64,000 nt of DNA from a virus. Below the pieces are notes generated by a model, which was not told the DNA's origin, did no database searches, and was given only the letters and a program-made list of their open reading frames with translations. The stretch covers positions 38,518 through 102,517 of the IMG/VR virus record IMGVR_UViG_3300021378_000009; one strand, given 5' to 3'. Positions 1 to 64,000 of the stretch are shown in pieces. The first letter of the stretch is position 1. Each line of letters opens with the position of its first letter. The position numbers and the translations under genes were made by a program.

Positions 1-3000
1 CTGATGAATTATTAATATCAGACGCAGGAACCATTAAAAGAGCTGATTTTAGTGTTGTAAGAGATGCTATTTTCAATGATATCAGTGGTGATGCAACAGT
101 AGCAGCTGGCGGTGCATTAACTATTGGAGCTAATTCAGTTGAAAAAGCAATGGTTAATTCAAATGTAGTTACAGGTCAAACAGAACTATCAAGTAAAGAT
201 GACAATGGAAACGATGCAGTTTTAGTATGGGACAATTCAGCTAGCGCTCTTAAAAAGATGACATTAAATACTTTACTATCTGGAACTGGTAGTAGTGGTA
301 ACTTATCTAATGTTGTTGAAGATACAACGCCTCAATTAGGTGGATCTTTAGACGTTAACGGTCAAGATATAGTTTCAATTTCTAATGGTAATATTACTTT
401 AACACCAAACGGTTCAGGTGTAGTTAGAATTGATGGTACATCTGGTATTGATATGCAAAGCGGATCGATTTCTGTTAAAAACAGCGGTTCAGTTTCAAAC
501 GTTAAGCTATATTGTGAAGTTGGTAATGCACATTATACACAATTACAATCAGCAGCACATGGAAGTTATAGCGGAAACGTTACATTAACATTGCCAACTT
601 CTACAGGAAATCTTGTAGGCACAGGTGATTCTGGAACTGTTACTAATACAATGTTAGCTGGTTCAATTACAGCTGCTAAGATGAATAATGCAATATTTGC
701 AGATTTAGAAACTTTAGGCGCTCCTGCTTCAGACGGTCAATTTATTGTTGCTACAGGATCTGGTGCTTTTGCTTATGAAAGTGCAAACACAGCTAGAACT
801 AGTTTAGGATTAGGAACAGGATCAAGTCCAACATTTACTAGTTTAACATTGTCAGGTCAAGCTGCAGCTTTAGCAATGAATAGTCAAAAGATTACAGGTT
901 TAGCAACTCCAACAGCTGATGGTGATGCAGCTACTAAATCATATGTAGATAGCGTTGCTGAAGGTTTAGATGTAAAAGATTCAGTACATGTTGCTTCAAC
1001 AGCAAATATTGCATCACTTTCAGATGGATGTGATGCAGGTGCAACAATTGATGGTGTGACACTAGTTGCAGGTGATAGAGTTTTACTCAAAGATCAAAGT
1101 ACAGCTTCACAAAATGGTATTTATGTTGTTGCTGCTGATGGCGTTTCTCCTTCAAGAGGCGCAGATATGGAAGCTGCTTCAAGTGCTGCTGGTGTATTTG
1201 TTTTTGTAGAAGAAGGAACTGCAAATGCAGATGCAGGTTTTGTTTGTACATCAAATGCAGGCGCTGATACTGTTGGTACTCATAGTTTAGCATTTACACA
1301 ATTCAGTGGCGCAGGTCAAATTACAGCAGGAAGCGCTTTAACAAAATCTGGTAACACTTTAAATGTAGCTGTTGATGATAGTTCAATCGAAGTAAGTTCA
1401 GATGCGCTAAGAGTTAAAGCTAGTGGTATTACAAGTGCTATGTTGGCAGGCTCAATTGCTAACTCTAAGCTTAATCAATTAACTACAGCTAATAAAGTTG
1501 CTTTATCTTCATTAGACTTAGACGGTGGTACAGATATTGGCGCTGATCTTGTTGATGCAGACTTAATTGTTGTTGATGATGGTGCGGGTGGAACAAATAG
1601 AAAATCTGCACTTTCTAGAATTAAGAAGTATGTATACTCATCAATAAGTGGAGACGCAACAGCTTCAGATGCTGGTGCTTTAACAATCGCATCAGGTGCT
1701 GTGGAAACAGCAATGGTAAATGCAAATGTGATTACAGGGCAAACGGCAGAAACTTCTATACATAATGATGACTTAGTATTAATCTATGATGATTCAGCTT
1801 CAGCATTGAGAAAAATGACAAAAGCTAACTTTGTATCTGGATTAGGAAGTGGAAGTACAGCTGCTGATGATATATCAGCAGGCGATGCTGCTGTAACAAT
1901 TACTACAACTTCAGGTGATACTAATATTAAATCAGCTGCAGGTGACGTTTTAATTGAAGCAGAAAACAATGCTAAAAAGGTTACAATTAAAGGTGATCAT
2001 GAAAGTAGCACAGCTATTCATTTAGATGGTAATGCTAACGCAGCTTCTATTGTTGATATAGATGCAGGTGTACTTGATATAGATGCAACTGCTGGTATTA
2101 CAATGGATGGTACTACATTATCTATTGATGGTACAGATGATTCTAACTTAACAGTTACAGGATCAGCTAAGGACTTAGATATTTCAGTTGCTGGTGGAGG
2201 AACTCAAGAATTACGATTAACTTCAGCAGGTACTGGTGCTAGTGCTCTTCACTTAAATGCAAGTGCAGGTGGTATCAATATCGATTCAGCAGATATGATT
2301 GATATTGATGCTGCAGATGAGATTACAATTGATACAACTTCAGCTGATGGTCATATTGCAATAACTTCTGCACATACTGCAGGTGAAGCTATATTGATTA
2401 GCGCGAATGCTGATGCAGGATCTATTTTAAACATTGACGCAGGTATCATGGATGTAGATGTACAAGGTACTTATACTCTTGACGCAACAGGTATATCGTT
2501 AGATTCAGATGCAGCATCTAACTTTACAACATCATCAGGCGCGTTAACTCTTTCAGGCGCTGGAGGCGTTAATATTAATGGCGGTTTAGGATCAACTGGA
2601 GTAACAATCTCTGCAGCTGGCGCAATATCAGCTGACGGTAGAATTATAACAGATGATACAACAAATGCTACATCAACTACTGACGGTGCTATACAAACTG
2701 ATGGCGGTCTAAGTGTTGCTTTAGATGTTGTAATAGGTGATGATTTATTATTAAAATCAGATAACTCAGTTTTACACTTTGGTGCAGACTCAGAAGTTAC
2801 ATTGACACATGATCCTGATGTGGGTCTTTTACTTAAAAATACCGAGACAGGTGATGATAAACCAGTTAGACTAACATTAATTTCTGGGGAAAGTGAATTA
2901 TCTAACGGGGAAGTAGTAGGAAGTATTGACTTTAAAGCCACAGACACTACTGGATTTACAGGTGTTATAAGTAGCATTGAATCAGTTACAAAAACAACAT

Positions 3001-5024
3001 TCTCATCTACAGCTAAAAATAACACTAAGTTATCTTTTAAAACTTCAACAGGTGGAAACGCTGCTGCTGAAGTTATGTCAATAGATCACGTAGGATACCT
3101 TACAGTTTCTGGTGGATTAGGTGTAAGCGGTGATACATCTACTTTCTCTTCAGCAAACTCTACAGATCCTTTAGTTATAATTAAAAACACAACTAATGAT
3201 GCTAATGGTGCTAGACTAAGATTTGTGAAAGATAAGGGTGCTGCTGGTGCTGATAATGATGTTGCAGGTTTAATTGAATTCTATGCTGATGATGACAACC
3301 AGGATCAAATTAAATTTGCTGAAATAAAAGCACAAGTAGCTGATGCATCTAATGGAGCTGAAGGTGGTAAATTAACACTAAGCGTAGCTGAACATGATGG
3401 TACTTTAACGCAGGGCTTACTTCTATCTGATGGTTCTGCTGACGGTGAGATTGATGTAACAATTGGTGCGGGAACTAGTTCTACGTCAACAGTAGCAGGC
3501 AAGCTATCATTAGGTGGTATTACTTATGATTTCCCAACATCAGACGGCTCTGCTAATCAAGTGCTTAAAACAGATGGTTCTGGAAATCTTGATTGGGTTG
3601 CTCAATCTGGCGGTGGAAGTACTGCTGCTGATGATTTAACAGCTGGCGACGCTGCAGTAACAATCGCAACATCTTTAGGTAATATAACCATAGACGCTCA
3701 AGCGGGTGATTCTGACATCATATTTAAAGGTACAGATGGTTCATCTGATATAACTATGTTAACATTAGATGGTTCAGATGCTGGTACAGCAATATTTAAT
3801 CACGATATTAAAATGCCAACATCTGGCGCAGTATTATCAATGGGACCATCAGATGATGTTAAAATAACACATGTAGAAAACTCAGGTCTATTGATAACGT
3901 TAGATAGTGATGGAGACGGATCTTATGATCCTAAGTTAGAATTAAAAGCAGAACATACAGATGGATATGGTCCTAATTTAATTCTAAATCACTCTGAAAG
4001 TGATGGAGCAACTGATACTATATATAAAATATCAGGAAAAGCAAGAAACGATGCAGGTAATTCAAAGATTTTTACTTCTATAGATGGTAGAAAAATTACT
4101 CATGGAAACGGATCTGAAGATGGTCGTTTAATGCTTTACGTAATGGCAGCTGGTACTTTAACAACTGCAGTAAATATAGATGGTTCAAACGGTGGAACAA
4201 CATCATTTAGTAATGATATTAAACTAACTTCAGACTCTTCAGTAATATCCCTTGGTGCTGGTAACGATGCAACATTAACTCACGATGGAACAACTGGTCT
4301 TACAATTGCAGCAACTCCTATATCAATTGATTCAACTGGTGAGTTGCATTTAAACTCTACAACGGGTGATATTAAATTCCAAGATGGAGGTACAGATCAA
4401 CTAGCTTTAGACTTAGACGGAACTGCTGGCGAAGTTATAATGAAGCTAATGGTTGATTCTGATGACTTTGTATTCCAACAATATGATGGAACAGAAGTGT
4501 TTAGAGTTGAAGACAGTGGTGAATTTAATACTACGGGTAATCTTGTTATAAAAAATCAAAAAGAGATAAGACTAAGCGAAGGGTCAGGTAACGGAACAAA
4601 CTACTTAGGGTTTAAAGCTCCAGCTGCTGTTACAAGCAATGTTACATTTACTTTACCAGATGGTGATGGATCAGCAAATCAAGTTCTAAAGACTAATGGT
4701 AGTGGAACTTTATCTTGGACAGCAATGAGTGGTGGTGGCGGTGGATTTACATACTCTGCAATAACATCTACAACTACAGCTCAAGCTGAGTATCACTACA
4801 GCGTAAGCACTTCAGGCGGCGCAGTTACATTAAATCTTCCAGCAAGATCTGGTGTTACAGCAGGAAAAGAAATAAGAGTTAAACTAACTGCTGCAGGAAA
4901 TGACTTAACAATTGACGGAAATGGCTCAGAAACAATTGACGGATCCGCGACATTAGTTTTAAATGTAGCAAATCAGTCTGTAACATTAGTTGCCGGCAGC
5001 TCTACAAACTGGGAAGTTGTTTAA
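1..5024 (+). CDS. Giant modular tail fibre protein (5' end outside window)
   Basis: The reading frame is open from base 3 without a stop, so the gene begins upstream; the first in-window Met (base 150) is internal. The product is a Gly/Ser/Thr/Asp-rich beta-structured fibre made of repeated modules. A module containing ISGDAT and SASALKKMT occurs near bases 77-265 and again near 1640-1820. GSTAADD followed by AGDAAVTI occurs near 1850 and 3615, and SANQVLKT near 3550 and 4675. Bases about 929-1320 encode the widespread phage fibre module with TKSYVDSVAEGLDVKDSV and LLKDQSTASQNGIYVV. The C-terminus, with NLPARSG, ETIDGSATL and TNWEVV, resembles fibre tips. It probably forms a trimeric receptor-binding or whisker-like fibre on the virion. 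Three further virion-type genes follow. Assignment to fibre is firm; the exact attachment site is unknown. Confidence 0.85.
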   Translation, partial: DELLISDAGTIKRADFSVVRDAIFNDISGDATVAAGGALTIGANSVEKAMVNSNVVTGQTELSSKDDNGNDAVLVWDNSASALKKMTLNTLLSGTGSSGNLSNVVEDTTPQLGGSLDVNGQDIVSISNGNITLTPNGSGVVRIDGTSGIDMQSGSISVKNSGSVSNVKLYCEVGNAHYTQLQSAAHGSYSGNVTLTLPTSTGNLVGTGDSGTVTNTMLAGSITAAKMNNAIFADLETLGAPASDGQFIVATGSGAFAYESANTARTSLGLGTGSSPTFTSLTLSGQAAALAMNSQKITGLATPTADGDAATKSYVDSVAEGLDVKDSVHVASTANIASLSDGCDAGATIDGVTLVAGDRVLLKDQSTASQNGIYVVAADGVSPSRGADMEAASSAAGVFVFVEEGTANADAGFVCTSNAGADTVGTHSLAFTQFSGAGQITAGSALTKSGNTLNVAVDDSSIEVSSDALRVKASGITSAMLAGSIANSKLNQLTTANKVALSSLDLDGGTDIGADLVDADLIVVDDGAGGTNRKSALSRIKKYVYSSISGDATASDAGALTIASGAVETAMVNANVITGQTAETSIHNDDLVLIYDDSASALRKMTKANFVSGLGSGSTAADDISAGDAAVTITTTSGDTNIKSAAGDVLIEAENNAKKVTIKGDHESSTAIHLDGNANAASIVDIDAGVLDIDATAGITMDGTTLSIDGTDDSNLTVTGSAKDLDISVAGGGTQELRLTSAGTGASALHLNASAGGINIDSADMIDIDAADEITIDTTSADGHIAITSAHTAGEAILISANADAGSILNIDAGIMDVDVQGTYTLDATGISLDSDAASNFTTSSGALTLSGAGGVNINGGLGSTGVTISAAGAISADGRIITDDTTNATSTTDGAIQTDGGLSVALDVVIGDDLLLKSDNSVLHFGADSEVTLTHDPDVGLLLKNTETGDDKPVRLTLISGESELSNGEVVGSIDFKATDTTGFTGVISSIESVTKTTFSSTAKNNTKLSFKTSTGGNAAAEVMSIDHVGYLTVSGGLGVSGDTSTFSSANSTDPLVIIKNTTNDANGARLRFVKDKGAAGADNDVAGLIEFYADDDNQDQIKFAEIKAQVADASNGAEGGKLTLSVAEHDGTLTQGLLLSDGSADGEIDVTIGAGTSSTSTVAGKLSLGGITYDFPTSDGSANQVLKTDGSGNLDWVAQSGGGSTAADDLTAGDAAVTIATSLGNITIDAQAGDSDIIFKGTDGSSDITMLTLDGSDAGTAIFNHDIKMPTSGAVLSMGPSDDVKITHVENSGLLITLDSDGDGSYDPKLELKAEHTDGYGPNLILNHSESDGATDTIYKISGKARNDAGNSKIFTSIDGRKITHGNGSEDGRLMLYVMAAGTLTTAVNIDGSNGGTTSFSNDIKLTSDSSVISLGAGNDATLTHDGTTGLTIAATPISIDSTGELHLNSTTGDIKFQDGGTDQLALDLDGTAGEVIMKLMVDSDDFVFQQYDGTEVFRVEDSGEFNTTGNLVIKNQKEIRLSEGSGNGTNYLGFKAPAAVTSNVTFTLPDGDGSANQVLKTNGSGTLSWTAMSGGGGGFTYSAITSTTTAQAEYHYSVSTSGGAVTLNLPARSGVTAGKEIRVKLTAAGNDLTIDGNGSETIDGSATLVLNVANQSVTLVAGSSTNWEVV

Positions 5025-5097
5025 TAAAAGCTGTTAATATTCTCTTTGTGACTAATATATACATATAGGATAATAGAAATAGAAAGAATATCGTATC

Positions 5098-5739
5098 ATG
5101 AGTCATAATAAAATAACAGTAGCAGGTCAAAGTCCTAATAGTAGCGGAGAAATTACGCTTTCCGTAGAAAATTTATCAGATGTTACAATATCATCAGCTT
5201 CAGATACACAGGTCTTAAAATATAACGGTAGTGCTTGGGTAAATTCAGCTGCACCTTCAACTTCAACTAACTACATGTTAATTGGACAAGGTGAAACTAG
5301 TGCATACTCAAATAGCGGCGCTTCGAACATGAATCAAGACTCATATTTGAGAATATATGATACAGGTCCTATAAATAACATATCAGGAGCTTCTTTAACG
5401 CAACACTTATCTTCTAATTGGTATAGTGATATAACATTACCTGCAGGAAAGTATTTTGTACAATGTCAAACTTACGTAGAGTTTTCAGCTAGCGGTTATC
5501 TTTTATTCAATCTATCAAACACAAGTAATAATGATACAAAAAGCGCAGCAGGACTAATTGGTGATAATTCAACCTCATACTCAGACGGTAAAGCGACTAC
5601 AATACAATCATGGTTAAATTTGACATCCTCAACAACAATTGGTATTAGACTTGCTGCTGTTTCAAACGTAGACACAGTTGCAAATCAAGGTAACAAAATA
5701 TCAGAACATACTTACTTGCTTATAATGAAAATAAGCTAA
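5098..5739 (+). CDS. Small tail-fibre-type virion protein, paralogue 1
   Basis: 213 residues. The N-terminus contains NLSDVTISSASDTQVLKYNGSAW, a form of the linker found in phage fibres (LSDV, then QVLxYNGSxW). The C-terminal half has a C1q/TNF-like beta pattern, with DITLPAGKYFVQC followed by alternating hydrophobic strands and a final LIMKIS. The next gene has the same architecture, so the two are probably ancient paralogues. A receptor-binding tip or short fibre is the likely role, by domain type and by position directly after the giant fibre. The 73-bp gap upstream is AT-rich and holds no strong terminator. The ribosome binding site is weak (AGAAAGAA, well upstream), but no better start exists. 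Confidence 0.6.
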   Translation: MSHNKITVAGQSPNSSGEITLSVENLSDVTISSASDTQVLKYNGSAWVNSAAPSTSTNYMLIGQGETSAYSNSGASNMNQDSYLRIYDTGPINNISGASLTQHLSSNWYSDITLPAGKYFVQCQTYVEFSASGYLLFNLSNTSNNDTKSAAGLIGDNSTSYSDGKATTIQSWLNLTSSTTIGIRLAAVSNVDTVANQGNKISEHTYLLIMKIS

Positions 5740-5753
5740 AGAAGGTCATAATC

Positions 5754-6416
5754 ATGAGTCACTCTTTTACAAATATTAATAACAAGTCATCAAGCAATAT
5801 TACGTTAAATTTGTCTGATGTTACTCAAAGCGGAACACCCTCAAATAATGACGTAATAAACTTTAATGGCTCGTCTTGGCAAAACAGTAACATTCCAAGT
5901 AGTCTTACAAGTGATTTAAGTTTGAAATTTGGCTTATTTGGTTCTACAAATCTTGCGTGGGGTACAGGTGTATACTTATACGAAGTAGGTGACTACCTTT
6001 TAGCCCGACGTCATGAATCATATAATTTTACAGCTAGTAATTTTACGTGGAACAATGCAACATCAACAAATTCTGTACTATCTAATAGCAAGTGGTTTGA
6101 GTCAATTGATATACCTGAAGCTGGTAGATATCTATGCATGTATTCAGTTCATGCAGACAGAGAAAGTGGTACAGCAGCTTCAGCCACTTATAGATGGCAA
6201 TGTAACGCTGGATATTTTGGTTCAAAGTGTTATGTTGACAGTTTAGGTCAAAATTATGGAGGAATAGCTACAGGCATAGTGGACGCAGTTCAAAATGATA
6301 TACTGCGCCTTGTAGTTGTAGCAACAGATAGCGCTGGTCAAGGTTCAGGCTCTTTAGACTTGCATCATGCAACAACACAAAAATCAATGTGTACAACAAT
6401 AATAAAAATTGGATAA
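5754..6416 (+). CDS. Small tail-fibre-type virion protein, paralogue 2
   Basis: 220 residues, preceded by a good AAGGT ribosome binding site. The N-terminal NLSDVTQSGTPSNNDVINFNG and SSWQNS repeat the layout of the preceding gene. The C-terminal half carries SIDIPEAGRYLCMYSV, which aligns with DITLPAGKYFVQCQTYV of paralogue 1, and ends in TTIIKIG. This half looks like a C1q/TNF-type jelly roll. There are four Cys residues in the C-terminal half, more than in paralogue 1. Likely a fibre tip or receptor-binding accessory; the second copy may widen host recognition, which is inference. The identification is by motif only. Confidence 0.58.
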   Translation: MSHSFTNINNKSSSNITLNLSDVTQSGTPSNNDVINFNGSSWQNSNIPSSLTSDLSLKFGLFGSTNLAWGTGVYLYEVGDYLLARRHESYNFTASNFTWNNATSTNSVLSNSKWFESIDIPEAGRYLCMYSVHADRESGTAASATYRWQCNAGYFGSKCYVDSLGQNYGGIATGIVDAVQNDILRLVVVATDSAGQGSGSLDLHHATTQKSMCTTIIKIG

Positions 6417-6430
6417 AAAAGGACAAAGAA

Positions 6431-6787
6431 ATGTGGATAAAAGTAAAATGCTCACAAGATATAGAAAAAGGCGACGTATTATCATATGATTCATCACAAC
6501 AATTATGGAATAAATCTAGTTCTTTGGCATCTCCATTAGGAGTTGCTAGAAAAGATGCATTTTTAAAGCCTGAAACTGATGGTGTTTATATTGTAGAAAT
6601 ACAATTGCAAGGTCAAGTTGAAGCAAAAGCCTCTAGAGATATACCTGATGAAGGTGGTGAGTTAAATGTAGAAAATGGTATGGTTTATGTTGACAACAAT
6701 GCAAATCATGATGGCATAATTTGTCCAAACTTTTTAGATCAGCCTAGCAGGTTATCAGGAAATCTAGTTACAATTATTATCAGATAA
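6431..6787 (+). CDS. Small beta-rich virion-type protein (possible decoration protein)
   Basis: 118 residues from ATG 6431, which follows AAAAAGGACAAAG; an in-frame ATG at 6389 overlaps the previous gene and has no ribosome binding site. The sequence reads as a compact beta barrel. The N-terminal part, with IEKGDVLSYD and then SPLGVARKDA, recalls the small decoration or cement proteins of the DUF2190 type: introduce value, then revert to a default. This similarity is weak and from memory of the family pattern, not a search. It sits at the end of the fibre cluster, before the first sizeable regulatory gap. It could equally be a small fibre accessory. Confidence 0.5.
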   Translation: MWIKVKCSQDIEKGDVLSYDSSQQLWNKSSSLASPLGVARKDAFLKPETDGVYIVEIQLQGQVEAKASRDIPDEGGELNVENGMVYVDNNANHDGIICPNFLDQPSRLSGNLVTIIIR

Positions 6788-6801
6788 TTTTTTTAAATTA
6801 A

Positions 6802-6830
6802 TTGTATAAATTCACTTTTTTTTATATAAT
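6802..6830 (+). promoter_or_regulatory. Candidate sigma70-like promoter
   Basis: TTGTAT at 6802-6807 is followed after exactly 17 bases by a perfect TATAAT at 6825-6830. The ribosome binding site of the nuclease gene lies 11 bases further on. A second reading of the same stretch is a late-type TATAAATT at 6805-6812. The -35 matches the consensus in only three of six positions and the region is AT-rich, so chance is a real possibility. Its position at the junction between fibre genes and the nuclease/glycosyltransferase genes is what one would expect of a separate transcription unit. Confidence 0.35.
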
Positions 6831-6853
6831 ATTAAATGAAAGTGAGGTCTGTT

Positions 6854-7687
6854 ATGACTATTTTAAAAGAGCATGTCTCTTATTCAGAAGTTAAGCAATG
6901 GAAAGAATGTGGGTGGAGACATAAGCTTCTATATATTGATAAAATTAGAACATTTGAAGAATCTCCACACTTGCACTATGGAACAATAATACATGATGCT
7001 TGCGAACATTACTTAAAAACGCAAGAGCTCAAAATAGAAGAAGCTAAAGAAAAGATAACGCAGTCATGGGATGAGCATGGTTTTGACTCTAGCGATTATA
7101 TCATACTCCAGACAAATAGAGCAAAATTACAAGGTTGGAAGTATAAACATGACAACTTAAACAATTGGTTAACATGGGCAGAAAGCAGTATAAGTGCATT
7201 ACCTGAATTTTTAGATAAAACATTTCCAGAATGGGAATATGTTGCTGCTGAAGATGCTTTGTATGAGAGCATTGAAAGATTTGATACAAAATTTAAAGGA
7301 TATATAGATTGTATAATAAAAGTTCCATTTAAAGATGATTATAAATACTGGATAATTGATTGGAAGACAGCAAGCGGAAGAGGGTGGTCTATTGATAAGC
7401 AGAGGGACTTTCTTGTACAAGCACAATTAATACTATATAAATACTTCTGGGGAACAAAGAATGATATACCGATGAACAATATTAAATGTGGATTTGTTTT
7501 ATTAAAGAAAGTTAAGAACAAAAACAAAACATGTCAACTTATTAATTTATCAAGCGGACCAAAGTCAATTGATAAATCAAGAAAAATGATAACAAACATG
7601 ATTACAACAGTGAATAGAAGACTTTACCTTAAGAATAGAAATTCTTGTAAGTTTTGTGTATTTTTTGAAACAGAAAATTGCACTTAA
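6854..7687 (+). CDS. PD-(D/E)XK exonuclease of the Cas4/RecB type with Fe-S cluster cysteines
   Basis: 277 residues from ATG 6854, chosen because GTGAGG lies just upstream; an ATG at 6836 has no ribosome binding site. The core carries His47 (IIHDAC), Asp152 (GYIDCI), Asp169 and Lys171 (IIDWKTA) and the QAQL motif at 189-192, the signature of RecB-family nucleases. Cys19 near the N-terminus and Cys265, Cys268 and Cys276 at the C-terminus have the one-plus-three spacing that holds a 4Fe-4S cluster in Cas4 and AddB. It should be a DNA exonuclease used in recombination or host DNA breakdown. There are no cas1, cas2 or repeat arrays nearby, so a CRISPR role is not supported. Confidence 0.82.
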   Translation: MTILKEHVSYSEVKQWKECGWRHKLLYIDKIRTFEESPHLHYGTIIHDACEHYLKTQELKIEEAKEKITQSWDEHGFDSSDYIILQTNRAKLQGWKYKHDNLNNWLTWAESSISALPEFLDKTFPEWEYVAAEDALYESIERFDTKFKGYIDCIIKVPFKDDYKYWIIDWKTASGRGWSIDKQRDFLVQAQLILYKYFWGTKNDIPMNNIKCGFVLLKKVKNKNKTCQLINLSSGPKSIDKSRKMITNMITTVNRRLYLKNRNSCKFCVFFETENCT

Positions 7688-7698
7688 GGGGATACCGA

Positions 7699-8946
7699 TT
7701 GAAAAAGAAGATAATTTTAATATCAGATCACATAATGATGAATAGTGGTGTAGCTGTTCAAGGAAGACATTTAGTTGAAGGTCTATTAGAAACAGGAAAA
7801 TATAAATTTATACAAATTGGTGCAGCTATGAGTCATGATGACTATAGACCTGTAAAAGTTAAGGAAGATTTAATAATAATACCAACTAAGGGATTTGGTG
7901 ACAAAGATATTATTAGATCTTTGCTTGTAACTGAAAAGCCTGATGCTATAGTATTGTTTAATGACCCTAGATTTTTTGATCATATCTTTGAGATGGAAGA
8001 CGAGATACATCAAGTCTGTCCAATACTTTATTGGCATGTTTGGGATAATAGACCTTATCCAAGCTTTAACGAACACGTTTATATGTCTATTGATACGATA
8101 AATTGTATATCATACCTAACATATAATTTAATATCAGAAAATCACAGTAATAAAACGAATTATATACCACACTCACTTCCTGATTATTTATTTTATAAAT
8201 TAAAAGAAGAAGATATTAAAAGCTACAAAGAAAAGATATTAGGGAAAGAAAAGTTAGATCATTTTACTGGTCTGTGGATTAATAGGAATACTAGAAGAAA
8301 AAGACCAGCTGATGTGTTAAAATCATGGCAAATGTTCTTGTTTGATTTAGAAGAAAAATTTGGTCATAAAAATGCAACATTAATAATGCATACAGACCCA
8401 GAAGATTCTGTAGGTGTTAACTTATTTGAAGTTGCAAAAAATCTTAAAATAAAAGAAAATGTTTGTTTTTCTACTGACGCAATAGATTTTGATGAAGTAA
8501 ATATATTACACAACATATCTGACTTTTATATAAATATAAGTTTTGCTGAAGGTTTTGGATTAGGCACTTTGGAAGCTATGAAAGTAGGTAACCCAATAAT
8601 TGCTGTTAAAACTGGAGGACAAACAAGACAAGTAATTAATCACTTTGACAATACAATAAATGGTTTTGCATTAGAGCCCGATGTGACTACAACATCAGGA
8701 TCACAAAGTATTTATTATATTAATGAAGACTATGTGAAAACAGAAAAAGTTTCAAAAGCAATATTTTCTATGTACTGTATGGGGAAAGAATGTAGAAAAG
8801 AAATCGGTAATAAAGCAATAGAATATGTCAATAAAGAATTTAACTACAAAGATATGATTAAAAAATGGGATTTATCAATAGAGGATACAATTAAAAACTG
8901 GGAATCAAAATACTCTAGAGTTGAAATCTATAGATTAGGAGATTGA
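7699..8946 (+). CDS. GT-B glycosyltransferase, family 4-like, copy 1
   Basis: 415 residues from TTG 7699. The start is set by AAGGGGA at 7686-7692, six bases upstream; no ATG or GTG fits. The N-terminal SGVAVQGRHLVEGLL is the glycine-rich acceptor-side loop of GT-B enzymes. The C-terminal NISFAEGFGLGTLEAMKVG followed by PIIAVKTGG is the nucleotide-sugar binding E-x7-E region. The middle, with EDEIHQVCPILYWHVWDNR and LWINRNTRRKRP, belongs to a type often found in marine phages. Acceptor unknown: virion proteins, DNA bases or host surface sugars are all possible. The next gene is a second glycosyltransferase, so they may act in series. Confidence 0.8.
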   Translation: MKKKIILISDHIMMNSGVAVQGRHLVEGLLETGKYKFIQIGAAMSHDDYRPVKVKEDLIIIPTKGFGDKDIIRSLLVTEKPDAIVLFNDPRFFDHIFEMEDEIHQVCPILYWHVWDNRPYPSFNEHVYMSIDTINCISYLTYNLISENHSNKTNYIPHSLPDYLFYKLKEEDIKSYKEKILGKEKLDHFTGLWINRNTRRKRPADVLKSWQMFLFDLEEKFGHKNATLIMHTDPEDSVGVNLFEVAKNLKIKENVCFSTDAIDFDEVNILHNISDFYINISFAEGFGLGTLEAMKVGNPIIAVKTGGQTRQVINHFDNTINGFALEPDVTTTSGSQSIYYINEDYVKTEKVSKAIFSMYCMGKECRKEIGNKAIEYVNKEFNYKDMIKKWDLSIEDTIKNWESKYSRVEIYRLGD

Positions 8947-8948
8947 TT

Positions 8949-10142
8949 TTGAAAAAAGTTCTACTAAAAGGACCTCTACTAAGCAATTCTGGGTATGGAG
9001 TCCATTCTAGACAGGTTTTTGAATTTTTAAACTCTAGAAAAGATATCGATTTAAAATGTGATATTACTCCTTGGGGGAATACTTCTTGGCGACTTAATCA
9101 ATATAAAGATAAAAGCTACAAAAATATACCGATAATTTTAGAAAAGTATATGTTGGAAAAAGATATTTCTAATTATAAATTTGACGAATCATATCAAGTA
9201 TGCTTTCCTAGTGAATGGAGAAGAATAAGTGAATTTGATGTTGGTATAACTGCTGGAATTGAAACAACAATTTGTTGTTCAAATTGGTTGCATGATATTA
9301 ATTTAATGAATAAAATAATAGTCCCATCTGAATTTACAAAAAAAGTTTTCATGAATTCTTCTAATTATTATAATATAGAATTAAGTACAGAAATAATTGT
9401 AATACCAGAATACTATCATGAAGAATTTGATGTCAAAGACAATATAAACACTTTTAATTTGGATATGATTAAAACTAAAAAAAATGTTTTAATATCAGGA
9501 CAACTTACATCTTTAAAAGAAAAACTTGATAGAAAAAATATATTCAAAACAATTGAAATAGTTGCAAGAGAGGTATCTAGTTTTAACGATGTTGGTTTGA
9601 TTATAAAAACAAATTTAGGCAAGAATTCAAGAAAAGATTTCATGAGACTAAAAACAGTTATGAACAAGTATTACAAAGAATTAAAAAAAGAGTTAGGTTC
9701 ATGTCTACCTGAAATTTATTTGATTCATGGTGATATGAGTCCATTTGAACTTAAAAGTTTATATGAAAGTGAAAAAGTATCTTGCTTTATTTCTTGCACT
9801 AGAGGTGAAGGATTCGGGCTGCAATTTTTAGAGTCTGCTATATGTAATTTACCTATAATAGCAACAAATTGGTCAGCTTACACAGAATTTCTAGACTTTT
9901 TCTTAAAAGTAGACTGTGATATAACTGAAGTAGATGTAGAAAAGATAGATAATCAATTATTTGTATTAAACTCAAAGTGGGCAGAATTCAATGAGTATTC
10001 TTTAAAAGAAAAGATACGAGAAGTATTTACAAAAGACTATAGAAAAGATGTTAAAGTTATAGATCAAAGAAATAAATTAGTAAACAAAATGTCTAAAACA
10101 TCAATAATTAATATTTATAAGCAAAAACTAGACAGGTTTTAA
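8949..10142 (+). CDS. GT-B glycosyltransferase, family 4-like, copy 2
   Basis: 397 residues from TTG 8949, seven bases after AGGAG; another TTG at 8943 is too close to that site. It follows the stop of copy 1 by two bases. The N-terminal LLSNSGYGVHSRQVFEFL is a GT-B acceptor-domain loop, and TRGEGFGLQFLESAICNLP is the donor-binding E-x7-E region. WGNTSWRLN and FDVGITAGIETT are shared with phage glycosyltransferases that usually come in tandem with the copy 1 type. The two enzymes are only distantly alike and therefore probably differ in donor or acceptor. No sugar-nucleotide synthesis gene is present, so host donors are likely. Confidence 0.75.
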   Translation: MKKVLLKGPLLSNSGYGVHSRQVFEFLNSRKDIDLKCDITPWGNTSWRLNQYKDKSYKNIPIILEKYMLEKDISNYKFDESYQVCFPSEWRRISEFDVGITAGIETTICCSNWLHDINLMNKIIVPSEFTKKVFMNSSNYYNIELSTEIIVIPEYYHEEFDVKDNINTFNLDMIKTKKNVLISGQLTSLKEKLDRKNIFKTIEIVAREVSSFNDVGLIIKTNLGKNSRKDFMRLKTVMNKYYKELKKELGSCLPEIYLIHGDMSPFELKSLYESEKVSCFISCTRGEGFGLQFLESAICNLPIIATNWSAYTEFLDFFLKVDCDITEVDVEKIDNQLFVLNSKWAEFNEYSLKEKIREVFTKDYRKDVKVIDQRNKLVNKMSKTSIINIYKQKLDRF

Positions 10143-10145
10143 TAA

Positions 10146-10451
10146 ATGATTTACACTCTGACAATACTTGCAATTTTATTTTTACTATCTTCATACTATT
10201 GTTTTAAGTTTGCTATGATTATTATTGAAATTAGTGAAGCTATAGAAGACGCTTTAGATGTTATTGATATAAATTATAACAATATTTCAAGAATACTGGA
10301 AACTCCCATATTTCATGATAGTTATGAAGTAAAGTCAGCTGTGAGCAATCTTGAATCTGCTAGAAACTCTCTTTTAGTTGTTGCTAATAAATTATCAAAT
10401 AGCAATTTAAACAAAGAAGAGGTAGATATAGAACATTATGAAGGAAGCTAA
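10146..10451 (+). CDS. Small N-terminally anchored membrane protein
   Basis: 101 residues. Residues 2-27 form one hydrophobic segment (LTILAILFLLSSYYCF). The rest is a soluble helical domain with a conserved-looking stretch, ETPIFHDSYEVKSAVSNLE. It overlaps the sigma factor gene by 14 bases, so the two are translationally coupled. The function is unknown to me. Small membrane proteins of this type directly before late sigma factor genes occur in other distant T4 relatives, as I recall them, but no role has been inferred from that. Confidence 0.6.
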   Translation: MIYTLTILAILFLLSSYYCFKFAMIIIEISEAIEDALDVIDINYNNISRILETPIFHDSYEVKSAVSNLESARNSLLVVANKLSNSNLNKEEVDIEHYEGS

Positions 10452-11175
10452 ACAAGTCATAAAAAAAAGTAAAAAAAAAATGTACTTTGGCAAAGAAGTG
10501 CAAGAAAAAATAATAGATTACCAAAATGAAGAAGGTGTAGAAGAAAAGCACAAGATTTATAGAAATGATATTATGCCTGCATTTAACGAGTTAGTGCAAA
10601 GTTTAGTATCTGTCTACGGATTTAAGTCATCAAATGAAGACATTGATCACTTGAAAACAGACTGCATTACGTTTCTATATGAAACTCTGCATAAATGGGA
10701 TAGTTCAAAAGGCACCAAAGCTTTTTCTTACTTTAACATATGCGCAAAAAGATATTTAACAATACATTCTAAACGTCTTCTAAAGATTTCTAAAAGAAGC
10801 GTGTATCTTGATGACAAAGATTCTTTAACGAACTATGATAAAGAAAAAATATATGATCAAACTTATGACGATCCAGAAAAGCTTATTGAAATTTCTAGAA
10901 ATAGATTTAAAGTAATAATGGAAATAGTTAATCATATAGAGGAAGAAATTAAGGATGATAGAGATAAAAGGTGTTGCATTGCAATAAGAAAGATATATAA
11001 TAGTATTGAAGATCTTGAATTTTTTAATAAAAGAGCAGTTTTTGTTTATCTAAGGGAAATATCAGGTTTAAATAGCACAGAACTTAGTGCTTCACTATCT
11101 AGTATAAGAAAAATATATAGAAAAAGTGTAGGTGAAAATAAAAAGTTTAGTTTGAAAGAGAAAGACTTGTCATGA
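10438..11175 (+). CDS. gp55: Late-transcription sigma factor, T4 gp55-like
   Basis: 245 residues. Residues 72-107, with CITFLYETLHKWDSSKG and AFSYFNICAKRYL, match sigma region 2 as it appears in T4 gp55: a short helix pair that binds the polymerase clamp and the -10 element. The rest is helical and Lys-rich, and there is no clear region 4, as expected for gp55. It should direct host RNA polymerase to TATAAATA-type late promoters with help from the sliding clamp. No phage RNA polymerase gene is seen in the window. It overlaps its neighbours on both sides, suggesting a coupled regulatory cassette placed directly before the baseplate genes. Confidence 0.82.
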   Translation: MKEAKQVIKKSKKKMYFGKEVQEKIIDYQNEEGVEEKHKIYRNDIMPAFNELVQSLVSVYGFKSSNEDIDHLKTDCITFLYETLHKWDSSKGTKAFSYFNICAKRYLTIHSKRLLKISKRSVYLDDKDSLTNYDKEKIYDQTYDDPEKLIEISRNRFKVIMEIVNHIEEEIKDDRDKRCCIAIRKIYNSIEDLEFFNKRAVFVYLREISGLNSTELSASLSSIRKIYRKSVGENKKFSLKEKDLS

Positions 11176-11543
11176 AAGACTCAGAAAAATTATTAGAAAA
11201 AACAGAAAAAGCAGAAAAAAAAGAGAATCAGATTAGAAATTTTTCTGATATGTTGGATAATATTGATTCATTAGAAGACAAAAAAAAGATGCTGTGGAAG
11301 GAAATATACGAAAATAGTTTAGAAGATAGAGAAAAAGCTAAAATGCTTTTTAATGATGCATATATTTCTATGCAAGGAGGAGTTAACGAGCATATGAATA
11401 TTGGTGGTGTTATGTCAAAGTATCTTGAAAGAATGTGTAGATCTAATGATCAAATTCTAAAGTTAGCTGAGCTTATTGCAAAAGAAGAAGAAAAATCAGA
11501 GACTATATCAGAAGATGATATATTTAGTAAAATAAATGGATAG
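11172..11543 (+). CDS. Conserved small helical protein next to the sigma factor
   Basis: 123 residues, highly charged and helical. It overlaps the sigma factor stop by four bases (ATGA). The C-terminal half has MQGGVNEHMNIGGVMSKYLE followed by RMCRSNDQILKLAELIAK, a pattern I recognise from small phage proteins of unknown function. In T4 the late coactivator gp33 is a small acidic protein of similar size that bridges clamp and polymerase. The coupling to the sigma gene makes a similar role possible, but I see no gp33 signature. The call is conserved hypothetical. Confidence 0.6.
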   Translation: MKDSEKLLEKTEKAEKKENQIRNFSDMLDNIDSLEDKKKMLWKEIYENSLEDREKAKMLFNDAYISMQGGVNEHMNIGGVMSKYLERMCRSNDQILKLAELIAKEEEKSETISEDDIFSKING

Positions 11544-11546
11544 AAA

Positions 11547-13349
11547 ATGAAAAAAGCTCTTGTAATACATGTTGTTAACTCATCTTTAAATAAAAAAGAA
11601 AAATTTAGTAAATTAAATACCTCTATAAAAAAAATAAATGGAATTACATTAAAAAATATATCAAGCCCAGACTTTTCAAAAGCGGATGAAGATGAAATAA
11701 AGTCAATAGTTGATAATTTACCTTCGGGAACTTGCATTTGTGTAACTTTATTTGAAAAAGAAAAGTCTAAAATAATAGTATGTTTACCAGGATTTTCTTC
11801 GCATATAAATATTCCAGTCAAAAAAGGAGAGATAATTTGGTATTTTGTTGATGAAAGTTTTTATGGCGATCAAAATGATGATAAAAGTAAATATATTAAA
11901 AACTTTTGGCTATCTAGAGTACATGGCTTAAACATATCAGAAGACCCAACTTTTTCTTTTCATCTTAGAGACTTTGAAAAAAATTTAGATGAAAGTAAAA
12001 GACCCGATGGAATTGTTCAAACTAAAAAAGCTCGTGAAAAACAATCAAACAAAGTCAAAGCTAAAAACATAAAAAATGGTATTGTTATACCTGACTATAA
12101 TGAAGATTTTATAAAGTCTTCAAATAAAAATATTTCATTTAGTAGTAAAAAAATAATTTCAAAAGAAAACCATCTAAACTATTATCCAAAATATTATGAT
12201 GACAACAATAGCTTTCTTTTGCAAGGATCAAGCAACGCTTTTATAAATCTAAATACAGATATCAAAAGTAAGTCATCTAAAAGAGGCGGCATTGATATAG
12301 TCGCAGGAAGATTAAGTGAAATAAATAACATAAGAAATGACATTATAGATAAAAAATTTAACATTCTGGATAAAAACTTAGTTAAAACTGGAAAGGAACA
12401 TACATTCAAGGTAAGTGAAGAATTTCCTGTATACTATATTAAAAACGAATTAGAAGAAATAGAGATATTAAAAGATCCAAATAACTACTTGTTCGAAGAA
12501 GATTCTTTAAAAATACCTAGCAGAATTGAAAATGAAATAAATTTTGACTTAGACTCATCAAGGATTTATGTATGTGAAAGAGACAACATAGATACAAAAT
12601 TTAAACTAAAAAGCCACATTGTAAATCAAAGCGATATAGACAAAGAAGTATCTAAAGAAAAAATTAAAATAGGCAAATTTATTGATTTTGAAAATAAAAA
12701 CAAAAAAGATAAAAAAATAGATGTTTATAATAAAAATTATCCAAGTATTCTTAACAAGTCTAACGTAATAAGAATAGTTGCAAGAGAAAAATACGAAAAC
12801 ACAGAGATTGACAAAAGCTCTATAAGAATAATAAAAGATTCAAAAGATTACAATGATTATTCTCATATATGTTTAGAGGACAATGGCAACATTCTAATTG
12901 ATGGAAATAAAATACTAATAGGCAATTTTAAAAGAAGTATTCTAAATCAAAATAAAATATCAATTAAAGAATTTAATGAAATTGTTAATAATAAAAAGAC
13001 TATTAGTAGTATTGATATAGAAAAATTAGATAATATGAATGGCAATGGAGATACGATAATCTTAGGGCATTCAGAACTATTCTCAGAACCTCTTGTATTA
13101 GGTAATAGCCTTGTAAGAGTATTAGAAGAATTAATAAATATAAATATTAAATTAATTGATGAATTATCAAAAGCACTTGCAAAAATAGATAATCATACAC
13201 ATGTAATATCTGGGCCAGGTACTTCAACTGCAATGCCAATAATGTTGACACTTCTAGAAAAGACTAAGATTAAAGCAGAAAAAACTAAAATTGAAGATAT
13301 AAAAACTAATTTAAATAAATTATTAAGTAAAGTATCAAAAACTTCTTAG
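11547..13349 (+). CDS. Baseplate hub/spike-type protein with OB fold
   Basis: 600 residues. Residues about 55-120 read as an OB fold like that of gp5-type hub proteins (GTCICVTLFE, then IPVKKGEIIWYFVDES). The middle is low-complexity and Lys/Asn-rich. Residues about 410-480 have IRIVAREKYENTE and then CLEDNGNILIDGNKILIG, typical of spike proteins. The C-terminus carries EPLVLGNSLVRVLEELI followed by DNHTHVISGPGTS, the HTH..GPGTS tail common in phage baseplate spikes. It begins the baseplate cluster, followed by gp25 and gp6 homologues. I see no lysozyme domain of the T4 gp5 kind, so wall digestion would need another protein. Confidence 0.72.
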   Translation: MKKALVIHVVNSSLNKKEKFSKLNTSIKKINGITLKNISSPDFSKADEDEIKSIVDNLPSGTCICVTLFEKEKSKIIVCLPGFSSHINIPVKKGEIIWYFVDESFYGDQNDDKSKYIKNFWLSRVHGLNISEDPTFSFHLRDFEKNLDESKRPDGIVQTKKAREKQSNKVKAKNIKNGIVIPDYNEDFIKSSNKNISFSSKKIISKENHLNYYPKYYDDNNSFLLQGSSNAFINLNTDIKSKSSKRGGIDIVAGRLSEINNIRNDIIDKKFNILDKNLVKTGKEHTFKVSEEFPVYYIKNELEEIEILKDPNNYLFEEDSLKIPSRIENEINFDLDSSRIYVCERDNIDTKFKLKSHIVNQSDIDKEVSKEKIKIGKFIDFENKNKKDKKIDVYNKNYPSILNKSNVIRIVAREKYENTEIDKSSIRIIKDSKDYNDYSHICLEDNGNILIDGNKILIGNFKRSILNQNKISIKEFNEIVNNKKTISSIDIEKLDNMNGNGDTIILGHSELFSEPLVLGNSLVRVLEELININIKLIDELSKALAKIDNHTHVISGPGTSTAMPIMLTLLEKTKIKAEKTKIEDIKTNLNKLLSKVSKTS

Positions 13350-13387
13350 ATAATAATTAAATTATATATATTTGTTAGGAAGTCATA

Positions 13388-13879
13388 ATGTCTGGAGAAT
13401 TTAAATTTAAAAGTACAGGAAACTCTGTATCAAAAGAAGTTGAAAATATAAATTTTTCAAACAATATAGATGTATTTGAGTTGCCTTTAGGGATAAAAAC
13501 TCCGTTAGAGAAAGGAGCGCTAGGAAAAGAATCTTTGTTCAAGATGCACTTTTCCTTAGAAGATCAAATAGATGACAATTTAAAAAATCTTTTGCTTACA
13601 AAAAAAGGAGAAAGACTAGGATTTTCAGACTTTGGTACTAATTTAAAAAAAATATACTCACTTAAAAATAAAGATGATATACAAGAAATTGCAATGGAAG
13701 AGATTAGAAATTCTATTCAAAAGTATATGCCTTTCATAAACTTAATAGAATTCCAGTCGAAAGAAGAAAAAAATAGTAGCAATAGTGAAACAATTATTAT
13801 TTTAACTTTAAAGTACAATATACTTAGTTTAAGCAAGCAACAAAGAAGTTTAACAATTAAATTAAAGACATCAGGGTGA
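13388..13879 (+). CDS. gp25: Baseplate wedge protein, gp25/GpW lysozyme-like family
   Basis: 163 residues, a little longer than T4 gp25 (132). The motif LLLTKKGERLGFSDFGTNLK, near residue 75, is the family signature (turn, then the conserved ERxxxxxFG). The preceding region with LFKMHFSLEDQIDDNLKNL matches the family's first helix. In T4, gp25 starts the sheath and holds the baseplate wedge together with gp6 and gp53. The start at 13388 has AGGA ten bases upstream. The 38-bp gap before the gene is AT-rich and may hold a promoter, but nothing convincing is visible. It lies directly before the gp6-like gene, as in many contractile systems. Confidence 0.85.
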   Translation: MSGEFKFKSTGNSVSKEVENINFSNNIDVFELPLGIKTPLEKGALGKESLFKMHFSLEDQIDDNLKNLLLTKKGERLGFSDFGTNLKKIYSLKNKDDIQEIAMEEIRNSIQKYMPFINLIEFQSKEEKNSSNSETIIILTLKYNILSLSKQQRSLTIKLKTSG

Positions 13880-13884
13880 TATAA

Positions 13885-15735
13885 ATGTCAAGTAAACTAA
13901 ATAAAAAATTAAAAACAAAAAGAAAAAGTCAGTATGTAAATAAAAACATGTCTGATTTTAGAAATGAGCTTCTTAGTCATGCTACAAATAATTTTAGTGA
14001 TCAAATTTCTGATTTTTCTGAAACTTCACTTGGAGGCATGCTTTTAGACTTTGCAGCAATTGTAGGAGATTCTATTAGTTTCTATATTGAACAGCAAGTC
14101 AAAGAATTAAGTTACGAAACATCTACAAATTCGGAAAACATTGTTAAACATTTAAAAAATGCAGGCATAAAAAGCAATAATAGATCACCCTCTTCTGTTA
14201 ATGTTACTTTTTTTATTGAAGTTAATTCTGTAGAAGAAAATGGTAAAAAAGTCCCTAAAAAAGAAGTGTTACCTGTAGTAAGAAAAAATACAATCGTTTC
14301 AGAAAGATCAGTAGAGTTTACGCTTATTGAAGATGTAGACTTTTCTCATGGGTATGATATTGAGCCAGGTGATGAAGATGACGATGGAAATATAATATCA
14401 TATATTCTTTCAAAAAAAGGATTATGCATTTCAGGTAATTCCGTAACTGAAAATCATACTTTTAGTGAAGACAATAATAATAGTTTTCTTTTTTATGAAC
14501 TAGAAAATGAAAATGTAACAGATATTATAAGTATTATTGATAGCGACTTAAACGAGTATTATGAAGTGGATTATTTGTCTCAAAGTACTATTTATAAAAA
14601 AGTTGAATTTAGTAATGATACATATTTTGAAATATTGCCAGCAATTTATAGATTCGCAAGAGAGACAAACTTCTCAAATGGAAAAACAATGTTAAGATTT
14701 GGTAATGGTGATGGAAAAGTTTTAAAAGATAATATCCTTGATAACCCAGAAGATATCTTGCTTCCTATAAGACAATCAGATTATTTTCAAAGTAAGTCAC
14801 TTGATCCTAATATGTTAATCAAGTCTAATAGCTTAGGTGTTTCACCACAAGGTAGTACAATATCAATTAGATATAGATACGGTGGTGGATTAGATCATAA
14901 TGTTCAAGAAGGAACAATAGATAGTGTTATTAAACAATTTATGACTTTTCCAAATGTTGATAATATAGATAATTTTGTTGAAGAGATTAATGATATAAGA
15001 CTTTCATTAGACGTTATAAATGAAGAAAACGCTGTTGGCGGGTCTAATGGATTAAAGATAGAAGAGCTTAAAACATTAATACCTAACGCAATGAAAACAC
15101 AGTCAAGAATTATTACACATGAAGATTTGATTGGTAGAATATATTCAATGCCAACTAACTTTGGCAAAATAAATAAAGTTGCTGCTATAGATAACCCTTA
15201 TTCTAACGGGTCAAAAGATTTATACGTTATATGTAAAGATATAAATAATTTTTATGTTCCAGCTTCTGACGCTATAAAATTAAATCTATCTAAATATTTA
15301 AATGAATTTAGGCTGATTGGCGATAATTTTAATATCTTAGATGTTCCTGTTTATAATTTTGGAATTAAAGTTGAAATAAGAGTAGGTGAAGGAAACGATA
15401 TAGATTCTGTCATAGATGATGTATTGTTTAGAATAATTGAAGATATGAGATTTGATAGTTTGCAGATAGGCGAAGCGCTTAATACAAATGATCTTGTAAA
15501 ATTAGTATTAGGTGTTGATGGTGTAGTATCTATAATTACAAGACAACAAAACATGATAGTTTCAAAAAATTCTACTAATGAGTTTTTTGATGAAGATGAA
15601 GATATTACACTAACTTATAATAATAACTTCTTTAATCCAATAAGTGATTATGATGAAGGTTTTATATATCCTGATCCTGGCGGTATATTTGAAATGAGAT
15701 ATACTGCTAACGACATTGAAATAATTGCTAATTAA
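13885..15735 (+). CDS. gp6: Baseplate wedge protein, gp6/J-like
   Basis: 616 residues, close to T4 gp6 (660). The N-terminus, MSDFRNELLSHATNNFSD followed by DFSETSLGGMLLDFAAIVGD and FYIEQQVKELSYETS, is the helical entry domain of gp6/J proteins. The C-terminal half has SRIITHEDLIGRIYSMPTNF and then KDLYVICKD, also typical, ending in a beta domain. Six or twelve copies should form the inner ring of the baseplate. It follows the gp25-like gene by five bases, and the partner order gp25-gp6 supports the assignment. The insert around residues 115-230 is unusually long and acidic compared with family members as I know them. Confidence 0.85.
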   Translation: MSSKLNKKLKTKRKSQYVNKNMSDFRNELLSHATNNFSDQISDFSETSLGGMLLDFAAIVGDSISFYIEQQVKELSYETSTNSENIVKHLKNAGIKSNNRSPSSVNVTFFIEVNSVEENGKKVPKKEVLPVVRKNTIVSERSVEFTLIEDVDFSHGYDIEPGDEDDDGNIISYILSKKGLCISGNSVTENHTFSEDNNNSFLFYELENENVTDIISIIDSDLNEYYEVDYLSQSTIYKKVEFSNDTYFEILPAIYRFARETNFSNGKTMLRFGNGDGKVLKDNILDNPEDILLPIRQSDYFQSKSLDPNMLIKSNSLGVSPQGSTISIRYRYGGGLDHNVQEGTIDSVIKQFMTFPNVDNIDNFVEEINDIRLSLDVINEENAVGGSNGLKIEELKTLIPNAMKTQSRIITHEDLIGRIYSMPTNFGKINKVAAIDNPYSNGSKDLYVICKDINNFYVPASDAIKLNLSKYLNEFRLIGDNFNILDVPVYNFGIKVEIRVGEGNDIDSVIDDVLFRIIEDMRFDSLQIGEALNTNDLVKLVLGVDGVVSIITRQQNMIVSKNSTNEFFDEDEDITLTYNNNFFNPISDYDEGFIYPDPGGIFEMRYTANDIEIIAN

Positions 15736-15747
15736 AGGTAAATTAAT

Positions 15748-17859
15748 ATGATATTTATATTAAATCCAACTAAAGATACATACATTACTAATCTACAGAC
15801 ACAGTTTAATGATGGCAGCTTAGCAAATTTTGGTAAAGCTGCAACAATTGATTTATTTAAATTGTATAATGAAAATAAACATTCTAAATCTTGGGCAGCT
15901 TTTAAATTTACTTCAAGTTTTTCTCAAAACGATAATATAACACTCATAGATGCAGATAATAATTCTGTTACTTTTATTATTGATAATACAGAGAATACAG
16001 ACAACACTTCAGAAAATTTAAGTGCGGGTAAAGTGATAGTAGGCACTTCAGACATAACTGATCATAATGATAGTACTCCTAAAAACTATTCTCAAAGAAT
16101 TGCTGATGCTATCAACAATGTTTCTTCTGCAAACAACAGTTTAACTTTGAATATTACTGCATATGGAAATTCAAATAATGTATTAGTGCTAAAACAGGAT
16201 AAACCTGGTGAATCTGGTGATACTACTTTTACAATACCCACAGCTATGGAACATGTTGGAACATCAGCTACTGGTACTGCAATTACAAAGTTTTCAAGAA
16301 TAGACTATAGCGCTGCACTCTTAAAATTTGACATATCTAGTTTTAAGTCAAAATACGTTAGTAATTCTAATAATGAATTTTCTAGTAGTGTATATAATGA
16401 TAGTAATAAGTTCAAAGCTGTAATTGTATTGAAAGATGTAACAACAGGTTTATCAAAACCAAAAAATTACACTTTAACTGCGTATCCTTTGTTAAAAGAT
16501 TTTGATGAAGGAATGGGTAAAGATACAATACACTTTTCAGACAAGGGTTCTTCTAACTTTGTTTCTTCTTCGTTGAAAACAGATGGAACGTATGATACTT
16601 GGAAAATTCCCGGATACATTTCTTTACTTGATGATGTAAGAAATACAGACTCATCAAGTTCTTTAAACTTTAAAGAAGGAAATGAAGACATTGTTTTCGA
16701 TGTAACAAGTTATGTTAAAAAGTTAATAAACGATACAGACGTTGGCGATAATGGTGATGATGATGGAGTTTCTATATTAGACGATAAAGGATTTATTGTT
16801 ACGTTTAGCAATCAATATTTATATAATTTAACTTCGTATTTTGTAAAAAGATCAGGAAGTAGACATCTTTTAAATAAGAAGTTTATACCACAACTAAGAA
16901 TTATTATTGACGATAGTAGCTATCATATTCCACAAAATCCAAAAAACAAAAAAAGATATCTAAATAACGAAGAGATTTTTTACTTATTCAATAGAGTAAA
17001 TGGAAAATTAAAAGATTTTTCACCACCTACAGCAGGTGGTGATAACATTAAATTCAAAATCGGTAGTTTATTTGATAGCATATCAGACACATCTAATGTT
17101 ACTAATTTTAAAGGCGAGATAATTTCAGGTATAAAAAAGAAAACATTATCAAATACAGCTCTAAGCAGATTTAATTCAAATATATCTTCACATCTTTTAG
17201 CTAGTGGGTCTTATAAAGATGCTTTAACATGGTACTGGGAAGATAGTGATACGACTATAGTAGAAGCAGGATCTTTTGTTATAGGGAAAAAATATAAAAT
17301 TAGAAATTACGCTGCTGGACAAAATGATTTTACTACAATAGGAGCATTAAATAATAACGTAGGAACTGTTTTTACAGCTACAGGAGCAGGTTCAGGAGCA
17401 GGTGATGCTTTTGAAGTTGTAGAATATAATATATTATCAGAGTCTATTGAGTTTTTAGCAGGCGAGACATTAAATGAGATAAATTATAGAAATGTTAATG
17501 TTGCTATAAGAATCGAAGACAATAGATTAGTATCAGATGATAATATACAAACAATTGAAGTATTCTTTATAGATAATTTTAAGCAGTATGATGTTGTTAA
17601 AGTTCCTTATGACTTACCTAGTGATAATATAGGCACAGTATATTATAAAGTGTTAGATGTTGATACTGACGATGTATTAATAGATTACAATGATATTGGT
17701 ACAAAATTATTTTTTGATGGTGAAAAATATATTTTTGATTTATTTGTACCAAAAATATTTAAAAATAAAAGAGTAATATTTGAATTTAAAACATTTGACA
17801 ATATTACTGGAGTTAAAAAACTTATAAAATCAATTAATAAAATTTTTAGGATAGAATAA
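15748..17859 (+). CDS. Mosaic tail protein with DNRLRE-type framework
   Basis: 703 residues. The N-terminus (NPTKDTYITN, SLANFGKAATIDL) starts a DNRLRE-type beta domain, which continues after an insert as DYSAALLKFDISSFKS. The insert (bases about 15,910-16,300) is a separate module with VTFIIDNTENTD, RIADAINNVSS and NNVLVLKQD, known from marine phage structural proteins. A third module near bases 17,262-17,425 carries KYKIRNYAAGQNDFTTIGA and GTVFTATGAGSGAGDAF, a short unit found repeatedly in phage fibre-like proteins. Between gp6 and a gp7-like gene, a baseplate or fibre-attachment role is likely. Its last base overlaps the first base of the next start codon. Confidence 0.68.
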   Translation: MIFILNPTKDTYITNLQTQFNDGSLANFGKAATIDLFKLYNENKHSKSWAAFKFTSSFSQNDNITLIDADNNSVTFIIDNTENTDNTSENLSAGKVIVGTSDITDHNDSTPKNYSQRIADAINNVSSANNSLTLNITAYGNSNNVLVLKQDKPGESGDTTFTIPTAMEHVGTSATGTAITKFSRIDYSAALLKFDISSFKSKYVSNSNNEFSSSVYNDSNKFKAVIVLKDVTTGLSKPKNYTLTAYPLLKDFDEGMGKDTIHFSDKGSSNFVSSSLKTDGTYDTWKIPGYISLLDDVRNTDSSSSLNFKEGNEDIVFDVTSYVKKLINDTDVGDNGDDDGVSILDDKGFIVTFSNQYLYNLTSYFVKRSGSRHLLNKKFIPQLRIIIDDSSYHIPQNPKNKKRYLNNEEIFYLFNRVNGKLKDFSPPTAGGDNIKFKIGSLFDSISDTSNVTNFKGEIISGIKKKTLSNTALSRFNSNISSHLLASGSYKDALTWYWEDSDTTIVEAGSFVIGKKYKIRNYAAGQNDFTTIGALNNNVGTVFTATGAGSGAGDAFEVVEYNILSESIEFLAGETLNEINYRNVNVAIRIEDNRLVSDDNIQTIEVFFIDNFKQYDVVKVPYDLPSDNIGTVYYKVLDVDTDDVLIDYNDIGTKLFFDGEKYIFDLFVPKIFKNKRVIFEFKTFDNITGVKKLIKSINKIFRIE

Positions 17860-20800
17860 TGTCAACAATAGCAGGAACTTCTGGAAGTGCAAGCAGGCTA
17901 AATAAAAAAAGTTTATTTACTAAAAATAGAAATAGATATAACTTACAATTAAGCTCTCATGAAAAAGAAATAAATAACTTCTTAGATAGCAATAAAAGTA
18001 CTGATATTATTGACTTTAGTGACTTAAATAGTAAAGACTTATCAAGATTTTTAAAAAGAATTGATGATTATGATAGTTTTTTTAGTACAGCACAACTTGA
18101 AAATATTGACTTTTCTAAATTTGAAGAGCATGTTTTTTTTGACTCTGCAGTAAGCAAAGTTATTAATTCTTATGATAGAATATACAATGATTATCCGTAT
18201 GACAAAGATTATTTTGCAAATATTGATTACTTTTCAAAGATTGACGGATATACAAACTATATACTTAAAAACAACTTCAAAAGATACTTTGGTTATTTAA
18301 ATTTTACTTCAAATATTAAAGTTACAATAAAGAATCAAAGAGGATTTTATTTAAATGATCACTCCAAGCGAGACGTTGGCTTTCTAGATCCTAAAAAAAG
18401 AAAATTTTCATTTAACTTTTGGTTGTTGTTAGAAGAAACAAATACACTGTCATCTAGCAATAATCAAGTTTTATTTAAGCACTTTAGTAATTCAAACAAT
18501 AATGAGTCTGGTTTTATATGTTATCTTTCTAGAGAATCAAATGGATCAGACTTTGATTATTTTATTAACTTTTTATTGATCAATAATGGAGTTTCTATTG
18601 GAAAAAAGTCATTAGTAGTCAAAGAATCAATATTTACAAGTAATGAATGGCAATCAAAAACTAAAAAGCAAAAATTTAAAAATATTCACATTTCAGTTGA
18701 AAATGTGAATGATACAAGAAGCATAAAATTTTTCATTAATTGCCATGAATTGACTAGCACTAATATTAACAATACATCTACAAAGCTTCCTGTAGAAAAT
18801 TTTAGTAGTAATTTTAGTTCAATATCAAATAATTTTGTAATTGGTAATAGCGAAAGCTTAACTTTTAATAGCATAGACTTTAATAACTTAAACAATATAG
18901 GCATAGATGATTTTAAATACTTTTTTAAGAAAACAAGCAAAAAACAGACTGTTAAGTATATGAAAAAGTCTATATATTCTCAAAAAGGTTTAGCATTATA
19001 TTTAAAGTTTAATGAACCTGGAGGAAATCATAACAATAATAATATCACGTTAGATAGCTCTGGCAATAAACTTCATGGTCTTATTTTAAATAATGACAAT
19101 ACAGCAATAAATGATACTAGTAACTATAGAGATAATAGTATAAGTCCAATTGTACATGAAAGAAAAGAACCTTCACTTTTTGCAAGCTTTCAAGAAAACA
19201 TTACAGAATTTGAAAATCTCATAGTTTTAGCAAAAAAATATGATAATATAAACCCAAATATTATATTTAAGCTTTTTCCAAAACATTATTTTGTTGAAAG
19301 TAGTGAATTACAAAATATGTCGTTATATGTAGAGACATCAAACTATGCCCCAGCAAATACAGGTGTAGGTATAGACAAAAAAAGTAATACGCTTATAACA
19401 AATATACTCATTATGTGGGCTAGATTTTTTGATAGTTTAAAGTGTTATGTTGATTCTTTAAGCGAAATAATTAATTTATCATATGACACAATTAATAAAG
19501 ATGTTAATTTAGGTATAATATTACCTTTGCTATGTAAAAGAAGCGGATTTGATTTTAGAGAAATACTACCTAGTCCTTTAAAAAGTAAACTTGATGGCGA
19601 AAACTTAACTTTTGAAGATATAAAATCAGAAAAAACATTAAGACAAATACAGAATATTTTATGGAAGAGACTTCTAATAAATAGTAAGGCTTTTTTAGAA
19701 AGCAAAGGAACAAAAAATTCAATAAAAAATATTTTTCATAGCTTTGGTGTGCCTTTCGATAAATTTGTCAACATAAGAGAGTTTTCTAGCAACAATATTA
19801 TTTCAAATCTTGAAAATTTTAAAGTAATAGAAAAAAACATAAATACAATTTCTTTTTTTAATGAAAAACTTTCTTCTATAACACCTACGTACTCAAGTGA
19901 AAATAGCTTTTCAAATAATAGACCCTTCTTAGAAATTAAAAGCGTAAGATACGACAATCAATATTCATTTGATAGTGATAGAGATAAAGATATTATATTG
20001 GCCCAACATATAACGACTGGATTACCTGATGATTGGTCGTTTGAACTTTTTTTAACTTACAATAAATTACTATTAAGAAAAATAAACAATAAACAGAGCA
20101 TAATCAGGATAAACGATAACAATTCGCCTGTTTTTAATTTACAAGCTGAAAGATCAAATTCTGAGAAAGATAAGTTTGATATTACACTTAAGTTTATACC
20201 TTACACAGGTAGTATAGAAAAGCAAATACTAATAAATGATATTGACTTATTTGAAGGAATAAAATATGTTAACATCTCACACAAGTTAACAAAAATTGAT
20301 GGAAATAGTAAAATATATCAAACTGATCTTTATATAAAAGATTACGGATTTGTCAATAATGGGAGGATATTAGCAAAAAACTCTATTGTTTTAAACTATG
20401 GAGAAACAATTCCTATATTAAAAGACAAAAACAACATAGATGTTCAAATAGGAAACTATAAATATAGTGATAATCCTGGAGGTCTAGGTAATATTGTAGA
20501 TACAAACTTTGACGGTGATATATGTGGTATTAGAATATGGAAAAAAAGTTTATCTGATAGTGAAATAAGTTCTCATTATAGTGATATTAACAACGTAGGC
20601 ACTGATGATTTAGAAATCGACAAAGACTTAATTGTTGATGGAGTTGTAAAATTTGAAATTGATGATAGTGATATTGTTACAACTCAAACAGATAAGACTG
20701 TAACATTTAAAAACTTTAAAATATTTAAAAAAGTATTAAATAATAACATAGAAGAGGATATAAATTCTTTAAAATTAAAAATAAACAATACGACTAGTGA

Positions 20801-21434
20801 TTTAAAAAATACAAATAAATCTGCAGCGTCTTATAGTAAGATAACTTCCTATAAAATAGATGAACCTTCACTAGAAAATGGATTTAATATAGTAAGTTAC
20901 AAAGAAGAAGAAAATAAAAATTTTAACAATAGGTTTGAAAAATTTCCATCTTATTCAACATTAGAAAATTTTGACAACGTTAAAGACGCAAGAGTATCTA
21001 TTGAAGTATCTTCAGCTAAGTTTTTAAACGAAGATATATCTAGAATGTTATCTTCTTTGAATGATTATACAAACGACTTAATGGTATCTTCTAATTTGTA
21101 TTCATATAGATATAATTCTTTAGATAATAAAAGAAATCAGTATTTTAAGTTATTAGAAAAAGAAATAAACAATAAAACATTAATGAATTTTTTTAAGTAT
21201 TTTGACAATGCTTTAAGTAACATAATAAAAGAGTCAATACCTAATAAAGTTGGATTTCTAGGATTTAACTACGTTTATGAGTCTCACATACTTGAAAGAA
21301 GTAAGTATGAGTATAAAATGTCTGATAGTCGTCTGGCTATTAATGATGAAAACAAATATAATCATAATAGAGAGTTGCCAAATGTGTATCGCAATAAAGA
21401 GTATAAAAACAATAGAGTTCTCTCTGAAAAATGA
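17859..21434 (+). CDS. Large baseplate protein with LamG domain, gp7-like by position
   Basis: 1191 residues; T4 gp7, which also follows gp6, has 1032. Residues about 175-345 have the pattern of a concanavalin/LamG sandwich (KFSFNFWLLLEE, NIHISVENVND, FVIGNSESL). A second such domain near residue 800-910 ends in CGIRIWKKSLSDSEI. Between them a helical part with IMWARFFDSLKCYVDSLSEI and FLESKGTKNSIKNIFHSFG is of the type found in baseplate wedge proteins of distant T4 relatives. The LamG domains may bind glycans or be structural. Function as a wedge subunit is inferred from order and the middle domain. Confidence 0.66.
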   Translation: MSTIAGTSGSASRLNKKSLFTKNRNRYNLQLSSHEKEINNFLDSNKSTDIIDFSDLNSKDLSRFLKRIDDYDSFFSTAQLENIDFSKFEEHVFFDSAVSKVINSYDRIYNDYPYDKDYFANIDYFSKIDGYTNYILKNNFKRYFGYLNFTSNIKVTIKNQRGFYLNDHSKRDVGFLDPKKRKFSFNFWLLLEETNTLSSSNNQVLFKHFSNSNNNESGFICYLSRESNGSDFDYFINFLLINNGVSIGKKSLVVKESIFTSNEWQSKTKKQKFKNIHISVENVNDTRSIKFFINCHELTSTNINNTSTKLPVENFSSNFSSISNNFVIGNSESLTFNSIDFNNLNNIGIDDFKYFFKKTSKKQTVKYMKKSIYSQKGLALYLKFNEPGGNHNNNNITLDSSGNKLHGLILNNDNTAINDTSNYRDNSISPIVHERKEPSLFASFQENITEFENLIVLAKKYDNINPNIIFKLFPKHYFVESSELQNMSLYVETSNYAPANTGVGIDKKSNTLITNILIMWARFFDSLKCYVDSLSEIINLSYDTINKDVNLGIILPLLCKRSGFDFREILPSPLKSKLDGENLTFEDIKSEKTLRQIQNILWKRLLINSKAFLESKGTKNSIKNIFHSFGVPFDKFVNIREFSSNNIISNLENFKVIEKNINTISFFNEKLSSITPTYSSENSFSNNRPFLEIKSVRYDNQYSFDSDRDKDIILAQHITTGLPDDWSFELFLTYNKLLLRKINNKQSIIRINDNNSPVFNLQAERSNSEKDKFDITLKFIPYTGSIEKQILINDIDLFEGIKYVNISHKLTKIDGNSKIYQTDLYIKDYGFVNNGRILAKNSIVLNYGETIPILKDKNNIDVQIGNYKYSDNPGGLGNIVDTNFDGDICGIRIWKKSLSDSEISSHYSDINNVGTDDLEIDKDLIVDGVVKFEIDDSDIVTTQTDKTVTFKNFKIFKKVLNNNIEEDINSLKLKINNTTSDLKNTNKSAASYSKITSYKIDEPSLENGFNIVSYKEEENKNFNNRFEKFPSYSTLENFDNVKDARVSIEVSSAKFLNEDISRMLSSLNDYTNDLMVSSNLYSYRYNSLDNKRNQYFKLLEKEINNKTLMNFFKYFDNALSNIIKESIPNKVGFLGFNYVYESHILERSKYEYKMSDSRLAINDENKYNHNRELPNVYRNKEYKNNRVLSEK

Positions 21435-21443
21435 GGTTAAATT

Positions 21444-22604
21444 ATGACGTATAGTCCGAGTTATGTAAAAATAAATAAAGACACAGCTTTTATTGAAGGT
21501 AATAACATTATTGTAAATAATGTACAAAACACTAATAAAAGAAAAAGTTTAGAAAAAAACATAATAAAAGATGGAAATATAAGAATAGACATCTCACCAG
21601 GATGTAATTTTTCTAAAGTTTTTGACAATGATATAAGAAACGAAGTGTCAAGCCAAAACTCTATATTAAGAAATTCAAACTATGTCCAAATTTCAGAAAA
21701 TGAAGAAAAGTTTTATTTAGAAGATAAAACAGGCTTAATTTATCCTTTTCATGATAGTACAAATGTTTTTGATGATAAGCCTGAAGAAAAAAGAATCAAT
21801 AGACAAGTTAAAATAAAACACATGTATCCAATTGGTCTTATAAGTAATGAATATCATATATATCAAAATTCTGATATTTATAAAGATATTAGCGATGAAA
21901 TTAATTATCTAATAAATACAACAAACGAGGATGATGTATACCTTTATCCGTTTTCCATAAATGACTTCGATATAAATAAGAATGGTGCAAATATAGATAT
22001 TTTTGAAAGAATATCTGAGATCAAACGAAGTATATTGAATGAATATAATATTAGAGGATTTAAAGCAAGCTTTGGTAATTTCTTTGATGTAAGAAGAAGA
22101 TCTATAACAATAGCAAATAATATAAACAAGCATGATATTCAAAAAAACATTGAAGTTTTTTTAGATAGAGGCGAAGATGATGATTTGTATTCAAGAGATG
22201 TTTATCAAAAAAAAGGAAAATTTTCAAACTCTACATTTAATGATATACAAGTAACAACTTTTGAAAAAGACGTATTAGATGAAAAAACCCTAGAAAGTCA
22301 ACAACTATTATATATTTCAAATGACTCTCAAGATTTGTCACCTTTTATTGATAGAGACGGTATTAGATTTAAAGAAGAAACAAAGATGGGTAAAGAAAGA
22401 CATCAGATTTCTGGTGATTTAAAAAATCATTTCTCATATGATCTCAATGGAAGCAATAGTCCTGATAATTGGGATTTCGCTTCAATCGAATATAGTAATG
22501 ATACTTATGAAGATGGAAAAGTTTATAGTTCACAAGGAAGAGACTTTGATTATAGTATAAGTAATGGGATTGACTCAATAGCATTTTATGGAGAATTAGA
22601 TTAA
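21444..22604 (+). CDS. Tail/baseplate structural protein, unknown function
   Basis: 386 residues, preceded by GAGG. No domain is recognised in the body, which is rich in Asn, Asp, Ile and Lys. The C-terminus, RDFDYSISNGIDSIAFYGEL, resembles an ending I recall from marine phage structural proteins (FDY, then GTDSIAFxGLL). The next gene has a related internal GGVDSIAYNFSL. The stop and the next start overlap by one base, so the pair is co-translated and probably assembles together. Location inside the baseplate block is the main support for a virion role. Confidence 0.55.
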   Translation: MTYSPSYVKINKDTAFIEGNNIIVNNVQNTNKRKSLEKNIIKDGNIRIDISPGCNFSKVFDNDIRNEVSSQNSILRNSNYVQISENEEKFYLEDKTGLIYPFHDSTNVFDDKPEEKRINRQVKIKHMYPIGLISNEYHIYQNSDIYKDISDEINYLINTTNEDDVYLYPFSINDFDINKNGANIDIFERISEIKRSILNEYNIRGFKASFGNFFDVRRRSITIANNINKHDIQKNIEVFLDRGEDDDLYSRDVYQKKGKFSNSTFNDIQVTTFEKDVLDEKTLESQQLLYISNDSQDLSPFIDRDGIRFKEETKMGKERHQISGDLKNHFSYDLNGSNSPDNWDFASIEYSNDTYEDGKVYSSQGRDFDYSISNGIDSIAFYGELD

Positions 22605-25600
22605 TGCCAAAAATAAGATCAGGAATAAAAAATCCATATACTAAAAGTGGATCTGTAACTAAGACATTTAAAAATGTTATTAAAGAACATGATTCTAATC
22701 AAGGTTTTTATCCAACAAATAAATTTACAACCGGCTTTAAACTAGATGATTTCAATCAAATATTTGATGATACTAATACTATAGATACAACTAGCAAGTC
22801 TGTTAATCATGTTTTCGGCATTGAATCTACTTACAAATCGACAAACAATAAATTAATACATTCGCCAAGTACTTTTGATACTAATGATGACTTTTTAGTT
22901 ACAAAAGAAGTAGAAATAGAAAACTATGACAATACACTACCTAAAAATAATTTTTCTATACAATACACTCCGTATGTAGACAACTATTTAAATACAAACA
23001 ATAACAGTTTAACAAACATTCAAAATTCAGCTTTTGATGAATCATCATACAATGTTAGTGATCAAGTTTCTATTGAGATAGAACTAAACTTTGATGCTCC
23101 CGCTATTTTACAAAACAATGAATTTTATGTAGATGATTTTACAAAAAAAGTTGACAGTATCTCTTTTGATAATGGATCAACAAAGTGGATAGCAAAAAAT
23201 AATCCTGTCGCATACTTCAACTTCAAAGAAAAATCTTGGGAATATGTTTTAAATTCTCATGAAGCAAATCCACCGAATACTAATACATACAACACAGATA
23301 GTTTAGTAAACGAAGCTGTGTCTAAAAGTAATATAGGATTTAGTCCTAGCTATAATCCATATAAAAGTAACTACAAAGTTAACACCATAGGTGTCCCTTG
23401 TTTTAACTCAAAATTTCCAATTGGTGAACAGTGGTATGCAAGTGAAGATACTTTATTAAAAATGTCTGATTATATTACTAATGATTTTATACTAGAAAAA
23501 GTAATATTTGTATGTAATAAAACTACTTCTAAATGTCAGAAAAACAATTATAAAGTATACGATGGTAGCAATAATGAAATAAGTATTACAAATACATACG
23601 AGCAAAACAATCAAATGTATTATCTTTCTAATTCTTTAAACTTTTTTATTTTAAATCAGAAAACCGAGCAATTTAACCCATACTCTTTCTGGGAAGGCTC
23701 TGGTTTTGATAGCGAAAAAAAGTATATTAATAATATGTTTTTTGACAAGTCTGGATCTGATACTTCTTTAAACTTAAAAACCTCTGTTGTTAATGACTAC
23801 ATTGGCGGAAATTCTATAGACAAAGGATATTATATTTATGACAATTCTTCTCTTTATAATGGACAAGTAGGTGAAAAAGAAAAAAGTTTAACAACTAAGT
23901 CCTCAGCTAGAGAAATAGTATCAGTAAATAACTTTTTTATATACAATAAAAACTTTGGTAATCAAGAAACTGTATCTCTTTTAAATAAAATAAAAAACGA
24001 AGATTATATTGACAACAGTCTAGAGATTGTAAACAATGATGATATAAACTTTGAAAATCAAAAACTAGAAATTAGTAGTGATTGTAAAATCCCAAATGCT
24101 TCTAATATTCATTCAACACACTTCCTATATATTAATAATAATTCTACTAAAGTTTATTCATCAAATTACCTTGGTGGAAGAGATTTACAAAGTAACGACT
24201 TTGGAAGAAACTTTTTTAATAGAAGATCTTCAAAAATAGATACTAGTTCAACTTTTACTGTAGATAATAATGAAATTACAGAGTTAAAAAATAAGTTCTA
24301 TAAATCTCCATATATCCTTAAGCCTGAAGACAAATTGATATTTGGAGTTAACTCTTATACAAATGGAAATATATTACCTTATATTCTCATGTTAGAAAAG
24401 TCTGTAAAAGTTGTTTTAGTTGGTAGACATGTTGTTAATGATAAAAAGAAAATAAATAAAAAGCAAAGTATAATTTCGAATAATGTTATAAAAACTGTGA
24501 TAAGTGAACCAATTTGTGATGAATGGGATGTAGTACCTACTGAAAGCATTTATAATGGCATTTATGACAATATATACAACAATGAAGATAGATATACAAC
24601 TCAAGGCAAAATCCTTGATAGAGAAGTATATGGCAAAGTTTCTTCTAAACAATTTGGATCATTCAATAACACTGTAAAATTATTTTCTGATGAAGAAAAA
24701 GTTATTTATGATACTGTAATGCCTAATACTTTATCATATTACAAAAACTCTGGTAATATATCAACAAGCTTTGATAATATCAGACTATCATATGAGGAAG
24801 ATTCAAATCATAATAATAGTAATCATCAATGGATAAACAGTTATCCTTTTGAAGACAGATTTAAGTCTATACATGAAAAAAGAGATGTATCATTAGATCT
24901 AAAAGATAGTGGAATTAACAAGTTTAATATAAAAGTTGATAAATATTTTTTGCCTAATGAATGCTTCCAGTATTATAAAAAAGATACAAAGTTTGGATCG
25001 TATGAAAGTGGAACTATTTTAAAAAATATAAGAGGGTATATAGAAACTGAAACATTGACTGACGAGTCTATACTGTACTATCTTGATCAAGGGAAAAGTA
25101 TATCAACTGCAGTCCCAACCAATGTGTTTGCTGACGTATTGATTAATAATAACATCCCATATATCATCAGAATGCAAGGTGATATATTTGATATAGAAAA
25201 AGATTTTGTTGGTGAAGGTCAAATGCCAGATACTTTAAAAGCTAATTCTGGAAGAATAGTTTTTTATAATACAAATATAGAATCTGATTCTGATATTACT
25301 TTTAATTTTAAGAACATAGCAAATCCTAACTCTGAATATCAAAAATTCTTACCATATAAAATTATTGCAAGGTTAGGTTCTACTCAGTCTGGAAATATTG
25401 ATAGAAATTCTTCACAAACAACAAGCGCTAGTTTTACTAATACTTATGACTTTTCACACAATTTATCAGGTGGCGTAGACTCTATTGCTTACAATTTTAG
25501 TTTAAATGCTTCTAGTAACAATAGTAACGAAGGATACTATCCTCTTTTAGAAAACACAACTGTATTAGGATATGATTCAAATGACTTTTATCAACCTGAT

Positions 25601-25984
25601 GTTTTAGAAAAGCTAAACAAAGTATTTTTTGGGTTTGAAAAAGTAAAAGGTAAAAGTTATCGTCATTATCCTTTAATTGGTCATGATGGATGGAAATATG
25701 GAATATATAACAGCAAAAAAACAAGTTTATCATACAACTTTAATTGGAAGTCATATGGACAATTTAAAGACAAGAGCTATGGATCAATAAATACAACTTT
25801 ATATAGAAACGATAGTGATATTGAGTGGCCTATAGTTAAAAAGTTTATAAATAAAAATTATTACTCAGTAAATAATCAAGACAGTAGTATTACAACAACC
25901 TTTAATAAAGACTATCATGCTAGAAGTAATTACCCATTTATAGAAAATAGTATCGATTCATTATCTGGATATTATACTTCTTGA
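22604..25984 (+). CDS. Large tail/baseplate structural protein, unknown function
   Basis: 1126 residues. The segment KSPYILKPEDKLIFGVNSY near residue 565, followed by KSVKVVLVGRHV, resembles a beta domain I recall from structural proteins of large marine phages. Further on are FVGEGQMPDTLKANSG and a late GGVDSIAYNFSL that echoes the C-terminus of the preceding protein. The Tyr-, Asn- and Ser-rich composition suggests beta structure without transmembrane parts. Candidate for a baseplate arm, tail spike or fibre connector. It starts within the stop of the preceding gene. No enzymatic motif is visible. Confidence 0.55.
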   Translation: MPKIRSGIKNPYTKSGSVTKTFKNVIKEHDSNQGFYPTNKFTTGFKLDDFNQIFDDTNTIDTTSKSVNHVFGIESTYKSTNNKLIHSPSTFDTNDDFLVTKEVEIENYDNTLPKNNFSIQYTPYVDNYLNTNNNSLTNIQNSAFDESSYNVSDQVSIEIELNFDAPAILQNNEFYVDDFTKKVDSISFDNGSTKWIAKNNPVAYFNFKEKSWEYVLNSHEANPPNTNTYNTDSLVNEAVSKSNIGFSPSYNPYKSNYKVNTIGVPCFNSKFPIGEQWYASEDTLLKMSDYITNDFILEKVIFVCNKTTSKCQKNNYKVYDGSNNEISITNTYEQNNQMYYLSNSLNFFILNQKTEQFNPYSFWEGSGFDSEKKYINNMFFDKSGSDTSLNLKTSVVNDYIGGNSIDKGYYIYDNSSLYNGQVGEKEKSLTTKSSAREIVSVNNFFIYNKNFGNQETVSLLNKIKNEDYIDNSLEIVNNDDINFENQKLEISSDCKIPNASNIHSTHFLYINNNSTKVYSSNYLGGRDLQSNDFGRNFFNRRSSKIDTSSTFTVDNNEITELKNKFYKSPYILKPEDKLIFGVNSYTNGNILPYILMLEKSVKVVLVGRHVVNDKKKINKKQSIISNNVIKTVISEPICDEWDVVPTESIYNGIYDNIYNNEDRYTTQGKILDREVYGKVSSKQFGSFNNTVKLFSDEEKVIYDTVMPNTLSYYKNSGNISTSFDNIRLSYEEDSNHNNSNHQWINSYPFEDRFKSIHEKRDVSLDLKDSGINKFNIKVDKYFLPNECFQYYKKDTKFGSYESGTILKNIRGYIETETLTDESILYYLDQGKSISTAVPTNVFADVLINNNIPYIIRMQGDIFDIEKDFVGEGQMPDTLKANSGRIVFYNTNIESDSDITFNFKNIANPNSEYQKFLPYKIIARLGSTQSGNIDRNSSQTTSASFTNTYDFSHNLSGGVDSIAYNFSLNASSNNSNEGYYPLLENTTVLGYDSNDFYQPDVLEKLNKVFFGFEKVKGKSYRHYPLIGHDGWKYGIYNSKKTSLSYNFNWKSYGQFKDKSYGSINTTLYRNDSDIEWPIVKKFINKNYYSVNNQDSSITTTFNKDYHARSNYPFIENSIDSLSGYYTS

Positions 25985-26025
25985 TATTTAACTTATAATG
26001 TATAAAAAGTAGAAGAAAGAAAAGC

Positions 26026-27126
26026 ATGTCAGGTATACTAGATAAAAAATCAAGATTTATAGACTACATTTTAACTGAAAATGGTAGAAGTCAGATTCAA
26101 GATAATGACATTAGGTTTTACTATGCGACATTTAGCGACAAAAGCATTGTTTATAAAGAAAAAGATATAACATCTGTAGATGATAAAATAAACATATCAG
26201 AAGAAAAGTTATATTTACCCTTTGAGTCTTTCTCTAGTGAGTGTGACTATATAAATAGTGAATTTGACTTAAAGAAAGAGATTTCTTTTAACGATGATGC
26301 TAATATTAACTTAACTCAGATTGATATTTCTTTTGACAATGCTGTTACTGAAGTTTCTATTAATAGTTCTATTGGAGAGAAGTTAATAAATATAAATTAC
26401 TTAGAAACAAGAAGACCTAGCAAAAAAACAGGAATAAGTTTTGTTGATAGTGATACAATAGTTAAAAAAGATTCGTTTAAAATATTGAACAATCCAGGAA
26501 AGAAATATCCAACTATTAATAAAAAAAGTATAAATCTTGAAAAAACAAATTCAATAACAACTGATAAGAGATTCTCTAGAAAAACCAACTTTAAAAGGCT
26601 TATCCCAGAGAACATTGATGGTACAAAGCTTTATGATGAAATAGATACAAACTTTTATTTTGAAAAAGAAGTTAATGAAAATCTAGTTTTAAAAAGTTAC
26701 AATAAAGATGTAGATATTAATGAAAACAATACAGCTGAAGAAGCTATTTTAAAAACTATAAATAGTTTAATGAATAATAAAGATATAGATAAGAAAGTTT
26801 ACGAAGTATCAAACAGTAATAAAGATGACATGTATATTTTGAGTATGTCTGAGTTTTTTGAAAAAACTTCTGGAGATTCTAAAGAGTTAGAAAAGAATAA
26901 GTTACATTTCATTGATCTTGGTGAAGTATATGACAAATCAAATGGCAAAACAAAACAAGTGTATCTAATAGGTAAAATTATAAATACTAAAAATTATGAC
27001 AATATAGAAAATGATATTGTATTTAATTTTAACAACGGAACAATACAGAGTAATATAATAAACAAGAGTTTTATAATTTCTAACTATTATAGCTTTTTAT
27101 GTATGTTTACACTGATTGCTGAATAA
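26026..27126 (+). CDS. Virion structural protein of the LTExGR N-terminal family, member 1
   Basis: 366 residues. The N-terminus SRFIDYILTENGRSQI followed by DIRFYYATFSDKSIVY matches the start of the protein at 37310 (IIVDAVLTEKGRELL, then FKISKFSCSDDEVDYT). This N-terminal unit occurs in several virion proteins of marine phages. The rest is an Asn/Lys/Asp-rich region with no further similarity that I can see. The 41-bp gap upstream contains TATAAT-like runs but no convincing promoter. Likely a baseplate or tail component. Confidence 0.58.
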   Translation: MSGILDKKSRFIDYILTENGRSQIQDNDIRFYYATFSDKSIVYKEKDITSVDDKINISEEKLYLPFESFSSECDYINSEFDLKKEISFNDDANINLTQIDISFDNAVTEVSINSSIGEKLININYLETRRPSKKTGISFVDSDTIVKKDSFKILNNPGKKYPTINKKSINLEKTNSITTDKRFSRKTNFKRLIPENIDGTKLYDEIDTNFYFEKEVNENLVLKSYNKDVDINENNTAEEAILKTINSLMNNKDIDKKVYEVSNSNKDDMYILSMSEFFEKTSGDSKELEKNKLHFIDLGEVYDKSNGKTKQVYLIGKIINTKNYDNIENDIVFNFNNGTIQSNIINKSFIISNYYSFLCMFTLIAE

Positions 27127-27140
27127 ATTGTGAGATAATA

Positions 27141-29954
27141 ATGTATATTACTAAAATAAAAAATAACACTATAATAAAAGAATTTTTAGGTACAACAAGA
27201 GCAGTTAATAACAAAGTTAACCAATTTGCACAGAACGACTATATGATATTATCTGATATTTTATTACCTAAAAACATGGATAATATAAATAAAATAAGCA
27301 AATTTTTTTTAGTCATTAATGATGTTTTCTTTGAACATGTATTTTCAACATCAGGTTTGTCTCAAAATAGATTTTCTTATTCTTATACACTACATTTCAG
27401 TATAAACGAAGCAGGATTTACATCAAGTCTACCACGTAAAAGCAAACTTAATACTAAAAAATATGACATATATGCTGTAGACGAATATGATAATATTTTA
27501 GATAGTGCTACAAATTTAAGTTTAACAGATACATTTTTTAAAAAACTAACTGATGCTGAGAATCAAAAAGTTAATTTATCAATATTAAATGAGTATATTG
27601 ATAACTTTTACATAGACTTTGATTATGAAGAAAAATCATTTCATATAGACACTAATGATGAAAACATAGATGTAGCTATAGAAAAATTTAAAGATATATG
27701 TATTAACTTTAACGATAAAAGATATGATTTTAGTAATGATAGAAAAAATATTATTGAAAGAGACTTTTCTAATACAAACAACTTTTACTATAAACTATCT
27801 GAGTTTATTTTAAGCGGTAACAAGAGTATATCAAATATTACAAACTATTTAAATAACGATAGTAATATACGAGATATTTCAATATCTTACTTCATGACTA
27901 GAAAATCAACTAGTGTAGATGAAGAAAAAACTTTTAAAAAGAACTATATAATATCAAGTGATATATCCATAGAAATAATTAAAGAATTTTTAATATATAA
28001 AAAAAATGTGTTAGAATCAAACCTAAGATTTAGACATATAATACAAAGATCAAATGAAAAGAACTTAATATTTGATTTTTCTGATATTGATGTTAGAGAC
28101 ATTGGCTTGTTAACTATAGATAACATACAAGACTTTAGTGGAGAACCCATATATAATATCTATAGTAATGATCAATTTAATGAAAGTAGTAGAATATTTT
28201 TTGATAAAAAACCTCTAAATACTCTTTTGAAAGACAATATATTTATTTATTTTGCTGAAAGACAAATAACTAGTATATTATTTAAGATACAAGACTCCGA
28301 AGAAAACTTTATAATACATTCAGTTGAAGAGTCAACAAACTATGAATTGCCTAGTGATAATGACTTTCTAAATGTATATAAAGAAATATATAATTTAAAT
28401 ATAGCTTTAAATGATACAAATTATATTGATCGAGGTATATCTAATTTCTTTACGATAGACAATCCTATATTTGAAAACAAAAACAGTTTACAAAACGTTG
28501 CTAGAGAATTAAGATATTTTTTAAGAAGTGAAGAAAATCAAGAACTGTCAGAACCTTCTGTAGAAAATTTACTAAAAAATTCAATATATTATGTAAAATT
28601 TGATCTAAAAAATGATGCCACAATTGTTGACAGTATAGAAAAATTTTATTCATATGATCAGCTGTTGAATTCACAAGACTCTTTGCTTAGTCAAATAAGA
28701 AACTTAAGATATCAAAGACTTTTTGAAATATATCCCGAGCTTTCTATTATTTTTGACAATAATGTATCTAGCTTTACAAAGTATAGAATCTTAGAAAGTA
28801 ACAACAGTAATATAAGCAGAATGAAGATCTACTTAGAACTAGAATTTAATATTTTATCAGATTTTAAATCTACAAACGATTATAGATTTAAAGGATTTGA
28901 TCAAGAAGGTTTTACTCTTAATAATGTTTATTCAATTCCGATAACTTCAAATGATTCGACAAATGAAATAGTATATAATTCTAATACAACTCTTTCAAAT
29001 TTTATTTTTTCAATAAGAGATAATGAAATAGACTTTCAGACTCATAATTCAATAAAAGGAAAGTATCTTTCAGAAAATCTTAATGTTACAGAAAAAATAA
29101 GTCTTATAAAAGATTTAACTAAAAAAATAAAAAATAGAAGTTTTTTTGAACGAAAAAGATTTATACAAGAATTTTTATTAAATAGAAATATTTTGAAAAA
29201 CTTTGTAAGTCAAGAAATGTCAGACTTTCTTAGAAGACGTTATATACAAGTTTATGCTTCAAATTACAATATAAGGCAAATAAGTGAAAATAGATCGGTT
29301 ATGACTACAAGTGATTTTATAACTAATATAGAGAATCAAGCTGATAGTTATAATAATTTGGTTAGAGACTTAGACAGCAATACATTTGACAATGGTTACA
29401 AAGCTTTGTTAATTCAATCAATAAATATTGATAGAAATGAACTTTCAAGATATAAGTGGAAGATGAAATATTCACCAAATATAGCAATTTCTTCTAGTGA
29501 ATTTGATTTTTTAGATGATAGAAAAAGCTTTACTTTAGAAAATCAAATTCTTTGGTTTAGTGATAAATTTTTAAATGAAAGAAGTAATCGATTTGAGTAT
29601 TTTAACAATCTTAGCCCTCTAACAGGTAGTTTAAGTGAAATAGATACAAGTTTAAATAACATTAATGAAGATGACGATATCGTTTCTTTTGTAGCTTCTT
29701 TGAAAATAGAAGGTATGATAAACAAAGATCATATTAACTACTTACTAAATAGTATATATAGCGTAAAGAGAAGAAGCTCAGAAGGTGGAATCCATATAAA
29801 AGGTATAGCAGTTAAAGTTTATTTTTATGATTCAAATAACAGTCTTTTCACAGAAAGTTTTTACAATATTCCTTTTTTAGATAGTAATAATAGAGTATTA
29901 GAAAGAATAGATGATAGAACTTTAAATAGTATGCATACGATTGATATTAATTAA
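27141..29954 (+). CDS. Very large tail/baseplate structural protein, unknown
   Basis: 937 residues. I recognise no domain. The N-terminal third reads as beta strands (FFLVINDVFFEHVFS, YTLHFSINEAGF); the remainder mixes beta and helical stretches. The composition is dominated by Asn, Ser, Ile, Asp and Lys. There is no coiled-coil repeat of tape-measure type and no signal peptide. It shares the style of the 1879-residue protein that follows 35 bases downstream. A virion role is inferred only from its place in the uninterrupted baseplate block. Confidence 0.5.
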   Translation: MYITKIKNNTIIKEFLGTTRAVNNKVNQFAQNDYMILSDILLPKNMDNINKISKFFLVINDVFFEHVFSTSGLSQNRFSYSYTLHFSINEAGFTSSLPRKSKLNTKKYDIYAVDEYDNILDSATNLSLTDTFFKKLTDAENQKVNLSILNEYIDNFYIDFDYEEKSFHIDTNDENIDVAIEKFKDICINFNDKRYDFSNDRKNIIERDFSNTNNFYYKLSEFILSGNKSISNITNYLNNDSNIRDISISYFMTRKSTSVDEEKTFKKNYIISSDISIEIIKEFLIYKKNVLESNLRFRHIIQRSNEKNLIFDFSDIDVRDIGLLTIDNIQDFSGEPIYNIYSNDQFNESSRIFFDKKPLNTLLKDNIFIYFAERQITSILFKIQDSEENFIIHSVEESTNYELPSDNDFLNVYKEIYNLNIALNDTNYIDRGISNFFTIDNPIFENKNSLQNVARELRYFLRSEENQELSEPSVENLLKNSIYYVKFDLKNDATIVDSIEKFYSYDQLLNSQDSLLSQIRNLRYQRLFEIYPELSIIFDNNVSSFTKYRILESNNSNISRMKIYLELEFNILSDFKSTNDYRFKGFDQEGFTLNNVYSIPITSNDSTNEIVYNSNTTLSNFIFSIRDNEIDFQTHNSIKGKYLSENLNVTEKISLIKDLTKKIKNRSFFERKRFIQEFLLNRNILKNFVSQEMSDFLRRRYIQVYASNYNIRQISENRSVMTTSDFITNIENQADSYNNLVRDLDSNTFDNGYKALLIQSINIDRNELSRYKWKMKYSPNIAISSSEFDFLDDRKSFTLENQILWFSDKFLNERSNRFEYFNNLSPLTGSLSEIDTSLNNINEDDDIVSFVASLKIEGMINKDHINYLLNSIYSVKRRSSEGGIHIKGIAVKVYFYDSNNSLFTESFYNIPFLDSNNRVLERIDDRTLNSMHTIDIN

Positions 29955-29989
29955 ATAGCATATATATTATTGAAAAATTAAGGAAAAAT

Positions 29990-32900
29990 ATGTTAACAGC
30001 AAATAAAAATTTACTTAACGTTCAAAAAAGAACAGTTAATACAGGATTAACAACATATAGTACGTCATCATCAAATAATGCAGTAGATGTATCAGGATTA
30101 TTAGATGTAAGCATTGATCTACAAGTTCCTCAAGGATCAAACATGCAATCTGGTGAATTAATATCAGAGTTTAGTGGTTTTGGTTTTAGTCCTGCTGTTG
30201 ACATAGAATATTCTACGCCTGGCAATCAAGATAACAGTAAACCTGGAGATGTTGCAACAAATATTGAAGCGCTTGTAGAAGAAATACCAGCATCACAAGA
30301 ACAATTTTATGTAGACTTAAATATTTTTGGTTTACCAGAGTTAAAACCTAGAAGCATTGAAATTGATATTTATATAAATCATAAAAATAAAAGAGTTAAG
30401 AACATATCAATATTTGAAGATTATATTAATGATTTTTATTCGCTTAGAAATCCTTTAAAAAAAGACAATATTGATATGCTACATTCTATATCTTCAAACA
30501 TACCACTAACTTATCCACTTTTTACAGATATTAAAGATTTTAAGCGTGATGTTATTGAAAATTATTATGATAATATCAATAGTGATATATTAAGATATGT
30601 AGAAAAAATACCCAATTTTATTAACTTTTTTGATAGTAAAACAAAAAATAACTTTAAAATTATAAATAATTCTGTAAATAGTATTGAAACAGAACTTGAA
30701 AATATTAAAGATTTCGTATCTGACAAAGATTTTATGCTCTTTATAAAAGATTATTCAAAAAACAACAATAGGTTTAACAAGATTGGAAAAATATTAACTA
30801 GAGCACACCCTATAAGCATCAGTAATGAAGATGATTTTAATATTATACCTAATAGAGAGATAACAAAAGAAGCTGGTATAGATCATAAAATTTCAGATTA
30901 TCTTGATGATGAATCATCTTTTGAATTTTTACAAAGGTATTTTGGATCTTATTTAGACGAAGAACCTTCTAATTTAAATGTTGGAGAATTTATGTGTACT
31001 GATACGTTTATTGTTCAACAAATTACAAACCTTTCTTTTTCTATGTATTCTTTATACCCTACAGTAATAAAAGAAACAGGAGTCATTACATATCAAGACT
31101 TAAATGATAGAAAAAAAGCTTTTAATACTAGTTTCTATCAAAGTTACGTGCAAGAAAAAGAAAACATGTTTAGTAATATTAGCATTGGAAATAAAACTAC
31201 TAATAATCAAAATCTTGTCACTTTAAATCCAAGAATACATATGTTACGTGACCCTATTCCTAGTTTTGAAAATGATTTTTCTGAATTTTTTAGGGAAAAC
31301 TCATCATACAGTGGTAAAAGAAAAATATTATATAATAAATTTATAGAATCAATTTTTAACTTTGATCCCGGTCTAGACGACGGGATATTTAAACAAGAAA
31401 TTACAAGATTTATAAACAAAGTTCTTGTCCAAGATATAGCATTTTCAAATGATTTTATTGAAAAATTACAAAGTGTCATAATTGGAAGCAATCTACTTTC
31501 AATATATAAATCTTATTATAGAAATATTTACTCTAATAGCAATAACAATAGTATCAATGGGTTTGGAAGAGTAACATATACGGAAAATTTAAGTTTTGAT
31601 AAACTAACATTTAAAGATATCTTTTATCCATTAATACCTTCTTCATCTAGTGACAAAACGATTGATGTTTTTTTAAAAAGCGAATCATTTACATTATTTG
31701 ATCAAATTAAAAATGAAACATTTGATATTTTAAGATTTTTTGAAAGTGAAAACATTCAAAATAGAGATATTATCTATTATGAAAGAATGAACAAATTACC
31801 ACAGACTTTTAACTATGATTTATTTTTCAACAATCAAAATAATGATACAGAAAACAATAGAAAATCATCAATTATTGTTGATAAAATGTATTTTGAAATA
31901 TATAATCACTTAGATCTTGATTCAAGATTTAAGATTGAATATAAAACAACACTTACTAACGAATCTAACAATAGAAGCGAGTTTACAAACAATAGAAATA
32001 GAGAATTTCTTTCAGGAGATAGTAGTGAAATAAGTAATGTATTAATTTTAGAGTATGTAAAACTATTTGAGGATGAACGTAATCTAATCTTAAGTGAAAA
32101 TGAAGAATTAGTAATTACTAGTATATGTTTACCTAATACAGTAGAAGACATGTCAATATTACATAATAACTTAAAAGATGTAATAGATGATAAAACTTCT
32201 GTTATAGAATTTTTTAGTAATAGTTTAATAGTCACTAATTCTCAAAGAAGAAACTCAATATTAAATAGAGATGGTAGCATTACTACTAAATTAAAAAATG
32301 TTGCTAGAGTTTTAAAGTTAATGATTGAGCATGTAGTTAATTTATTAGCTTTCGGTTTGATAAAAGATTCTTCATCAAATTCAAGCTTTTTTGAGAATTT
32401 ATTTTTATACATAGAAAAGATTTCAAAAGATAACTTAACTGATAATAGTATTGTAGTAAATGAAATTAGAAACATATCAAACTTTTTAAATGATAGAAAT
32501 AGAGGCTCATTTATAAACAATACAACAGACAGTATTTTAGAATTAATATATGATACTGAAGAAGGTATTGAAATTATTGAAAATGATATAGAAAATGATA
32601 TATTAAATGTAACTGAGAAATATGATTCTTCTTTATATAACGAAATATTAAAAACAGATAACGTAAAAACTGCTTTAAGTAATATAAGTAATAGTAATAT
32701 TGAAGAAAATATAATACAAACAGGATATTTGTATTATAAGAATAATCTTGATGATGAATTAAAATTATCTGAAGAGGGTAATGATATTAATATTAATCAT
32801 CATAAAACAGATAATTATAAATTTTTTATAACTAACAAACTTTCTTTTGAAGTTGATGAATTAGTAAAAAAGTCTAAATTAAACTTTTTAGAAAAAAACA

Positions 32901-35629
32901 ATATAGACTACAGTATATTTAGAAATCATGCTAGTGATCTTTCAAATTCGTATTCAAGTAAAACAATATCTTTCCCGACTTTTGTGTCTAAAGAAAATAT
33001 TACTTTTAGTCCTGTTAATGAAGATAGTGATATTTTTAAATTGTTGGTTGCTAAAAATAACGACAAGTTTTATTCGAATTTTAACTTTTCACAAAGTTTA
33101 GATTATGCTGACTTAAAAATAGAAAACACTATAAATAAATTTGTTGACAATATTGAAGAAAATGATTTTACTTCTTCTTTTAAAGAAAATTACAATGAAT
33201 TATTAATCAATTATTTTTATAAGTCTTCAGTATTTAATAATTCTTCTCTTCTTTTAAAAACAGTTTATGAAGATATAAAAAACAATATAAATAAAGGTTC
33301 TAGAAATATTAAAGATTTAGCATTACAATATTTATATCTTTGCAACTTTGAAGAAGATGTTGAGGGTATTAATGTTAATGGCAAAAACAGTATTATTACA
33401 AGATTTGTAAGAAGAGCGATATCAAATAGAAAAGAATCAAGTGATATATTAAAGTTTTCAAATCTTGGATACGAGTTTGATATGTCAAGTGTAGACTCTG
33501 AAAAATTTGCTACTCTTAACGAAGATGAAAAGATAGAATACTATAAAGATTTGTTTAGTTCTAATGAAGATTACAAACTGTTAAGGAATACAATCTTTTC
33601 TAAAAACAAAAACTTTAAAAAATTCTCTGAGTTTTTTTATATACCAAGCAATAGCATAAGTATTGCAAGGTTTGAGGAAACTAGTACTCCAGGAGATCCC
33701 AATAAATATGACAAGGTAGATTTAAATGGTCCGATTAAAAAATTTGGCAGTCAAGAAACAGAAACCGGTGATAGAAGAGGTGTAAGAAATGACTTTATTG
33801 CAAAGTTTAATGTTCATACTTCAACTTTTCCTTTTTGTACTTACGTTAAGAAAAACGTACCAATGTCAATAGGGTTTTTAATACATTCTGGTGGGAGCGT
33901 TAAAAAGCTAGTAAATAATGATATTGAGTTTAATAACAATATTAATTCTAAAAAAGCAGAATCTGAAATGTTATATGTTATAAAAAACATAGAACAAGAA
34001 AACTATATAATTGATAGATTTAGAATTTCTGATAATTTTGATAATTTATGTATTAATGAAAACAGCATTTTTAGTAAAATTGTAAGTAGGATTAATACAA
34101 TATTAAGTCTTAATACAAATATCAACGAATCAACATTTCAAGACTTAGAAGATATTGACTCGTTTATAACATCAAATAAATTTGTTTTAGATATGTCAAG
34201 TAAGATTATTAAAATATACGCTATCATTTTTAATAAAATTTTTAGAGAAACACAAGAAAACGCTTTTATTGAAAACATAGAAAAATATAGGAATAGCAAT
34301 ACAGGATTAGATATCGAAACTTATGAAGTGGGTAAAGTTTTTAAAATAGAGACTTCTGGAACTACTATTTTAGATGATGTTATAAGTGTTGAAAATTATT
34401 CTGATCTTAAAACAAAAATAAAAAGTAATATTATAAACGAATTATATAGCGGTATACACGGTGCTATACAGTACAATTATGATGTATTAAAAATATCAGA
34501 CTTTATGCAAAGCTTGAGCTTTGACATCTTAAACAGGTATATTGAAGATTCTTTAGAGTTCAATAGCAAAGAAAACATAGACATTTTAGTTAATAGAAAA
34601 TTAGAAGACTCTTTAAATGAGATAAACTTAGATAGAAATAAAGCAAAAGACATGATGAACACTTATTATATGAATTGTTTATCTAAAGAATTAAGTAAAA
34701 AATATTACATTAAAAAAGATTTCTTTACTAACTTTATAGAGAATCAAGACAGCATAAATATTCAAGATACAAAAGAGTATTATCTTAATGGAGATAAAAA
34801 CTTACTAGATAGTATAAAAAAATATAATATAAACTTGAATGAATTTAATGCTGGCACAGATGAATTAAATAAAAAAATTCTTACTTTTGGTATAAAGTTT
34901 GACTTAATGAATCATATTCATTATAGTGATATAATCAATATAAAAATACAGCAAAAAAACAAATACAACAGTATAGAAGAGTATAATTACTGTTTTAGCC
35001 CTTTGATAACATCTTTGATATCAGCCTTTAATGATAGCAGAATTGATGCAAATAATAGTAAAAACATTAATATTGGATTTCATACAGGATTTTATGATAT
35101 TTTTAAAAATATAAACGAAAGATACATGATTGTTGGAAAAGATTACTTAAGAGCTCACTTGCTTAAAAATATATATAATGTTAGTGATGATGTTATAGAA
35201 AAAATAATTACAAGTCATTTTAGATCAAATAAATATGATGCAATATTAAATTGCTTATATAATTTTAACATTAAACAATCAGACTTCTATAAAGACAAAT
35301 CAAACAATAATAAGACAATTGATAAAGACTTTTATGACAAAGTAAATTCTTTAAATGACTTTAAATTTTCAAGTATTACTAAAACTTCAAAAGAAAAGTT
35401 TAACAATAACATAAATATAAATGATAATATTGTTATTTTTAACAATGATATAAATCCCTTGAATAATGAAACATATATTTACAAGTCTTTATCGTCTTTA
35501 AACAATATAAACTCAATAAACGACATCAAGTTGTGTTTTGAAAACAAAGAATTCTATGATTTTTATCATATACCAATAAATAACTTAAATGACATAGTAA
35601 ATATAAATGTAGAGTTTTCAATTCAATAA
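29990..35629 (+). CDS. Giant (1879-residue) tail/baseplate structural protein, unknown
   Basis: The longest complete gene of the window, preceded by AAGGA. The N-terminal 100 residues are of normal composition and repetitive (DVSGLLDVSIDLQVPQG), reading as a beta assembly domain. The rest is Asn/Ile/Lys/Ser-rich and largely helical. Around residue 1230 a less degenerate beta stretch appears (FIAKFNVHTSTFPFCTYV, then SIGFLIHSGGSVKKL). No enzymatic motif is seen. It is not a classical tape measure: it lacks long hydrophobic helices and heptads. A long fibre, spoke or baseplate scaffold are open options. The identity as a virion protein is inferred from context. Confidence 0.5.
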   Translation: MLTANKNLLNVQKRTVNTGLTTYSTSSSNNAVDVSGLLDVSIDLQVPQGSNMQSGELISEFSGFGFSPAVDIEYSTPGNQDNSKPGDVATNIEALVEEIPASQEQFYVDLNIFGLPELKPRSIEIDIYINHKNKRVKNISIFEDYINDFYSLRNPLKKDNIDMLHSISSNIPLTYPLFTDIKDFKRDVIENYYDNINSDILRYVEKIPNFINFFDSKTKNNFKIINNSVNSIETELENIKDFVSDKDFMLFIKDYSKNNNRFNKIGKILTRAHPISISNEDDFNIIPNREITKEAGIDHKISDYLDDESSFEFLQRYFGSYLDEEPSNLNVGEFMCTDTFIVQQITNLSFSMYSLYPTVIKETGVITYQDLNDRKKAFNTSFYQSYVQEKENMFSNISIGNKTTNNQNLVTLNPRIHMLRDPIPSFENDFSEFFRENSSYSGKRKILYNKFIESIFNFDPGLDDGIFKQEITRFINKVLVQDIAFSNDFIEKLQSVIIGSNLLSIYKSYYRNIYSNSNNNSINGFGRVTYTENLSFDKLTFKDIFYPLIPSSSSDKTIDVFLKSESFTLFDQIKNETFDILRFFESENIQNRDIIYYERMNKLPQTFNYDLFFNNQNNDTENNRKSSIIVDKMYFEIYNHLDLDSRFKIEYKTTLTNESNNRSEFTNNRNREFLSGDSSEISNVLILEYVKLFEDERNLILSENEELVITSICLPNTVEDMSILHNNLKDVIDDKTSVIEFFSNSLIVTNSQRRNSILNRDGSITTKLKNVARVLKLMIEHVVNLLAFGLIKDSSSNSSFFENLFLYIEKISKDNLTDNSIVVNEIRNISNFLNDRNRGSFINNTTDSILELIYDTEEGIEIIENDIENDILNVTEKYDSSLYNEILKTDNVKTALSNISNSNIEENIIQTGYLYYKNNLDDELKLSEEGNDININHHKTDNYKFFITNKLSFEVDELVKKSKLNFLEKNNIDYSIFRNHASDLSNSYSSKTISFPTFVSKENITFSPVNEDSDIFKLLVAKNNDKFYSNFNFSQSLDYADLKIENTINKFVDNIEENDFTSSFKENYNELLINYFYKSSVFNNSSLLLKTVYEDIKNNINKGSRNIKDLALQYLYLCNFEEDVEGINVNGKNSIITRFVRRAISNRKESSDILKFSNLGYEFDMSSVDSEKFATLNEDEKIEYYKDLFSSNEDYKLLRNTIFSKNKNFKKFSEFFYIPSNSISIARFEETSTPGDPNKYDKVDLNGPIKKFGSQETETGDRRGVRNDFIAKFNVHTSTFPFCTYVKKNVPMSIGFLIHSGGSVKKLVNNDIEFNNNINSKKAESEMLYVIKNIEQENYIIDRFRISDNFDNLCINENSIFSKIVSRINTILSLNTNINESTFQDLEDIDSFITSNKFVLDMSSKIIKIYAIIFNKIFRETQENAFIENIEKYRNSNTGLDIETYEVGKVFKIETSGTTILDDVISVENYSDLKTKIKSNIINELYSGIHGAIQYNYDVLKISDFMQSLSFDILNRYIEDSLEFNSKENIDILVNRKLEDSLNEINLDRNKAKDMMNTYYMNCLSKELSKKYYIKKDFFTNFIENQDSINIQDTKEYYLNGDKNLLDSIKKYNINLNEFNAGTDELNKKILTFGIKFDLMNHIHYSDIINIKIQQKNKYNSIEEYNYCFSPLITSLISAFNDSRIDANNSKNINIGFHTGFYDIFKNINERYMIVGKDYLRAHLLKNIYNVSDDVIEKIITSHFRSNKYDAILNCLYNFNIKQSDFYKDKSNNNKTIDKDFYDKVNSLNDFKFSSITKTSKEKFNNNININDNIVIFNNDINPLNNETYIYKSLSSLNNINSINDIKLCFENKEFYDFYHIPINNLNDIVNINVEFSIQ

Positions 35630-35637
35630 GGTAAAAA

Positions 35638-37245
35638 ATGAGTCTTAGCGTAACAAGAAAAAATACAAATTTTATAAAAAGTAGAACTGAAATTGATTAT
35701 GATTTTGATTATTTAGTATATGATAAACAAGAAACTTTAACTATAGACAGTATGATTTCCAATATTAATATAGATAATACTACAAAGAAATATATTGATT
35801 TAAATATAAAGTACTTTAATGACAATGTTTATAATTCTAATAGCGAAAACATAAATTATGATTTTTTTACTAGTATATCTGATAAAAGTTTAAACAAAAG
35901 TGAAAAGAAATATTTCAATACTTTCGATAGAATTGATGATAGTTTTGAATACTTGTCAGAAGATATTTTTACTAAAGATTTCGATATAACAGTAAGTGAG
36001 CTAAATATAGATGAATCTGGTAGTGTAAAAGATTTTTTTACAAAAGAAAAGAAAGTTAATATAAGCTCTGAATATGCTAATGAAATTTCAAAAATAAAAA
36101 GTAAAAGTATTTTACTGAACAATAAAATTGTTGAAAATATTAATAGTTATAAAAAAATATTTCTAAATTCAACAAAAGAAAAAGTTATAAATTCTAAAGG
36201 CACAGACTTTAATATAGACAATATTGAAGATAATAACTTTAGTTTTTTATTAAACAATGAGACTTCTACGCTAGAAAGATTTAGAAGTAAATTCGTAGGT
36301 TTTTATGTTAAAAAATATATTAAAAAAGATAATGATTATATGTTAAAAGACTCTGTGTTTTTCTGTATAAAAAATGTCAATGATCAAATAGAAAAAAACA
36401 TAAAAGATGAAAACGTAAAATATGGTGAAACTTATTTGTATGTAGTGTATCCTACGTATGTATATTTTGGCAACAAAAGTGTTACTGATAGAATTGTAAA
36501 AATGTTTTTAATATGTGATGTACCATCTGTAACTGAAGATATTATTTGTAAAGAAAACATTAGACCTCCTTCACCAATAAATATAACTGGTAGTTATAAT
36601 AAAAACAATAGGGTTTTTTATTTAGAATGGGAAATACCACCTAATACTCAGCAAGACATAAAAGGTTTTCAAATATTCAAAAGAAACAATCTAGATGAGT
36701 CATATAAACTAATTGGGCAAATAGAGACACATCAAGAATATGACTTCTATAAAAGAAATGAAAATGTAAGTGAAGAAATAGTTATTAAAAACAATGTTTA
36801 TTTACCTACGAAATTTGAAGATAGTAATTTTGATACTTCTAAAATAAACATATATGCAATTTGTAGTATTGATGCGCATGGTTATGTATCAAATTATTCA
36901 TCACAAATTGCGTTTTTATACATGTTTCTTGAAAATAAAACGCAATATGACTTAATTAGTTATGAAGGTGCACCTTTATTTTATCCTAACTTGATGATAC
37001 CAAGAAAAACAATATTGTTTGACAATGATGATAAAATAACAACAATAACTCCAATCGCAAACAAAAAAAATAAATTTACATTAATGGCTACACCAGAATG
37101 TTTTACTTATAAAAGTTTAAATGAAGAGGAAGATATAGATTTATATAAAAACAGTAATGATAGTTTTTATAGATTTAATCTATTTAGAGTAAATAATAGA
37201 CACAACTTCTTTGATGATATTAAAATTAAAGAATATAATGATTAA
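35638..37245 (+). CDS. Tail protein with fibronectin type III domain
   Basis: 535 residues. From about residue 308, RPPSPINITGSYN, FYLEWEIP, DIKGFQIFKR and NIYAICSIDAHGYVSNYSSQ follow the strand order of a fibronectin III domain, with the usual Trp, Tyr and Leu core positions. The N-terminal 300 residues are of the Asn/Lys-rich unknown type seen in the preceding genes. FN3 domains are common on phage tails and are thought to help surface attachment. It follows the 1879-residue gene by eight bases and is the last gene before a 64-bp gap. Confidence 0.65.
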   Translation: MSLSVTRKNTNFIKSRTEIDYDFDYLVYDKQETLTIDSMISNINIDNTTKKYIDLNIKYFNDNVYNSNSENINYDFFTSISDKSLNKSEKKYFNTFDRIDDSFEYLSEDIFTKDFDITVSELNIDESGSVKDFFTKEKKVNISSEYANEISKIKSKSILLNNKIVENINSYKKIFLNSTKEKVINSKGTDFNIDNIEDNNFSFLLNNETSTLERFRSKFVGFYVKKYIKKDNDYMLKDSVFFCIKNVNDQIEKNIKDENVKYGETYLYVVYPTYVYFGNKSVTDRIVKMFLICDVPSVTEDIICKENIRPPSPINITGSYNKNNRVFYLEWEIPPNTQQDIKGFQIFKRNNLDESYKLIGQIETHQEYDFYKRNENVSEEIVIKNNVYLPTKFEDSNFDTSKINIYAICSIDAHGYVSNYSSQIAFLYMFLENKTQYDLISYEGAPLFYPNLMIPRKTILFDNDDKITTITPIANKKNKFTLMATPECFTYKSLNEEEDIDLYKNSNDSFYRFNLFRVNNRHNFFDDIKIKEYND

Positions 37246-37309
37246 AGTTAAGTTTTGTTAACTAAATATATTTAACTATTATAATTATAAATCGAAAGGA
37301 AAATAATTA

Positions 37310-38050
37310 ATGGGATTTTTAAATCATTCAACAAATAACATCATTGTAGACGCAGTTTTAACTGAAAAGGGTAGAGAATTATTGTCTCTAAACAATGGAT
37401 CTTTTAAAATTAGCAAGTTTTCTTGCAGTGATGATGAAGTTGACTATACTTTAATCACTAAGTATGGTAAAAACATAGGCAAAGAAAAAATACAAAAAAA
37501 CACGCCAATTTTTGAAGCTATAACTAATCATAATTTAGCAATAAAGTATCCACTTAGAAGCTTTTCTAATGTTTTTAGACAATTCGATACTTTAACAAAA
37601 GTACCTGTTCTAAATGAATTAAATAGTGTTTCTTCTTTTGAACTAATATCTAACGTTGAAAATAGAAATAAAACTCACAAAACACTTGAGATTGTTAATA
37701 ACATAACAACTACAGACTTTAGTGAAGCAATTAATCAAAATTTAGTTGACGACACTTTATTTGTTAAAGTTGATGGTAATTTACTCAAGTTAGAGAATGC
37801 TAGAGTTGATAGAAGAGAAAAAGATATAGTTGTATATGCAATACCAGTATCAGGTGCTACCAATAAAACATTTACAAATCAAATACAGGGAACTATAACA
37901 ATAACAGCTAAAAATGTAGTTAATGATACTACATATTCAAAATATTCTGATGGTTCTAGTTCAACAACTATAAGTGCACAGATACAAGTTGTAGGTAATG
38001 TTTCTGGTGCTTCATATATAATACCTGTGACCATTAAAAAAGAAGTTTAG
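37310..38050 (+). CDS. Virion structural protein of the LTExGR N-terminal family, member 2
   Basis: 246 residues, with GAAAGGA as ribosome binding site. The N-terminus IIVDAVLTEKGRELL, FKISKFSCSDDEVDYT and KYGKNIGKEKIQKNTPIFEA follows a pattern I recall from virion proteins of marine myoviruses closely. The C-terminal 80 residues form an Ig-like or BACON-like beta domain (TITITAKNVVNDTTY). It begins a small group with the two following genes, which share a C-terminal motif. The more regular composition compared with the preceding block suggests stronger conservation. Likely a baseplate or tail-fibre connector. Confidence 0.68.
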   Translation: MGFLNHSTNNIIVDAVLTEKGRELLSLNNGSFKISKFSCSDDEVDYTLITKYGKNIGKEKIQKNTPIFEAITNHNLAIKYPLRSFSNVFRQFDTLTKVPVLNELNSVSSFELISNVENRNKTHKTLEIVNNITTTDFSEAINQNLVDDTLFVKVDGNLLKLENARVDRREKDIVVYAIPVSGATNKTFTNQIQGTITITAKNVVNDTTYSKYSDGSSSTTISAQIQVVGNVSGASYIIPVTIKKEV

Positions 38051-38060
38051 GAACTAAAAC

Positions 38061-39395
38061 ATGACAAATAAAATTAAAGGTACATATATTTCAATAGATC
38101 CTAGTAGTATAACTACTCAAAAGTCAAAAGTTAGACAGCTTGTGGATATTATTCAAGCTGATATACATAGCGCAGGTTCTGCAAATACAAGAAAAAAGTA
38201 TGAAGTTTTTGCAAGTGGTGGAACTGGATTAACTACTGTAAAAAGTGGACTTTTTCAAACTATATATGATCAAGATCACACTTTACAAACTTCTAACCCT
38301 ATTTTTGATATGACTGTTGGAATTTATGAAGGAAGTACAACATATACAACAACAGCTCCTAAAAGTGGCACAGATAGTAGTGGAAAGTTATTATTTAATA
38401 ATACAACTCTTATGATGAGAGAAAAAGGACATATATATAAGCAATATGCACAAAATATTCTTGGTGATCCTGATAGTGTTTTTAAAGTTCCTTTTGATGC
38501 AGATTTATCTTCAACACCTACGGCACAAGTTGACCATGCTATTTTTATTAACATAGGAAGACTTTTTACTAGAGATAATATTAAAAAAGAATCTTTTGCA
38601 ATGAGATTTTATCAAAAAGCTGCAGTAGTAAAAATAGATGAAAATCATGTTGGTGCTCCAACATCTACAGAAGTTGATGAAAATATTAGTGGTTCCTTAC
38701 CTTCAGTTACAGGATCAACTTACATGAAGCTTTATGATACAGGTGCATCTAGTAGCAAAAAAGTTTCTCCTATTGCAGGAGAATTTGGAACTCTTAAACT
38801 AGATGATGGTAGTAATACTCCTGTTGGGATTATTTATTATGATCTAGGAATTGTAATGTTTGATGCTGAAAAATTGTTTACAGGAAATCAAGTATTAAGA
38901 GGTTTAGTATCAGATGTAACTTCTACGCAAGATAATCAAACTTTACCAGCTGTAAATAATGATGCTAATACTGCACAAATACATCCTCCGTTTGGATACA
39001 ATTCAGGAAATAAAGTTTTCAGTGGTAGTTTTATTCCTAATTTCTGGATAAGCGGTTCTATTGATGATATAGTTGATCATGTTTGTGATACAAGATTTGG
39101 TTCTGCTAATTTAACTGCAATGGCATTTAAAAATGAGACTACAATTAATTCTTCTTTGATATTCTGTAGAGCAGCGCCATCACAACTTAATTTTTCAACA
39201 AATCCAACTTATACTGATAGTAGTGGTAAATTAAGAGTAATAACAGAAGATGATGATAAAGTATTTTCATATATAACTACTGTAGGTTTACATGGTGGCG
39301 CTGATAATTCTTTGCTTGCAGTTGCTAAATTATCTAGGCCTGTTGAAAAGAACGAAGAAACAGATCTTTCAATTAGAATTAGACTTGATTATTAA
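38061..39395 (+). CDS. Virion structural protein with C-terminal AVAKL..RxRLDY motif, copy 1
   Basis: 444 residues. Ends in YITTVGLHGG, LLAVAKLSRPV and SIRIRLDY. This ending recurs in the next gene and is known to me from structural proteins of distant T4-like phages. The body is beta-rich with FNNTTLMMREKGHIYKQYAQ and CRAAPSQLNFSTNPTY, the latter also a typical pattern. The gene is spaced 10 bases from both neighbours and has AGGAA upstream. The conserved C-terminus may be an assembly or docking element. A baseplate or tail location is inferred. Confidence 0.68.
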   Translation: MTNKIKGTYISIDPSSITTQKSKVRQLVDIIQADIHSAGSANTRKKYEVFASGGTGLTTVKSGLFQTIYDQDHTLQTSNPIFDMTVGIYEGSTTYTTTAPKSGTDSSGKLLFNNTTLMMREKGHIYKQYAQNILGDPDSVFKVPFDADLSSTPTAQVDHAIFINIGRLFTRDNIKKESFAMRFYQKAAVVKIDENHVGAPTSTEVDENISGSLPSVTGSTYMKLYDTGASSSKKVSPIAGEFGTLKLDDGSNTPVGIIYYDLGIVMFDAEKLFTGNQVLRGLVSDVTSTQDNQTLPAVNNDANTAQIHPPFGYNSGNKVFSGSFIPNFWISGSIDDIVDHVCDTRFGSANLTAMAFKNETTINSSLIFCRAAPSQLNFSTNPTYTDSSGKLRVITEDDDKVFSYITTVGLHGGADNSLLAVAKLSRPVEKNEETDLSIRIRLDY

Positions 39396-39405
39396 AAGAT
39401 AAATT

Positions 39406-42372
39406 ATGACTTTTATACCTTTAAAAAATATAAACTTTGTTAGAACAAAAGTAGAGTATAAGCCTGAAATACAGTATACATCTGGATCTATATTTTGTAA
39501 AAATTTTAATGACTTAGATATTGACTCTGCAGGTATAAAGGGTACAATAAAAGATAAAAATGACGATTCTTATTGTATTATATTAGATAACATTACAATA
39601 AGTAAAGACAGCGAAAGCCTCATAACAGTTCCAAGCAATACAACTGATGCTGCAGAATTTAGAGAGGGAATTGCAAGTTTATTATCAGAAGAAAGCTTTA
39701 ATAGCTCTATTTTTGATGAGCTTGATAGCCTTAGAGAAGACTTTTTACCTGGAATTGATACATCAACAGATGTTAGAACAAATTATAATTCTAATAACTT
39801 TAAAAATACTTTTTCAATAAATAAGCTTAAACCTAAGTTCTTATATGACGATTATTTCTTAAGAAAGAAAAATATAATTAAAAATAATTTATATAGCTAT
39901 TATCTTCATAATAAAGATGTTGACAATTTAAATAATATTAATTGGGGTTTTTACAACTACAATACTATAAACTTTTTCAATAATAAGAAATATGAGAATA
40001 TAACGCATTCAAACTGTATTGTTTATCCAAACTTAAAAATAAATGATTCATCTGTAGAAAACACTATCGATGCAGTAAACAAAAAAGATTTTTGTATATC
40101 TTTCTATATAAATAAAAGAAAAGAAAGCGCATTAAAAAATAAAGGATGTATATTTCACATCCCAGGATTAGTCAATTGTTATATTGATAATGGAACGTCT
40201 AAAAATATAAGCCAGGATATTAACGGCTTTAAGCTACGTTTCACTTTTGGCAAAGATACATATAAACACATAGATTCTGTAATAAATAATAACAGCAGCA
40301 ACGTAGCAACTTCTGATGATAATTTTATATATTCAAACTTTTGGAATTCTATAGCTATAAACTTCTTTGTTGATGGTAATGTAGTTAGTTTAAACATTTA
40401 TCAGAATGGTGAGTATTATAAAACAATAAAAGTTTCAAATATAGAGTTTGATACAAATAATTCTGCTTACGATTCTTATATTTGTATAGGCAATAAACCT
40501 TCATATATATACAACAATAACGGTCCAGATATTAGAAGTAACTATTTTAAGCACTTTTTTGCTCAAGACTTACTTGAAACTGATGATATTAAAGGCCCTT
40601 ACTTTAAAAAGCATATTAGCTTTGGATCTAAGACTAATTTATATAACAATTCAAGCAACATAAGTCAAGTATCAGCTTCTATTAGCGGATTTACAAGTAA
40701 TTTAAATAACTTTGGATCAGAAGCATTAGAATCTGAAATTTGTGATTTTAGAATTTACAAAAAAGATCAAAGTTCTGACAATATTAGAAATATATTTAAA
40801 AGAAGTGTAGAAAACGTAAGTTTAGAATCTGATTTAGACTTTTATTTACCTGTTTATTTTGTACCTATTGTAGTTCAAAAAGAAGATATTTTCAATGCTA
40901 GCGGAGTTAATAGACATATACAATATAGCGGATTATCTAATCCATATTTTGCAAATACTTGTGGTGGATATAAAGTATCTATTGAAAGCTTTTTAGTTGA
41001 TTTTGTCAATCAAATATCTCCAAATGTTGTTATTAACAATAACTCAATAGACTGTAAATCAAATACATCTGTTAGTAGTACAATAAATTATTCTTCAAGC
41101 AATAGTAATATTTCTCTAAAAGATTATCAATTAATCAAAAAAGGAAGTTCAGTAAACGAAGTATACTTAAATAATTTATGTACAGATACTAGAAATTCAA
41201 ATGATAATGCTTTTAATCTTCACTATATTAATAATCTAATATTGCCAAATGATAATGGTTTACAGCTACAGAAACATAAAGTTATTACAAACAGTTTTAA
41301 TCTTTCAGAAGATCAAAAAAAGTTTTTTGAAATAAATGACTTAGATAATATTACAAAAGATTTTCATATAAATACTGATGTTAAAAATATCGATAGTTAT
41401 AATCTACATTTAAATTTTTTAAACAATGACAATGAAGTTAATATTAATAATACAAGTGATATTATCAACTTTAATGATGTAAATAACGAAGTAAGATTTA
41501 TAAATACGTATGTAGATGTATTGAAAAATAAAGATCTTTTAACATATCATATAGAATACTCTGATAGTGAGTTAAATACAAATGGTTTTGTAAATGATGA
41601 GTATTATCAGGGTAAAATATTATCTAATTTTTTATATCATTCTGATTATGAATTAGATAATCATAATGTACAACATAGAGACTTTAAAAGTGTTATTACA
41701 TCTGATCAAGAACTAATATTAGATAGAAAATCAATTAGAATAGGTACTAAATCTAATATAAATAGTGTAACAGATAGTTATCAGTTTTATGATTCCTTTA
41801 TAGTTCCTTACTATGATTATAATAAGTATTTTTATAGTTCATCTAATATAATAGAAGTATCATCACAATTTTACAATAAAAAAATTGAAAAAGAAACATT
41901 TAATATAAAAGACGTAGACTTAATGGGATCTTTTGGAGAATTATCTATAAGTTTAAAAGACAATGGATACGGTTGTTTATATAGATCAGACTGTAAAAGT
42001 GAAGTTGCTAAATGGAACTATGTAGGGCATTTATTTTATAGTGAGGGTATTGCAACAATACATCACCCAGGTCTTGAAAACTTTGGATCATCTAATTTTA
42101 ACACAACATTCAGATATGAAAATAATATATTTGTTAATGAAATTAATATTCAATGTGAAAGTGGTATGATAAATGAATCAGTTAATAAATCATACAATTC
42201 AGATTTAAAATCAAGTGAGAGTTCATTTGATTCTGATGAATCTTTTGTTTATATTACTGATATAAATTTACATGATGAGAATCTTAATATAGTAGCTAAA
42301 GCAAAACTAGCTCAGCCTGTAGCTAAGAAAAATACAGATAATATATTATTTAGATTAAAGATGGACTATTAA
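39406..42372 (+). CDS. Large virion structural protein with AVAKL-type C-terminus and LamG-like part
   Basis: 988 residues. The C-terminus YITDINLH, NIVAKAKLAQPV and LFRLKMDY aligns with that of copy 1. Residues about 225-470 show a LamG-like sandwich (FCISFYINKRKES, FWNSIAINFFVDGNVVSLNI, SYICIGN, CDFRIYKKDQSSDNI). It thus looks like the copy 1 protein with a long Asn/Asp-rich, carbohydrate-binding-type insertion. It is the last gene of the baseplate block; the resolvase gene follows after one base, so structural and DNA-repair genes are in one operon. Confidence 0.62.
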   Translation: MTFIPLKNINFVRTKVEYKPEIQYTSGSIFCKNFNDLDIDSAGIKGTIKDKNDDSYCIILDNITISKDSESLITVPSNTTDAAEFREGIASLLSEESFNSSIFDELDSLREDFLPGIDTSTDVRTNYNSNNFKNTFSINKLKPKFLYDDYFLRKKNIIKNNLYSYYLHNKDVDNLNNINWGFYNYNTINFFNNKKYENITHSNCIVYPNLKINDSSVENTIDAVNKKDFCISFYINKRKESALKNKGCIFHIPGLVNCYIDNGTSKNISQDINGFKLRFTFGKDTYKHIDSVINNNSSNVATSDDNFIYSNFWNSIAINFFVDGNVVSLNIYQNGEYYKTIKVSNIEFDTNNSAYDSYICIGNKPSYIYNNNGPDIRSNYFKHFFAQDLLETDDIKGPYFKKHISFGSKTNLYNNSSNISQVSASISGFTSNLNNFGSEALESEICDFRIYKKDQSSDNIRNIFKRSVENVSLESDLDFYLPVYFVPIVVQKEDIFNASGVNRHIQYSGLSNPYFANTCGGYKVSIESFLVDFVNQISPNVVINNNSIDCKSNTSVSSTINYSSSNSNISLKDYQLIKKGSSVNEVYLNNLCTDTRNSNDNAFNLHYINNLILPNDNGLQLQKHKVITNSFNLSEDQKKFFEINDLDNITKDFHINTDVKNIDSYNLHLNFLNNDNEVNINNTSDIINFNDVNNEVRFINTYVDVLKNKDLLTYHIEYSDSELNTNGFVNDEYYQGKILSNFLYHSDYELDNHNVQHRDFKSVITSDQELILDRKSIRIGTKSNINSVTDSYQFYDSFIVPYYDYNKYFYSSSNIIEVSSQFYNKKIEKETFNIKDVDLMGSFGELSISLKDNGYGCLYRSDCKSEVAKWNYVGHLFYSEGIATIHHPGLENFGSSNFNTTFRYENNIFVNEINIQCESGMINESVNKSYNSDLKSSESSFDSDESFVYITDINLHDENLNIVAKAKLAQPVAKKNTDNILFRLKMDY

Positions 42373-42373
42373 A

Positions 42374-42922
42374 ATGAATCTAGGATTAGATATATCTACG
42401 TCAATCATTGGTGTTTGTTTATTTGACGATGCGAAGCTTGAACTTATGGATAAAATTGATTTGACTAAAGTAAAGTGTATTTTTGAAAAAGCTAAAGTTG
42501 TTGAAGATTATTTCAATAATTTAGTAAACAATTATAAAATTACAAAAATATACATTGAGGATATACTTCAGGCGTTTAGAAGAGGCATGTCTTCTTCAAA
42601 GACACTTATGCAACTTGCACGATTTAATGGGGTCGTATCAAACATTGTATATCGCAGCTGTGGTTTAATCCCTGTTTATATTAATGTTAATACCGCAAGG
42701 AAACAATTAAATATTAAAATAGATAAAAACAGTGATATAGACAAGAAAGAACAGGTTCTTGATTGGGTAGATAATGATTTAGGTGGTTATGTGTGGCCTA
42801 AAAAGACAATAAGTCGTGGGAAAAATAAAGGTTGTGTAAAATATGAAAAATTTTGTTATGATATGTCTGACTCTTATGTAATATGTAAAGCGGGTATAAA
42901 ATTAAATGGACATAATCAATAA
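42374..42922 (+). CDS. RuvC-like Holliday junction resolvase (RNase H fold)
   Basis: 182 residues. Asp6 (LGLDISTSIIGV), Glu62 (IYIEDIL) and Asp163/Asp166 (YDMSDSYVICKAG) give the D-E-D set of the RNase H fold, with the spacing of RuvC-type resolvases. It should cut branched DNA before or during packaging, the role played by gp49 (endonuclease VII) in T4, which is an unrelated fold. The primase gene starts 17 bases before its stop. The position next to primase and Mre11-Rad50 supports a recombination role. Confidence 0.8.
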   Translation: MNLGLDISTSIIGVCLFDDAKLELMDKIDLTKVKCIFEKAKVVEDYFNNLVNNYKITKIYIEDILQAFRRGMSSSKTLMQLARFNGVVSNIVYRSCGLIPVYINVNTARKQLNIKIDKNSDIDKKEQVLDWVDNDLGGYVWPKKTISRGKNKGCVKYEKFCYDMSDSYVICKAGIKLNGHNQ

Positions 42923-43868
42923 AAGACTTGATTTTTTCGACAGCTTTATTGACAATTATCAATTAGGAAAAGATGGAGTTAACTTAAATATTTGGTGTCC
43001 TTTCTGTAGACATGAATCAAAAAATAAACTTAAGTTAAGTATACACCTAGAAAAAGGATTTTATCATTGTTGGGTTTGTGACAAAAAAGGATCTAACATA
43101 CCTAACCTTTTAAAGTATATTGATAAAAGTAAAATTGAAGAATCTAAAAGATATTTTAAATCACACAGTAAAAAGTTTTCTTTGTTTGAAGAAGAAATTG
43201 AAGAAGAGTATATTAATATCTCTCTTCCTGATAATTTTAAGTTTTTTATAGAAAACTTTAACCCAATAGATCCAGATGCAAGAGATGTTTTTAAGTATGC
43301 TATAAAAAGAGGCACAAATAAACATAAACTATGTATGTTAAGAATGGGATATTCACTTGATAGAGATTTTAAAAGATACTTAATACTACCGAGTTATGAT
43401 AAAAGTGGAAGCTTAAACTACTATGTAAGTAGAAATATTGATGTAGATACGCATAATTCCTATAAATATAAAAATGCTTCAGTCCCTAAAAAGAATATAA
43501 TATTTAATGAATTAAACATATGTTGGGAAAAGCCACTGACTATCGTAGAAGGTCCTTTAGATTTAATTAAAACAAATGATAATTCTACATGTCTATTAGG
43601 ATCTTCTTTAACTGAAGATATGATATTATTTCAGCAAATAATTAAAAATAAAACTAAAGTTAACTTAGCACTAGACAGCGATGCTTATGCTAAAGCCCTG
43701 TATATTGCGAAACTTTTACGAGGTTATGATATAGATGTAAGAATAGTAGACACAAGAGGCGGAGAAGACGTAGGTGATATGAGTCATAAAAAATTCTCAA
43801 AAAGGCTTGAAGATTCTAAAGAATATTCATATAATGATAGTATATTATCTAAAATAAGGATGCTATGA
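42906..43868 (+). CDS. DNA primase, DnaG type
   Basis: 320 residues, close to T4 gp61 (342). Cys31, Cys34, Cys55 and Cys58 (CPFC, CWVC) form the zinc-binding domain. The Toprim domain carries Glu215 (LTIVEGPLDLI) and Asp257/Asp259 (LALDSDAYAKA). It makes RNA primers for lagging strand synthesis with a helicase that is not in the window. Overlaps both neighbours (17 and four bases), a sign of tight translational coupling with the resolvase and Mre11-Rad50. Confidence 0.88.
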   Translation: MDIINKRLDFFDSFIDNYQLGKDGVNLNIWCPFCRHESKNKLKLSIHLEKGFYHCWVCDKKGSNIPNLLKYIDKSKIEESKRYFKSHSKKFSLFEEEIEEEYINISLPDNFKFFIENFNPIDPDARDVFKYAIKRGTNKHKLCMLRMGYSLDRDFKRYLILPSYDKSGSLNYYVSRNIDVDTHNSYKYKNASVPKKNIIFNELNICWEKPLTIVEGPLDLIKTNDNSTCLLGSSLTEDMILFQQIIKNKTKVNLALDSDAYAKALYIAKLLRGYDIDVRIVDTRGGEDVGDMSHKKFSKRLEDSKEYSYNDSILSKIRML

Positions 43869-46800
43869 AAAACAGTAAAAAATTTAGATGTTTACATATA
43901 TCTGATGTTCACTTTAGAGGTTTAACTAGACATAATGAATACAGACTTGTTTTTGAAAAATTATTTAAAAAAGCAATAGAGCTAAGTCCAAATATAATCT
44001 TTATAGGCGGCGATATTGTTCATTCAAAAACACAAGGAATTAGTCCTGAACTTATTGATATTTTAACATGGTGGTTTAATTCATTATCAAAAATAGCGCC
44101 TACGCATGTTATTCTAGGGAATCATGACGGTCTAATACTTAATGAAAACAGACAAGATGCAATATCTCCTATTATTAATGCGTTAGACAATAAAAACATA
44201 TTTCTATATAAAAAAAGCGGTACATATTCAACTGGTATAAAGGGATTTAATTGGTGTGTATTTTCTTGTTTTGATGAAGAAGGTTGGAAAGATGTAGAAA
44301 TCGTAGAAGAAGAAGTAAATATTGCATGTTTTCATGGCGGAGTCTTAGGATCTTTGACAGATACAGACTGGAATATAAAAGGAGAAGTTTCTTTAAGCTT
44401 TTTCAATAATTTTGATTTCGGGTTTTTAGGTGACATACACAAGATACAATATCTTGATGATGAAAAAAGAATAGCTTATCCAGGAAGTACAATTCAACAA
44501 AACTATGGTGAAGACATAGAAAAAGGATTTTTATATTGGGAAATAAACAGTAGATATGACTATAATTCTGAATTTTTTAGTATTGAAAACCCTTTTCCAC
44601 ACATTACTATTAATTGGGAAGGCAACATTAAAAACACAATCGATGCCTTACGCAATGTCAGTAAAAACAGTAGAATAAGAATAAGATCTAAAGATAATAT
44701 AACGCAATCAGAAATTAATCTATTGCATGAGTACTTAAAGAGTGAAAAAAAAGCAAAGGAAATAGTTTACCAGAATCTAGGTATAAAAAACTGTATAGAA
44801 GAAGATAATGTTATAGAAGAAACTACTATAAACATAAAATCCGATTTAGACAGAATTAATTTGTTAAAAACATACTTTAAAGATGAAGATGAAAAATTAA
44901 TTTGTGAGATAGATAAACGTTATAGAGAACATTTAGATAATGTATCAAAAGACTATTCTGTTTACAATAGTAATAAATGGTCAATTAAGTCTGTAAGCTT
45001 TGACAATACTTTTGGATACGGTAAAAACAATCTTATAGACTTTGAAAAACTCAACGGTATTGTAGGTATATTTGGAAACAATAGATGTGGTAAATCATCT
45101 ATACCCGGCACTATAATGTATGGTTTGTTCAATACTACTGATAGAGGTTCTATAAAGAACGAGTATATAGTTAACTCAAGAAAAGGATCATGTAAAGCAA
45201 AGATAAAATTTACAGCTTCAGGAAAAGAATACGAGATAGTAAGAGAAACTATAAAAAAGTCGAACAAGAACAATAAAATATCAACATCAACATCTTTAAA
45301 GCTTACAAATAATGCAGGCGAAGAATTAAAAGATAAGACTGAAGAGCAGCGAAGAGAAACAGAAAAAGTTCTAAGAGGCATAATTGGAGCTCACGAAGAA
45401 TTTTTATGTACAACTTTTGCATCTCAAGGTGAAACTAATTCTTTTATTAAAGAGAAAACAACAGCAAGAAAAAAGATATTATCTAAGTTTTTAAATCTAG
45501 ACATATATGAAGAGCTACATAAACTATCTAGAGATGAGTATATTATTGTAAAGAACAAGCTTAAAGAGTTAAATGAAAAGCAATGGCAAAACATTGTTGC
45601 TGATGAAAAATCAAAAATAATCAGTCTAAATCTTAAAAACAAAGAGCTTGAATCAAATATTATTGAAATAAGAAGTTTAGAACTAGAAAAAAATATATCA
45701 CTTAATAAAATAAATAATCTTTCTGATAAAGATTTAGTAAGTCAAGTAAAAACAGAAAGAGAAATTTTATTACTAAAGGATAACAATGAAAGCTTAGTAC
45801 TCGGATTAGAAGATAAAAATAAAAAGCTAGAAAATTTTAAAGTTAAGGCTGACAAAATAAAAAGCTTTAAAGCAGACTTTCCTTTAAAGAAACTAGAAAG
45901 TGACAAAGAAAAACTTAATATTTTAAGCAACAATCTTGTTGATTTAAAGAATAAAATATCTAATATCAAGTTAAAAGAAAAGAATGCTAACAATCAAATA
46001 AAAACTTTAAGCGAAGTTCCATGTGGCGATAAATTTAAAAGTTGTATGTTTATTAAAGCTGCGCATAAAGCTAAAGATGACATTCCTGATATTAAAAAAG
46101 CAACAAAAAGTTTACAAGGTTCAGTTTTAGAAGTCCAAGAAATAATAAAGAGTCTTGAAAAAGAAGAAATAACAAACAAATTAAAAAAGTATAGTGATCT
46201 ATTAAATAAAGAGTATGCTTTAAACATTGATATAAAAAACATTAAAAACGAAATCTTAAGAAATGAAAAAAGTCTAGAAGATAATATTGAAGAAATCGAA
46301 GCAAAGCGATTGTTGCTAGAATCAATTTCTAATAGTGACAATGATAGTTTAATCAAAGAAATAGAAAAGATAAAAACAGAATTAAAAGAGATATCAAAAA
46401 ACATAAATAATTGCGAAATCCAAAAACAAGAAAATTTAAAAAATGTTTTTAGAATAGAAAACAATATTGAAAGTCTTGAAGAAGAAGAAAAAACTTATGA
46501 AGATTTATTAAATAAATGGCATGTATTAGACTTGTTTAGCAGATCATTATCTAAAAAAGATGGTATTCCTACTATGTTAATAAACTCTTCTTTACCTAAG
46601 ATTAATAAAGAAATAAAAAATATTTTAAGCGGTGTATGCAACTTTGATATTGAGCTTGTTGATGAAAAGAATGGTAATTTAAATATTTATATTGATTATG
46701 GCGAATCAAAAAGAATAATAGAGTGTTGTAGCGGGATGGAAAAAATGATTTCATCTATCGCCATAAGAGTTGCGCTTATAAACATATCAAACCTTCCCAA

Positions 46801-47002
46801 GTCAGATATGTTTATAATTGATGAAGGTTTTGGTGCATTAGACAGCACAAATATTGAAGCTTGTGGTAGACTTTTAAAAAGCTTGAAAAAATACTTTAAA
46901 ACTATTTTAATAATATCACATATTGATACTATAAAAGACATAGTTGATAAAAACTTGGAAATAACTTTAAAGGGCAAAGATTCACATGTTAGATTTGAAT
47001 AA
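43865..47002 (+). CDS. Single-chain Mre11-Rad50 (gp47-gp46) recombination nuclease/ATPase
   Basis: 1045 residues that join two proteins which are separate in T4 (gp47 and gp46) and in cells (SbcD and SbcC). Residues 1-250 are the Mre11-type phosphoesterase: SDVH (D14, H16), GGD (D50), GNHD (85-88), H157 and GDIH (189-192). After a linker of about 120 residues, the Rad50 part begins with Walker A GNNRCGKSS (404-412). A coiled coil with a hook (C720, C727) follows, then the signature SGMEK (956-960) and Walker B MFIIDEGFGALD (982-993). All catalytic residues that I can check are present. It processes double-strand ends for recombination-dependent replication. No stop or frameshift separates the two halves. 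Confidence 0.9.
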   Translation: MKNSKKFRCLHISDVHFRGLTRHNEYRLVFEKLFKKAIELSPNIIFIGGDIVHSKTQGISPELIDILTWWFNSLSKIAPTHVILGNHDGLILNENRQDAISPIINALDNKNIFLYKKSGTYSTGIKGFNWCVFSCFDEEGWKDVEIVEEEVNIACFHGGVLGSLTDTDWNIKGEVSLSFFNNFDFGFLGDIHKIQYLDDEKRIAYPGSTIQQNYGEDIEKGFLYWEINSRYDYNSEFFSIENPFPHITINWEGNIKNTIDALRNVSKNSRIRIRSKDNITQSEINLLHEYLKSEKKAKEIVYQNLGIKNCIEEDNVIEETTINIKSDLDRINLLKTYFKDEDEKLICEIDKRYREHLDNVSKDYSVYNSNKWSIKSVSFDNTFGYGKNNLIDFEKLNGIVGIFGNNRCGKSSIPGTIMYGLFNTTDRGSIKNEYIVNSRKGSCKAKIKFTASGKEYEIVRETIKKSNKNNKISTSTSLKLTNNAGEELKDKTEEQRRETEKVLRGIIGAHEEFLCTTFASQGETNSFIKEKTTARKKILSKFLNLDIYEELHKLSRDEYIIVKNKLKELNEKQWQNIVADEKSKIISLNLKNKELESNIIEIRSLELEKNISLNKINNLSDKDLVSQVKTEREILLLKDNNESLVLGLEDKNKKLENFKVKADKIKSFKADFPLKKLESDKEKLNILSNNLVDLKNKISNIKLKEKNANNQIKTLSEVPCGDKFKSCMFIKAAHKAKDDIPDIKKATKSLQGSVLEVQEIIKSLEKEEITNKLKKYSDLLNKEYALNIDIKNIKNEILRNEKSLEDNIEEIEAKRLLLESISNSDNDSLIKEIEKIKTELKEISKNINNCEIQKQENLKNVFRIENNIESLEEEEKTYEDLLNKWHVLDLFSRSLSKKDGIPTMLINSSLPKINKEIKNILSGVCNFDIELVDEKNGNLNIYIDYGESKRIIECCSGMEKMISSIAIRVALINISNLPKSDMFIIDEGFGALDSTNIEACGRLLKSLKKYFKTILIISHIDTIKDIVDKNLEITLKGKDSHVRFE

Positions 47003-47243
47003 TAAAGATTCATGGATTAAGATCGATGACAGACATGAAGAGTTTGTAAAAAACGGAATAAGATTTGTTAGAGAAATTAATGATGATTCACTGCCGCTTG
47101 ACTGCCCTATATGTAAAAAGCTTATAAACTGTATTGAAGACGTTGAAATGCTTAGAAAAGAAAATTGTTGTGAGTTATGTTATGACATGCATTACTTTAC
47201 TAATAAAGAAAAATGGGATAATGGCTGGAGACCAAATATATAA
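46986..47243 (+). CDS. Small zinc-ribbon protein
   Basis: 85 residues. Cys40-x2-Cys43 (CPIC) and Cys62-x2-Cys65 (CELC) form a treble-clef or ribbon-like zinc site. It starts 17 bases inside the end of the Mre11-Rad50 gene and is thus coupled to it. The C-terminal YFTNKEKWDNGWRP is aromatic and may be a binding peptide. Small proteins of this kind occur in T4-like phages without known function. A nucleic acid or protein adaptor is plausible. Confidence 0.65.
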   Translation: MLDLNNKDSWIKIDDRHEEFVKNGIRFVREINDDSLPLDCPICKKLINCIEDVEMLRKENCCELCYDMHYFTNKEKWDNGWRPNI

Positions 47244-47288
47244 CGTGATAGATAATTATTAATATAAATTGAAAGGTTTGTAAATCAA

Positions 47289-47660
47289 ATGGAATATGAA
47301 TTAATACAATCTTTAGGGAATTGTTTAGACAATGTATATAACAACTATGCAGAGTCTCATGATAGAAGAACAGTTGCTTCTATAAAAAATGACTTGTTAT
47401 GCATAGAGTATAGAACTATATTAAGAGCTGCTAAAGATGTTGAGCTTAGAAGTCAAATAGATGCTTTAAAATCTGAAACTATGCAAATGATAACTTCTCG
47501 TCTTAAATTAATAAAAGAAGAGTTTAAAGAAACTTCAGGTAGATCTTTAAAAACTAAAAAAGATTCAGAGTCAGATTCAATGGAAACTTTAACTGTATCA
47601 CCATACAACCCAATAAGAACTATTAAATATAAGTTCTGTGTTTGTTATACGGTTTCATAA
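47289..47660 (+). CDS. Small helical protein in small-terminase position
   Basis: 123 residues; residues 1-90 are predicted helical (SLGNCLDNVYNNYAES, DVELRSQIDALKSETMQMI), followed by a Ser/Lys-rich linker and a distinct tail, SPYNPIRTIKYKFCVCYTVS. It ends one base before the large terminase start. In T4 this position is held by gp16, the small terminase, also a small helical protein. I see no DNA-binding signature that would prove it. The start has GAAAGG upstream. TerS is the best guess by position only. Confidence 0.55.
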   Translation: MEYELIQSLGNCLDNVYNNYAESHDRRTVASIKNDLLCIEYRTILRAAKDVELRSQIDALKSETMQMITSRLKLIKEEFKETSGRSLKTKKDSESDSMETLTVSPYNPIRTIKYKFCVCYTVS

Positions 47661-47661
47661 T

Positions 47662-49293
47662 ATGCCTAAGAAGCTTTCCAAACAAAACCAAATAAGTGAA
47701 ATAATAAAGTGCGGTAAAGATCCTGTATACTTTATGAACAAGTATTTAAAAATACAACATCCTATGAAGGGGCTTATAAATTTTAATACTTTTGATTTCC
47801 AAGACGATTGTGTTAAAGACTTTAACGATCATAGATTTAACATAATACTTAAATCAAGACAGCTAGGACTATCAACACTAGTTGCTGCTTATTCTGTTTG
47901 GCAATCTATTTTCTATAAAGAAAAAAACATTTTAATTATAGCAACAAAGCTAGCAGTAGCGCAAAACTTTATAAGAAAAGTAAAAACTTATATAAAAAGC
48001 ATGCCTAAGTGGCTGCTAGTTCCAGTAATTGTTGCAAATAATAAACAGCAAATAGAGTTTTCCAATGGATCACAAATAAAAGCTGTACCAACGTCAGAAG
48101 ATGCAGGTCGTTCAGAAGCGCTTTCTTTGCTAATTGTTGATGAAGCTGCTTTTGTAAGAAACTTTGATGATTTATGGATGGGTTTATATCCAACATTATC
48201 TACAGGCGGTAGAGCTATTATTTTATCTACTCCAAATGGCGTAGGTGGTCAATATCATGAGTTATATACAAAAGCTGAGCTTAAAGAAAACAAGTTTAAT
48301 CCTATAAAGCTTATGTGGGATGTACATCCTGAACGTGGTGATGAGTGGTTTGAAAAAGAAACCAAGAACATGTCTAAAAAGCAAATATCGCAAGAGTTAT
48401 TGTGCGACTTTTCATCTTCAGGAGACACATTTTTATCACAAGATGTTTTAGAAAAGCTAAGAATAGTAACAAAAAGTCCAGTTGAGAAAAGTGGACCAGA
48501 GATGAATGTGTGGTATTGGGAGTATCCTATTGAAGGAAATAATTACGTAGCTTCTGCAGATGTTTCTAGAGGAGATAGCGGAGATTACTCTACATTTCAT
48601 ATAATAAATGTAAAAACAATGTCAATAGCAGTTGAGTTTAAAGGAAAAATACCACCAGATAATTTTGCATCTTTGTTATATGATATTGCTAGAAGGTTTA
48701 ATAAAGCATTGATTTGCCCTGAAAATAATGCATATGGTTATACAGTTTTATCTAAACTTGGAGATCTTGGATATGATAATATTTACTTCTCTTCTGAACG
48801 TGAGAAGTATAAATTTTTATATGGTGAAGAAAATAATATAGGAAAAGCTGGATTTAACACTAACAAAGATAGTAGAGAAAAAATATTAGCAAACTTTGAA
48901 GAATCTCTAAGGAATGGAAGAATAAAAACAAAATCAACAAGGTTAGTATCAGAATTAAAAACTTTTGTTTGGAATGGTAAAAAAGTAGGCGCTATGAAAG
49001 GATATAACGATGATCTTATTATGTCTTTAGCTATAGGATGCTGGCTTTCTGACAGTAATAGTGATTCTTATAACTCAACACAGCTCGAATACGCAGATGC
49101 GCTACTCAAAGGAATGGAAGTAAATAATACAAATATTAATAAAACAAATATTTCTCCTTTCTATAATAGTAAAGAAACAGTTGTTAATCCTTTTATACCC
49201 ACATTCATGGGTGAAAAAAGATTCTCAGACAATAATAAGAAAATAACAAAAAACAATCCTCTTGGGGATTTAAGCTGGCTAATAGGAAAATAA
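47662..49293 (+). CDS. terL: Terminase large subunit, gp17-like
   Basis: 543 residues from ATG 47662; the frame is open from GTG 47638, but that start would lie in the upstream gene. The ATPase has Walker A KSRQLGLST (64-72), Walker B LLIVDEAAF (D160, E161) and the coupling motif STPNG (189-193). The RNase H-like nuclease domain has D300 (ASADVSRGDSGDYS), E354 (ICPENNAYGY) and D450/D451 (YNDDLIMSLAIG). This is the packaging motor that cuts and pumps DNA through the portal. T4 gp17 has 610 residues. The portal gene follows without a gap. Confidence 0.95.
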   Translation: MPKKLSKQNQISEIIKCGKDPVYFMNKYLKIQHPMKGLINFNTFDFQDDCVKDFNDHRFNIILKSRQLGLSTLVAAYSVWQSIFYKEKNILIIATKLAVAQNFIRKVKTYIKSMPKWLLVPVIVANNKQQIEFSNGSQIKAVPTSEDAGRSEALSLLIVDEAAFVRNFDDLWMGLYPTLSTGGRAIILSTPNGVGGQYHELYTKAELKENKFNPIKLMWDVHPERGDEWFEKETKNMSKKQISQELLCDFSSSGDTFLSQDVLEKLRIVTKSPVEKSGPEMNVWYWEYPIEGNNYVASADVSRGDSGDYSTFHIINVKTMSIAVEFKGKIPPDNFASLLYDIARRFNKALICPENNAYGYTVLSKLGDLGYDNIYFSSEREKYKFLYGEENNIGKAGFNTNKDSREKILANFEESLRNGRIKTKSTRLVSELKTFVWNGKKVGAMKGYNDDLIMSLAIGCWLSDSNSDSYNSTQLEYADALLKGMEVNNTNINKTNISPFYNSKETVVNPFIPTFMGEKRFSDNNKKITKNNPLGDLSWLIGK

Positions 49294-51300
49294 ATGGCAG
49301 ATAACAATAGTAGTCTATTTAAAAAATTAACAGATTTGTTTAGATCTGGCCCGGTTGTAAGAAGAAGAATTAAAAAATTCAAAAGCACAACAGCGTCTAA
49401 ATCATCACTAGAAGTTTTTAGAAAAGCGCATAGTGATGTATATAATTCTACATTGAGTGCTTATGGCTCTTATGATAGAATGGCAAGATATTCAGACTTC
49501 TCAGAAATGGAAGCAACACCAGAACTTTCTTCAGCGTTAGATATTTATTCTGAAGAGTGTGTGTCTCCAGATGCTGAAGGAAATGTTTTACATATCTACT
49601 CTGAAAACAGAATGATAAAAAAATTATTAAGTGAGCTTTTTTATGATACACTTAATATAGACTTTAACTTAGTAATGTGGGTTAGAAATCTATGTAAGTA
49701 CGGAGACTTTTTTCTTTTTAATGATATCCATCCAGAGTATGGAGTAATAAATGCATTTCCTATTCCTATTTCTGAAATTGAAAGAGAAGAAGGTTTTGAT
49801 AAAGAAGACGCTGGAGCTGTAAGATTTAGATGGGTAACGCAGGGTAATAGAGTATTAGAAAACTGGCAAGTATCACATTTTAGATTACTTGGTAATGATG
49901 CATTTTTACCATATGGCGCTTCTGTTCTTGAAGGTGCAAGAAGAGTATGGCGTCAATTGATTCTAATAGAAGACGCTATGTTAGTTTATAGAGTTATACG
50001 ATCCCCTGAAAGAAGAGTTTTTTATATTGACGTTGGTAATATACCGCCAGAAAATATTGCTGATTATTTAGAGCAAGCTCAAACTTCTTTGAAAAGAAAC
50101 GCTGTTGTAGATAAAACAACAGGACAAGTAGATTTAAGATACAATCCGTTATCTGTTGACGAAGATTATTTCTTGCCAGTTAGAGGTGGAGATACAGGAA
50201 CAAGAATTGATACTCTAGCAGGCGGATCAAATACAACAGCAATTGAAGATGTAGAATACATACAAAAGAAACTATTCGCTGCGCTTAAAATACCGAAAGC
50301 TTATCTTGGCTACGACGAAGATATAGGAGCTAAGGCTACACTAGCACAAGAAGATGTAAGATTTAGCAGGACAATACAAAGAATACAAAAAACAATAGTT
50401 TCTGAACTGAATAAACTAGCAATGATTCATTTATATACATGCGGATATACAGACGATGATCTGTTGAACTTTGAATTAAAGCTAAGTAATCCATCAAGCA
50501 TTGCACAGCAACAAAAACTGGAGCTAATTAGAACAAAATTTGAAATAGCATCATCAGCGCCAGAATCTATTGTAGACAGAGAATGGGTTAGAAAACATAT
50601 ATTAGACCTTAGCGATGATGAGATTCAAAGAATAGAAAAAGGAAAGAGGAAAGATAAATTATCTGATATGGAACTTGAAGGAGTCCAATTAAAAACACAA
50701 GACACATTTAACTTCGGTGATGAAGGAGATGATGGATCAGGTGGAGATGGTGGAGATATGGATATGGGCGGCGGTGGAGAAGAAGCAGAAGAAGATACAG
50801 GCGGTTTAGAAGGTCTATTTGCGGGTGACATGAAAAGTGGAAAATTAATGTCTGAAGAAGAATTTAATGATATTGATAACATATTAGAAGAAGATGATGA
50901 AGTATCTGAAGAATTAAAAAGTGAAATAGGTAATAATGGTAAAGGTGCTAATGTATCAAATAAAATGAGTAAAAGTAAAACAAGAGGGAAAAACAAAAAA
51001 TACAAATGGGACTCAGGTAATGAACCGATTACAAAAACATCTGTACATCAAGGCGCTTTAACAGGGCCAGAAGTTATAAAAGCTAGTGATTTAAACGTAA
51101 GTCTTAACGATGGTATAATGCCACAAAGCCCAGTAGTTGATAAGTTTATTGATAAACAATTAAGTTATAGAATGTCAAAATCACTTGATGACATGGGATC
51201 AAAGCTTAATATGAATAATAAAATAGGTGTTTTAGCTGAAGGTCTTGAAGATTACGATATACTTATAGATGATGAAGATATTAATAAAGAGGAAGAATAA
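49294..51300 (+). CDS. gp20: Portal protein, gp20-like
   Basis: 668 residues. The stretch VYRVIRSPERRVFYIDVGN followed by IPPENIADYLEQ is the best conserved region of T4 gp20. LFAALKIPKAYLGYDED and KATLAQEDVRFSRTIQRIQ continue the family pattern. The C-terminal 180 residues, after about residue 470, are an extension rich in Gly, Asp and Glu (DMDMGGGGEEAEEDTGG), not part of the family core and probably unstructured. A dodecamer forms the head-tail vertex and nucleates prohead assembly. It starts at the base after the terminase stop. In T4, sheath and tube genes lie between the two; here they do not. Confidence 0.93.
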   Translation: MADNNSSLFKKLTDLFRSGPVVRRRIKKFKSTTASKSSLEVFRKAHSDVYNSTLSAYGSYDRMARYSDFSEMEATPELSSALDIYSEECVSPDAEGNVLHIYSENRMIKKLLSELFYDTLNIDFNLVMWVRNLCKYGDFFLFNDIHPEYGVINAFPIPISEIEREEGFDKEDAGAVRFRWVTQGNRVLENWQVSHFRLLGNDAFLPYGASVLEGARRVWRQLILIEDAMLVYRVIRSPERRVFYIDVGNIPPENIADYLEQAQTSLKRNAVVDKTTGQVDLRYNPLSVDEDYFLPVRGGDTGTRIDTLAGGSNTTAIEDVEYIQKKLFAALKIPKAYLGYDEDIGAKATLAQEDVRFSRTIQRIQKTIVSELNKLAMIHLYTCGYTDDDLLNFELKLSNPSSIAQQQKLELIRTKFEIASSAPESIVDREWVRKHILDLSDDEIQRIEKGKRKDKLSDMELEGVQLKTQDTFNFGDEGDDGSGGDGGDMDMGGGGEEAEEDTGGLEGLFAGDMKSGKLMSEEEFNDIDNILEEDDEVSEELKSEIGNNGKGANVSNKMSKSKTRGKNKKYKWDSGNEPITKTSVHQGALTGPEVIKASDLNVSLNDGIMPQSPVVDKFIDKQLSYRMSKSLDDMGSKLNMNNKIGVLAEGLEDYDILIDDEDINKEEE

Positions 51301-52134
51301 ATGGCTAAAGTTCATAACAAAAAGAGAAATATTGGTATTATTTATGAACAAATGATTAAATTTATTTGTAATCGAATGATAGAAAACGATCAATCGTCTG
51401 CCAATAAAGGTATAAATATTATCAAAGAAAGCTTTAAAAAAGGTACACAACTTAATAAAGAGTATAAACTTTTCAAAGCTTTAGCAACAACAAAAGATAC
51501 AACGGATAATCTTGCTAGTTCTATAATTAGTGAAGCAAAAAAAGCTTGCAATCAAATGTTTGTAAGCAAGAAATTAGAAAGTGAAAAATCTCAGCTAATA
51601 AAAAAGCTTAACTATACATTTGGTAAAGGTGTGATATTTAAAGAAAATATAGACAATTATAGAATATACGCAACAATTCAAACTTTATTAAATGAGTGGA
51701 GAAGTGAAGACTCTTCTTTTGATCTAATGACTGAATATGAAATAAAGCTACATAATTCTTTAACAGAAAAAGTTGAAATTGAAAAAGAAAACAACAATAC
51801 ATTACTTAAAGTAGATAGTTTTACGCTCAAGATGATGAATGAAGTTTTTAATAAAAAGTACAATTCTTTTTTGAACGAAACACAAAAGCAGCTATTAGAA
51901 TGTTTCATTAATAATGACAACGAATTGATGAAAGAAAAGTTTTCAATAATAAAAGAAAACACAAAAAACAAGTTAGATACTTATATAAATGACTGCAACA
52001 ATAAAATAGTTTCAGAAAAATATAGTTTAGTCAATAAAAATATAAAGAATTTAGACTCTAATGTCTTTGACAAAGAAAGCTTGCAAAAGTTTATGACTGT
52101 ATCTAAACTCTATGAAGAGTTATTGGGAGAATAA
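51301..52134 (+). CDS. Conserved protein between portal and protease
   Basis: 277 residues, helical and Lys-rich. The N-terminus KKRNIGIIYEQMIKFICNRM, KGTQLNKEYKLFKAL and the middle NYTFGKGV with YRIYATIQTLLNEWRS follow a pattern I recall from a family of head-cluster proteins in marine myoviruses; its function is not known to me. It abuts both neighbours (portal stop directly before; protease ATG two bases after its stop). The position corresponds to T4 gp67/gp68, prohead core proteins, but no similarity to those is visible. It may be a core or portal-associated factor. Confidence 0.62.
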   Translation: MAKVHNKKRNIGIIYEQMIKFICNRMIENDQSSANKGINIIKESFKKGTQLNKEYKLFKALATTKDTTDNLASSIISEAKKACNQMFVSKKLESEKSQLIKKLNYTFGKGVIFKENIDNYRIYATIQTLLNEWRSEDSSFDLMTEYEIKLHNSLTEKVEIEKENNNTLLKVDSFTLKMMNEVFNKKYNSFLNETQKQLLECFINNDNELMKEKFSIIKENTKNKLDTYINDCNNKIVSEKYSLVNKNIKNLDSNVFDKESLQKFMTVSKLYEELLGE

Positions 52135-52135
52135 T

Positions 52136-52741
52136 ATGAACGCAACAGCTAAAATCATAACAGAGTGGACAAATTTCGAATACGATACTAAGTTAATAAA
52201 AGAACAGAAAGAAAAAGGACAACCTTTAGTAATGAAGGGAATTCTTCAAAAAGCTGAAACTTTAAATCAAAATGGTCGTGTTTATCCTAGAGTTATACTT
52301 GAAAGAGAAATAAGAAACTACCAAAAATTCATAAAAGAGAATAGAGCATTAGGTGAATTAGATCACCCAGATTCTTCTGTCGTAGAGCTTAAAAATGCAT
52401 CACATGTTATAAAAGAAGCTTATATGGAGGGGAACATTGTTTATGGTGTTGTTGAGATATTGAGTACACCTAGCGGAAAGATTTTGCAAAGTTTGGTTGA
52501 GAGTGGTATAACATTAGGTATATCATCAAGAGGTGTTGGTAGCACAAGATCACAAGGCGATACACAAATAGTACAAGATGACTTTCAGCTTATATGTTGG
52601 GATTTTGTAAGTGAACCTTCGACTCCTGGCGCATTTATGATGAGAGAAGGAAGAGAATTTAATCGTCAACAATTAAACGAGATATTTAACAAATCAGATC
52701 GAATAGATAGAATATTTAATGACATATTGGAGTGGAAATAA
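52136..52741 (+). CDS. gp21: Prohead maturation protease, gp21-like
   Basis: 201 residues from ATG 52136, behind GGGAGA; an ATG at 52112 lies within the upstream gene. NGRVYP, LGELDHPDS (His77), LGISSRG (Ser130/131) and DFVSEPSTPGA are the conserved blocks of the gp21 serine protease. It cleaves scaffold, core and capsid proteins after (I/L)-x-Glu. T4 gp21 has 212 residues. The N-terminal AKIITEWTNFEYD is shared with the protein at 61872 (see findings); it may be the autoprocessed part. The next gene starts within its stop codon. Confidence 0.92.
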   Translation: MNATAKIITEWTNFEYDTKLIKEQKEKGQPLVMKGILQKAETLNQNGRVYPRVILEREIRNYQKFIKENRALGELDHPDSSVVELKNASHVIKEAYMEGNIVYGVVEILSTPSGKILQSLVESGITLGISSRGVGSTRSQGDTQIVQDDFQLICWDFVSEPSTPGAFMMREGREFNRQQLNEIFNKSDRIDRIFNDILEWK

Positions 52742-53139
52742 TGGCAATAGAAAATAATACAAGATGGCCTAAACCAAATATTAATCATGTACCCGAGTAT
52801 CAATTAAGTGGTCTTCCTTACACAAAAAAAATCGTTTTAGCTGGTGGTGCAAATTTTACTCTGTCATTGCCAAGAGTAGCTAGGTGGATTATAGTAAGCT
52901 GTTCTACAGATATTGAAATAGCATTTTCTTCTGGTGGTATAACAGCAGGAACAGCTCCAACAGAGCATTTTTTATTAAATAATGGTAATACAGGAAGACT
53001 AGAACTTAGATGTACAGAAATTACTTTTAAAGATGTTGCTGGCGGAAGTAATGTATATGTAATGGCAGGATTAACAAATATTAAATCAGAAGATAGCTAT
53101 ACACAAACAGATCTTTCTTGGATTACAAAGCAAGGTTAA
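52741..53139 (+). CDS. Conserved head-cluster structural protein
   Basis: 132 residues from ATG 52741, which overlaps the protease stop by one base (TAATG). The N-terminus NTRWPKPNINHVPEYQLSGLP followed by beta strands with RVARWIIV and GRLELRCTEITF is a type I recall from virion proteins of marine myoviruses. The fold looks like a single beta domain. It may be a capsid decoration or vertex protein; T4 has no counterpart here. Normal composition with few Asn/Lys runs suggests conservation. Confidence 0.65.
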   Translation: MAIENNTRWPKPNINHVPEYQLSGLPYTKKIVLAGGANFTLSLPRVARWIIVSCSTDIEIAFSSGGITAGTAPTEHFLLNNGNTGRLELRCTEITFKDVAGGSNVYVMAGLTNIKSEDSYTQTDLSWITKQG

Positions 53140-53154
53140 GCTTAAGGATTTATA

Positions 53155-53586
53155 ATGGCAAAAGTAAGTAAAGAATTATTAAAAGAGATTGTTAAAGAGT
53201 GCTTAGTTGAGATTCTTGCTGAGGGTCTTACAGGTGGAGATGTTAAGTCTTTGAAAGAAAACGTTGACAACGTATCTTATAAACCTAACAAAAACATACA
53301 GAGTATGTTGCCACCAAAGAAGCGAAAAAAAGTTTCAAATAAAAGCTTTGAAGACAATACTAGAAAAGCTATAAATGCTGCGACAAGTGATCCTGTAATG
53401 GCAGCACTATTAGAAGATACTGCAAAGACTACGTTGCAAGAGCAGAATAGTGCTGATAGTCCTGGTAAGTTTGCTGGAAAAGCAACTGATAGTGCAAGTA
53501 AAATCGTTTCTGAAGCTGATCCATCAGAATTATTTGGAGAAGCTGCTAGTAATTGGTCACATTTAGCATTTTCAGGTCAGAAGTAA
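53155..53586 (+). CDS. Candidate prohead core protein
   Basis: 143 residues. The N-terminus is an amphipathic helix, KELLKEIVKECLVEILAEG, of the type that begins many prohead-associated proteins of marine phages. It contains potential protease sites of the (I/L/F)-x-Glu kind: LAE at 21-23, then LQE and FGE further on. The middle is Lys-rich, the C-terminus Ala/Ser-rich and probably disordered. Size, location between protease and scaffold, and the sites suggest a core protein packaged and cleaved during maturation. No direct homologue is recognised. Confidence 0.58.
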   Translation: MAKVSKELLKEIVKECLVEILAEGLTGGDVKSLKENVDNVSYKPNKNIQSMLPPKKRKKVSNKSFEDNTRKAINAATSDPVMAALLEDTAKTTLQEQNSADSPGKFAGKATDSASKIVSEADPSELFGEAASNWSHLAFSGQK

Positions 53587-53657
53587 ATAAATAAATAAAT
53601 TCTTCTTTCAAATTATACTTAGTAATGTAAAAAAAATTTAAAAGCGGAGAATTTAAA

Positions 53658-53939
53658 ATGGCAAGAAGAAGAAAATTAACAACTGAGACTATTCGTAGAA
53701 TTATTAAAGAAGAGAAAGCTCGTTTAAATGAGACATTAGAGATGGGTTTAAGTCATCCTAGTGAAGTTTCTAAAAGGACTAAAGAAGTAGCTGCTGATAA
53801 ACTTGCTAATACATTAGAGGCTTGTATTAATCATTATAAAGCTTGTAATCTTAAGGAAGCAAAATTACGTCGTCAATTGAAAAATATTCAAGAAACAAAA
53901 AGACGTCTTAAAAAAGTAATGAAGAAAAACTTAGGTTAA
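53658..53939 (+). CDS. Small basic helical prohead core-type protein
   Basis: 93 residues, strongly basic and helical. The N-terminus RRKLTTETIRRIIKEEKARLN and the C-terminal KLRRQLKNIQETKRRLKKVM read as two helices with coiled-coil potential. The pattern is known to me from small genes beside the gp21 homologue in marine myoviruses. Basic core proteins neutralise DNA or the acidic scaffold; here the scaffold is very acidic, which fits. Arg codons include CGT more often than in the baseplate genes, hinting at high expression. It has GCGGAG upstream. Confidence 0.62.
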   Translation: MARRRKLTTETIRRIIKEEKARLNETLEMGLSHPSEVSKRTKEVAADKLANTLEACINHYKACNLKEAKLRRQLKNIQETKRRLKKVMKKNLG

Positions 53940-53982
53940 TCTTTTTTAAGCATATATTTATAATAAAAGAAAGGTTTTTACT

Positions 53983-54642
53983 ATGGGTATGAACGCAACA
54001 ATGATTAATCAACAAGCTGAAGGTCTTGGTGATAGTAATGGTCAAAGAGATAAGTTTAAAAGAACATTTAGTGATCTAACTTCTGGCGGTTCATCAAGAG
54101 ACTTAAGCTCTTTATTTCCTGGAGGCCCTTTAAGTGATCCTACTGATTCTTTTGATAAAACTAAAGGAGTATTTACTGGATTATATACTAGTGGAATTTC
54201 ATTACAAGATGATATTCAACCTGATTTTGGAGATGGATATAGCGCAGAGCAATTTAAATATGAAGGTGGAAATTCAAAGTTTACTGATGTTGAAAACGCA
54301 ACAGATAAACCTACTTATTTAGGACCGAATATGAAGTCTTTATCAATAGATAGTAATGGTGAACCAATTATACCATCAGATAGAACATCGTCACCAGCAC
54401 CTGCTAATATAGATGTTGCTGAAAATGGAAGAGGCTTTGGCACTAGTTTTGATAGAAACAACCCGAGAACATCTAGTAGCGTTAGTGATCATTATGTTAA
54501 AAGGAAAGAAGAACCTTCATCAATAACTTTAGGTGAGTATATTGATATAGCAAATTATGGACAAGTTTCATCAGCATTAACAGAAAGCTTAAGAGGAAGT
54601 TTACCTGATATTGTTATTCCTAGTATAGATATTGATATTTAA
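53983..54642 (+). CDS. Head-cluster protein, unknown function
   Basis: 219 residues, rich in Ser, Gly, Asp and Pro, with little predicted structure except for short C-terminal helices (SITLGEYIDIANYGQV, SSALTESLRG). The N-terminus GMNATMINQQAEGLGDSNGQ is distinct. Good ribosome binding site (AAAGG). It sits between the small core protein and the next unknown protein, and all are ahead of the scaffold. Low complexity fits a prohead core or internal protein; there is no other evidence for function. Confidence 0.5.
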   Translation: MGMNATMINQQAEGLGDSNGQRDKFKRTFSDLTSGGSSRDLSSLFPGGPLSDPTDSFDKTKGVFTGLYTSGISLQDDIQPDFGDGYSAEQFKYEGGNSKFTDVENATDKPTYLGPNMKSLSIDSNGEPIIPSDRTSSPAPANIDVAENGRGFGTSFDRNNPRTSSSVSDHYVKRKEEPSSITLGEYIDIANYGQVSSALTESLRGSLPDIVIPSIDIDI

Positions 54643-54661
54643 GTTCAGGTATATTTAAAAA

Positions 54662-55816
54662 ATGTCAATACCTTATACGAGTTCAATAGCGAATCCTAGT
54701 CCAGGGCATTACGATGGAAGAAATGATTTAGGTTATGGTAGGACTGATAATAGTGGATTAGGCAGTACGTGGAGTATGGGAGATGCTTTGTCTGCACCTA
54801 AAGGTGAGTGGGACAAAGATGAAGATGTATTATTGGTTGATTTTAAAAAAATATTAACTGAAATTGGAAGTTTATTTGAGTTGATTGATATTGAATTTGA
54901 TATAGAAGAAGAATTAACTGTTGATGAAGTAGAAATAGAAATAATACTTCTATCAGGAATAGTTGAAGATATTTTAAGATTGTTTGATATTGACATATAC
55001 AATTTAGAAGATGTTGAATTTGATGAAGTTGAAGTAAGTTATATTGATTTAATAAGTCAATTAAATATTTTTCTAGAGATGTTTGAAATAAAAAGTAGTA
55101 TAGATTCTGATTTAGACGAAGAAGACTTTTTAGAAATAAATAATAAGTTAATCATTGACAAAATGAAATACACACTTCAGCTATTAGATATAAAACTAGA
55201 TTCTTTTGATAAAAAAGTTATAGATTATAATAAAAAGATTCATACATCTTTAAACAAGCAAGCATCTGACTCATTATCTAAAAGAAAAACTGACCCTTAT
55301 TCGTTTAATGGTTTGGCAAATACATCACAGTATCTTGGTGCATCGTATAAAAGAACAGGAAGTTTAGTAGAAGCTTATATAAGAGAAGTATTGTTAAATG
55401 AAAATAGTATGAGTGGTAGTTTCTATACAAAACGTAGTGGAATTGGTAAGTTGTATCCTGTAGATACAGCAAGCGCAGCATTAGGTGGAACAAAAGGCGC
55501 AGGTGGTGGTGTTCATTCAACAACTAGAGGTAATGGAAATGATGTACAAAGAACTATAAAAATATACAATGCAGATAATATTTCGCCACGTGGAGAAGTA
55601 AAACCTTCAAATGATGGAGGTGAAACTACAGTTGGTAGAAAGGGTATTGATGGAAAAGTTTACAACATTGATAAAGAAATAGAAGAATATGATGAATTTG
55701 GAAACTCACTATCTACAGGAGAAATTTTGATTGGAAACCTTGATAACGAGTCTAGTGATAGAAACAATCTCGATAAATTAAATATACATCGTTTGAATAT
55801 GACAAATAAATTATAA
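54662..55816 (+). CDS. Acidic head-cluster protein with internal maturation-type motif
   Basis: 384 residues. Residues 52-185 are strongly acidic helices (IEFDIEEELTVDEVEIEI). At 236-248 lies LVEAYIREVLLNE, the same type of helix with L-N-E that marks prohead-associated proteins. Cleavage there would release a C-terminal, glycine-rich, probably disordered part (GGTKGAGGGVHS). The upstream gene ends 20 bases before. Core or internal head protein is my inference from position, acidity and motif. No family recognised. Confidence 0.5.
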   Translation: MSIPYTSSIANPSPGHYDGRNDLGYGRTDNSGLGSTWSMGDALSAPKGEWDKDEDVLLVDFKKILTEIGSLFELIDIEFDIEEELTVDEVEIEIILLSGIVEDILRLFDIDIYNLEDVEFDEVEVSYIDLISQLNIFLEMFEIKSSIDSDLDEEDFLEINNKLIIDKMKYTLQLLDIKLDSFDKKVIDYNKKIHTSLNKQASDSLSKRKTDPYSFNGLANTSQYLGASYKRTGSLVEAYIREVLLNENSMSGSFYTKRSGIGKLYPVDTASAALGGTKGAGGGVHSTTRGNGNDVQRTIKIYNADNISPRGEVKPSNDGGETTVGRKGIDGKVYNIDKEIEEYDEFGNSLSTGEILIGNLDNESSDRNNLDKLNIHRLNMTNKL

Positions 55817-55818
55817 GT

Positions 55819-55826
55819 TATAAATA
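55819..55826 (+). promoter_or_regulatory. Candidate T4-type late promoter (TATAAATA)
   Basis: An exact TATAAATA lies in the gap before the scaffold gene, 52 bases ahead of its ATG. A start of transcription about six bases downstream would leave a leader of about 45 bases that includes the ribosome binding site. This matches the element recognised by gp55-type sigma factors, one of which is encoded at 10438. The motif is also frequent by chance in DNA this AT-rich, so geometry is the main support. Confidence 0.4.
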
Positions 55827-55877
55827 AAAACTTTAATTAATATATAGTTAATAATGATATGAAATGCGAGTAAATAT

Positions 55878-57554
55878 ATGTCTAATAGTTTATATGAAGA
55901 AGCAATTATAGCTGCTGAACAAATAAAAGAAGCAGCAGAAAACAAAGTAAAACAACAATTAATTGAATCAATGTCGCCACAAATAAAAGTAATGGTAGAA
56001 AAAGCATTATTAGGTGAAGATGTAGAAAGTCAAGAAGAAGAAAGTACTTCTGAAGAACATGACGCAAGTGAAACGGAAAAAAAAGAAGGACATGTTCAAG
56101 AAATGCCACAGCCTACTGAGGAATATCACACAGAAATAGATAAAACTCTTTATGATGCTGACATGTCAGAAGGTTTTCTTGAGAATGATGAAAACAATGA
56201 AATTGAAATAAATAACGAGTCTGTAGAAGTATTTAAAAAATTAATTACAAAAAATGCTAGAACAAATGCTTTAAAAAAGAAATTAAGCGAAATTAGAGAA
56301 GGAATAAAGTCTCTTAAAAAAGTAATATTATTAACTGAAAATAACAATATTTCAAAGAAAAGTGCAGTTAGAATAGTTGATGCTTATAAAAATTTATGTC
56401 AAGAACTTAAAAATATTAAAACTAACAGCATAATTAAATCTGACACAAAATTATTAAAAGAATATTTAGAAATTTCTAAGGAGTTAAACAACATGTCTAG
56501 AAGACAAAGCAAAAACTATTTAAATGAAAGTCTAGAAGATCTCTTAGAGATGCATCTTTTCGAAGAAGATGAAGAAGAGCTAGAAGATGCAGAAGATGAA
56601 GAAGAGCTAGAAGATGCAGAAGATGCAGAAGAGCTAGAAGATGCAGAAGATGCAGAAGAGCTAGAAGATGCAGAAGATGACTTTGATTTAGACAGCAGTT
56701 TGGAATCAGAAGCTGAAGAAGATGATTTATCAAGTGAAGATGTTGTCGGTTTAAGAAGTATTGCTGATAAAATTGAATCAATTCTTTCAGACGACGAATC
56801 TGAAGAAATGGAAGATGATGCAGAAGAAGATGACATTGAAGAAAGTGCTCTTTATGAATTAGACGAAGTTCTTGAAGAATTAGACGAAGATGAGCACAAT
56901 GAAATGCATATGGAAGAAGATGAGCACAATGAAATGCATATGGAAGAATCTTCTAGACGTGGTGGAGAGTTATTCTTAGAAATTGATGAAAATATGTTGA
57001 AGAGAGAAATCTCTAAAATGAGAAACATTAGAGAAGGTGAAGCTAAAGAAATGGCAAGTCATTTTGGTGGTGGATCTGTAGAAGACGAAGTATTTGTTAA
57101 AGGTGTTCAATTAAACAAGCAAGACAAAATGAAAAATGAAGCTGCAGTAAGAAAAGTTGTGAAAAAGAATCGCATACTTGAAAGCAAGCTTGCTCAACAT
57201 AAAAAGGCAATTCGTAAAATGAAGGGCCAGCTAAGTGAGATGAACTTATTTAACGCTAAGCTATTATATGCTAACAAGTTGATGCAAAATAGAGATTTAT
57301 CTATTAAGCAACAAAGAAAAATTGTAGAATCTTTAGATAATGCAAAGACACTGAATGAAGCGAAAATTTTATTTGAGGGTCTTACAACATCTTTAAGTTC
57401 TTCAAAGAGTCGTAAGAGTGGAAATTTAGCAGAGGGATCAAATCGTAGATTAATTGGTTCTTCATCTAGATCTACTTCAAGCGCGCAGTCAAGTAATCTT
57501 AATGAAAGCGTTGCTCTAAATAGATGGGCAACATTAGCTGGAATTAAGAAATAA
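55878..57554 (+). CDS. gp22: Prohead core scaffolding protein, gp22-like
   Basis: 558 residues, longer than T4 gp22 (269) because of acidic inserts. The C-terminal 430-505 region, VKKNRILESKLAQHKKAIRK followed by LLYANKLMQ and IVESLDNAKTLNEAKILFEGL, is the conserved helical part of this scaffold family. Residues 233-268 consist of a nine-residue acidic repeat and residues 338-357 of a duplicated ten-residue unit. It lies directly before the major capsid gene, as in T4. The protein should be degraded by the prohead protease; several (I/L)-x-Glu sites exist. Confidence 0.83.
   Translation: MSNSLYEEAIIAAEQIKEAAENKVKQQLIESMSPQIKVMVEKALLGEDVESQEEESTSEEHDASETEKKEGHVQEMPQPTEEYHTEIDKTLYDADMSEGFLENDENNEIEINNESVEVFKKLITKNARTNALKKKLSEIREGIKSLKKVILLTENNNISKKSAVRIVDAYKNLCQELKNIKTNSIIKSDTKLLKEYLEISKELNNMSRRQSKNYLNESLEDLLEMHLFEEDEEELEDAEDEEELEDAEDAEELEDAEDAEELEDAEDDFDLDSSLESEAEEDDLSSEDVVGLRSIADKIESILSDDESEEMEDDAEEDDIEESALYELDEVLEELDEDEHNEMHMEEDEHNEMHMEESSRRGGELFLEIDENMLKREISKMRNIREGEAKEMASHFGGGSVEDEVFVKGVQLNKQDKMKNEAAVRKVVKKNRILESKLAQHKKAIRKMKGQLSEMNLFNAKLLYANKLMQNRDLSIKQQRKIVESLDNAKTLNEAKILFEGLTTSLSSSKSRKSGNLAEGSNRRLIGSSSRSTSSAQSSNLNESVALNRWATLAGIKK
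56574..56680 (+). repeat. 27-bp tandem repeat, four copies, in the scaffold gene
   Basis: Units start at 56574, 56601, 56628 and 56655. Each encodes EELEDAED plus one variable residue (E, A, A, D). The copies differ at only one or two bases, so the expansion is recent. The reading frame is kept and the acidic region simply lengthens. Confidence 0.95.
56889..56948 (+). repeat. 30-bp perfect tandem duplication in the scaffold gene
   Basis: Two identical 30-base units (56889-56918 and 56919-56948) encode DEHNEMHMEE twice. Perfect identity points to a very recent slippage or recombination event. It lies 200 bases downstream of the 27-bp repeat in the same acidic region. Confidence 0.95.
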
Positions 57555-57616
57555 TTTTTTATTTTAAAAACTTAATTAATATTTATTAACAATAAACAAA
57601 GAAAAGGAATTTTTAA

Positions 57617-59407
57617 ATGACATTTTCATTACAAAAATTAACTGAGGGCATTCGTGATCGTCACGTTGGCCAACAAAACAAAAGATTGGTCGAGAAATGG
57701 TCTCGTACCGGCCTTTTACGTGGTATGGGTGATGTTAACCGCGAAAATATGGCAACCATGCTTGAAAACCAAGCTGCTCAAGTTCTTCGTGAAAGCAGCA
57801 CAATGAATGGTGGTGATGTTGGTGGTTTCTCAAACATTGCATTCCCTATCGTTCGTCGCGTATTCGGTGGTCTTATTGCTAACGAACTAGTTTCAATCCA
57901 ACCAATGAGTCTTCCAAGTGGACTTCTTTTCTACTTAGATTATACTTATGGATCAGAAGAAGGTCCTCATCAAACATCAGAATCAATTTATGGTGGACCT
58001 GCAGGAAAAGCTATTCAAGGTGGAGCAGATGCTCTCGGTGGTCAATACGACCTTGCAGGTGCTGGTTTTTCACGTGAGCATAAAGAACTTGACGTGGCTC
58101 AAGGAAGTCTTTTAGAGACTGCTAAACTTGATGTAACTAATGCAACACACCTTAGTCTAATTGATTATGACTCAGAAGTAATTGACGCAGCTGCAGGCAG
58201 TACATTCCAGTTTGTTTTATGCCCTACAGGTTCTCTTACAGATGCTGATCTTTCTCTTATCAAATCAGCGACAGCTTTAATTGAAGATGATACAGCTGCT
58301 ATTTCTATTGCAATTGCTGCATCACAAAAACTTCAAGGTGGTGATTCACATAACGTAAGAAAAGTTAGTAAAGTTGGTTCTGGAGATACTTTAGCAGCTT
58401 TCAAAGCAGATTCTGTTAATGGTGATCGTGTTCTTTTCTTAGTTCAAACAAGCAAAACTAGCGCTACTGAGGCTTTAAGAGCAAAAGGTGATGCAAATAA
58501 TAATCTTCATAAACTTAAAGTTGAATATGTTACAGCAGACGTTGCTGCTGCAATTGCAAATTCTGTTGGGGAAATCGATGTTGATCCAGCAATGGAAGGT
58601 CTACAAACTGCAGATTTAAAAATCCCAGAGATTGATATCAAGATTGAGTCAATTCCTGTAACTGCACAAACACGTAAGTTAAGAGCTCGTTGGAGTCCTG
58701 AGCTTGCGCAAGATCTTAATGCATACCACTCAATGGATGCTGAGGTTGAATTAACTCAAATTCTTTCTGAGCAAATTGCATTAGAGATTGACCGTGAGAT
58801 TCTTAATGATCTTCTTACTGGTGCACAAGGTGCGAACTTCTTCTGGAGTCGTTCACCTGGTAAATTTGTAAACAAAAGAACTGGTGCTGAAATTGCTCGT
58901 ACATCAACTCTTAATCCTGGGCCAGCTTTCACTGGTACAGTTCGTGAATGGTATGAGACTTTAACTGAGACTGTTATTGACGTTGCAAATGAAATCCATA
59001 GAAAAACTTTGCGTGGATCTGCTAACTTTATCGTAGTATCTCCAGACGTAGCAACTGTTTTGGAAGCATCTGTACTATATCGTCCTAGTTATAGCATTGA
59101 TGGTGACGGACAAGTTGGAGCTCCTTTCACAATGGGCGCAGAGAAAATGGGAACTCTTTCAAATCGCTTTACTGTTTACAAAGATCCTTACTTCCCAAGA
59201 AATAAGATCCTTGTAGGTTACAAAGGTGGTTCTTACTTAGAGACTGGTTTCGTTTATGCTCCATATGTACCACTCATCGTAACTCCAACCATTTTCCAAC
59301 CTGAGGATTTCACACCACGTAAGGGTGTAATGACTCGCTATGGTAAGAAAATGGTACGTGCTGACTTCTATGGTACAGTTACATGTTTAGACATGAACAT
59401 TATCTAA
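57617..59407 (+). CDS. gp23: Major capsid protein, gp23-like
   Basis: 596 residues. FSNIAFPIVRRVFGGLIANE followed by LVSIQPMSLPSGLLFYLDYTYG aligns in order with the start of the mature domain of T4 gp23. IPVTAQTRKLRARWSPELAQD and the C-terminal PRNKILVGYKGGSYLETGF also match the HK97-fold capsid family of T4 relatives. A propeptide is expected: the best (L/I)-x-Glu site is LRE at 57-59, close to the T4 cut after residue 65. The gene uses mostly CGT/CGC for Arg, unlike its neighbours, consistent with very high expression. A strong terminator follows. Confidence 0.95.
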   Translation: MTFSLQKLTEGIRDRHVGQQNKRLVEKWSRTGLLRGMGDVNRENMATMLENQAAQVLRESSTMNGGDVGGFSNIAFPIVRRVFGGLIANELVSIQPMSLPSGLLFYLDYTYGSEEGPHQTSESIYGGPAGKAIQGGADALGGQYDLAGAGFSREHKELDVAQGSLLETAKLDVTNATHLSLIDYDSEVIDAAAGSTFQFVLCPTGSLTDADLSLIKSATALIEDDTAAISIAIAASQKLQGGDSHNVRKVSKVGSGDTLAAFKADSVNGDRVLFLVQTSKTSATEALRAKGDANNNLHKLKVEYVTADVAAAIANSVGEIDVDPAMEGLQTADLKIPEIDIKIESIPVTAQTRKLRARWSPELAQDLNAYHSMDAEVELTQILSEQIALEIDREILNDLLTGAQGANFFWSRSPGKFVNKRTGAEIARTSTLNPGPAFTGTVREWYETLTETVIDVANEIHRKTLRGSANFIVVSPDVATVLEASVLYRPSYSIDGDGQVGAPFTMGAEKMGTLSNRFTVYKDPYFPRNKILVGYKGGSYLETGFVYAPYVPLIVTPTIFQPEDFTPRKGVMTRYGKKMVRADFYGTVTCLDMNII

Positions 59408-59444
59408 GATAAAGTTTGAGTTGTTGACTCCTTAGGGGATTACT

Positions 59445-59467
59445 AGCCACCTTTTAGGTGGTTTTTT
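59445..59467 (+). terminator. Rho-independent terminator after the major capsid gene
   Basis: CCACC (59447-59451), loop TTTTA, GGTGG (59457-59461), followed by six T. Flanking A and G can pair with the first Ts to extend the stem by two pairs. It lies 40 bases after the capsid stop and ends the late head operon. It is the only convincing intrinsic terminator in the window. Confidence 0.9.
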
Positions 59468-59532
59468 AATGTGTAAAAAAAAAACAATTTTCATATTATA
59501 TTTATGTATACACCACAAAAAGGAGGCATGAC

Positions 59533-60927
59533 GTGAAGTGTAAAATGAATAACTGTAATTTTGAAGGTACAGGTAAAGATTTTAGCAATCACTTAAAAAA
59601 AGAACACAGCTTAAAAAGTAAAGAATATACAAGAAAGTATATTTATAGCAATAGAGTTGGCTGTCACAATTGTGGTAAAGAAACAAATTACTCATCATTT
59701 AAATTTAAAAAGTACTGTAAAGATTGTGCAAAAATTGCTATGAAAGAAGGTGGTAGGAAAGGTGGTAAAGCGCAAGCTTGGAATAAGGGTAAAACTCATA
59801 AAGACGACTCAAGAATATTAAGAAGATTTGGTGAAGACAATCACTTTTACAATAAAAAGCATTCTGAAGAGACTTTAAACAAAATGAGTTTTGCAAAAAG
59901 ATTAGGTGGAAAAGAAATATTAAATAGGATATTTGAAAGAAACGAAGAGTTTGAAATATTAACTCCTTTAGCAGAGTATTTTAGTAGACAACGTCAATAT
60001 CTAGAATTTAAGTGTAAAAAGTGTGACTTTGTATCAAAAAAGACATTGCAATCATTTGAAAGAGGGTCTTTATGTCCTAAGTGTTTTCCTTATACAAAGT
60101 CAAAAGGAGAACTAGAAATTTATAATTATATTGTTAGTTTAGGTATAGAAGATGTTATTAGTGGTGATAGAATACAAATAAAGCCAAGAGAAATAGACAT
60201 CTGTTTGAAGCAGAATCAATTCGGAATAGAATTTAATGGTTTATATTGGCACAGTGATATAGTTGATTCTACGTCAAAGCGTGATATGCTAAATAAAACA
60301 ATTGAATGCAAATCGGTCAACATCAAATTAATGCACATATTTTCAGACGAATGGATGTTTAAAGAAGACATATGCAAGAGCATGATAAGAAATAGAATAG
60401 GGTTATGTAATAGAGTATGGGCAAGAAAATGTGAAGTAAGAGAAGTTAATAAAAAAGACTTTGATGAGTTTATGAATAGATGTCATATAAGCGGTTCAGT
60501 GAATAGTAGTATAAGGTTAGGACTTTATTATGATGACGAATTAGTATCAGCTATAGGATTTAGAAAGCCAAGACAGAAAAAGTGGAAAGGATACTATGAA
60601 ATAAGCAGATTTGCATGTGAATTAGACAATGTTGTTGTAGGTGGATTAAGTAAATTATTAAAACATTATATGAGAATTTATAACAATAAAAAAATAATGA
60701 CTTACGCTGATAGAAGATTTGGTGAAGGATTAGGGTATGGAAAAGTAGGTTTTGATTTGGTTGGAGATAGTGGAATAGATTATTGGTATTCTGATGGAAT
60801 TCAAAGATTTGATAGATTTATAATCAAAACAGATGGAGAAATGACAGAAAGAGAAAAAGCAGCTGAAATGAAATTGTACAAGGTATGGGGTTGTGGAAGT
60901 AATATTTGGGTATATAATGATAATTAG
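59533..60927 (+). CDS. VSR-like (EDxHD) free-standing homing endonuclease with NUMOD3 and zinc fingers
   Basis: 464 residues from GTG 59533, six bases after a perfect AGGAGG. The order is: C2H2-like finger (C3, C8, H20, H25), CxxC pair (C44/C47, C62/C65), NUMOD3-type DNA-binding repeat (WNKGKTHKDDS to NHFYNKKHSEETLNKMS, about 83-119), another zinc site (C161/C164, C181/C184), then the nuclease core. That core has KGELEIYNYI (E193), PREIDI (E220, D222) and IEFNGLYWHSD (E233, H240, D242), the arrangement of VSR-like homing nucleases of the EDxHD type. The C-terminal 150 residues are an added domain common in phage homologues. It sits behind the capsid gene terminator; the capsid gene is intact, so this is an independent mobile gene. 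Confidence 0.85.
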   Translation: MKCKMNNCNFEGTGKDFSNHLKKEHSLKSKEYTRKYIYSNRVGCHNCGKETNYSSFKFKKYCKDCAKIAMKEGGRKGGKAQAWNKGKTHKDDSRILRRFGEDNHFYNKKHSEETLNKMSFAKRLGGKEILNRIFERNEEFEILTPLAEYFSRQRQYLEFKCKKCDFVSKKTLQSFERGSLCPKCFPYTKSKGELEIYNYIVSLGIEDVISGDRIQIKPREIDICLKQNQFGIEFNGLYWHSDIVDSTSKRDMLNKTIECKSVNIKLMHIFSDEWMFKEDICKSMIRNRIGLCNRVWARKCEVREVNKKDFDEFMNRCHISGSVNSSIRLGLYYDDELVSAIGFRKPRQKKWKGYYEISRFACELDNVVVGGLSKLLKHYMRIYNNKKIMTYADRRFGEGLGYGKVGFDLVGDSGIDYWYSDGIQRFDRFIIKTDGEMTEREKAAEMKLYKVWGCGSNIWVYNDN

Positions 60928-60951
60928 TATAATAGATAAAAGGAAGTTATT

Positions 60952-61326
60952 ATGCCTATTATACTTGAAGAGTCTAAAATACCTAAGATACTAAGTAAGT
61001 TTACACCTATCAATATTTATGCAATTACCTTAGGTCCGATTATTATTTGCAGAGATAAAATACCTCCAAAGACTTTAAGACATGAATTGATACACTATCA
61101 TCAATATAAAGAATTGTTTTATATTGGGTTTTTATTGATATATCTTTATGACTTTTTGTATAACGCAATTATTCTTAAAAAAGGATTCTCTAGTCACGCG
61201 TATAGAGACATTAGATTTGAGCAAGAAGCTTATAACAATGATCATGATAAGATTTATTTGATTAGTAGGGAAAAGTTTGCTTGGAAGAATTACAAGCTTA
61301 AAAAAGAAGATAGCACAAAAGCTTAA
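60952..61326 (+). CDS. HExxH-containing membrane protein (putative metalloprotease-like)
   Basis: 124 residues. HELIH (44-48) with a downstream Glu (FEQEAY, E90/E92) is the pattern of small zincin-type proteins. A hydrophobic segment (about 55-75, LFYIGFLLIYLYDFLYNA) follows the motif. The family occurs in T4-like marine phages, function unknown to me. Start at 60952 has AAGGAAG. A role in lysis or membrane modification is possible but unproven. Peptidase activity should not be assumed from the motif alone. Confidence 0.68.
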   Translation: MPIILEESKIPKILSKFTPINIYAITLGPIIICRDKIPPKTLRHELIHYHQYKELFYIGFLLIYLYDFLYNAIILKKGFSSHAYRDIRFEQEAYNNDHDKIYLISREKFAWKNYKLKKEDSTKA

Positions 61327-61339
61327 AAAGGGTTTTAAA

Positions 61340-61564
61340 ATGAGATTTATTATAATTAGTTTAATTTTTTACATTACATCATTCAGTACAGCATACGGTA
61401 AACCAATTGATGATAATAAAAGTGTAGAAGTGAAGATTACTGAACAATTAGAAAGAATAAATAAAAAAGCTAAGAAAGCTGAAGACAATACTAAACAAAT
61501 GCTTGTTTTAGTTAGAAAATTGCTAAATAAAAAAAAAGTAGAGAAGAACAATGAGCAAAATTGA
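61340..61564 (+). CDS. Small exported protein with signal peptide and coiled coil
   Basis: 74 residues from ATG 61340 behind AAAGGG; the frame extends upstream to 61277, but that would run into the previous gene. Residues 1-20 form a signal peptide (R2, hydrophobic IIISLIFYI, possible cleavage after A-Y-G). There is no lipobox Cys. Residues 25-74 are charged and helical (TEQLERINKKAKKAEDNTKQ). It overlaps the next gene by 14 bases. Periplasmic location and pairing with a membrane protein recall spanin pairs, but the typical i-/o-spanin signatures are not clear. Confidence 0.6.
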   Translation: MRFIIISLIFYITSFSTAYGKPIDDNKSVEVKITEQLERINKKAKKAEDNTKQMLVLVRKLLNKKKVEKNNEQN

Positions 61565-61838
61565 TTCACAATTATGGTCAAGGTCTAAAGACGTATTGAC
61601 TGTAATTATAATACCTGCAATAATATGGATAGTTTCAGCTATAGCAGAATTTAAAACTGATCAGCACAAAATCAATACAAATATTGAAAAGTTAGTAACT
61701 CTAGAGGACAGAATTTCAGATTTGAACAATAAAGATACAGAATTATCTATACAAATAGCAAAAATGGAAACTTCACTAGAGATTATTTCTAAAGATTTGG
61801 ATGAAATAAAAAAGATATTAATTGATCTTTCTAAATAA
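61551..61838 (+). CDS. Small membrane protein with C-terminal coiled coil (holin/spanin-like candidate)
   Basis: 95 residues. One transmembrane segment (about 15-32, VLTVIIIPAIIWIVSAIA) follows a short polar N-terminus. Residues 35-95 form heptads (LVTLEDRISDLNNKDTEL, IAKMETSLEIISKDLDEI). This is the layout of several small phage lysis-related proteins, including inner-membrane holin- or antiholin-like and spanin-like ones. The gene starts inside the preceding exported protein gene. No endolysin is recognisable nearby. Confidence 0.6.
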   Translation: MSKIDSQLWSRSKDVLTVIIIPAIIWIVSAIAEFKTDQHKINTNIEKLVTLEDRISDLNNKDTELSIQIAKMETSLEIISKDLDEIKKILIDLSK

Positions 61839-61871
61839 TTAGAATAGAAATAAGTTTGAAAGTTAACAAAA

Positions 61872-63011
61872 ATGATAAAAAACAAAGCAATGAAATTAAT
61901 ATTAAAAGAGTGGAAAAATTTTAATATTGATTTAATAACTGAAAAAGTATTTTATGGTAGTGGTAAAGACTCTGTAACAACTACATCAGACTATTTTAAA
62001 TCAACAAGTATCAATAAAAAACCTATTTTGATATATGATGACTATACAGTGCTCTTAAATAAAAAGCCAAAATCAGGTGCTGATATTGCATTGAAATGCT
62101 TATCTAAAGACTATGTGAGTGGTGATGAAAGTGAAGTAACAAATTATATTTTAGATTTTTTAGAAGAAATATTCGGTGACTTCAATCAAGAAGAGTTAGA
62201 TATAGTTAACGATAGAACTAGCCTTTATAAAGAAAGATTTGGAAGCAGTATATTTTCTGATAATAGACTTGTTGTTTTTAATCCTTTTGCGCAGTTTAAA
62301 GAAGATGATATATCAATATCACAAACACCGAGAGTTAGAAAAGATTTGCCAGATACAGAAGTAGATTATGATATAAGCGCAAAAGATTTATCAGGAGAAG
62401 ATAAGTTTTTACTTAGAAAGAGTGACTATCCTAATACGTATCCTGATGATACTGATGAAGACTTTGAAATAGAACAAGAATATGATATAAGAAGTGTAAA
62501 ACAAAACGTAAACTGGACTGTACATGACTTAGCTCATAATATTTTTGAAGGAGCATTTGAAAATAATGATTCTGAAATAGATTATATGTCAGGTAATGAG
62601 TTAAAAAATTCTGATATTTTTAAAAAGATATATCCTGTAATTGATAGAGACGTAAGAGCATTTGACAGGTTTTATAAAAAAATTAAACATTCAAATGCAA
62701 ATAATAGATCATACTTTGATTTGACTAGTTTAGTAAACGATTTAACACCTGGTGTTGGTAAAGGTGATGTTGAATTTAGTTTATTTGCAAAGCTTATTAA
62801 GGATGAAAGCAGTGATAGAGTAGAAAAATTAGTTGAAGAGATAGTAACATATGTATCAAGCAACAAGAAAGAAATAGATACAAAAATAATATCATACTTT
62901 AATTTAGAAGAATCTGAAGTTAATTTAAAAAATTATTTATTAGAAATATTTAATAATCAAGATAAAGTAGCTAAAAGATTTTTCGATAATGTGAAAATAG
63001 TCTTTGTTTAA
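61872..63011 (+). CDS. Unknown protein with N-terminal EWxNF motif
   Basis: 379 residues from 61872; ATG 61890 is an alternative. The start KLILKEWKNFNIDLITE resembles the N-terminus of the prohead protease of this phage (AKIITEWTNFEYD) and many short N-terminal tags of marine phage proteins. ITE at its end would fit the protease's cut rule. The body is acidic with a conserved-looking NWTVHDLAHNIFEGAF, in which His and Asp occur but no family is recognised. There is no signal peptide. It could be packaged in the head (inference from the tag). The 5' gap is 33 bp. Confidence 0.52.
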   Translation: MIKNKAMKLILKEWKNFNIDLITEKVFYGSGKDSVTTTSDYFKSTSINKKPILIYDDYTVLLNKKPKSGADIALKCLSKDYVSGDESEVTNYILDFLEEIFGDFNQEELDIVNDRTSLYKERFGSSIFSDNRLVVFNPFAQFKEDDISISQTPRVRKDLPDTEVDYDISAKDLSGEDKFLLRKSDYPNTYPDDTDEDFEIEQEYDIRSVKQNVNWTVHDLAHNIFEGAFENNDSEIDYMSGNELKNSDIFKKIYPVIDRDVRAFDRFYKKIKHSNANNRSYFDLTSLVNDLTPGVGKGDVEFSLFAKLIKDESSDRVEKLVEEIVTYVSSNKKEIDTKIISYFNLEESEVNLKNYLLEIFNNQDKVAKRFFDNVKIVFV

Positions 63012-63045
63012 GTTAAAAAGCGTATAGCGAAAGAAATGTGTAATA

Positions 63046-63567
63046 ATGTTTGGATCTTCTTTAAATTCTAAAAAAAGTAATAAAAAAATAAATACATCAC
63101 CTTCTAATAAAGAAATTGATTCTGCTAAGGAGCTAGGAATTGACTTAGGAAAAAGTTGGAGAGCATATTCTAGAGAAGTTAGACTTCATATATATGTTTC
63201 TAACATGGAAGAAATGGTCAGATTTTATAATAAAATATTAGAGTTTCCTGTTGTAAAATATTGGAGGCATTCTGATGGTGATGGTACTATGATTGATGTT
63301 GGAGGCAACTTAATAGAGTTGTTTTCAAAAAACAAGCGAAACTATTCAAACAAAAGTTACTATGGCAACATATCAGTATCTATAAGAGTTAGAGATGTAA
63401 AAAAATTATATGATAAATTTAGTAAAAAAAATATAACGCTTGGTGCATTAGTTGATAATGATTGGGGTGATACATCATTTGAAGTCATTGATGTTGAAAA
63501 CAATAGAGTTGTATTCTTTAGTCCAAATATTAATAAAGAGAAGTACTACAAGGTGAAAAAGATTTAA
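63046..63567 (+). CDS. VOC (glyoxalase/bleomycin-resistance) superfamily protein
   Basis: 173 residues. After a 40-residue polar, Lys/Ser-rich extension, two beta-alpha-beta-beta-beta modules follow: VRLHIYVSNMEEMVRFYNKI to GGNLIELFS and VSIRVRDVKKLYDKFSKKN to NNRVVFFSP. His48 and Glu91 occupy the metal positions of the first module. In the second module the expected His and Glu are replaced (Ser, Phe), so metal binding would be incomplete. It may bind a small molecule or a protein and not act as a lyase. Unusual in this genomic setting. Confidence 0.72.
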   Translation: MFGSSLNSKKSNKKINTSPSNKEIDSAKELGIDLGKSWRAYSREVRLHIYVSNMEEMVRFYNKILEFPVVKYWRHSDGDGTMIDVGGNLIELFSKNKRNYSNKSYYGNISVSIRVRDVKKLYDKFSKKNITLGALVDNDWGDTSFEVIDVENNRVVFFSPNINKEKYYKVKKI

Positions 63568-63575
63568 ACCATACA

Positions 63576-63833
63576 ATGTGGTATATGTACGTTGTTCTCT
63601 GCGATGATAAATCTTATTATTGCGGTATAACTACAAACTTAGAGAGAAGATTGAAACAGCACAACGGTGAAATAAAAGGCGGCGCAAAATATACAAGAGG
63701 ACGTAGGCCTTGTAAATACATTTATAAAGAAAAAGCATCAACTAGAAGTGATGCTTTAAAAAAAGAGATAAACTTTAAAAAACTTAATAAGAAATCTAAA
63801 TTTATCTATATGAAATGTAATACAATTGTATAG
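63576..63833 (+). CDS. GIY-YIG domain nuclease, small YhbQ/UvrC-type
   Basis: 85 residues, essentially only the domain. YVV (5-7) and YCG (15-17) are the GIY-YIG pair, Arg25 (NLERRLKQHN) and Glu64 (DALKKEI) complete the catalytic set, and KGGAKYTRGRRP is typical of the YhbQ/SLX1-like branch. No DNA-binding module of a homing enzyme is attached. Possible roles are DNA repair or degradation of foreign or host DNA. There is no ribosome binding site at a good distance, so the start could be the ATG at 63585. It ends six bases before the convergent gene. Confidence 0.85.
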   Translation: MWYMYVVLCDDKSYYCGITTNLERRLKQHNGEIKGGAKYTRGRRPCKYIYKEKASTRSDALKKEINFKKLNKKSKFIYMKCNTIV

Positions 63834-63846
63834 ATTTTGCTATACA
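63827..63846. terminator. Hairpin at the convergent gene ends
   Basis: TGTATAG (63827-63833), loop ATTTTG, CTATACA (63840-63846): seven perfect pairs that cover both stop codons of the converging genes. There is no strong T run on either side, so efficient termination is uncertain. The position is what a shared terminator would require. Confidence 0.4.
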
Positions 63847-64000
63847 CCCATATCACTTTCTTCATCAATAACTTCTTCTCCTGCCAAAGGTGGTTCTTGA
63901 CCAGCTTGTGAACCAGCTTCTACTTCTTGACCAGCTTGTGAACCAGCTTCTACTTCTTGACCAGCTTGTGAACCAGCTTCTACTTCTTGACCAGCTTGTG
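63840..64000 (-). CDS. C-terminal end of a minus-strand gene with ten-residue repeats (partial)
   Basis: Read on the minus strand the frame is open from the right edge to a TAG at 63842-63840. It encodes at least three repeats of EVEAGSQAGQ followed by the unique end PPLAGEEVIDEESDMGV. It is the only minus-strand gene in the window. Gln/Ala/Gly/Glu-rich repeats at a C-terminus suggest a flexible linker or tail; the main part of the protein lies outside the window, so no function can be given. Confidence 0.78.
   Translation of the reverse strand, partial: QAGQEVEAGSQAGQEVEAGSQAGQEVEAGSQAGQEPPLAGEEVIDEESDMGV
63894..64000. repeat. 30-bp perfect tandem repeat, at least 3.5 copies
   Basis: Identical 30-base units start at 63894, 63924, 63954 and 63984, the last cut by the window end. 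The unit length keeps the minus-strand frame. There are no spacers, so it is not a CRISPR array. Within each unit ACCAGCTT occurs twice. Confidence 0.95.

Follow-up and report, generated by a model that had tools for sequence, protein, structure and literature searches.

Mre11 (SbcD) and Rad50 (SbcC) are encoded by separate genes in T4 (gp47/gp46) and in SPO1-like phages (SbcD/SbcC), where the same two enzymes have the same presumed role. The locus described here raises the question of whether a phage can make both as one polypeptide, and of what such a protein would do. The window, a stretch of 64,000 nucleotides from a 102.5-kb viral contig, holds at 43865..47002 on the plus strand a single ATG-started open reading frame of 1045 codons, uninterrupted throughout. 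A calcineurin-like phosphoesterase with Mre11 motifs is present at the N terminus of the 1045-residue product and shares the frame with a Rad50/SbcC ABC ATPase that has the Walker A, signature and Walker B motifs. Pfam searches placed the family Metallophos at residues 8-175 (E 3e-11) and AAA_23 at 380-584 (E 5e-7), the SbcC-like phage family PHROG 77 spans residues 248-1042 (E 9e-46), and PDB sequence and profile searches with the protein matched both SbcD/Mre11 and SbcC/Rad50 chains. An earlier note on this DNA had read the frame as a phosphoesterase followed by an ABC ATPase with a coiled coil and had assigned the two parts to Mre11 and Rad50; the open reading frame and the agreement of the Pfam, PHROG and PDB searches confirm this reading.

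As sbcD and sbcC are neighbours in T4-like and SPO1-like phages, a single indel might in principle join them, and a sequencing or assembly error at 44,600-45,000 could then mask a stop and restart, a possibility raised in the note. Scanning IMG/VR with the fusion protein gave 67 relatives, and scanning with an alignment gave at least 591; we retained 80 of these. The full protein is spanned by one stop-free frame in 128 of 147 IMG/VR loci (116 distinct proteins), with identities of about 38-73% for the full-length relatives; the other 19 relatives are incomplete because their contigs end within the gene, and no split version was found among the 147 loci. Several isolate genomes likewise annotate the fusion as one CDS. 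Comparison of residues 229-371, where the two halves join, with the nearest relative (73% identical) gave a dN of 0.28 and a dS of 2.12 (dN/dS about 0.13), and thus this region is translated and conserved. The frame kept in all relatives and the purifying selection across the join rule out the suspected frameshift, and we reject an artefact of sequencing or assembly, the chance of which we consider negligible. Plasmid homologues amounted to one match, in a Listeria record and to the C-terminal ATPase part only. A scan of genome contigs found eight loci on metagenome-assembled contigs; these are probably phage DNA binned with hosts, because most have the same primase upstream and some have a terminase or portal gene.

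To describe the domains of the protein we used an AlphaFold model built from 41 sequences (mean pLDDT 82.5, pTM 0.49), in which a phosphoesterase, a cap, a disordered loop, a helix pair, a linker, an ABC N-lobe, a coiled coil and a C-lobe follow one another; given the pTM of 0.49, the arrangement of these domains in space is unreliable. All features given below lie on the plus strand. The Mre11/SbcD phosphoesterase domain covers residues 7-228 (43883..44548), as judged from the Pfam match, conservation and motif comparison with split relatives. It is followed by the Mre11 capping domain, residues 229-305 (44549..44779), which is placed by profile alignments and is rich in strands, with a helix, in the model. 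Beyond the disordered loop, a helix-loop-helix at residues 327-357 (44843..44935; helices 327-337 and 343-357) is the probable Rad50-binding domain of Mre11, based on the model and on alignment with T. maritima Mre11.

The stretch between the catalytic halves had been described in the note as a 120-residue linker, a description that does not hold. Most of it consists of Mre11 C-terminal domains, because a profile built from the first 371 residues continues to match SbcD/Mre11 over both cap and helix pair, as far as residue 397 in E. coli SbcD and 377 in T. maritima Mre11; the segments matched from the cap onwards are SbcD 209-397 in E. coli and 164-304 in S. aureus, and Mre11 204-377 in T. maritima. 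The linker proper is reduced to about 13 residues (358-370; 44936..44974), placed with low confidence by the model, where the mean pLDDT is 60 in residues 361-370. This length agrees with the published estimate of 9–12 residues (PMC3175470), and the retention of the cap and helix-loop-helix with a short linker is as expected for proteins like Mimivirus R555.

The Rad50 N-lobe (44975..45499), supported by Pfam, PDB, alignment and model, contains the Walker A motif GNNRCGKS at residues 404-411 and the Q-loop residue Q521. Model helices define a coiled coil with an ascending arm at residues 546-717 (45500..46015) and a descending arm at residues 728-894 (46046..46546). The C-lobe (46547..46999), located by PDB searches and alignments, carries the signature SGMEK (956-960), the Walker B/D-loop sequence IIDEGFGALD (984-993) and H1019. 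The CXXC zinc hook of Rad50 is absent from the apex of the coiled coil; in its place the alignment and model show a loop (46016..46045) with C720 and C727, forming a CX6C motif. Both cysteines are invariant in the 41-sequence alignment, and the loop sits at the tip of the coil in the model. About 110 of 116 distinct relatives have the CX6C apex (exceptions with PCGDxFPxC were counted by eye). CDCFEHxPTC or CX18C stands at this position in a few relatives, and CXXC in Microcystis phage Mel-JY01 and in LR756501.

Foldseek searches of the PDB with the model matched E. coli SbcCD and eukaryotic Mre11-Rad50. Among viral models, whole-length matches were obtained to proteins of Harvfovirus, Tupanvirus and Catovirus, which are relatives of Mimivirus (E 1e-57 to 1e-48), and Tenacibaculum phage proteins also matched over their full length; these two groups are the closest whole-chain structural matches. 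The comparison covered these relatives of Mimivirus in place of R555 itself, and identity to their proteins is 20-23%.

The fusion of Mre11 and Rad50 is not new, although the note had implied that it was. It was described in 2011 (Yoshida, Claverie and Ogata; PMC3175470) in Mimivirus R555, Bacillus phage 0305phi8-36, several bacteria, plasmids and eukaryotes, and our search for one-chain homologues found it to be widespread, in several cultured phages and in hundreds of environmental viral contigs. The gene is a well-supported additional case of this fusion type. By their published description, R555-like fusions share with it the order Mre11 then Rad50, a GDxxH motif, an Asp in place of His206 and a short linker, whereas R555 is a 1351-residue protein of a giant amoeba virus and the window fusion a 1045-residue protein of a tailed phage. 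R555 homologues were argued to be abundant in aquatic viruses, with some scaffolds also carrying phage primases (PMC3175470). The available part of a survey of jumbo phages (PMC7824862) gives SbcC/SbcD as near universal and does not mention the fusion.

Among isolates, Microcystis phage Mel-JY01, Tenacibaculum phages PTm1 and pT24, Chryseobacterium phage MA9V-1 and Sphingomonas phage PAU encode one-chain proteins joined in the same order; their annotations read AAA-domain protein or metallo-phosphoesterase, and they are at most 31% identical to the window fusion. Those of PTm1, pT24, MA9V-1 and PAU are longer (about 1300 residues) and have DxQ in motif I where the window fusion has DxH; the sequence after Walker B is also altered in these four (DEIS/DEIT). 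From their sequences, the two changes together suggest changed or lost catalysis in the PAU and flavobacterial-phage fusions. LR756508.1 represents an uncultured phage of 484 kb; its fusion gene (4944-9169) is interrupted just after GDIH by a 305-residue reading frame that has a TnsA-like nuclease domain and CxxC motifs like those of zinc fingers. In sequence this resembles an intron or homing-endonuclease insertion; Rfam intron models gave no match to it.

An unrooted tree was built from 23 fusions and 6 split sequences, with the LR756508 pieces flanking the insertion joined. It sets every sampled fusion apart from every split pair sampled (SH-aLRT 99.3, UFBoot 100). With a small split sample of six, this topology fits a single fusion event in the sampled group; in the 2011 analysis, which included cellular sequences, the fusions were not monophyletic (PMC3175470).

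The metal site bears directly on whether the protein is still a nuclease. The predicted ligands D14, H16, D50, N86, H87, H157, D190 and H192 are invariant in all 51 aligned full-length proteins. The fusion has the GDxxH form of motif II (D50/H53) and an Asp, D190, at the position of P. furiosus His206, the two changes reported for R555 (PMC3175470). D190 replaces the His usual in SbcD: E. coli SbcCD, which shares its fold with both halves of the fusion and consists of two chains, has GHIH, compared with GDIH here. As a substitution of a metal-binding His, D190 could alter activity, and its occurrence in every aligned R555-like relative, together with the DxQ motif of the flavobacterial-phage and PAU fusions, would be consistent with a nuclease-dead chain acting only as an ATP-driven end tether. 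We consider this quite improbable. The remaining ligands are invariant in the window fusion and its relatives, Asp is also able to bind metal, the Asp at this position is strictly conserved and shows no drift, and phage PSTCR5, whose split protein is T5-like, has it there as well.

In the neighbourhood of the gene, a RuvC-like Holliday-junction resolvase (42374..42922; PHROG, synteny) and a primase with a DnaG zinc finger (42906..43868; Pfam, PHROG) lie upstream, the latter overlapping the start of the fusion by four bases, and the terminase large subunit (47638..49293; PHROG) lies downstream. The primase is upstream in 115 of the 126 loci with enough upstream DNA, and the terminase downstream in 54 of the 59 with enough downstream DNA, some contigs being represented twice; the order RuvC–primase–fusion–terminase is fixed across relatives. 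Portal, head protease, major head and baseplate genes are also in the window, which identifies the virus as a contractile-tailed phage. A homing/HNH-endonuclease family protein adjoins the major head gene (59533-60927), two adjacent glycosyltransferase-family genes occupy 7678-10142, and Rfam searches of the window found no intron models or other convincing RNA. In T4, gp46/gp47 act in the degradation of host DNA as well as in recombination, and the fusion might thus serve chiefly in host-genome degradation or counter-defence and not in phage replication. Nearly all relatives have the gene flanked by primase/RuvC on one side and terminase on the other, a replication-to-packaging neighbourhood, which makes this unlikely.

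The domain matches, the single frame, the two sets of catalytic motifs and their conservation across 51 full-length relatives, the fold, the single-frame relatives, the gene order and the R555-like substitutions are best explained by a fused Mre11-Rad50 DNA-end-processing machine of a contractile-tailed phage, within the Mimivirus-R555-like family. We hold this explanation to be very probable; within it, the assembly, the nuclease and ATPase activity and the role in replication are inferred by analogy with T4 gp47/gp46 and SbcCD. The fusion is most likely a phage DNA-end-processing nuclease, acting like T4 gp47/gp46. Mre11-Rad50 usually assembles as M2R2. Two fusion chains would dimerise through their ABC heads, as an ATP sandwich, and through their Mre11 domains, giving M2R2 from two polypeptides; it is plausible that fusion fixes the Mre11:Rad50 stoichiometry in this way, as the earlier note had proposed. 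ATP binding and hydrolysis would open the Mre11 site so that DNA ends and hairpins are resected or cut, while the coiled coil with its two-cysteine tip may tether ends or pair with a second molecule. The 3' ends so made would be recombinogenic and serve recombination-dependent replication as well as repair, as with T4 gp47/gp46. A scan of genes on this fragmentary contig turned up no RecA/UvsX partner, so recombination-dependent replication is without direct support here.

What is new in the fusion lies in small details: the conserved CX6C apex hook in place of CXXC, and the fixed RuvC–primase–fusion–terminase gene order. It is a tentative possibility that these phages form a large aquatic clade with a one-chain Mre11-Rad50 in which the CX6C apex and the metal-site Asp-for-His are both departures from the enzyme of cells; such a protein would process ends as a self-contained machine and tether them in a different geometry. 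With more than 100 full-length genes, compared with a few partial ones in 2011, one-chain Mre11–Rad50 is confirmed as the usual form among a large set of aquatic tailed phages, and this compact single-chain protein could suit structural studies of the Mre11–Rad50 cycle.
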